Positions 1-35,256 of a DNA stretch of 35,256 bases are shown here, piece after piece. The stretch covers positions 1 to 35,256 of the forward strand of contig JAUWXF010000021.1 in NCBI GenBank assembly GCA_030616475.1, in the 5' to 3' direction. Under the pieces are notes generated by a model. That model was not told the DNA's origin. It saw only the letters and a program-made list of their open reading frames with translations, and made no database searches. Position 1 is the stretch's first letter. Each line of letters starts with the position of its first letter. This DNA comes from Desulfobacterales bacterium (GTDB taxonomy: Bacteria; Desulfobacterota; Desulfobacteria; Desulfobacterales; C00003060). The position numbers and the translations under genes were made by a program.

Positions 1-2
1 AG

Positions 3-197
3 TTTTACTTTAGGACGACAGATGTGACCGGCGTGGTGACGCTTCCGGAGGGCACCGAGATGGTGATGCCCGGGGACAATGTAACGATACAGTGTGAGTT
101 GATCACGCCGATTGCCATGGAAAAAGAGCTCAGGTTTGCCATCCGTGAGGGTGGTCGCACGGTAGGGGCTGGCGTCATCAGCGAAATACTGGAATAA
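3..197 (+). CDS. tuf: Elongation factor Tu, C-terminal fragment (5' truncated by window)
   Basis: Frame 3 reads [64 protein letters not shown], the typical EF-Tu C-terminus, just upstream of rpsJ. Confidence 0.97.
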
Positions 198-245
198 ATT
201 GGCGGCTATCGTTTAACGAATAACGAACTGGGTGTTGACCCTATG

Positions 246-557
246 ATTATGGACCAAAAGATACGGATTCGGATGAAAGCTTACGATCACAAGCTTTTGG
301 ATCAGGCAAGTGCAGACATAGTTGATACGGCCAGGCGAACGGGCGCCAGGGTTGTGGGTCCAATACCCCTGCCGACCGTGATTAACAAGTATTGTGTATT
401 GCGCTCACCCCACAAGGACAAGAAGTCCCGTGAGCAGTTTGAGATCCGGACTCACAAGCGTCTCCTGGACATCGTGGATCCGACGCAACAGACGGTGGAT
501 GCCCTCATGAAGCTGGATCTTTCGGCTGGAGTGGACGTTGAGATAAAGCTCGACTGA
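246..557 (+). CDS. rpsJ: 30S ribosomal protein S10
   Basis: [16 protein letters not shown]...GPIPLPT...[25 protein letters not shown]; start at 243 or 249 also possible. Confidence 0.97.
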
Positions 558-558
558 A

Positions 559-661
559 CGCGCATAGCGCATAGGGCATAGCGCAAAGAGCATAGAGCAA
601 AGAGCAAAGAGCAAAAACTTTAGTTATTCTGAACTCCCTCTATGCGCCATGCTCTATGCGG
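559..661. repeat. Word-iterated hairpin, family E (GCATAGNGC / GAGCAAA words)
   Basis: Left arm gcgcatagcgcatagggcatagcgcaaagagcatagagcaaagagc; right arm ctatgcgccatgctctatgcg. Fills the S10-L3 spacer. Confidence 0.8.
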
Positions 662-680
662 ATATTCAGGAACAAAGAGA

Positions 681-1313
681 ATGCACAGAGGGCTATTAGG
701 TAGGAAGCTCGGTATGTCGAGCCTGTTTTCGCCGGATGGACAACAGGTGCCGGTCACAGTGCTTGAGGTGGGGCCTTGTGTCGTGACCCAGGTCAAGACG
801 CGGGCGACTGACGGATACAATGCCCTACAGGTTGGTTTCCTGGAAAAGCGGGGAAACCGAGTCAACAAGCCCCTGCAAGGGCATTTCAAGAAGAGCGGCG
901 GGCAGGCGTGTGCCTTTCTGAGAGAAATCTCAGTGGATGACCCTTCGGGGTACACCCTGGGCCAGACCCTGACCGTTGATATGTTCCAGGTTGGTGAGTG
1001 TGTCGATATAAGTGGCATCTCTAAGGGGAGAGGCTTTTCCGGTGTTGTAAAACGCTGGGGGTTCCGCGGAGGCGGGGGGAGCCATGGGTCTATGTTTCAT
1101 CGTGCACCGGGCTCTGTGGGGGCCTCTGCAACGCCTTCCAAGATCATCAAGGGGCGTAAGATGCCGGGTCATTATGGGAACCTACTGGTAACAGTGCGAA
1201 ACTTGGAGATTGTTGATATACGCCCAGAACAACACCTTATGATTGTAAAAGGGGCCGTGCCAGGGTGCAGGTCTGGACTGGTTGAGGTGCGGAAACCGAA
1301 GTTTGGGCAGTGA
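681..1313 (+). CDS. rplC: 50S ribosomal protein L3
   Basis: MHRGLLGRKLGMSSLFSPDGQQVPVTVLEVGPCVVTQVKT...; internal ATG of the 642 ORF chosen because the upstream part lies in the repeat. Confidence 0.96.
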   Translation: MHRGLLGRKLGMSSLFSPDGQQVPVTVLEVGPCVVTQVKTRATDGYNALQVGFLEKRGNRVNKPLQGHFKKSGGQACAFLREISVDDPSGYTLGQTLTVDMFQVGECVDISGISKGRGFSGVVKRWGFRGGGGSHGSMFHRAPGSVGASATPSKIIKGRKMPGHYGNLLVTVRNLEIVDIRPEQHLMIVKGAVPGCRSGLVEVRKPKFGQ

Positions 1314-1332
1314 ATTGGTCATTAGTCATTAG
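1314..1332. repeat. Outer arm of nested hairpin, family I (TTGGTCATTAGTCATTAG)
   Basis: Complementary to CCAATGACCAATGAC at 1658-1688; brackets the family A element. Confidence 0.6.
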
Positions 1333-1347
1333 GCGCTAAGTTCTAAG

Positions 1348-1643
1348 ATTCGTGTTTTTTCTGGCAGAAAATAAATTCGAATATCGAAACCTGCCCGCCA
1401 TTGCCAGAGATGCTAACATGTGAGCTGCACGAAGTACGTGGCGATGGCAGGCGGGTCCGAAACAAATTCGAAATTTTCAAAATTCAAATGACCAAAACAG
1501 TGCACGACCATATCTCAAACAGCTCAAATTCCATGTTTTGAACATTCGAACATTTGTATTTGCGGCTCACGCCTTGAGAACAGTACGGATTTGTTTCGAG
1601 TTTCGAATTTCGTGCTTCGGATTTCCGGTTTATCCGGGTTAGG
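1348..1643 (+). repeat. Family A element A1 (CGAAATC/CGAAAC word hairpin with defined ends)
   Basis: 5' end ATTCGTGTTTTTTCTGGCAGAAAATAAATTCGAATATCGA, 3' end CCGGTTTATCCGGGTTAGG; both ends recur inverted at 25687-25904. Confidence 0.85.
1390..1455 (-). repeat. 66-bp GC-rich palindrome H, copy 1, inverted and nested in A1
   Basis: cctgcccgccattgcca...tggcgatggcaggcggg; reverse complement aligns with copies at 6612, 18072, 30369. Confidence 0.88.
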
Positions 1644-1657
1644 TTGAGATCAACAAC

Positions 1658-1688
1658 CAATGACCAATGACAAGTGACGAATGACAAA
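1658..1688. repeat. Outer right arm of nested hairpin, family I (CCAATGAC words)
   Basis: accaatgaccaatgacaagtgacgaatgaca, complementary to 1314-1332. Confidence 0.6.
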
Positions 1689-1707
1689 TGAGGCAGGAAC
1701 AAGGTTT

Positions 1708-2331
1708 ATGGCCCTTCAAGATGTTTATAACATGGATGGCGTAAAGGTTTCTGAGATAGACCTGGTAGATGAAATCTTCAATGTGCCGGTCAAACAGCAC
1801 GTCTTGCATGAGGTGGTCACCATGCAACTGGCCAGCAGGCGTGCCGGAACGGCTGCTACCAAGGGGCGTTCTCAAGTGAGTGGTTCGGGGCAAAAGCCTT
1901 ACCGCCAGAAGGGCACGGGTCGTGCCCGAGCAGGATCCCGGAGATCTCCTCTATGGCGGGGTGGAGGTGTAGTATTTGGCCCAAGGCCGCGCAGTTATGC
2001 CTATAAGATACCCAAAAAGGTTCGCAGGCAGGCCCTGAAAATGGCCCTGACAAGCAAGCTGCAAGAGAAGGCCTTGATTGTTGTGGACAAGCTCGACCTG
2101 GAAACTGTCAAGACAAAACGATTCGTGGAGGTTGTTGGAGCGTTAAGGACCAGAGAGGCATTGATTGTAACAGACCGGGAACTTGAGAACCTTGAGCTTT
2201 CCTCAAGGAATGTGCCCCATGTGAAGGTGGTGCGCTGGGAGGGTTTGAATGTCTATGACATCCTCAGGTTTAAACACCTTGTTTTGCTTGAGCCCTCCGT
2301 GAAGCAGCTTGAGGGGAGATTGCTCTCATGA
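1708..2331 (+). CDS. rplD: 50S ribosomal protein L4
   Basis: [58 protein letters not shown]. Confidence 0.96.
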
Positions 2332-2615
2332 ACCCGTACGAGATTATCAAGAGACCCCTTATTACTGAAAAGAGCACCATCCAAAAGGAGGCGAATAATC
2401 AGCTCACCTTTGAGGTGGACCGCAAGGCCAACAGGGTGGAGATCAGGCATGCGGTGGAAAAAATTTTCAATGTTCGGGTGGTAAGGGTTCGGACCATGCA
2501 GACGAAAGGCAAGGTCAAACGTGTGGGTCGGACCCTGGGCAAACGCCGCGACTGGAAGAAGGCTGTCGTGACCCTGGCCAGGGGTGAGAATATTGAGTTC
2601 TTTGAAGGAGTCTAA
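2328..2615 (+). CDS. rplW: 50S ribosomal protein L23
   Basis: [50 protein letters not shown]; overlaps rplD by 4 nt. Confidence 0.97.
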
Positions 2616-2696
2616 TTTGGATTGTCGATTGATGATTGAAGATTGTTTTTTCGCCGCACGCGGATCAATCGACAATCGACAATCATCAATCCAAAT
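2616..2696 (+). repeat. Family B hairpin copy B1 (GATTGATGATTG words)
   Basis: atttggattgtcgattgatgattgaagattg - ttttttcgccgcacgcggatc - aatcgacaatcgacaatcatcaatccaaat. Confidence 0.88.
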
Positions 2697-2724
2697 GACT
2701 AATAACCAATAACGGGCAACGAAT

Positions 2725-3549
2725 ATGGCACTCAGAAAAGTAAAACCTACCTCTCCTGGACGGCGATTTCAGACATATGATACGTTTGAGAATATCACGA
2801 CGTCTCGCCCTGAAAAGAGCTTAGTACGACCTCTCAAGAAGAGCGGGGGTCGCAATGCCGGTGGCCGTATGACATGTCGCCATCGTGGTGGTGGGCACAA
2901 ACGGCGTTACCGCATCATTGATTTCAAGCGTGACAAGACTGATGTTCCGGCAAAGGTGGCATCTATAGAATACGATCCAAATCGATCGGCTCGCATCGCC
3001 CTGCTCCACTATGCAGACGGGGAAAAGCGCTATATTGTCGCTCCTCATAAGGTCTCGGTAAGCGACACAGTGATTGCCAGCCCCACAGCCGATATTAAAC
3101 CGGGCAATGTCTTGCCACTTCGCAACATACCGCCGGGGACCCAGATCCACAATATTGAGATGCAGCCGGGCAAGGGGGCCCAGATAGTGCGCAGTGCGGG
3201 GACCTATGCACAACTGATGGCCAAAGAGGGACGGTATGCTCAGGTCAAGCTTCCCTCAGGTGAGGTTCGTATGTTTCTGATTAATTGCACGGCAACAGTT
3301 GGTCAGGTGGGGAATCTGGAACATGAAAAGATTGTTCTTGGCAAGGCTGGCCGAAAACGCTGGCTTGGCCGTCGGCCAAGGGTACGAGGTGTTGCCATGA
3401 ATCCTGTAGACCATCCAATGGGTGGTGGCGAGGGAAAGTCATCTGGAGGACGGCATCCCTGTTCTCCTTGGGGTGTTCTTGCCAAAGGGTATAGAACACG
3501 AAAGAAGAAAAAGGTTAGCGATCGGTACATCGTGAAGCGTAGAAAATAG
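2725..3549 (+). CDS. rplB: 50S ribosomal protein L2
   Basis: [32 protein letters not shown]...[30 protein letters not shown]. Confidence 0.98.
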
Positions 3550-3565
3550 TGTAGAAGGTGAGGGT

Positions 3566-3856
3566 ATGGCGCGTTCGTTAAAAAAAGGTCCTTACATAGA
3601 GCCAAAATTGCTCAAAAAGGCGCTTGCGGCTCAGGAGAGCATGAGCCGCAAGGTCATTAAGACCTGGTCGAGGCGTTCCACCGTTGTCCCTGATCTGGTT
3701 GGTTTGACACTGGCCGTGCACAATGGGAAAAAGTTCGTTCCGGTGTTTATATCAGAAGATATGGTAGGCCACAAATTAGGGGAGTTTGCACCGACAAGGA
3801 CCTTCTACGGACACTCTGGTGATAAGAAGACCCGTTTGAAAGGGAAGAAGAAGTAA
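3566..3856 (+). CDS. rpsS: 30S ribosomal protein S19
   Basis: [18 protein letters not shown]...[52 protein letters not shown]. Confidence 0.98.
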
Positions 3857-3858
3857 AA

Positions 3859-4191
3859 ATGGAAGTCAAGGCAGTAGCAAGATATGTGCGGATTTCTCCT
3901 ACAAAGGTTCGAAAAGTGGCAAAGGCAGTGAAGGGCAAGCCGGTAGAGGATGGTCTGAGTGTCTTGGGTTTTATGCCACAGCGTTCGGCTAAGCTGTTGG
4001 GGAAGATCATACGTTCGGCAGTGGCTAATGCTGACCAGAAGCCTGATATTGAGGTGGATAACCTGTCCATTGCAAATATTGTCGTCAATCAGGGGCCTAG
4101 CTTGAAGCGTTTTCGGCCAAGGGCCATGGGACGGGCAACCAGGATCCTCAAGCGTACCAGTCATATCACGGTCGTTTTGGCTGAAGAGTGA
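3859..4191 (+). CDS. rplV: 50S ribosomal protein L22
   Basis: VKAVARYVRISPTKVRKVAKAVKGKPVEDGLSVLGFMPQRSAKLLGKIIRSAVANA...KRTSHITVVLAE. Confidence 0.97.
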   Translation: MEVKAVARYVRISPTKVRKVAKAVKGKPVEDGLSVLGFMPQRSAKLLGKIIRSAVANADQKPDIEVDNLSIANIVVNQGPSLKRFRPRAMGRATRILKRTSHITVVLAEE

Positions 4192-4263
4192 TACAACATG
4201 TCGGAAATTGTACAACTTGCTGAACTTATAGCACTTTATTAGCTTGCCTGTAATCTCGAGAAA

Positions 4264-4363
4264 GGAATGATGGAATGATGGAATATTGGAATGATGTAAA
4301 AGATAAAAAGACCAAAATCCTCTTAAACCCATTATTCCACCATTCCATCGTTCCATTATTCCA
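4264..4363 (+). repeat. Family C hairpin copy C1 (GGAATGATGGAAT words)
   Basis: Left arm ggaatgatggaatgatggaatattggaatgatg; right arm cattattccaccattccatcgttccattattcca. Confidence 0.88.
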
Positions 4364-4402
4364 GGCTGTGAGCGGAGCGAACTAAGTTCAAAGGAGGTCA
4401 AT

Positions 4403-5050
4403 TTGGGACAGAAGGTAAATCCGATTGGGTTCAGGTTGGGGATTACCAGGTCGTGGAATTCTCGATGGTTTGCCCGCAAGGATTATGCTATGTTTATCAT
4501 AGATGACCATAAGATCCGTGAGTTTCTGAAGAAAAAGCTCTATCATGCTGGCATATCGAATATAGAGATTGAAAGATGGGCCAACCGCATTAGATTGCGC
4601 ATATATGCTGCCCGTCCAGGTATTGTGATTGGGAAAAAGGGAGTGGAGATTGAGCAGCTCAAGAAGGAGTTAGAAAAGTTGGTCTCGCAGGAACTGGTGA
4701 TTGATATCCAAGAGGTGAGAAGGCCTGAGGTGGACGCTCAATTGGTGGCCGAGAACGTGGCCATGCAAATTGAAAGGCGGATTGCCTTTCGCCGGGCCAT
4801 GAAAAGGAGTTTGGCGTCAGCGATGAGGTTTGGTGCCAAGGGGATCAAGATATCCTCTTCGGGTCGTTTGGGAGGGGCAGAAATGGCCAGGACCGAATGG
4901 TACAAGGAAGGGAGAATACCGCTTCACACATTAAGGGCGGATATTGATTACGGGGTTGCTCAGGCCCGCTGCACTTACGGGATCATCGGGATAAAGGTGT
5001 GGATATTTAATGGTGAGATTCTTGAGAAAGACAAAGCGGAAGCAATTTAG
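4403..5050 (+). CDS. rpsC: 30S ribosomal protein S3 (TTG start)
   Basis: [24 protein letters not shown]...[20 protein letters not shown]...[31 protein letters not shown]; strong SD aaaggaggt at 4390-4398. Confidence 0.98.
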
Positions 5051-5143
5051 CTGCGCTTCGCTACGCAATTGGTCGAGTGGTCGAGTAGTTGAGTGGTTCA
5101 AGGACCTTACAACTTGACAACTCGACTATTTAACTACTCGACT
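5049..5143 (+). repeat. Family D hairpin (GTCGAGTGGTCGAG words) with boundary module L at its left end
   Basis: agctgcgcttcgctacgcaattgg|tcgagtggtcgagtagttgagtgg...acttgacaactcgactatttaactactcgac; the left 24 nt recurs inverted at 9487-9510. Confidence 0.8.
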
Positions 5144-5201
5144 AAAGTCGCAGGAATTTCAGCAAGCTGTAGAAATTCCAAGATGTTAGGGGAATCCTGT
5201 C

Positions 5202-5618
5202 ATGCTAAGTCCCAAGAAGGTCAAATATCGGAAACAACAGAAGGGCAGGATGAAAGGAAAGGCATATCGGGGATCGACTTTGAGCTTTGGTGCGTTTGGA
5301 CTTCAGGCGATCGAGTGCGGGCGTATGACGGCACAACAGATTGAAGCGGCTCGTGTTGCCATGACGCGTCACGTGAAGCGGGGTGCAAAGATTTGGATCC
5401 GGGTTTTTCCTGATAAGCCGATTACAAAGAAGCCTGCTGAAACGAGGATGGGGAAGGGGAAAGGTTCGCCGGAAGGTTGGGTTGCCGTGGTCAGGCCTGG
5501 CAAGATGCTTTATGAGATGGAAGGAGTCTCCGCGGATTTGGCAACAGAAGCCTTGCGATTGGCTTCACATAAACTACCGTTCAGGACACGCTTGGTGACA
5601 CGAGGTGAGCGCTCATGA
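5202..5618 (+). CDS. rplP: 50S ribosomal protein L16
   Basis: [97 protein letters not shown]. Confidence 0.98.
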
Positions 5619-5809
5619 AAGCAAGCGTATTGAGGGAGCTAAGTTTAGAGGAGTTGGGGCACAAATTGGCAGATTTGACTCAAGAACTCTTCAATCTAAG
5701 ATTTCAGCACGCCACGGACCAGTTGGAAAATCCAATGAGGTTGCGGCAAACCAAGCAGGACATTGCCCGCATTAAGACCGTCCTGAGGGAACAGCAAATT
5801 GACGATTGA
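5615..5809 (+). CDS. rpmC: 50S ribosomal protein L29
   Basis: [56 protein letters not shown]; 4-nt overlap with rplP. Confidence 0.95.
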
Positions 5810-5864
5810 TGATTGTGGATTGTCGATTGTTTTTCAATCGTCAATCATCAATCGTCAATAGACA
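5799..5864 (+). repeat. Family B hairpin copy B2 (short-centre variant)
   Basis: ttgacgattgatgattgtggattgtcgattg-tttt-tcaatcgtcaatcatcaatcgtcaatagacaat; left arm begins in the last codons of rpmC. Confidence 0.85.
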
Positions 5865-5880
5865 ATCTATAGGATAAGAC

Positions 5881-6138
5881 ATGAAAGATAGGGGATTGAG
5901 AAAAAGGCAGATTGGCACGGTTGTTAGCAGTAAGATGGACAAGACAGTTGTGGTGTCCATGGAGAGGATAGTAGAACATCCTGTGTACAGGAAGTACGTG
6001 AGGCGACGTGGCAAGTGCGTGGCCCATGATGCCCAAAACATGTGCGGGATAGGCGACAGGGTGATGATTGTAGAAACCAGGCCTCTGAGCAAGACCAAGT
6101 GCTGGCGGGTGAGTGAGATTTTGGAGAAGGCTGTTTGA
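5881..6138 (+). CDS. rpsQ: 30S ribosomal protein S17
   Basis: RGLRKRQIGTVVSSKMDKTVVVSMERIVEHPVYRKYVRRRGKCVAHDAQNMCGIGDRVMIVETRPLSKTKCWRV. Confidence 0.97.
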   Translation: MKDRGLRKRQIGTVVSSKMDKTVVVSMERIVEHPVYRKYVRRRGKCVAHDAQNMCGIGDRVMIVETRPLSKTKCWRVSEILEKAV

Positions 6139-6153
6139 GAGGGTACCAGAGCA

Positions 6154-6522
6154 ATGATACAGGCGGAAACCAAGCTACAAGTGGCCGACAACTCGGGAGC
6201 CAAAAAGTTGTATTGTATCCGGGTGCTCGGCGGGTCCCGCAGGCGGTATGCAAGGATCGGAGATATTATTATCGTCTCGGTAAAGGAGGCCATACCAAAC
6301 GCCAAAGTCAAGAAGGGAGATGTCATGCGGGCGGTCGTGGTCCGGACAAAGAAGGAATTACGCAGGCCTGATGGTTCCTACATAAGATTTGACGACAATT
6401 CCGCGGTACTGATCAATCAGCAGGGAGAGCCGATTGGCACTCGTATTTTTGGTCCTGTGGCCAGAGAACTCCGGGCAAAGAAGTTTGTGAAGATCATGTC
6501 GTTGGCTCCGGAGGTATTGTAA
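6154..6522 (+). CDS. rplN: 50S ribosomal protein L14
   Basis: [68 protein letters not shown]. Confidence 0.98.
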
Positions 6523-6531
6523 TCTAATGCA

Positions 6532-6829
6532 GGGGGCATTTCCGGATTCTTGTCGGTCCCAGTCATGTCCTGTTTATTGGAGAAATGAGGAAAAAACTCG
6601 AAACTCGAATACCCGCCTGCCAACGCCTGAGACAGCATTCAGCTTATGTGCCGGCATCTCTGGCAATGGCGGGCAGGTCGAAATTCGAAACAATGACCAA
6701 ATTTTCAAAATTCAAATTACCGAAACAAAAAACCCGGAAGCAAATGAGAAGCTATAATAGTTTTGAACATTTGAATTTCGAATTTGTTTCGAATTTCGAA
6801 TTTCGTGCTTCGGATTTATTCAGAACGAG
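6532..6829 (+). repeat. Family A element A2 with 5' module K
   Basis: ggggcatttccggattcttg...attggagaaatgagg then CGAAACTCGAATA...GTTTTGAACATTTGAATTTCGAATTTGTTTCGAATTTCGAATTTCGTGCTTCGGATTTATTCAGAAC; module K and the CGGATTTATTCAGAA end recur in A3. Confidence 0.83.
6612..6677 (+). repeat. 66-bp GC-rich palindrome H, copy 2, nested in the left arm of A2
   Basis: cccgcctgccaacgcc...ctggcaatggcgggcagg. Confidence 0.88.
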
Positions 6830-6865
6830 GTAAGAAGTTGGGAGTGCACCTGTGAGAGGGGCGTT

Positions 6866-7195
6866 ATGTCAACTGTGAAGTGCCGCATCAAGAAGGACGA
6901 CAAAGTCAGAGTTATTGCGGGCAAGGAAAAGGGTAAGATGGGCAAGGTCCTGAGAGTTTTTGGGGACAAGGACCGGGTTATCATTGAAAATGTGAATTTT
7001 GTCAAACGTCACACCAAGCCCGGGGGTCAAACGCGACAGGGGGGTATTATAGAAAAGGAGGCTCCGATCCATTGGTCCAACGTGATGTTGATGTGTAACA
7101 AATGCATAAATCATGTGCGCATCAAGATGCAGCGCCTTGAGGACGGCAGAATGGTAAGGGTGTGCAAAAAGTGCGGGGAAATTATTGATACATAG
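6866..7195 (+). CDS. rplX: 50S ribosomal protein L24 with C-terminal zinc-ribbon-like CxxC...CxxC
   Basis: CRIKKDDKVRVIAGKEKGKMGKVLRVFGDKDRVIIENVNFVKRHTKP...; CNKC...CKKC. Confidence 0.96.
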   Translation: MSTVKCRIKKDDKVRVIAGKEKGKMGKVLRVFGDKDRVIIENVNFVKRHTKPGGQTRQGGIIEKEAPIHWSNVMLMCNKCINHVRIKMQRLEDGRMVRVCKKCGEIIDT

Positions 7196-7207
7196 TATAT
7201 GACAAGG

Positions 7208-7489
7208 TGGGGAGCATTTCCGGTTTCTTGCCGACTTCAGCTATGATGTGTTGCTTGGATGGAGAAATGGGAAAATCCGAAATTCGAAATCCGAAGCACG
7301 AAACGAATACAAATGACCAAAGCACAAAATCCTAAACAATATGATTCAAAAAAATCGAACCTTTGCATTTGCAAGAAAGACGATACTGCGTAAAAGTGAA
7401 TAAGGTTTTGAACATTTGATATTTGGATTTGGAATTTGTTTCGGATTTGCGGCTCACGCCTTGAAAACAGTACGGATTTATTCAGAAGG
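7208..7489 (+). repeat. Family A element A3 with 5' module K
   Basis: ggggagcatttccggtttcttgccgac...tggagaaatggg; AAATCCGAAATTCGAAATCCGAAGCACGAAACG...GTTTTGAACATTTGATATTTGGATTTGGAATTTGTTTCGGATTT GCGGCTCACGCCTTGAAAACAGTACGG. Confidence 0.83.
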
Positions 7490-7495
7490 GTAGCT

Positions 7496-8035
7496 ATGTC
7501 GCATTTAAAGACACTGTACAGCAATGAGATAACCTTGAAACTGATGGATCGGTTTGGGTATAAGAATGTCATGCAGGTCCCGAAACTAACCAAAATTGTG
7601 TTGAACATGGGGCTGGGTGAGGCAATCCAGAACATCAAGGTCCTCGATTCAGCGGTCCAAGAACTAAGCTTGATTTCTGGCCAAAAACCTATTGTCACCC
7701 GTGCCAGGAAGTCGATTGCCGCTTTCAAACTCCGGGCAGGTATGCCCATAGGGTGTAAGGTGACACTTCGAGGGGTGCGGATGTATGACTTCTTTACCAG
7801 GTTGGTTAACATAGCCCTGCCGAGGGTGCGAGACTTTCGAGGGATTTCCCCGAAGGGCTTTGATGGCAGGGGTAACTATTCCTTAGGGATCAAGGAGCAT
7901 ATCATATTCCCGGAAATAGAATACGACAAGATTGACAAGATCAAAGGGCTAAATGTTACCATTGTGACCAGTGCCCGAACTGATGAGGGAGGCAAGACAC
8001 TGCTTGAATTGATTGGAATGCCTTTCAGGAACTGA
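7496..8035 (+). CDS. rplE: 50S ribosomal protein L5
   Basis: [79 protein letters not shown]; internal ATG used. Confidence 0.97.
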
Positions 8036-8049
8036 GAAAGGGGGCATGC

Positions 8050-8235
8050 TTGGCAAAGAAGTCTTTAATAGTGAAGGCAAAACGTAAGCCTCGGTTTAGA
8101 ACGCGGGCATATTCGAGGTGTCCTATTTGTGGCCGACCGAGGGCGTTTTTGAGAAAATTTGGCATCTGCCGAATATGTTTTAGAACTCTGGCCCTGAGGG
8201 GAGAGCTGCCCGGGGTAGTCAAATCGAGTTGGTAG
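8050..8235 (+). CDS. rpsN: 30S ribosomal protein S14, zinc-type (TTG start)
   Basis: [60 protein letters not shown]; two CxxC pairs. Confidence 0.96.
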
Positions 8236-8249
8236 GGAGGAGACACATA

Positions 8250-8648
8250 ATGCCGGTTACGGATCCATTGGCTGATATGCTGACACGTATCAGAAATGCC
8301 AATATGGCCAAACATGGCAAGGTAGACGTTCCCGCGTCCAAGATGAAAATCAGTGTGGCTAAAATCTTAAAAGCCGAGGGCTACATTAAGAATTATAAGC
8401 TCATCAAGGACCGAAAAGATGGGATTCTAAGAATCTATCTAAAGTACGATGAATCTAACGAAGGAGTCATTGTCGGTCTCAAGCGCCTGAGCAAGCCGGG
8501 CAGGCGGCTTTATGTAAAGAAGGAGGGCATTCCTCTCGTCCTGAGTGGAATGGGGATTGCGATCCTGTCGACATCAAATGGAGTACTCGCTGATCGCGAA
8601 GCAAGAAAGCTAAATGTCGGCGGTGAGCTGCTGTGTAGTATCTGGTAA
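8250..8648 (+). CDS. rpsH: 30S ribosomal protein S8
   Basis: [50 protein letters not shown]...[26 protein letters not shown]. Confidence 0.97.
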
Positions 8649-8658
8649 GCCGTTAGTC

Positions 8659-8743
8659 ATTTGGATTGATGATTGATGATTGTCGATTGATGCGCATGGG
8701 GCGGAAAAAATCGTCAATCATCAATCGTCAATATTCAATCGTC
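8659..8743 (-). repeat. Family B hairpin copy B3 (centre inverted relative to B1/B4)
   Basis: atttggattgatgattgatgattgtcgattg-atgcgcatggggcggaaaaaa-tcgtcaatcatcaatcgtcaatattcaatcgtc. Confidence 0.83.
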
Positions 8744-8756
8744 AGGGTTATGAACC

Positions 8757-9296
8757 ATGTCTCGAGTAGGAAGACAACCGATTCCAATACCAGATAGTGT
8801 GAAGGTAACTTATGATAGCCGCTGGCTAAGGGTGAAGGGGCCAAAAGGAGAGTTGTCTCGCGTCATACACCCTGATGTGGACCTGGGTGTGAAGGATGGT
8901 TTCATTCACGTTATTCTATTTGGCAAAATGAAGCAGGCCAAAGCAATTCAAGGGCTTACACGAACATTGGTAGCTAATATGATAGTGGGCGTTACACAGG
9001 GATTCGAACGTGGGCTTGAGGTCAGCGGTGTTGGTTATCGCGTCGATCTAAAGTCAAATGTCTTTACCTTAACTCTGGGGTACTCTCATCCTGTGGTCTA
9101 CAAACTTCCTGAGGGCATATCGGCCTCTGTTGACAAGAAGAACAGAATCGTTTTGTCTGGGATTGATAAAGAGCTCTTGGGGTGTACAGCGGCTACCATT
9201 AGAGGATTTAGAAGGCCGGAACCTTACAAGGGCAAGGGGATCAAGTACGTTGAAGAGCAAATTAGACGTAAGGTAGGAAAATCAGCGGCAAAATAA
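8757..9296 (+). CDS. rplF: 50S ribosomal protein L6
   Basis: MSRVGRQPIPIPDSVKVTYDSRWLRVKGPKGELSR...RRPEPYKGKGIKYVEEQIRRKVGKSAAK. Confidence 0.97.
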   Translation: MSRVGRQPIPIPDSVKVTYDSRWLRVKGPKGELSRVIHPDVDLGVKDGFIHVILFGKMKQAKAIQGLTRTLVANMIVGVTQGFERGLEVSGVGYRVDLKSNVFTLTLGYSHPVVYKLPEGISASVDKKNRIVLSGIDKELLGCTAATIRGFRRPEPYKGKGIKYVEEQIRRKVGKSAAK

Positions 9297-9371
9297 CCAC
9301 ACCCCTTGGGAATTGCACAATTGCTTGCAATCATTTATGTTTCAGTGGCAATTGTTCTATGCTGTCAATAT

Positions 9372-9490
9372 GGAATGATGGAATAGTGGAATAATGGAAT
9401 GTTGGGAACAAAAGCGGAAAAATCATTGTTTCAATTGTTTTCATTCCTTTTAACCCATTATTCCATCATTCCAATACTCCATTATTCCAA
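9372..9490 (+). repeat. Family C hairpin copy C2 (GGAATGATGGAAT words)
   Basis: ggaatgatggaatagtggaataatggaatg ... cccattattccatcattccaatactccattattccaa; followed by module L. Confidence 0.87.
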
Positions 9491-9518
9491 TTGCGGAGCG
9501 AAGCTGAGCTAAGTTCTT

Positions 9519-9887
9519 ATGGGTGCTTTATCCTTGAAAAAAAAGGCATGTTTAAGAAGAAAAAGACGCGTGCGAAAAAAAATATATGGGACTGAGGATC
9601 GCCCCCGGTTAAGCGTGTTCAGGAGCACGAGGCATATCTATGCCCAGGTTGTGGTGGATACAACCGGTCATACCGTGGCGTCAGCCTCTACTCTTGATAA
9701 GGAGGCGCGGGAGTATCCAAAGTTTGAGAGTAAGGTGGAGGCGGCAAATTTTGTGGGGAAGCTTGTGGCGCGAAGGGCTATTGAAAAAGGGATTTCCGAG
9801 GTCGTGTTTGACCGCAATGGCTTCTCGTATCACGGCCGGGTGCAGGCGATTGCTACCGGGGCTCGCGAAACGGGTCTCAAATTTTAG
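9519..9887 (+). CDS. rplR: 50S ribosomal protein L18
   Basis: [50 protein letters not shown]...[26 protein letters not shown]. Confidence 0.96.
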
Positions 9888-9902
9888 CGAGGAGAAAGAC
9901 CG

Positions 9903-10397
9903 TTGCTTGGCAAAGAGTTAGAGGAAGTTCAGCTAATAGAAAAGGTGGTTCACATAAGCCGTACGGCCAAAGTGGTCAAAGGGGGCCGCCGCTTTAGTTT
10001 CAGTGCCGTGGTTGTTGTTGGAGACGGTAGTGGTAAAGTGGGAAGCGGTCTGGGGAAGGCTAAAGAGGTTCCTGTGGCCATTCGCAAGGGGATTGAGCGA
10101 GCCAAGAAGAACATGATCGAAATTCCTTTAATCAACCAGACCATTCCACATGAGGTTATGGGCAAATATGGCGCCGGCTTGGTTTTACTAAAACCTGCTG
10201 GTGAAGGGACTGGAATCATTGCTGGCGGTGCGATCAGGGCGATGCTGGAGGCCGCAGGCGTGCAGAACGTCCTGACCAAATGTATGGGATCTCACAATCC
10301 CCATAATATTGTGAAGGCCACTCTTAAGGGTTTGAGTCAACTGCGCAGCCGCGAGACGATTGCGGCCAGGCGCGGCAAGGACCCTGCTGAGATATGA
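9903..10397 (+). CDS. rpsE: 30S ribosomal protein S5 (TTG start)
   Basis: [66 protein letters not shown]. Confidence 0.98.
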
Positions 10398-10597
10398 TCA
10401 TGCCTAAAACACTTAGGATAACGCTAAGAAAGAGTATGATAGGTAGACCCGGGAAACATCGAAGGGTAGTTCATAGCCTGGGATTAAGAAAGTTGAACAA
10501 GACGGTTGTTTTGAAAGACACGCCTACGGTCCGGGGAATGATTCGAAAGGTGTCCCATATGTTGGAAGTGGAAGAAAAGGCCGATGAAACTCAATGA
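10394..10597 (+). CDS. rpmD: 50S ribosomal protein L30
   Basis: [57 protein letters not shown]; alternative start 10400. Confidence 0.95.
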
Positions 10598-11024
10598 GCT
10601 GTCACCCCCGAAAGGGGCGCGCAAGGCTGTTAAACGGCTTGGCCGCGGACCGGGCTCAGGGCACGGCAAGACCGCAGGCAGGGGAACCAAGGGCCAAAAG
10701 GCCCGCTCCGGCGGCAACATTAGGCCCGGATTTGAAGGAGGGCAGATGCCACTGCAGCGTCGCCTGCCCAAACGGGGATTTACCAACATCTTTAGAAAGG
10801 AATTTGTAATAGTCAATATACGTGATCTGGGACGGTTTGAGAAAGGTTCGGTGGTAGACAAAGTCGCGCTAACGGCTGCGGGCCTTGTCAAACGAGAATC
10901 AGATGGCGTGAAACTTTTGGGCCAAGGTACAATTGACTACCCGCTGGTGCTGAAGGTAGACCGGTGCAGTGGGTCAGCACGGGCCAAGGTCGAGGCTGTT
11001 GGAGGACGGGTGGAGATCGTCTAG
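10584..11024 (+). CDS. rplO: 50S ribosomal protein L15
   Basis: [66 protein letters not shown]. Confidence 0.98.
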   Translation: MKLNELSPPKGARKAVKRLGRGPGSGHGKTAGRGTKGQKARSGGNIRPGFEGGQMPLQRRLPKRGFTNIFRKEFVIVNIRDLGRFEKGSVVDKVALTAAGLVKRESDGVKLLGQGTIDYPLVLKVDRCSGSARAKVEAVGGRVEIV

Positions 11025-11084
11025 TAGTATAGGAATTTCGATTTTTGGTTAAATTGAAAGAAGTTGTAAACCTGAGACGGGTAA

Positions 11085-11245
11085 TCTGAAATTCGAAATT
11101 CGAAGCGCGAAATCCGAAACAAATTCAAATGACCAAAATACAAAATTCAAAACAATGAAATTGAGGAATTATGAATAATGTTTTGAACATTTGATATTTG
11201 AATTTCGGATTTGTTTCGTGCTTCGATATTCGATATTCGAATTTA
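11085..11245 (+). repeat. Family A element A4
   Basis: tctgaaattcgaaattcgaagcgcgaaatccgaaacaaattcaaatgaccaaaat...gttttgaacatttgatatttgaatttcggatttgtttcgtgcttcgatattcgatattcgaattta. Confidence 0.85.
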
Positions 11246-11286
11246 ACAAGCTAAATACAAGCTTCAAGAAGAATTGATAACTTGAT

Positions 11287-12597
11287 ATGATCGGTGGCTT
11301 TCAAAATATATTCAAGATTCCTGAGTTAAAAAAGCGCATTCTATTCACCTTCGGGATGTTGATGGTGTATCGTATCGGATGTGCAGTGCCAACGCCCGGG
11401 ATCGACGCAGATGCCCTTGCCACGTTTTTTGCCCGTGCCCGGGGGACTCTCTTAGGGCTATTTGACATGTTTTCGGGTGGTGCCCTTGAGCGGCTTTCGG
11501 TATTTGCTCTAGGGATCATGCCGTACATAAGCGCCTCGATCATATTGCAGCTTCTGACCGTGGTCATTCCCCACCTTGACAGGCTATCCAAGGAAGGAGA
11601 GTCCGGGCGGAAAAAGATTACGCAGTATACGCGTTACGGGACAGTTATTCTAAGTATAATCCAGGGTTTTGGAATCAGCATCGGGCTTGAGAGTATGACT
11701 TCACCTGGCGGCGCAGCGGTCGTTGCCCATCCTGGCTGGAGTTTTCGGTTCATGACAGTGCTTACCCTGACCGCCGGTACAGCCTTTATTATGTGGCTTG
11801 GGGAGCAGATAACAGAGCGGGGAATCGGCAATGGGATATCCCTTATCATATTTGCAGGTATTGTAGCGCGTATGCCAAGTGCTGTTGGCAATACCTTTCG
11901 TCTGATGAAAACCGGCGAGATGGGGGCTTTTCTGGCGTTGGTATTAGTCGTGCTCATGGTCGTTGTGGTAGGGACTATCGTATTTGTGGAGCGTGGCCAG
12001 CGGCGGATTCCAGTACAATATGCCAAACGGATTGTTGGCCGCAGGATGTACGGCGGCCAGAGCACTCATCTGCCCCTTAGGATTAATACGTCTGGCGTGA
12101 TTCCGCCCATTTTTGCGTCTTCTATCATTATGTTTCCAGCCACGGTGGCTAATTTCATAGATGTCCCGTGGATGCAAAGCGTTTCCCAGGCCATGACACC
12201 CGGCGGCATCGTATACAACCTTGTGTTTGTCGGCTTTATCATCTTCTTCTGTTATTTTTATACTGCCGTTACCTTCAACCCGGTTGATGTGGCTGACAAT
12301 ATGAAAAAGTACGGAGGCTATATCCCCGGCATCAGGCCCGGCAAGCGCACAGCCGACTATATCGACAGGGTGCTTACACGCATAACCTTTGGCGGGGCCA
12401 TATACGTATCAGCCGTTTGTGTATTGCCGACGGTATTGATTGCCAGGTTCAATGTTCCTTTTTACTTTGGAGGTACTGCCCTTTTGATCGTGGTGGGCGT
12501 GGCCATAGACACCGTCAGCCAGATGGAGAGCCACATGCTGGCTCGACACTACGAGGGTTTCATAAAAAAAGGGGGAGCCATTAAGGGACGACATTGA
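11287..12597 (+). CDS. secY: Preprotein translocase subunit SecY
   Basis: [23 protein letters not shown]...[44 protein letters not shown]...; 436 aa. Confidence 0.98.
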
Positions 12598-12598
12598 C

Positions 12599-13357
12599 AT
12601 GGTCATCTTGAAGTCTCCAGGTGAGATTGAGAAGATCCGCCAGAGCAATGTCATTGTTGCAGAGATCCTTGAAGTTTTGCGGCAAAAAATCGAACCTGGT
12701 ACCAATACACTGACACTAGACAAGATTTCCGAGAAACTGGCCCTTGCGAGAACCGCCAGACCTGCTTTTAAGGGATATCGGGGTTATCCGTACAGCCTGT
12801 GTACATCCGTTAATCAGCAGGTTGTTCACGGTTTTCCGTCCAGGCATCCCCTTAAGGAAGGGGATATACTCAGCATCGATTTTGGTATTTTCTATAATGG
12901 TTATTATGGGGATGCGGCCATTACTGTACCTGTGGGCAAGGTATCGGGGATTGCGCAGCGACTAATGAAAACCACCAAACAAGCCCTTTTCCTGGGCATT
13001 GAGCAGGCGGTACCGGGTAAACGGTTGTCTGATATCTCCCACGCTATTCAGAGCCACGCGGAGTCAGCCGGGTTCTCGGTTGTCAGGAAATTTGTAGGAC
13101 ACGGAATAGGAAAGGCCTTGCATGAGGACCCTCAAATACCTAACTATGGTAAGCCGGGTATGGGGATTCGCTTGAAGCCAGGCATGGTGCTGGCTATTGA
13201 GCCAATGGTTAATGCTGGCAGCTATGAGGTAAAGACCTTAGAGGATGGGTGGACAGCAGTAACAAAAGATGGGAGTTTGTCGGCCCATTTTGAGCATACC
13301 GTTGCAATTACAGAAGACGGGCCGGTCATTTTGAGTACCACAGACGGCAAAGTATAA
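12599..13357 (+). CDS. map: Type I methionine aminopeptidase
   Basis: FKGYRGYPYSLCTSVNQQVVHGFPSRHPLKEGDILSIDFGIFYNGYYGDAAITVPVG...GHGIGKALHEDPQIPNYG...MVLAIEPMVN. Confidence 0.97.
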   Translation: MVILKSPGEIEKIRQSNVIVAEILEVLRQKIEPGTNTLTLDKISEKLALARTARPAFKGYRGYPYSLCTSVNQQVVHGFPSRHPLKEGDILSIDFGIFYNGYYGDAAITVPVGKVSGIAQRLMKTTKQALFLGIEQAVPGKRLSDISHAIQSHAESAGFSVVRKFVGHGIGKALHEDPQIPNYGKPGMGIRLKPGMVLAIEPMVNAGSYEVKTLEDGWTAVTKDGSLSAHFEHTVAITEDGPVILSTTDGKV

Positions 13358-13386
13358 ATGCCGAAAGAAGAACCGATTGAGGTTCA

Positions 13387-13496
13387 GTGATTGATGATTG
13401 ATGATTGATGATTGACGATTGATGATTGAAAATTGTTTTTCCGCCGCAGGTGGATCAATCGACAATCGACAATCATCAATCCAAATGACCAATGAC
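13387..13496 (+). repeat. Family B hairpin copy B4 with trailing CCAATGAC words
   Basis: tgattgatgattgatgattgatgattgacgattgatgattgaaaattg-tttttccgccgcaggtggatc-aatcgacaatcgacaatcatcaatccaaatgaccaatgacc. Confidence 0.88.
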
Positions 13497-13543
13497 CAAT
13501 GAGTATCGACCGCTCCCGCGAATTAGCGAAAATGAGGTAAAAC

Positions 13544-13657
13544 ATGAAAGTAAGGGCTTCGGTAAAGAAGATATGCAGCAAGTGTAAGATTGTTCGTCGC
13601 AAGGGGATTGTTAGAGTCATTTGCGAGAATAAGAGACATAAGCAAAGGCAAGGATAA
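13544..13657 (+). CDS. rpmJ: 50S ribosomal protein L36 (37 aa, below ORF-track cutoff)
   Basis: Own translation: [37 protein letters not shown]. Confidence 0.97.
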
Positions 13658-13662
13658 AGCCG

Positions 13663-13746
13663 CTATTCGTTATCCGTTACTGGTTATTCGTTATTCGGAC
13701 AACTAATAACGGACAACTAATAACAAATAACAAGTAACGAATAACC
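13663..13746 (+). repeat. Family F hairpin (TTATTCGTTA / TAACGAATAA words)
   Basis: ctattcgttatccgttactggttattcgttattcgg-acaactaataa-cggacaactaataacaaataacaagtaacgaataacc. Confidence 0.83.
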
Positions 13747-13767
13747 AAACTAAGGGGAGGCAACAGA

Positions 13768-14139
13768 TTGGCACGGATTGCAGGCGTTGATTTGCCGAAA
13801 AATAAACGGGCCGAGATAGGTCTGACCTATATTTATGGGATTGGGCGCAGCATATCGAGGAAGATATTACGGGAGGCCGGTATAGATTTTGATACAAAGA
13901 CGGATCAATTAGGAGAAGACCAGGTTACGGCCATCCGCAAAATCATTGATAGTCAGCACAAAGTTGAAGGAGAGCTTCGCACTGAAGTCTCTATGAACGT
14001 GAAGCGACTGATGGAACTGGGGTGCTACCGTGGTCTCAGGCACCGAAAATCACTTCCGGTTCGAGGGCAGCGAACGAGCACCAACGCCAGAACCCGGAAG
14101 GGACCACGTCGCAGTGTTGTGAGAAAGAGAAAGAAATAG
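13768..14139 (+). CDS. rpsM: 30S ribosomal protein S13 (TTG start)
   Basis: [40 protein letters not shown]...[36 protein letters not shown]. Confidence 0.98.
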
Positions 14140-14157
14140 GAGGAATATGCGTACATC

Positions 14158-14541
14158 ATGGCAAGGCCATCTCGAAAAAAGAAAGAAAAGAAGCACATCC
14201 TAAATGGGATAGCCCATATCCAGTCTACCTTTAACAATACGATCGTGACCATCACTGATCCTGTGGGTAATGTAGTGGCATGGTCCAGCGCGGGGACGCA
14301 GGGTTTCAAGGGTTCGCGGAAAAGCACCCCTTTTGCCGCTCAACTGGCGGCGGCGGATGCCGCCAAGAAGGCCATGGAACACGGGATGAGAAATGTTGAG
14401 GTCTACGTAAAGGGTCCGGGTGCAGGCCGGGAGGCTGCTTTGCGCGCCCTTCAGGCAGCAGGGTTTAATGTTGTTTTGATCAAAGATGTGACCCCCATTC
14501 CGCACAACGGCTGTCGCCCACCCAAGCGGCGCAGGGTGTGA
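14158..14541 (+). CDS. rpsK: 30S ribosomal protein S11
   Basis: [61 protein letters not shown]...[18 protein letters not shown]. Confidence 0.98.
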
Positions 14542-14554
14542 AAGGAGGACTATT

Positions 14555-15184
14555 TTGGGACGATATATCGGTTCGGTATGCAGGCTGTGCCGACGCGAAG
14601 ACCTGAAGATGTTTTTAAAGGGAGATCGATGTTATTCCGACAAATGTGCCTTTGACCGCAGAGGGTATGCTCCGGGTCAGCACGGACAGCGGCGACGGCG
14701 GAAGTTCTCCGACTACGGCATCCAACTTCGGGAGAAGCAGAAAGTCAAACGTATGTATGGCTTGCTGGAAGGCCAGTTTCGTGGTTTGTTCTACAAAGCG
14801 GAACGCGCACGAGAGATAACCGGTACCAACCTTTTGATTTTTCTGGAACGGCGCCTGGACAATGTGGTCTATCGTTTGGGATTTGCTAATGCCCGGGCAC
14901 AGGGCAGGCAGTTAGTACGCCATAATCACTTCATGGTTAATGGCCAAAAAATGAATATTCCGTCTTACCTGGTAAAGGTAAGTGACGTAATAGAGGTGCG
15001 GGAGAAGAGTCGAAAGATAGCCGGCATTTCCGATGCTATGGATGCTGTGGTGCGGCGCGGTGTTCCGGCATGGCTTGAACTTTCAAAGGAACAATTCAGG
15101 GGAACGATCAAGGCCTATCCCACCCGGGAAGAATTGACGATGCCGATCCAGGAGCAATTGATAGTGGAACTCTATTCTAAATAA
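14555..15184 (+). CDS. rpsD: 30S ribosomal protein S4 (TTG start)
   Basis: [76 protein letters not shown]. Confidence 0.98.
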
Positions 15185-15204
15185 ACCAAATTCGGAGATT
15201 ATGC

Positions 15205-16236
15205 ATGTCATCAAATGAGCTCATGTACATGAATTGGCGCGAGCTGATCAAGCCGAAAGGTATTGAGATTACTGACAGCATGGCGTCCTACGCAAAGTTT
15301 GTCTGTGAGCCCCTGGAAAGGGGTTTTGGCATTACCATCGGCAATGCGCTCCGTAGAATGCTCCTTTCCTCACTTCACGGGGCTGCCGTTGTCTCAGTAA
15401 AGGCAGATAATGTCATGCACGAGTTTACGGCTATACCCGGTGTGCTTGAGGACATGTCCGAGATTGTATTGAATCTCAAAGAAGTCCGCTTGCGAATGTC
15501 TGATCCGGGGCCGAGGGTGCTCCGGATCGAAGCCTCTGGAGAATGTGAGGTTAAGGCAGGGGATATAATCTCTGACGGTGGTGTTGAGATACTAAACCCG
15601 GAGCATCATATTGCAACCCTGTCAAAGGACGCAAAACTGGATATGACCATGACGGCCAAGGCGGGCAAGGGTTATGTGCCGGCCGACATGAATAAAGAAG
15701 AAAACGATCCCATTGGCACCATACCGATAGATGCTGTATTCTCACCTGTAAAGCGGGTCAACTATGTGGTCGGGAATGCTCGGGTTGGTCAAAGGACCGA
15801 TTATGATAAACTCACCCTTGAGGTATGGACCGATGGTAGTGTTGTGCCGGAAGATGCTGTGGCATATGCGGCAAAGATACTCAAAGAACAGATGAACATC
15901 TTTATCAACTTTGATGAAGAAGCAGAGCCTGAACCTAAACCTGAAAGAGAGCAAGAGGAGGAAAAGCCCCTTAACGAAAACCTCTATCGGAGTGTTGATG
16001 AATTGGAACTTTCGGTTCGCTCTGCCAACTGCCTAAAGAATGCGAACATCCAATATATTGGGGGATTGGTCCAGAAGACCGAGGTCGAGATGCTCAAGAC
16101 CAAAAATTTTGGTCGGAAATCACTGAATGAAATTAAGGAAGTTCTGGCCGAAATGGGACTGACTCTTGGTATGAAGCTTGAGAACTTTGTGCCACCCGAC
16201 GAAGAGGCTATAGAAGAAGAAAGCAGCGATACATGA
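15205..16236 (+). CDS. rpoA: DNA-directed RNA polymerase subunit alpha
   Basis: [14 protein letters not shown]...[38 protein letters not shown]...; alpha-[23 protein letters not shown]. Confidence 0.98.
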
Positions 16237-16754
16237 GACACCAAAAAGCGGGAAAAAAGCTGAACCGCACAGGAAGCCATCGGAATGCCATGTTCCGGAA
16301 CATGGTAACTTCCCTTTTCGAACATGGCCGGATTCGGACAACGGATGCCAAGGCCAAGGAGTTGAGGCGATGGGCCGACCGCATGGTTACCCTGGCAAAA
16401 AGAGGTGATCTCCATGCGCGACGGCAGGCGCTGGGAGTCATGAGAGACAAGACAGTGGTCCACAAACTCTTTGAAGAAGCGCCGGAGCGTTTCGGCGACA
16501 GGGCCGGAGGTTACACCAATGTGACTAAGATAGGGATGCGGCGTGGAGACGCAGCCCCTATTTCATTGGTAGAGCTTGTTGCTCCAAAAGAAAAGAAGGA
16601 ACGGAAAAAGAAAAAATCGAGGGCGGAGAAGAAGGGGGTCGACAAAGCCAAGAAGGAGGCACCTGTAAAGGCTAAAGAAAGAGAAAAGCCAAAAGAGGCC
16701 GAAACCGCGGAGAAGGCAGCACAGCACGCCGCGCCTGAAATGGAAAAAGAGTAG
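16233..16754 (+). CDS. rplQ: 50S ribosomal protein L17 with Lys/Glu-rich C-terminal extension
   Basis: [65 protein letters not shown]; low-complexity tail [16 protein letters not shown].... Confidence 0.96.
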
Positions 16755-16813
16755 ACAACGCTTTAGAAGCTCCTACCCGCTGCTCCGCGTTGTGGACGCA
16801 ACGGCAAACAAAG

Positions 16814-16849
16814 CAAAGAGGTTAGCCATCACTGGCAATCTCTTTTTTG
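16814..16849. terminator. Candidate intrinsic terminator at the convergent rplQ / lytic transglycosylase ends
   Basis: aaagaggttagcc-atcact-ggcaatctcttttttgttt: imperfect stem plus T-tract after rplQ. Confidence 0.6.
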
Positions 16850-17956
16850 TTTATGCCCCAGCCGAAGCTTCTGCCCTACCATGATCAGGGAGCCTCGAAT
16901 TCCGTTGAGTTTTTTCAGCGTGGCCACTGAGACTCCTCTTCGCCTGGCAATATGGCTTAAAGTATCTCCCGGTTGAACCACGTAATAACGATCAGAAGCT
17001 TTTTTCATGTGGCGGGAGGCGATGCGGGCGAGTTGTTTCAAAACAGTAGCCATCCTGGAAGCCAGCCCGGATGGAACTTTGATCGTATAACGCCCGGTGG
17101 GCAGATAATAGTCAAGGATCTGCGGATTGAGTTCTTTGAGAACTTTGAAGTCCGTGCCCAGGGCACGGGCAACATCTCTCACATGGAGCGGGACCTGGAT
17201 TTCGACCGGCACTGTATCGCACTTGATAGGCCTGTAGGCCCGATCCTGTGTCAGACTGTATCCATAGCTTTTCGGATTTTCCATGATAATCTTGATAGCC
17301 GCGATGCGAAAGATAAATCGCTCGGTCTCCAGTGGCAGGTTGAGCCTGTAGTAGTCTGTGACTTTCTGCTCCTTAATTCTATTTTTCAGGCGGGTTTTGC
17401 CGCAATTGTACCCGGCCAGTGCTAAGGTCCAGGTGCCGAATATTTCCTTAAGACGCTTAAGGTAGTTAAGGGCTGCCTCAGTGGAATGCTCAAAGCTTAG
17501 CCGTTCGTCCACCATGTGGTCCTTGCGAAGGCCATTGCCTTGAGCGGTGCGCGCCATAAACTGCCATGGTCCGATGGCTCCCTCACTGGATCGGATATGC
17601 GTGAGAAGAGAACTCTCAGCCACGGCAAGGTACTTCAGGTCATCAGGCATGCCCGCCTCAGCGAGCTTCTTTTCAATGTGTGGGAAATAGCGTCCCGCCC
17701 GCTTAAGCCACATGAAAACCTGGGCCCGGTCCCAGACAGCTATGGTAAATTCTCGATCCAGCATTTCCCAGACACGGCGGTTTTCAAGTGGCATTGGCTC
17801 ACCGCACAGGCTTACGGATTCAGGAATGGGAAAGTTATCAAAGGCCGGATAGGCGTTTTCCTGGGCTGGGAAAGCAAAGGATGGAAGGAGCACCATCATG
17901 GAAATGAGAGCCATGAGAAAAGCGGTCACTCGAGAAAACAAGGGTAGTGCACGCAT
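16829..17956 (-). CDS. MltD-like membrane-bound lytic murein transglycosylase with C-terminal LysM
   Basis: Transglycosylase SLT core LKYLAVAESSLLTHIRSSEGAIGPWQFMARTAQGNGLRKDHMVDERLSFEHSTEAALNYLKRL...LALAGYNCG; LysM YYVVQPGDTLSHIARRRGVSVATLKKLNGIRGSLIMVGQKLRL. Confidence 0.92.
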   Translation of the reverse strand: MRALPLFSRVTAFLMALISMMVLLPSFAFPAQENAYPAFDNFPIPESVSLCGEPMPLENRRVWEMLDREFTIAVWDRAQVFMWLKRAGRYFPHIEKKLAEAGMPDDLKYLAVAESSLLTHIRSSEGAIGPWQFMARTAQGNGLRKDHMVDERLSFEHSTEAALNYLKRLKEIFGTWTLALAGYNCGKTRLKNRIKEQKVTDYYRLNLPLETERFIFRIAAIKIIMENPKSYGYSLTQDRAYRPIKCDTVPVEIQVPLHVRDVARALGTDFKVLKELNPQILDYYLPTGRYTIKVPSGLASRMATVLKQLARIASRHMKKASDRYYVVQPGDTLSHIARRRGVSVATLKKLNGIRGSLIMVGQKLRLGHKQKRDCQ

Positions 17957-18071
17957 AACGCACTCAAATCATAAATAAAGGTGCCGCGTGGTTTGGGAAA
18001 ACGCGACCCCTCTCAAAAGGGTCGCTCACCCGGACGAGCCGGAACCAAAAGAAAAATGAATCTATCACGAA

Positions 18072-18137
18072 CCCGCCTGCCATCGCCTAGCACGGCATAC
18101 AGCTTCAATGCTAGCATACGTGGCAATGGCGGGCAGG
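18072..18137 (+). repeat. 66-bp GC-rich palindrome H, copy 3
   Basis: cccgcctgccatcgcctagcacggcatacagcttcaatgctagcatacgtggcaatggcgggcagg. Confidence 0.88.
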
Positions 18138-18253
18138 AGCACGAAAATACGAAGACACGAAAGTCTTGATGTTTTTCGTTTTCGTGCTTTTAATCTTTCG
18201 TGTTTTCGTGATTATCTTTTAAAATCTTCTACCAGAAAAAACACGAATTTCAC
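18138..18253 (+). repeat. Family J hairpin (CACGAAAATACGAAGACACGAAAG words) ending in the CCAGAAAAAACACGAATTT module
   Basis: agcacgaaaatacgaagacacgaaag...ctttcgtgttttcgtg; 18231-18250 accagaaaaaacacgaattt matches the (inverted) family A boundary. Confidence 0.7.
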
Positions 18254-18482
18254 AATTAAGGAACCAAAAACTTACTATTATCGCAACCACGCCGCTATCA
18301 TGTAGCGAATTTCGTGCCAGGATTCTACTTTTTACAGGAATCTAAAACGATAATAATATCACGCTGTTGGATTACTGCTTGCCGATAGCGAGGGTGGTAA
18401 CTTGGGGGAGGACCACATATAGGAACATGGAAGACCGTCAAACTGTTGACAGGGCATACCCAATGTCCCTGGCCTGAGAAAC

Positions 18483-19796
18483 CTATTGTTCCGACAGACA
18501 CTCACCAAAGACTCTACCGGACTCGATTTTGGTAAGCCTGGTTTGAATCACCCGGTGCATCAATTCATCGTCCCCTTCCACAAGCACAGGGATGTAGTTT
18601 TTAGTTAGCCCCTTGAGATATCCTGTGGCCCTGTCCCGCTTTCCTTCAATCAAGACTTCAAATGTCGAACCAATGACCTTTTCGTAAAACTTCCAGCGCT
18701 TGGTTTCTCCGATGGCGCGCACATGTTGGCATCTCTTTTTGATTGCTTCCGGCGGCACTGGATCTCGAAAGGCCGCGGCAGGGGTTTGCTTCTGCATGGA
18801 AAAGGGGAAAACATGAAGATAAGCAATTGCTAGTTGCTCAATCAGGCGACACGTGTTTTCAAAGGCCCTTTCAGTCTCTCCCGGAAATCCTACCAGCACA
18901 TCAACACCTATGGCCACATCAGGCATCACGCTGATGATGTGGTGAATTAGGTCTCTGTAAAATTGTGAGCCATAGGGCCGATTCATGGATTTGAGCACCT
19001 CGTCGTCTCCGCTTTGCAGCGGTATATGGAGATGTGGACAAATACGCTCAGAGCTTGCTAACTGTCCAATAAGCTCTTCTGACAATTCGGTAGGTTCGAT
19101 TGAGCTCAGGCGCAATCGTTTTACCCCTTGGGGGCCGTCGATCAACTGCATTAGTCTGCTAAGGGACGTGGCTGGAGTGAGGTCTTGACCGTACCGGCCG
19201 ATATTGATTCCGCAAATGACGACCTCAGCGTATCCGTGCTCTTTCAGGCTCCTTGTTCTCTTGATGACAATTTCCGGCCTCAGGGAGCGACTCCTGCCGC
19301 GTGCATGTGGAACGATGCAGTAGGCACAAAAGGCGTCGCAGCCGTCCTGGATTTTCAGAAAGGGGCGCGTTCGATTCCCAAACCTGGTCATAGCGAGATC
19401 CTGAAACGGCCGGGGGGCTGAAATATCTTCAACAAGGCTCACGCCAAGGCTGTGTTCCTCGTGAGAGCCGGCCAGTCGTGCAATCTGGTCTTTGAAGGTA
19501 TTGCCCACCACATAATGCACGCCCGGCATGGAACTGAAGACTTCGGGGGCTATTTGAGCATAGCAGCCCGTGACCACCACAAGGGCTCCTGAATGGCTGC
19601 GGATAAGCTTTCTTGCAGCCTGCCTGGATTGCATGGCTGCCTTTCCTGTGACCGTGCAGGTATTGATAATACAAAGACTTGCCTTGGAGCCTCTATCTGT
19701 TGGTTGCCACCCCTGGCGTGCAAGCTGCTCCGAAATTGCTTCCGATTCATAGCGGTTAACCTTGCAGCCCAGAGTGGTGATGGTAAAAGACTTCAT
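18483..19796 (-). CDS. mtaB: MtaB-like tRNA (N6-threonylcarbamoyladenosine 37) methylthiotransferase
   Basis: TTLGCKVNRYESEAISEQL...NTCTVTGKAAMQSRQAARKLIR...VVVTGCYAQ...radical-SAM CDAFCAYCIVPHARGRSRSL; C-terminal TRAM-like region. Confidence 0.92.
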   Translation of the reverse strand: MKSFTITTLGCKVNRYESEAISEQLARQGWQPTDRGSKASLCIINTCTVTGKAAMQSRQAARKLIRSHSGALVVVTGCYAQIAPEVFSSMPGVHYVVGNTFKDQIARLAGSHEEHSLGVSLVEDISAPRPFQDLAMTRFGNRTRPFLKIQDGCDAFCAYCIVPHARGRSRSLRPEIVIKRTRSLKEHGYAEVVICGINIGRYGQDLTPATSLSRLMQLIDGPQGVKRLRLSSIEPTELSEELIGQLASSERICPHLHIPLQSGDDEVLKSMNRPYGSQFYRDLIHHIISVMPDVAIGVDVLVGFPGETERAFENTCRLIEQLAIAYLHVFPFSMQKQTPAAAFRDPVPPEAIKKRCQHVRAIGETKRWKFYEKVIGSTFEVLIEGKRDRATGYLKGLTKNYIPVLVEGDDELMHRVIQTRLTKIESGRVFGECLSEQ

Positions 19797-19956
19797 GTTG
19801 GCATGCCTCTCAGGCGATCCTAATAAATCCCCGTACTGGGTACCAGAGCATCATTTTCTCAAAAGTTCAATGATTATGATTGCGACTGGCAGTGACTAAC
19901 CTGACATCTAGATCTGCTCTGACATCCACCCCGTTATATGTGGCCATTGTGACAAG

Positions 19957-19994
19957 AAAGGCAGGGCCTTTTTCTAATGGGAACCCTGCCTTTT
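19957..19994. terminator. Terminator-like hairpin
   Basis: aaaggcaggg-cctttttctaatgggaa-ccctgcctttt. Confidence 0.45.
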
Positions 19995-20228
19995 ATGTCA
20001 GACGGAACAAGTTCTATAATGTTCTGCCATCAGCCAATTGTTAACGACTCCGGATCCTCCTTCGGCAAAATATAGCAAGGATGATTGATAGCACGTGAGA
20101 ATTGGGGTCATTCACACAGGACGACAATGTCCTCAGTCAAGGACCCCGTTCCACCAACAGGCTAGTAGGATTTGTTAGGAGTGTAGCCCTGGTACTCTGA
20201 CCCCGATGTCTTCTGGGAGAATGCGATA

Positions 20229-20483
20229 TTAGGCTTGAAGGCTGCGAGAGAACGAATTCTTCAAAGCGAGCTCTTTATCGTGCGGTAAGTCAATCAGGAC
20301 GAAGTACTCTGCAGGGTAAAGATAATCTTCGCCACTCTCATCAATAACTCGTAAATCTCCATCCATAGCGGCATCGTCATCAGGTAGTACACGATAGATC
20401 TTGTGTAACTCCAGGGATACTGGATACGCGGAATTATCGATGCAAACAGCAAATCCACGGGTAGAATTTTTATGTCGCTTCAT
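20229..20483 (-). CDS. Uncharacterized small acidic protein (84 aa), second of a two-gene pair
   Basis: MKRHKNSTRGFAVCIDNSAYPVSLELHKIYRVLPDDDAAMDGDLRVIDESGEDYLYPAEYFVLIDLPHDKELALKNSFSRSLQA; internal ATG of the 145-aa ORF, since upstream overlaps the first gene. Confidence 0.75.
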   Translation of the reverse strand: MKRHKNSTRGFAVCIDNSAYPVSLELHKIYRVLPDDDAAMDGDLRVIDESGEDYLYPAEYFVLIDLPHDKELALKNSFSRSLQA

Positions 20484-20487
20484 AATT

Positions 20488-20676
20488 CTAATCCAAATAG
20501 CGTTTACGTTTAATTTCCTTCCTGCCAATGCCATGTGCCTCATACCAATGAATTTCAGCCTGGCGTATCCTACCGCCACCATACTTCTTTCGCAAGCGTG
20601 CAATGTCTCGGATGGAATTACCAATAGCAATGGTCTCGATGTTGGTAATTTCTCCGAGTATTTCAAAGTTCATCAC
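20488..20676 (-). CDS. Uncharacterized small basic protein (62 aa), first of a two-gene pair
   Basis: MMNFEILGEITNIETIAIGNSIRDIARLRKKYGGGRIRQAEIHWYEAHGIGRKEIKRKRYLD; 4-nt spacing to the next ORF. Confidence 0.72.
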   Translation of the reverse strand: MMNFEILGEITNIETIAIGNSIRDIARLRKKYGGGRIRQAEIHWYEAHGIGRKEIKRKRYLD

Positions 20677-20912
20677 AGCTCATAGGATCAACGTTAAACA
20701 CAGAACGATCCCTGTACCCCGAAAACTAACGTGTAAACTGGCCGCCTATTGGGACGCAGAGATTGCGAAACAGGGGTGTTTCCAGACAATAAGTATCTAT
20801 ACCACAAAAGACGTCACCAGTAAAGATACCACAAACACAAATTTAGGCAAAGCCTGCTGGAAAGACATAAGCCTTCCCGTCCCATATCATCAGTTTTCGA
20901 TCAGACTCTCAG

Positions 20913-20939
20913 AAAAAAAGGCGGGAAATCAACCCCGCC
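20913..20939 (-). terminator. Intrinsic terminator (minus strand)
   Basis: Minus strand GGCGGGGTTGATTTCCCGCC followed by TTTTTTT. Confidence 0.75.
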
Positions 20940-21294
20940 ATTCGCTTTCAGATTGTTCTGTACTGCTTTAAGCCTTATTACCTCGCAGCCGTATTTTTCT
21001 AAATAAAGGCACCGCGGCGGCGCTTATTATACCGACTCTCCCTTCTATCCGTAGGGTGGGCTTGGCCCACCGTTAGTGTTTTCGGTCACGTACAAGACCA
21101 CAATCCCATAGCCTTTAGGCCCAGTCTGTCACCAGCAGGGGTAGCGAGTAAACCGGGGACACCAATCCGTTCCAAGGCGCATGATTGGTATTGTTGATAC
21201 GCAGTTAAGAGTATAGATATCTAAATGAAATCACAGGAGTTTCTTGGGAATGGTGCAGTACAGAATAGCAGAGATCTTCAATAATTAGATAGAA

Positions 21295-22077
21295 TTAACC
21301 TTTTTTCTCTGGTTTTTTTGTTTCTGGTTTTTCTATTCCAAGAAGTTCAACTTCAAAAATAAGTACTTCATTAGGTCCGATATCTGGTCCTGACCCTCTT
21401 TCTCCATAAGCCAGTTCTGAAGGGATAAAAAATTGCCATTTTCCACCTTCTTTCATGAGCTGGAGACCTTCTGTCCAACCTTTTATAACTCTGTTGAGAG
21501 CAAATGTAGCAGGTTCACCGCGTTTGTATGAGCTATCAAATTCTTTTCCGTCAATTGTTGTTCCTTTATAGTGGCATTTTACAGTGTCTGTTGCTTTTGG
21601 AGAAGCTCCAGTTCCTTTTTTGAGGATTTTATACTGAAGTCCACTCTTAAGTGTTACAATACCTTGTTTTGTCTTGTTTCCTTCAAGGAACTTTTCCCCT
21701 TTTTCTTTATTTGCTTCACCCTGTTTTTTTCTTTCTCCCATTTTTTTCATATATTCTGCCTGTTTTTTGGCCCTCATTTTCTGCTGGAAAGCCATCATTG
21801 TTTTTTCGATTTCTTCTTCATTAAGAATCCGCTTGCTACCTGTGAAACCGTCCTTTATACCTTTTTGAAAAATTTCAAGATTCATTTTTAATTCATTTTT
21901 CTCGAAATTTGAACCCATTGAAAAACCGAGACTGTAACTTACTTTGTCATCTTCTGTCTTAAGATCTGCCTTTGTGATTTCTTTTTTTGCAGCAGGTTTC
22001 GGTTTCTGTGGCTGCGTTCTTTCACATGAAAATGCAAAAAGAGCAGCAACTGCAAGTAAAATCAAAACTTTTTTCAT
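21295..22077 (-). CDS. FKBP-type peptidyl-prolyl cis-trans isomerase, predicted lipoprotein
   Basis: MKKVLILLAVAALFAFSCERTQ lipobox-like signal; VSYSLGFSMGSNF N-domain; LKSGLQYKILKKGTGASPKATDTVKCHYKGTTIDGKEFDSSYKRGEPATFALNRVIKGWTEGLQLMKEGGKWQFFIPSELAYGERGSGPDIGPNEVLIFEVELLGI. Confidence 0.94.
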   Translation of the reverse strand: MKKVLILLAVAALFAFSCERTQPQKPKPAAKKEITKADLKTEDDKVSYSLGFSMGSNFEKNELKMNLEIFQKGIKDGFTGSKRILNEEEIEKTMMAFQQKMRAKKQAEYMKKMGERKKQGEANKEKGEKFLEGNKTKQGIVTLKSGLQYKILKKGTGASPKATDTVKCHYKGTTIDGKEFDSSYKRGEPATFALNRVIKGWTEGLQLMKEGGKWQFFIPSELAYGERGSGPDIGPNEVLIFEVELLGIEKPETKKPEKKG

Positions 22078-22529
22078 GATATTCTCCTCATCAAACATAC
22101 CTTGCCAATAGTTATACTTGTCAACCATACGATTTTTTTTATAGATCTCTACCTAAAATCACAAATTTTGTCAAGCTCTTGGGCCAGATTTCGGTCAACC
22201 GACAGGCTGGATGAGTGTTTTCAGGGGTAAGACCGAAAAATTGAGGCTGGAACTACAGTGGTTCACCCATGGACAGCGGACTCAGAGCTGGAATGGATGT
22301 ATTTTGATATTAGGTCAAGGCAATCCCTTTTTCTCTCTTGATAAAAGGAAAGGTGCTTTCTTCCCTCATATACAACCGCTTGAAAATTGTCTTCTACAAA
22401 TATCCAAATCCGACGGATGTTCCTAATCTTCCCCATATTCGAAAAAATCATACCAGGCCATTTCTTGTTTTGTTCCGTATCTTACTATCGTGCTCTGGTG
22501 TTTCGGCCTTCCCCGGCATAAGCGATGCT

Positions 22530-23241
22530 CTAAACATCTATGAAATCCAATGCTAATTGAGCGGTACTCTGGGCAATTTCTTCACAAAAGTCCTTAAAGG
22601 CATCCATAGACTTTTCCAACTGCTGACCATGAGCGGTCATAAAGCCCAGATGCGTGCCTCCAATGATGGCGTGAAACTTTTTGTGTCCGGTTTTGGCCGA
22701 AAAATGGTTCATGACGTTGACCACCCCTGAATGGGCGCATCCAAGCAGGATAACAGGTCCGTGATCCGTTTCGATCAAGAGACTGATATCGTCCAATAGG
22801 GGATCGTCAGTGATCTTCCCCTTATGCTTTTTACCTTGAGCCTTTTGTCCGGGTGTTAAAAGTCCGTCTCTCTCGGCACTTCCCCCGAAAACAAGATTCC
22901 CGCTGCGATTTCGGAAAACTCCCGTATCAAGTTGAATCGGGCCTGCAGTGCCCCTTCCAGATAGTCCTGAGAATATTTGATGCCGATGAAAATTCTCTGT
23001 TTACCAGCACGTGTTTCTAGTTCAGCGTATTTCTTTGAAAAAATGTCTGGATGGGCATTGACCTCGACTTCCCGAGGCGGATACAGCACAGCCGGGAGAC
23101 CCCCGGTATGATCATAATGGCCGTGACTGAGAATAACCCTCTTGACTTGCGTCAGATTGATTCCTAGTACCTGTGCGTTATTGGCGAGGGACATGCCCTG
23201 GCCTGTATCAATATCGTAAACCTTGGTCTCTTTGAGACGAG
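22530..23241 (-). pseudogene. MBL-fold metallohydrolase, 5'-truncated and frameshifted
   Basis: Two ORFs: ...DTGQGMSLANNAQVLGINLTQVKRVILSHGHYDHTGGL... (SHGHYDHTGG motif) and ...LLIETDHGPVILLGCAHSGVVN...IIGGTHLG; adding one base at the AAAA run 22858-22861 joins the frames. Confidence 0.8.
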
Positions 23242-23994
23242 CTACTCTTTAACGCCAACAATTAACGGCTGGAAGAACCTGTCTCTCAACGTCTTCACGT
23301 CGCTAAAACCAGCCTGTGTGAGCAACTTTCGTAACCTGGCAGTGGTAATGCAATAACAACGCCCGCCTCGAATCACCCGCGTTCGAGCTGTCGGTTGGCC
23401 TTTGTCTTCAACAACATAGGTTGTAATTTCCTGAAAATCTCCGTCAAACTCCCAAACGTCAAACATGAGGATGCGCTCACCTGAAATTTCGTGTGGCAAA
23501 CGGGGATAAAGCCTTTTCCTGCTGCGTTTCATCTTTGCGTAATCGTGGGCTGAGATGATGCAGCCACCGCCTCGCTCCGTACACCAATGGAATTGTTCAA
23601 AGGCCCGAAGTATTTCAGCATCATTCAACAGGTGAGGCACCGAATTGTCACAAGCAATCACAACGTCAAACTGTTTTTGGTAAGCCGACCGCAGCTCCCG
23701 CATGTCAGCGACATGGAATTCAATATTTAGCCCGCGTTTCGACGCTGCGGTTCGGGCCTCTTCTACTTCGGCATGAGAGATATCCGATGCCGTGACCGTG
23801 TATCCAAGCTCAGCCAGCCCTATGCTCTGAGTGCCAATTCCGCAAGCTGCATCCAGGATGTGTTGAACCTCGTGCCCGAAGAATTCAGTGATCACACTAT
23901 CTATAGCGGCAGCCTGTCGCTTGACACTGGCTTCCCAGTCTGGATAAATGAATTTGTAATATGGAGCTAGGTCATTGTAATAGGTTTCAGTCAC
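23242..23994 (-). CDS. Class I SAM-dependent methyltransferase
   Basis: ILDAACGIGTQSIGLAELGYTVTASDISHAEVEEARTAASKRGLNIEFHVADMRELRSAYQKQFDVVIACDNSVPHLL. Confidence 0.9.
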   Translation of the reverse strand: MTETYYNDLAPYYKFIYPDWEASVKRQAAAIDSVITEFFGHEVQHILDAACGIGTQSIGLAELGYTVTASDISHAEVEEARTAASKRGLNIEFHVADMRELRSAYQKQFDVVIACDNSVPHLLNDAEILRAFEQFHWCTERGGGCIISAHDYAKMKRSRKRLYPRLPHEISGERILMFDVWEFDGDFQEITTYVVEDKGQPTARTRVIRGGRCYCITTARLRKLLTQAGFSDVKTLRDRFFQPLIVGVKE

Positions 23995-24151
23995 GTGTCA
24001 CCATAGAATCTCGCCTTTTTCAAACCTACCAAACTTTTCCTTTTGCGTCCAAATGCGTTGCGTGATCTGAAAACACGCAGGCCCTTGGCTCAGCACCTGT
24101 TGTTTGGCCTCGCCCTTGAACGGGGTGGGTTTGGCCTCCGGCCCAAGGGAA

Positions 24152-25252
24152 CTACGCCCCGGAGGCATGGGAGTGATGGAAATGGCCGGCGATCCACCCT
24201 CCGCCAAGGACCCGTTCGCCTTCATAGAAGACAGCGGCCTGGCCGGGCGTAATGGCGTACTGGGCTTTGGAAAAGCGAACCGTGGCTGTGTAACGGTCAA
24301 GGGGCGTCAGGATGGACTCCGCTTCTCGGTGACGATAGCGGATACGGGTTTGGACTGATACGGGTTTGTCCGGGGGCTCAGTCTCAATCCAGTTTATGTG
24401 GGTCACCATACATTCTGTGGCTGCCAACTCGGATTTGGATCCGATGACAAGCCGGTTTTGCTTTTTATCAAGATGAATCACATAGTATGGGAATGGCCCG
24501 GGTATGCTGATCCCTTTGCGCTGTCCTATGGTGTAGGCATGGAGGCCCTGGTGTTGTCCTATGGTCTGACCCCTGGTGTTTGTAATCGGCCCGGGTTCAC
24601 GGGGAAATCCTGCCGACTTGGAAAGAAACTCTTTATAGCTTTGATGTCGTACAAAACACAATTCCTGGCTTTCGCGCGCAAGGCACGATGTGAGCCCCCA
24701 TGCCTTGGCCATTTTTTGTACCTGGTTCTTAGTATAACTTCCCAGGGGAAACATGGCCTGGCTCAGTTGTCGTTGTGTCAGGAGAGCCAGGAAGTAGGAC
24801 TGGTCTTTGGCCTGGTCCACTCCCTTTAGGAGGGAAAAGTGCCCGTTTGCTTCCTGGCCTACTCTGGCATAGTGGCCTGTTGCCATGGTTGAGGCGCCAA
24901 GCTCCTTGGCCCTTTCCAGGATAAGGCCGAACTTGATACGCTGATTGCAGACCATACACGGGTTCGGCGTTTGTCCTGACCGGTAAGTCTCGGTAAAGTA
25001 GTGGACAACCTCCCTATGGAAAGCTTCGGAACAATCGATGACTTCAAGGGGAATCCCGATCTGGTCTGAAATCCTCTGAGCCGAAGAATTGATATGGGAC
25101 AATGGCCCGGATGGGGTTGCTTCGACGGGGGTAAATTCATAACCGGTTCGGAAATGAAGTCCAATGACTCGGTGATTTTTCCTTTTAAGGAGGGCAGCCG
25201 AGACAGCGGAATCAAGACCGCCGCTCACGGCCACGGCCACGGTCTTTTTCAT
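24152..25252 (-). CDS. mnmA: tRNA-specific 2-thiouridylase MnmA
   Basis: VAVAVSGGLDSAVSAALLKRK...GQTPNPCMVCNQRIKFGLILERAKELGASTMATGHYARV...DQSYFLALLTQRQLSQAMFPLGSYTKNQVQKMA...ELCFV.... Confidence 0.95.
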   Translation of the reverse strand: MKKTVAVAVSGGLDSAVSAALLKRKNHRVIGLHFRTGYEFTPVEATPSGPLSHINSSAQRISDQIGIPLEVIDCSEAFHREVVHYFTETYRSGQTPNPCMVCNQRIKFGLILERAKELGASTMATGHYARVGQEANGHFSLLKGVDQAKDQSYFLALLTQRQLSQAMFPLGSYTKNQVQKMAKAWGLTSCLARESQELCFVRHQSYKEFLSKSAGFPREPGPITNTRGQTIGQHQGLHAYTIGQRKGISIPGPFPYYVIHLDKKQNRLVIGSKSELAATECMVTHINWIETEPPDKPVSVQTRIRYRHREAESILTPLDRYTATVRFSKAQYAITPGQAAVFYEGERVLGGGWIAGHFHHSHASGA

Positions 25253-25683
25253 TTCAGGATTGTATTTCCTATGGTGCGAACCTCCATGGCCCTGGGGGGA
25301 CAGGCTGGGACACAAAGAGCACATACGCTGCATTTTTTGTGATTGAAGACAACAGTCATCTCAGGCCGCTTGATGGATAAAGCACCTGTGAAACAGACTG
25401 CAGTGCAGGCCCCGCAGTGAGTGCACTTGGTTGTGTTGCGCTTGATGTCCTGGCCAACTGCCTGTACCTGCACCCCGTGCTTTTTCAGGTATTGAACCCC
25501 TTTGTTAAAATCCTTTCTTGTCCCGGACAGTTCCATGACCATGACCCCTTCCTTGCGGGGCAGTACGGTCGCCTTAAGGATATTGAATGTGAGGTTGAAG
25601 TCACTGGCCAAGTAACAGACGATCGGTTTTTCTACTTCCGTCTTTGGGAATCGAAGCACGAGCATTCTAGAATACATATTCAC
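25249..25683 (-). CDS. NIL-domain 4Fe-4S ferredoxin-type protein
   Basis: N-terminal NIL-like LRFPKTEVEKPIVCYLASDFNLTFNILKATVLPRKEGVMVMELSGTRKDFNKGVQYLKKHGVQV; CTHCGACTAVCFTGAL and CSVCALCVPACPPRAM clusters. Confidence 0.9.
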   Translation of the reverse strand: MNMYSRMLVLRFPKTEVEKPIVCYLASDFNLTFNILKATVLPRKEGVMVMELSGTRKDFNKGVQYLKKHGVQVQAVGQDIKRNTTKCTHCGACTAVCFTGALSIKRPEMTVVFNHKKCSVCALCVPACPPRAMEVRTIGNTILK

Positions 25684-25686
25684 ACC

Positions 25687-25904
25687 CCTAACCCGGATAA
25701 ACCGGAAATACGAAGCACGAAATCCGAAACAAATCCGAATATTGAATGCTCAAATGTTCAAAACAGTAAGAGCGGTCTCAAGCGCGATTGAAAATGTCAG
25801 AGCGCCTTATCGTTTCCTAATTTTGAATTTTTGTCATTTGATATTGTTTCGTATTTCGATATTCGTATTTCGAATTTATTTTCTGCCAGAAAAAACACGA
25901 ATTC
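25687..25904 (-). repeat. Family A element A5, inverted relative to A1
   Basis: cctaacccggataaaccgg...cgaatttattttctgccagaaaaaacacgaat = reverse complement of both A1 ends. Confidence 0.87.
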
Positions 25905-25927
25905 TATTATTAACGGACTAACGGGAA

Positions 25928-26554
25928 CTACTCATACATGGACTGCCTATAGACGTGAAACATGCGCTGCAGGGCAGTAAAATTCGTCAAGAAGGCAAGA
26001 ATAGTGAGACCGACAAGGAGTTGTTGGGTGATCAGTGTAAGGGTCAGGACAATAAAGCGTTCCAGTCGCGTAAAAAGACCTACCTTGCATGAGATACTCA
26101 GCCCCTCGGCCCTGGCCCGGGCATAACTGACCATGAATGAGCCTATCATGGTCAAGAAGGTGACGAGTACCAGGATATGGCGGTCGTGAAAGGTAGACCA
26201 GCACAGTATTCCGAACAGTATGGCTGTTTCTGAATAACGGTCTATGAAGGAATCGAAGAAGGCCCCGAAGCGTGATTCAAGACCTGCTGTTCGGGCCAAG
26301 GACCCATCAAGAGCATCAAACGGACCAGAAAGGAGGAATAGCCATCCCCCCTGGGAAATGTAGCCTGCGGCCACTACCGCACCAGCAGCGGATGCGGCAA
26401 AGAAACCGATCAACGACAGGAGATTGGGTTGGACTCCCAGACGCGCCAACAGACGAGAAATAGGGTTGAGTATGACGTCTGCCCAACTTTTCACCCAACC
26501 CGTGAGTGTCCAGTATTCACGGTCTATCCTTGAAGATGTTTGATCTTCACTCAT
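25928..26554 (-). CDS. CDP-alcohol phosphatidyltransferase family protein
   Basis: FDALDGSLARTAGLESRFGAFFDSFIDRYSE fits DGxxARxxxxxxxxGxxxDxxxD; YARARAEGLSISCKVGLFTRLERF. Confidence 0.92.
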   Translation of the reverse strand: MSEDQTSSRIDREYWTLTGWVKSWADVILNPISRLLARLGVQPNLLSLIGFFAASAAGAVVAAGYISQGGWLFLLSGPFDALDGSLARTAGLESRFGAFFDSFIDRYSETAILFGILCWSTFHDRHILVLVTFLTMIGSFMVSYARARAEGLSISCKVGLFTRLERFIVLTLTLITQQLLVGLTILAFLTNFTALQRMFHVYRQSMYE

Positions 26555-26589
26555 GTCCTTAGACCCCTCCAGGCTTAATCCTCTCTTTT

Positions 26590-26648
26590 ACCCATCATTC
26601 CAATACCCCAATTGCGGCCTCCGGCCCGTGGGGCCTACGCCCCGGAAG
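26590..26648 (+). repeat. Solo right arm of family C (C3) fused to a GC-rich GGCCTCCGGCCC...TACGCCCCGGA module
   Basis: acccatcattccaatacccc aattgcggcctccggcccgtggggcctacgccccgga; the GC module resembles 24133-24165 at the end of mnmA. Confidence 0.65.
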
Positions 26649-26739
26649 GACCGAAGGTATTTTCTAGCACAAAATCGGATAAATATCAAGGTCAAGCGGC
26701 TTCTTCGCCCTGTTGAAATTGGGCAACAGAGACGGATGC

Positions 26740-27552
26740 TTATAAAATCGTGTGAATCATTTCAGCCCATCCCCTTGGACCGGCTTTATCTGAACAGATA
26801 ATGGGTTCGATTCCCTGGATGTGTTCCCATTCTCCCGTCTTTTTCCTGATTACAATGGGCATGTCCACATGTCTGAACATGGGGATATCATTGGCGCTGT
26901 CTCCCAGTCCGGCAGTCCAGATTCTCTTGTCTGGGTACGTATTAGCATAGACCTTTCGTAGAACCTGGACCGCCGTTCCCTTGTCGTTTCGTCCAATCAT
27001 ATGGTAAAGACGCCCTCCTCGGGTGATCCTTAGCCCCTTTTTTTGTAAGAGGTTTTCAAGGAGACGGAATTTAGCCGACGTGTCAGAGAAGATGAAGGGT
27101 TCTGAATAGTCACGTCTTGCGGCCAATGAGGCCTCTTCAAGGGGAAGCCCTGTGCAAGCGGCAATCTCCTCAATGGTCATCTCGCTGAATCCCTTTATGA
27201 GAAAGTTCTTCTTTTTGATTTCTTTCCAAACAGTGCACAAATCAGCATAGGGCACACCCAACTCCACCACATGGTATGGCCCTTTTTCGACAAAGTTTAC
27301 ACCCCTTAAGTCGAAGGCACGACTTGGGATAAAAACAGCCCCACCGTTTTCTACGATGAACGGGTCGCTAAGGCCCATCCGCCTGCGATAGACCTCGATT
27401 TCAGCCCGCGTCTTGCTGCTGCAAATGATGACCGGGATAGACCTTGACCTGAGCTGGTCCAGGGCGGGCCGGGCTTCTTTGAAATCGTAAGTATCATGAT
27501 CGATCAGCGTGCCATCCAGATCGGTGAAAATGAGTATTTGTTTCATGGTCAA
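26740..27552 (-). CDS. Mannosyl-3-phosphoglycerate phosphatase-like HAD hydrolase
   Basis: QILIFTDLDGTLIDHDTYDFKEARPALDQLRSRSIPVIICSSKTRAEIEVYRRRMGLSDPFIVENGGAVFIP...GLGDSANDIPMFRHVDMPIVI. Confidence 0.88.
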   Translation of the reverse strand: MTMKQILIFTDLDGTLIDHDTYDFKEARPALDQLRSRSIPVIICSSKTRAEIEVYRRRMGLSDPFIVENGGAVFIPSRAFDLRGVNFVEKGPYHVVELGVPYADLCTVWKEIKKKNFLIKGFSEMTIEEIAACTGLPLEEASLAARRDYSEPFIFSDTSAKFRLLENLLQKKGLRITRGGRLYHMIGRNDKGTAVQVLRKVYANTYPDKRIWTAGLGDSANDIPMFRHVDMPIVIRKKTGEWEHIQGIEPIICSDKAGPRGWAEMIHTIL

Positions 27553-27617
27553 ACTTCGGATATGGTTGTATGAATGTAGAATTACCTTGATAGTATAGGA
27601 ATTTCCTTTTTTTTTGA

Positions 27618-27658
27618 GCGGCGAAGCCGCGTTACATAAAATCGCAAAGCGATTTTAT
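27618..27658. repeat. Tandem perfect hairpins in a divergent promoter region
   Basis: GCGGC-gaa-GCCGC and ATAAAATCGC-aaa-GCGATTTTAT. Confidence 0.7.
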
Positions 27659-27782
27659 AACTTGATGGTTGCCGCTTGTCAAGTTGACGTAGTTCAGGAT
27701 GTGTAGTATAAATCGAATTTAAGGGTAAGGGCTTTGCTCTAATCTGCTTCAGATTGGTTCAAGGTTACAAGGGGGTTCCGGC

Positions 27783-29000
27783 ATGCACATAGAGGAGAAT
27801 CCAAACGACGTACGGGCTGCCGACTTGGTTGTGGGAATTCCGTCGTACAATGAGGCAAAGCTGATTTCTTATCCTACGCAGATGGCAAGCGAAGGCCTCA
27901 TTAAGTATTTTGGGGACAAAAACAGCGTTATTATTAACTGTGACAATAACTCCCCGGATGGCACCCGCGACGCCTTCATGAATACTCCCACCGAAGTTCC
28001 TAAGATATACCTGTCAACGCCGCCGGGCGTGAAAGGGAAAGGAAACAACCTCAGGAACCTTTTCAAGAAGAGTTGCGATTTAGGTGCACAAGCTGTCCTT
28101 GTGGTGGACGCAGATCTCAAGAGCATAACACCACGGTGGATAAAGAATCTGGGAGAACCACTTTTTGAAGACTTTGGATTTGTAGCACCCCTCTATGTTC
28201 GGCATAAGTATGATGGGACCATTACCAACAACATTGCCTATCCGATGACACGTTCCGTTTACGGCCGCAGGGTTCGTCAACCGATTGGGGGGGACTTCGG
28301 CTTTTCAGGCGAACTGGCCGAAATCTATTTGAAGCAAGGGAATTGGACACCGGCCGTGGTTGAATTTGGCATTGATATTTGGATGACCACCACGGCCATG
28401 TGTCACGACATACCAATTTGCCAGTCTTTCATGGGAAGGCCTAAGATCCATAAACCAAAAGACCCTGGAGAATCCCTGGGTCCCATGTTTTTGCAGGTAG
28501 TGGGAACCATCTTTGATATTATGACAAAAAAGGTTGCTTTCTGGAAAGAGGTCCGGTGGAGTAAGCCAACAGCGATTTTCGGTTTTGGACTTGGGGAGAT
28601 GGAAATGCCCCCGCCGGTCGATGTAAATCTGGAAAGACTCTATGATAAATTTCAGGCAGGCTTTGCAAGCCATGATGCCCTCTGGGAGGGGATCCTTTCC
28701 ACGAATGTTTACAAGAAAATTTCGGAAGTAAAAACATTGAGTTTTGCGGACTTTGAGTTTCCGGCCAATCTGTGGGCCGAGACATTGATTGACTTTGCGG
28801 TCGCCTACAAAAAGGGTGCGTATGACAGAGAAAGGATCATGGAAAGTTTAATCCCGCTCTATTACGGCCGCACGTGTTCTTTTGTGATTGAACTGGAGCC
28901 GATGACCATTCAGCAGGCCGAGGAATTGATAGAAGATCAGTGCATTGTTTTTGAACGGAGCAAGCCTTATCTGCTTAGAAAATGGTTTGACACGGAGTGA
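27783..29000 (+). CDS. Glycosyltransferase, mannosylglycerate-synthase-like
   Basis: ADLVVGIPSYNEAKLI...VIINCDNNSPDGTRDAF...PGVKGKGNNLRNLF...AVLVVDADLKSITPRWI...RQPIGGDFGFSGELA...FGIDIWMTTTAM. Confidence 0.8.
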   Translation: MHIEENPNDVRAADLVVGIPSYNEAKLISYPTQMASEGLIKYFGDKNSVIINCDNNSPDGTRDAFMNTPTEVPKIYLSTPPGVKGKGNNLRNLFKKSCDLGAQAVLVVDADLKSITPRWIKNLGEPLFEDFGFVAPLYVRHKYDGTITNNIAYPMTRSVYGRRVRQPIGGDFGFSGELAEIYLKQGNWTPAVVEFGIDIWMTTTAMCHDIPICQSFMGRPKIHKPKDPGESLGPMFLQVVGTIFDIMTKKVAFWKEVRWSKPTAIFGFGLGEMEMPPPVDVNLERLYDKFQAGFASHDALWEGILSTNVYKKISEVKTLSFADFEFPANLWAETLIDFAVAYKKGAYDRERIMESLIPLYYGRTCSFVIELEPMTIQQAEELIEDQCIVFERSKPYLLRKWFDTE

Positions 29001-29036
29001 AGCTTTGCGCTCATAGACAGCAAATGGGGGGCTCTC

Positions 29037-29417
29037 ATGCATAAAATTCTTATCGTTGACGACGAAGACGTCATCCGTATGCTCTATGGCGAGGAATTGG
29101 AGGATGAAGGGTATAACGTGATCACCACAGGGAGTGGTCACGGCCTGGTCGGATTGGTTGAGCGGGAAAGACCAGACCTGGTTATCCTGGATATTAAGAT
29201 GGCCGAACATGACGGGTTAGACTTGCTACAGGATATCCGGAGGGAATTCTATAACATCCCAGTCATTCTCTGTTCGGCCTACTCTTCCTATAAAGGCGAC
29301 CTCAAGGCGATTGCAGCCGATTACTACGTGGTCAAGAGTGCAGATCTGAGCGAGCTGAAGCAAAAAATCAAAATGGCATTAGAGGGACACGTCCCTCTCC
29401 AGTCCACCCAGGAGTGA
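29037..29417 (+). CDS. Response regulator receiver-only protein
   Basis: KILIVDDEDVIRMLYGEELEDEGYNVITTGSG...RPDLVILDIKMAEHDGLDLLQDIR; no output domain. Confidence 0.93.
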   Translation: MHKILIVDDEDVIRMLYGEELEDEGYNVITTGSGHGLVGLVERERPDLVILDIKMAEHDGLDLLQDIRREFYNIPVILCSAYSSYKGDLKAIAADYYVVKSADLSELKQKIKMALEGHVPLQSTQE

Positions 29418-30250
29418 GAGTGGGCATAGAGATCCGCTATGCTGCTGTGCTGGGTCTCATCCAGGGTTTGACCGAGTTCTTGCCTGTCAGCAGCTCCGGA
29501 CATTTGGTGCTCTGTCAAAACCTTTTTGGTTTAAAAGAACCGGAAATCTTTTTCGATGTCTCGCTTCATGTGGGTACTTTGGTAGCCATATGTGTGTTCT
29601 TCTTCAAAGACCTCAGGGAGATTGCCACCACACTTTTTTCGGTTTCTACTTGGTCTGTCAGGGAAGATAGTCTTTGGGAGAGCCTTTGCCAAAAGCCAGA
29701 GATGAGGTTGCTCGGCCTTATCCTTGTGGGGACGGTGCCAACCGCTTTCCTGGGCTTATTATTTCGGCCCATGGCTGCAAAGGTCTTTTCATCGGTCCAG
29801 ATCGTGGGGATCATGCTTCTTGTCACAGGGCTGTTGTTGTGGCTGACCCGGGGGCTTAAACGAGAGGGACGCAATGCGGCCCGGCTCACGGTTTGGGATG
29901 CCCTGTTCATAGGCATAATCCAGGGGGTGGCTATTTTGCCGGGGATCTCTCGTTCCGGAGCCACCATTGCCATGGGTTTGTTCAGGGGTCTAAGTCGAGA
30001 GACTTCTGCCAGATATTCCTTCCTTCTCTCTATTCCGGCCATCATAGGGGCCATGGCTCTGGAATTGGGCGAGGCCCTGGTCTCGGGCTTTCCACCCGCA
30101 GGGGTTGTACTGTTAGGGGCCTTTATTGCTGCGGCTGCGGGGTATGGTGCCCTGAGGGTCCTGATACACCTTGTGAAAAAAGGAAACCTTCATGTCTTTG
30201 CTCCCTACTGCTGGCTTTTGGGGGTGCTGGCCATTATCCGGTCGTTTTGA
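29414..30250 (+). CDS. uppP: Undecaprenyl-diphosphatase
   Basis: AAVLGLIQGLTEFLPVSSSGHLVLCQNLFGLKEPEIFFDVSLHVGTLVAI...GIIQGVAILPGISRSGATIAMGLFRGLSRETSARYSFLLSIPAI. Confidence 0.96.
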   Translation: MRVGIEIRYAAVLGLIQGLTEFLPVSSSGHLVLCQNLFGLKEPEIFFDVSLHVGTLVAICVFFFKDLREIATTLFSVSTWSVREDSLWESLCQKPEMRLLGLILVGTVPTAFLGLLFRPMAAKVFSSVQIVGIMLLVTGLLLWLTRGLKREGRNAARLTVWDALFIGIIQGVAILPGISRSGATIAMGLFRGLSRETSARYSFLLSIPAIIGAMALELGEALVSGFPPAGVVLLGAFIAAAAGYGALRVLIHLVKKGNLHVFAPYCWLLGVLAIIRSF

Positions 30251-30280
30251 GACCTGATGGGAATCGTGAATCGTGAAAGG

Positions 30281-30481
30281 AAGTGAACTAAAGTGCCTAA
30301 AGTGTCTAAAGTGAGCTAAAGTTGAGGACTTAAAAAAACTTTTTTTGTAAAGATTGGTCTTGTTCCTTCCCGCCTGCCAACGCCACGCAGAATGCACGAT
30401 CAAGGTGCCAGCATTGTTTGGCAATGGCGGGCAGGTAACTTTAGGCATTTTAGGCACTTTAGTTCACTTTAGCTCACTTTC
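30281..30481 (+). repeat. Family G hairpin (CTAAAGTG words) with palindrome H nested inside
   Basis: aagtgaactaaagtgcctaaagtgtctaaagtgagctaaagtt ... aactttaggcattttaggcactttagttcactttagctcacttt. Confidence 0.88.
30369..30435 (+). repeat. 66/67-bp GC-rich palindrome H, copy 4
   Basis: cccgcctgccaacgcc...ttggcaatggcgggcagg. Confidence 0.88.
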
Positions 30482-30530
30482 ATCTATAACTAACGAATGA
30501 CCAATGACCAATGACTGACCTGGAGGTGCT

Positions 30531-31883
30531 ATGAATCCTGAAATCTTTAGAGAATATGACATCAGAGGGGTTGTGGACAAGGATATAACCGAGCAGGATG
30601 TGGTTTTGATCGGTAAGGGGTTTGGCACCTACCTGCGGGGCAAAAACCGTTGTAAAGTCACCGTGGGTAGGGACTGCCGGTTGAGTTCTGACAAGTATCG
30701 AGACCTGGTGATCGAAGGGCTCCTTGCCACGGGCTGCGATGTGGTGGATATCGGTGTCTGTCCCACGCCAGTTTTTTACTTTTCGATCAGGCAGTTAAAA
30801 AAAGAAGGCGGCATCATGGTAACGGCGAGCCACAACCCCCCGGAGTACAACGGATTCAAGCTGTGCAGCGGTTATGACACTATTTTTGGCGAGCAGATAC
30901 AGAAGCTGCGGCAGATCATTGAGGGCGGAACCTTTGCTAATGGGAGTGGAACAGCGGAGACCGCTGATGTAGTAACGCCATACAAGGAGTTCCTTCAGGA
31001 AAATATCAAGCTTGCCAGACCCTTGAGGGTAGGGATCGACGCGGGAAACGGGACTGCTGGTGTGGTGGCGGTGCCGATCATACGGAACTTGGGCTGCGAG
31101 GTCTTCGACCTTTATTGCGACATGGATGGAGATTTTCCCAATCATGAACCGGATCCCACGGTGGCAAAGAATATGCAGGATCTGATCGGCTTGGTGCGGG
31201 AAAAAGGGCTTGATGTTGGGATCGGCTATGACGGTGACGGAGATCGAATCGGCATCATTGACGAGAAAGGCGATATCATATGGGGCGACCAATTGATGAT
31301 CATGTACGCAAGGGAGATCCTTTCACGAAAACCCGGTGCCACATTTATTTCAGAGGTTAAGTGTTCCCAGACCCTGTATAATGACATAGAAAAACACGGT
31401 GGCCGCGCAATTATGTGGAAGACAGGGCACTCGCTGATCAAGCAGAAGATGAAAGAGGTCAAGGCCGACCTGGCAGGGGAGATGAGCGGGCATATGTTCT
31501 TTGCTGACCGATACTTTGGCTACGATGATGCCATCTACGCCTCTTGTCGTTTGTTGGAGATCTTAGCATCAACAGGAAAGAGTGTCACAGAACTGTTAAG
31601 TGATGTTCCAAGGACCTATGCCACCCCTGAGATCCGGGTACCCTGTCCGGATGACAGGAAGTTTCAGGTGGTAAGAGATGTCACCGAGTACTTCCGTCAG
31701 CAGTATGACATCATTGATATAGACGGGGTACGCATTCTCTTTGAAGATGGCTGGGGTCTGGTTAGGGCTTCCAATACCCAGCCGGCGTTAGTCCTGCGAT
31801 TTGAGGCACTTTCACAGACGCGGCTTTCTGAAATCCAATCCCTGGTGGAGTCGGTGCTGACTGATATCCGGGAGAGGTATTAG
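30531..31883 (+). CDS. Phosphomannomutase/phosphoglucomutase
   Basis: FREYDIRGVVDKDITEQDVVLIGKGFGTYLR...GGIMVTASHNPPEYNGFKLC...GIGYDGDGDRIGIIDEKGDIIWGDQLM. Confidence 0.96.
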   Translation: MNPEIFREYDIRGVVDKDITEQDVVLIGKGFGTYLRGKNRCKVTVGRDCRLSSDKYRDLVIEGLLATGCDVVDIGVCPTPVFYFSIRQLKKEGGIMVTASHNPPEYNGFKLCSGYDTIFGEQIQKLRQIIEGGTFANGSGTAETADVVTPYKEFLQENIKLARPLRVGIDAGNGTAGVVAVPIIRNLGCEVFDLYCDMDGDFPNHEPDPTVAKNMQDLIGLVREKGLDVGIGYDGDGDRIGIIDEKGDIIWGDQLMIMYAREILSRKPGATFISEVKCSQTLYNDIEKHGGRAIMWKTGHSLIKQKMKEVKADLAGEMSGHMFFADRYFGYDDAIYASCRLLEILASTGKSVTELLSDVPRTYATPEIRVPCPDDRKFQVVRDVTEYFRQQYDIIDIDGVRILFEDGWGLVRASNTQPALVLRFEALSQTRLSEIQSLVESVLTDIRERY

Positions 31884-31895
31884 ACAACGCTGTCC

Positions 31896-32504
31896 TTATG
31901 GGCGGAGTGACGAGTGTTCTGTTCCTTCAAGCAGCCGCTTGATATTGTCTGCATGGCGAACGAATATGAGCAGGGCCATGATAAAGGCACAGCCTGTTAT
32001 GGGTAGCGAGTGCGTAGCAAGCCATATAGCCCCGGGGAGAATAGCTGCCGCAGAAAGAGAACCTGCTGAGGAGTACCCCCAGCAGCACAGCACTAAGACA
32101 TAGACCAGTACGCAAGCCAGGAACGCAAAGGGTGAGATGACAAGGAAGCAACCAGCGGCAGTGGCCACCCCTTTGCCCCCCTTGAAGCCCAAGAATACAG
32201 GAAAGAGATGACCGGCAAAGGCCGAAAGGGCTACCAGGCAGACCAACACCTCCCCTTTCCAATCCGAAATTCCCAACCAGAAGATCCCCACCAGCACGGG
32301 GATGGCACCCTTGAAGAGGTCTCCCCCAAGAGTCATGAGCCCGAGCCTCTTTCCGGCTACCCGAAACACATTGTATGCCCCTATGTTTTTGCTGCCGGCG
32401 GCCCTCAAATCCACATCGCAAAAGATGCGAGTCAAGATCACACCGCAGGGCACAGAACCCAGAAGATAGGCAAATGGCAGCAAGAGAATGGCCTTGCGGA
32501 TCAT
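31896..32504 (-). CDS. plsY: Acyl-phosphate glycerol-3-phosphate acyltransferase PlsY
   Basis: AYLLGSVPCGVILTRIF...DLRAAGSKNIGAYNVFRVAGKRLGLMTLGGDLFKGAIPVLV...FAGHLFPVFLGFKGGKGVATAAG. Confidence 0.96.
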   Translation of the reverse strand: MIRKAILLLPFAYLLGSVPCGVILTRIFCDVDLRAAGSKNIGAYNVFRVAGKRLGLMTLGGDLFKGAIPVLVGIFWLGISDWKGEVLVCLVALSAFAGHLFPVFLGFKGGKGVATAAGCFLVISPFAFLACVLVYVLVLCCWGYSSAGSLSAAAILPGAIWLATHSLPITGCAFIMALLIFVRHADNIKRLLEGTEHSSLRP

Positions 32505-32531
32505 AGTGGTTAATGGATAGCTAATTAGTCC

Positions 32532-32562
32532 TTGACCGAAAACCTCTGGTTTTTTCGGTCAA
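32532..32562. repeat. Hairpin TTGACCGAAAACC-tct-GGTTTTTTCGGTCAA
   Basis: Near-perfect inverted repeat between plsY start and A6. Confidence 0.7.
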
Positions 32563-32739
32563 AAATTCGAAATCCGAAGCACGAAATCCGAAACAATGAC
32601 AGAAACAGAAATGCTCCAATGACAAAAACATGGCATTTTCAATGTATTAGTTTTGGTCATTTTGTCATTCGGTATTCGAATTTGTTTGCGGCGTGCGCCT
32701 TGAGAAGAGTACGGATTTCGGATTTCGATATTCGGATTT
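32562..32739 (+). repeat. Family A element A6
   Basis: aattcgaaatccgaagcacgaaatccgaaac...tttggtcattttgtcattcggtattcgaatttgtttgcggcgtgcgccttgagaagagtacggatttcggatttcgatattcgg. Confidence 0.83.
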
Positions 32740-32767
32740 TGCCTGAATATGACTTTTCGTTCAGGCA
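32740..32767 (-). terminator. Hairpin abutting the bamD stop codon
   Basis: TGCCTGAA-tatgacttttcg-TTCAGGCA; no strong U-tract, so terminator function is uncertain. Confidence 0.45.
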
Positions 32768-33442
32768 CTAATTACTACCATGGACAGCGTTGTCGATCCG
32801 GTCCTGACACAGGGGAATGTACTCAAGGGCCTTGCGATGAACCCCAAGGTCCGGGTAAGACCTGAGCACCGTTTTGAAACGTTCCAGGGCGGCTTTGTAG
32901 TGCTTGGTTTTATAATAGAACATGCCTACATAGAACTCATGTTCAGCCAGGTTTCTGTTACAGACCTTCATGTATTTCTCGGCCTTCCTGGCATACGGGC
33001 TGTCGGGATAGGTGCGGATCAGCCTTTCAAAGGTCTGAAGTGTCTCCCGGGCCATGGTTTGATCTCTGTCGATGGTCTGGAGTCGATCAAAATAGCAGCG
33101 CCCTATCTGATAAACCACATAGGGCACGGCCTCGTTCTTGGGATGAAGGTTTTCGAATTCCTCATAGGCAAAAATGGCTTCCTCGTACTCCTTGCAGTAG
33201 TAGTGGGCATCCCCAAGCTTGAGTTCGGCTAAAATGGAGTACCGGCTGAATGGGTACCAGTCCTTCAATTTTTCAAAAGATTCAATAGCCTTTCTATAGT
33301 CTTTGTCCCTTAATGCCTCTGTCCCCTCCTCGGCAAGCTCCCGGGCTGTCTTCTCCTCTTTGGCCTGAAACCAGGCACAACCCAACAGCTGCACCGATAG
33401 CCACACCACGATGGCAAAATAGACTACCTTTTTCAGATTCAC
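32768..33442 (-). CDS. bamD: Outer membrane protein assembly factor BamD
   Basis: Lipoprotein-like N-terminus VQLLGCAWFQAKEEKTARELAEEGTEALRDKDYRKAIESFEKLKDWYPFSRYSILAELKLGDAHYYCKEYEEAIFAYEEFENLHPKNEAVPYVVYQIGRCYF; TPR repeats. Confidence 0.93.
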   Translation of the reverse strand: MNLKKVVYFAIVVWLSVQLLGCAWFQAKEEKTARELAEEGTEALRDKDYRKAIESFEKLKDWYPFSRYSILAELKLGDAHYYCKEYEEAIFAYEEFENLHPKNEAVPYVVYQIGRCYFDRLQTIDRDQTMARETLQTFERLIRTYPDSPYARKAEKYMKVCNRNLAEHEFYVGMFYYKTKHYKAALERFKTVLRSYPDLGVHRKALEYIPLCQDRIDNAVHGSN

Positions 33443-33463
33443 AAAAGTATCCTTAGTTCTAGA

Positions 33464-33735
33464 ATTCGTGTTTTTTCTGGCAGAAAATAAATCCGAATAT
33501 CGAATATCGAAATCCCTGGCCCAGACCTGGACTACGTGGGCACCAAAACCATCTGGGCATGTCGCGCCAGGGCAGGCCGAAACAAATTCAAAACTCGAAT
33601 TTCCAAATGTTCAAAACAGCGCGGTTTCTTGTGGAATACGATTTCTTATGTTTCGGTCATTTGAGCTTTAGAGATTCGGTCATTGTTTCGAATTTCGATA
33701 TTCGAATTTCGTATTTTCCGGCTTGTCCGGGCTAT
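33464..33735 (+). repeat. Family A element A7 with a different nested hairpin (33514-33576)
   Basis: attcgtgttttttctggcagaaaataaatccgaatatcg...cctggcccaga...tctgggcatgtcgcgccagg...ccgaaacaaattc...ccggcttgtccgggctat. Confidence 0.85.
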
Positions 33736-34643
33736 GACTCGGCAAGTTTCTTTGCGTATTCTGCGGCCTCAATCCCTGCCACACACCCTTCGCCCACGGC
33801 CTTGGCTATTTGCCATGGCTGGCCGGTAATATCTCCAGCAGCATACAGACCACGGATGTTGGTTTCCTGTTTCTTGTTGGTTTCTACAAAGCTAACGGTT
33901 TCTTGATAAAAGACGACCCCCAGGTTGGCCGCCAGCTCCAGGGCACCCTTTGCCCCAAGCTCAACAAAGATACCGTTCACCTTCAGGGTCTCACTGTTTT
34001 TCAACAACACCCCTTCTACCTCGTTTGTTCCAATGACTTCCTTAACCCAGGTATCTTGTATGACCCTAACGTGGCTGTTTTTCAGTTGTTCGTAAAGCGT
34101 GTCGGTGATCGTAAGTTTCCGGCAGATCAGGTACACGGTCCTGGCGTACGACAAGAGGGTCAGGGCACCGGTTGCGGCCGCGCTTTCGTTGCCCACTACT
34201 GCCACGTCCAGGCCCCTGTAAAAATTCGCATCGCAATCCACGCAATAGCTCACACCACGACCTACAAGCTTCTTTTCTCCTTTGACGCGGAGCTTTTTTC
34301 GGGCAACTCCTATAGAAAGGATAAGGGTCCTGGAGGCAAATGTCGCACCACTTTCTGTAGTGAGACTAAAAAGATTGTTTTCATTCTTCGTTTCGATGAT
34401 ATCCTCTTCCAGGAATACTGCGTCAAAGCTTTCAGCCTGCTTCCTGCCGCCTTCAAGCATCTCCTTTCCCGAAATGAGCTTTTCAGAGCAGCAGAAATTA
34501 GCTATGTGGGCCTTGTAAAGACCGCTGTTGCGTGGTTTTCCAAAGACGATAACCTTTGCCTTCTTGCCGGCAGCATGGATAGCCGCCTGAAGTCCGGCAG
34601 GTCCGCAGCCGATTATGGCAACATCGTATAAATCTTCAGGCAT
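33732..34643 (-). CDS. Thioredoxin reductase-like FAD-dependent NAD(P)-disulfide oxidoreductase
   Basis: DVAIIGCGPAGLQAAIHAAGKKAKVIVF...GVSYCVDCDANFYRGLDVAVVGNESAAATGALTLL...NIRGLYAAGDITGQPWQIAKAVGEGCVAGIEAAEY. Confidence 0.92.
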   Translation of the reverse strand: MPEDLYDVAIIGCGPAGLQAAIHAAGKKAKVIVFGKPRNSGLYKAHIANFCCSEKLISGKEMLEGGRKQAESFDAVFLEEDIIETKNENNLFSLTTESGATFASRTLILSIGVARKKLRVKGEKKLVGRGVSYCVDCDANFYRGLDVAVVGNESAAATGALTLLSYARTVYLICRKLTITDTLYEQLKNSHVRVIQDTWVKEVIGTNEVEGVLLKNSETLKVNGIFVELGAKGALELAANLGVVFYQETVSFVETNKKQETNIRGLYAAGDITGQPWQIAKAVGEGCVAGIEAAEYAKKLAES

Positions 34644-34970
34644 TTAAAGCGCCTTTTTCACCAATCCTTCGAGATGGGATTTTGGCACAGCACCAACGAT
34701 TTGGTCAACCACCTTACCGTCCTGGAACAGGATGAGGGTGGGAATAGCCCGAATGCTGTATTGGGTTGGGGTGTTGGGGCTGTTATCTACATTGCATCTG
34801 GCAAAAATGATGCTGTCGCCGTATGTCTCTTCCAATTCTTTCATAACTGGGCCAATAGCCTTGCAGGGGCCGCACCAGGGTGCCCAGAAATCCACTAAGG
34901 CAGGTTTGTCAGCCTTCAATATCTCTGACTCAAAGCTGTGGTCATCAACGTCAAAAACACCTTGTCCCAT
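34644..34970 (-). CDS. trxA: Thioredoxin
   Basis: PALVDFWAPWCGPCKAIGPVMKELEETYGDSIIFARCNVDNSPNTPTQYSIRAIPTLILFQDGKVVDQIVGAVPKSHLEGLVKKAL. Confidence 0.97.
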   Translation of the reverse strand: MGQGVFDVDDHSFESEILKADKPALVDFWAPWCGPCKAIGPVMKELEETYGDSIIFARCNVDNSPNTPTQYSIRAIPTLILFQDGKVVDQIVGAVPKSHLEGLVKKAL

Positions 34971-35121
34971 AGCTATACTCCTTTTCTAATGTTTGCTAAG
35001 CCGGCCAACGATTTTGTATCGATTCACTTATAAACATACTGTGCGGGGTTTGTCAACTCCAACCCAGAGCCCCGTCAAAGTAGATTCTAAGTTGTCAAAT
35101 TAGAAGGATTGCACAGACGCT

Positions 35122-35256
35122 TAAATCCGAAATCCGAATATCGAAATCCGAAACAATTTCAAAATCCGAATATCAAATGACCAAAACATTTCCGGCATCG
35201 CTGCAATATCTATTTGAAACTTTAGAAGATATCCTTTGTTTTGAATTTGGGATTTG
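35122..35256 (+). repeat. Family A element A8 (truncated by window end)
   Basis: taaatccgaaatccgaatatcgaaatccgaaacaatttcaaaatccgaatatcaaatgaccaaaaca...ttgttttgaatttgggatttg. Confidence 0.75.

Follow-up and report, generated by a model that had tools for sequence, protein, structure and literature searches.

Probable nested insertion of small non-coding hairpin elements in the L3-L4 spacer of a Desulfobacterales ribosomal-protein operon

Nostoc and other cyanobacteria reportedly harbor small dispersed repeats (SDRs; Elhai et al. 2008, Genome Res 18:1484, cited in PMC3116915 and PMC2884548), very short dispersed non-coding elements that are nested among tandem heptamer repeats. MITEs of the DDE type leave a target-site duplication (TSD). 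Small non-autonomous inverted-repeat elements of the MITE kind occur in large numbers in Candidatus Thiomargarita nelsonii (PMC4853749). REP, BIME and REPIN elements, which are associated with TnpA-REP (RAYT), are intergenic palindromes present in hundreds of copies and are thought to move as single-stranded hairpins (PMC8266576, PMC3116915); the foot of a REP, a palindrome of 20-50 nt, bears a conserved tetranucleotide, GTAG or similar (PMC8266576). In a REPtron, REPs flank their cognate Y1 transposase gene. Intergenic heptamers have also been described in Beggiatoaceae, where the single word TAACTGA is directly repeated, in some cases within ribosomal-protein operons (PMC4679880). In the Nostoc trnL intron, the arms of the P6b stem-loop consist of 7-nt repeats (TDNGATT or NNTGAGT), and P6b varies in its number of complete repeats and through insertions forming side stem-loops (PMC4476775).

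We examined a window of 35,256 nt, i.e. the whole stretch of DNA analysed, from a Desulfobacterales draft genome (G000; 3.79 Mb in 360 contigs). It contains the S10/spc ribosomal-protein operon, with L3 at 642-1313 and L4, as a mechanical ORF, at 1681-2331. In the spacer between these two genes, outer arms of heptamer words enclose an element A, which in turn holds a 66-bp hairpin (H) and a 24-bp element (E):

1314-1332, no strand: outer left arm, ATTGGTCATTAGTCATTAG, with the heptamer words (T)TGGTCAT TAGTCAT TAG.
1333-1643, + strand: element A, host of H and E, delimited by matches in its own genome and by comparing the ends of its copies; the left boundary is approximate.
1390-1455, + strand: H, a GC-rich hairpin (CCTGCCCGCCATTGCC...GGCGATGGCAGGCGGG) inserted at CGAAA^TCCG, exact in comparison with H-less copies of A.
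1562-1585, + strand: E, 24 bp, GCGGCTCACGCCTTGAGAACAGTA, inserted at TTT^C in the right half of A; orthologous filled and empty sites for E occur elsewhere.
1657-1688, no strand: outer right arm, CCAATGACCAATGACAAGTGACGAATGAC, with the words CCAATGA CCAATGA CAAGTGA CGAATGA CAAATGA; it overlaps the start of the mechanical ORF at 1681.

The arm words correspond to GTCATTR and its complement. Element A combines a hairpin on the left (TTTTTTCTGGCAGAAAA) with inverted arms built from AATTCGA-type words of ~7 nt; its right end is CCGGTTTATCCGGGTTAGG. An initial annotation had already described the nested arms, A and H, and its coordinates proved correct to a base or two, those of H (1390-1455) exactly so. 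It had placed A at 1348-1643; the right end stands, but the left end probably lies near 1333. The three-level nesting was confirmed as well, although the further piece E (1562-1585) had been missed.

We consider it probable (about 85%) that the spacer is a nest formed by the successive insertion of small non-coding mobile hairpin elements. A hairpin of heptamer words would have come first, between L3 and L4. A would then have entered this word hairpin, and H and E would have entered opposite halves of A. That the outer hairpin existed before A entered it is likely.

Taken singly, the arms and palindromes are only moderately above chance (against shuffled halves, p=0.002 for the outer arms, p<=0.001 for the A arms and p=0.004 for the halves of H). 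Their dispersal, however, is far beyond chance as judged by reversed-pattern controls. The outer word, which repeats at 7-bp steps, occurs 104 times in the G000 genome versus once in the control; the H pattern has 270 matches (259 with a narrower gap) versus 0, and the E pattern 108 versus 0. For A, 69 matches were found in its own genome. A comparison with plasmids and phages found no similar DNA.

Other spacers of the operon carry further elements of the A type:

6530-6845, + strand: second A-type element, in the L14-L24 spacer, carrying an oppositely oriented H; G020 lacks the element.
6612-6677, - strand: the H within this element, 66 bp, with a single placement and no TSD; the orthologous site in G015 is empty.
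7212-7484, + strand: third A-type element, in the L24-L5 spacer, with E and without H.
11026-11280, + strand: fourth A-type element, in the L15-secY spacer, without H and without E.

Five comparisons of filled and empty sites were solved for every insert placement, and each yielded one placement only. These are a 66-bp H in the L22-S3 spacer (filled in G015, empty in G000), the 66-bp H in the L14-L24 A (filled in G000, empty in G015), a 24-bp E in this same A (filled in G015, empty in G000), a 24-bp E upstream of S10 (filled in G005, empty in G020) and the 66-bp insert of the window A relative to an H-less paralog. None of the five inserts is accompanied by a duplication or a deletion. The initial annotation had proposed to look for TSDs at the junctions; for H and E, the TSD is 0 bp at all four orthologous sites. 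The reciprocal difference in H and E within the L14-L24 A is the clearest evidence for sequential insertion. In the absence of a TSD, one site compared between two species fits insertion or perfect excision alike, but H and E are dispersed over unrelated sites, so insertion is required. H and E are dispersed, independent families that insert at exact points with neither duplication nor loss of target sequence.

Among the copies of A, paralogs without H read ...GAATATCGAAATCCGAAAC..., those with H read ...ATCGAAA(66 bp)TCCGAAAC..., and the uninterrupted sequence in the H-less paralogs is ATCGAAATCCGAAAC. When H is excised in silico, the A arm becomes a single longer match and its score rises from 12 to 15; H therefore interrupts a continuous arm. 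Copies of A without H are found among the paralogs and in the orthologous L14-L24 A of G015. The sequential insertion proposed in the initial annotation is supported by the exact inner junctions and by the separate occurrence of the components: each piece is found without the others.

As a second possibility, the initial annotation had named foldback growth. In this model, template switching and slippage of the words would enlarge a seed palindrome towards the outside. The outer arms do consist of heptamer words, orthologous word hairpins in L29-S17 and S10-L3 have unequal word counts, and the short S8-L6 alleles of G005 and G015 retain one word copy. Foldback growth may therefore apply to the outer word arms. 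For H and E it is rejected, since they are dispersed sequences with fixed lengths of 66 and 24 bp and exact junctions, and the A arm is continuous once H is removed. Template switching is not expected to yield constant ends. As an account of the whole nest, foldback growth is very improbable. For S8-L6, we do not claim that the word hairpin grew de novo out of a local seed, since a deletion would explain the short allele equally well.

The L3-L4 spacer itself was compared among relatives. In ten species (G005, G003, G007, G021, G019, G006, G014, G012, G008 and G004), the spacer is short and contains neither outer arms nor A; the stretches in question measure 48-88 bases, ~40 of which are gene ends. 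G020, G017 and G016 have a hairpin built of other words (GGAGTGAT type), although the L4 stretch of G020 is 98% identical to that of G000. The whole spacer of G000 folds more strongly than dinucleotide shuffles (z of -3.0 as RNA and -2.4 as DNA). A strong RNA fold between normally co-transcribed genes could suggest that the S10 operon is controlled by a conserved RNA, an attenuator or an L4-binding leader, whose complexity would be incidental. This seems most improbable, however, given the short spacer in ten species and the different word hairpin in three, the presence of the same elements at dozens of unrelated loci, and an Rfam scan of the window with 0 matches above the gathering score.

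The outer arms at L3-L4 are common to G000, G015 and G009. In G009, they surround an IS-like element in place of A, with the ends GAGACCTTTGCA and TGCAAAGGTCTC and AACC on both sides. Read by joining two contigs across this IS, G009 thus provides the outer arms without A that had been sought at this locus. In G015, the arms enclose A with the same right junction as in G000, but the content of A differs: it carries a distinct H, oppositely oriented and 6 bp away, no E, and, near the place of E, a hairpin of a second family (H3, 63-64 bp) together with a further 24-bp insert. The contents of A thus changed after A was in place. None of the relatives provided a clean orthologous site lacking an L3-L4-type A; the L14-L24 junction ATCTTA^GCGGTG in G020 relates to an A with other ends. 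Where copies of A are compared, TTAG often precedes the left end and the right end is usually GTTAGG. The TTAG may represent a target or a 4-bp duplication.

It is quite possible, at somewhat less than even odds, that H did not enter A at this locus, and that an A already carrying H was copied here or converted the resident A, the nesting having arisen elsewhere. Across copies, the subtype of H tracks its position in A, which shows that A+H composites have multiplied as units. The H at L3-L4 differs in only 1 of 66 bases from the H at the same position in another A copy (L014), so that it may stem from conversion by that copy or from a composite common to both. The G015 ortholog, with shared outer arms and right junction around another H, no E and an H3, speaks against arrival of the finished composite. 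Within the reading of successive insertion, multiplication of composites would follow the insertion of H into A.

Assembly quality has to be considered as well. The genomes compared are drafts or MAG-like, from uncultured organisms, and were used as assemblies; repeats break their contigs or sit at contig ends. Many element copies indeed lie at contig ends, and the L3-L4 spacers of G015 and G009 are each split over two contigs, as might be expected of a metagenome assembly chimera at repeats. There is only a very slim chance that the nest is such a chimera: the spacer lies well inside its 35-kb contig, between intact genes, and its right junction is found again in G015; the L14-L24 and L22-S3 pairs likewise lie within contigs. 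In G015, one contig (C230, L090) reads from L3 into A and then into unrelated sequence, and in another (C103, L089) A precedes L4; this arrangement reflects either a rearrangement via A copies or a misassembly.

Of 89 copies of H, 84 are 66 bp long. G000 has 259 copies, G020 118, and two further relatives 78 and 65; in the remaining 18 species of the genus H is rare or absent, and across 396 genomes of the phylum it is nearly absent. The H-bearing records of the named collection are MAGs of Desulfobacterales or Desulfobacteria, and the isolate names of several start with CSMAG, which probably stands for cold seep. H, whose own first bases are CCTG, also lies within other word hairpins, within further copies of H and amid unrelated sequence; in 19 of 54 sampled contexts, it is inside or directly beside another H. 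Insertion of H into H recurs at AGAGA^TGCC with differing inserted subtypes, and in one A copy (L013) the H holds two further H copies. The 33 distinct target sites have A at position -1 in 24 cases and share no tetranucleotide.

The contexts of E are nearly all TTT^C. They represent few independent sites because E occupies copies of the same A words. E and H differ in their distribution over species (118 H and 5 E in G020, 0 H and 51 E in G003) and thus move independently. Other small hairpins were also noticed. H3 (CCCTGGCCCAGACC...GCGCCAGGGC[AG]GGC) interrupts A as well as word hairpins (L044:1153, L037:931, L116:10572 and others), as does a second 24-bp element, GACACGAAGTGAAGCTTGCGCTAA (L016, L037, L038, L161:6778). 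Three genomes from another family of the phylum (G274, G179 and G356) contain a 66-bp hairpin with the ten bases of H at each end and a different interior (CCTGCCCGCCGAACCTGCC...).

Insertion would occur in trans, through a transposase or endonuclease able to recognise single strands in folded form. The most plausible such enzyme, although we put it at well below even odds, is a Y1 (HUH) transposase related to IS200/IS605 or TnpA-REP; it is proposed because the units are hairpins with fixed ends and preferred targets and without TSDs. Enzymes of these kinds act on single strands and palindromes (PMC8266576). Non-autonomous elements of the IS200/IS605 type lack a TSD, have palindromic ends and insert next to a fixed short target. 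H and E might belong with them: neither has a TSD, but the T^C context of E (45 of 46) comes from few independent sites, and H lies at A^T in 13 of the 33 distinct sites. With A^T at only this share of sites, a Helitron-like A^T insertion was dismissed. PF01797 has 10 matches in G000, where the longer Y1 proteins have open frames of ~330-350 aa. Scanning ~1.5 kb on each side, we found whole H copies near only one Y1 locus, ~370 bp away and on one side, and no Y1 gene in G000 is flanked by its own H copies. Y1 genes are also present in H-free relatives, and the rank correlation between Y1 and H counts (0.44) is gone without the top three genomes. The Y1 transposases were therefore not retained as the mobiliser, their loci not being flanked by elements and the correlation being carried by three genomes. 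We found no autonomous partner for H or E. One Y1_Tnp match lies within an open frame of 1158 aa (G004:C8:5643-5894).

One unit was observed only in G000:

5051-5189, no strand: word-hairpin unit of 139 bp in the S3-L16 spacer, made of TCGAGTGG words, with TTAG on both sides.

In all 8 relatives compared, the S3-L16 spacer measures 12 bp. Word hairpins of 7-8 nt words were also noted at 560-655, 2620-2700, 4262-4365, 5070-5145, 5810-5870, 8660-8734, 9380-9480 and 13660-13720. The words include GCATAGC, GATTGTC, GGAATGAT, TCGAGTGG and TATTCGT, and their presence, the word used and the number of words vary among related species. Between two loci (L116 in G000 C17 and L149 in G020 C435), the genes are 97-98% identical and nearly every spacer holds different small repeats.

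Spacers inside the S10 operon can be replaced almost entirely even where the genes stay nearly the same. This one conserved operon offers base-exact natural filled and empty sites of very small mobile DNAs from several independent families. The spread of REP- or SDR-like hairpins (by which enzyme, as single or double strand, into which target) becomes directly testable. It is conceivable, if speculative and on balance unlikely, that the hairpins of 24, 64 and 66 bp represent an undescribed class of minimal mobile DNA. Its enzyme would place single strands, in folded form, at precise sites and leave no target duplication, would prefer other hairpins and would rebuild almost every spacer between species with ~97% identical genes.

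Among the described systems, REP elements resemble H as intergenic palindromes in hundreds of copies, and Y1 transposase genes are present in the genome. H differs in lacking a GTAG foot tag at its 33 distinct sites, and no transposase gene is flanked by its own copies. H and E are small and numerous like MITEs, but they are single hairpins and have no TSD. Unlike the TAACTGA repeats, the heptamers here comprise many words (GTCATTR in the arms) that are arranged in inverted orientation and interrupted by inserted elements. Nostoc P6b shares arms of 7-nt repeats and the whole-unit variation seen between orthologs in other spacers, a likeness of architecture and not proof of common origin; P6b is part of a group I intron, whereas the hairpins here are free-standing, intergenic and contain several words. 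The nearest whole analogy may be the cyanobacterial SDRs, likewise small elements nested among heptamer repeats. At 24 bp, E falls into their reported size class. This likeness concerns size and arrangement, and the elements seen here belong to another phylum, include longer hairpins (66 bp for H, 63-64 bp for H3), and are nested three or four levels deep inside the S10 operon.
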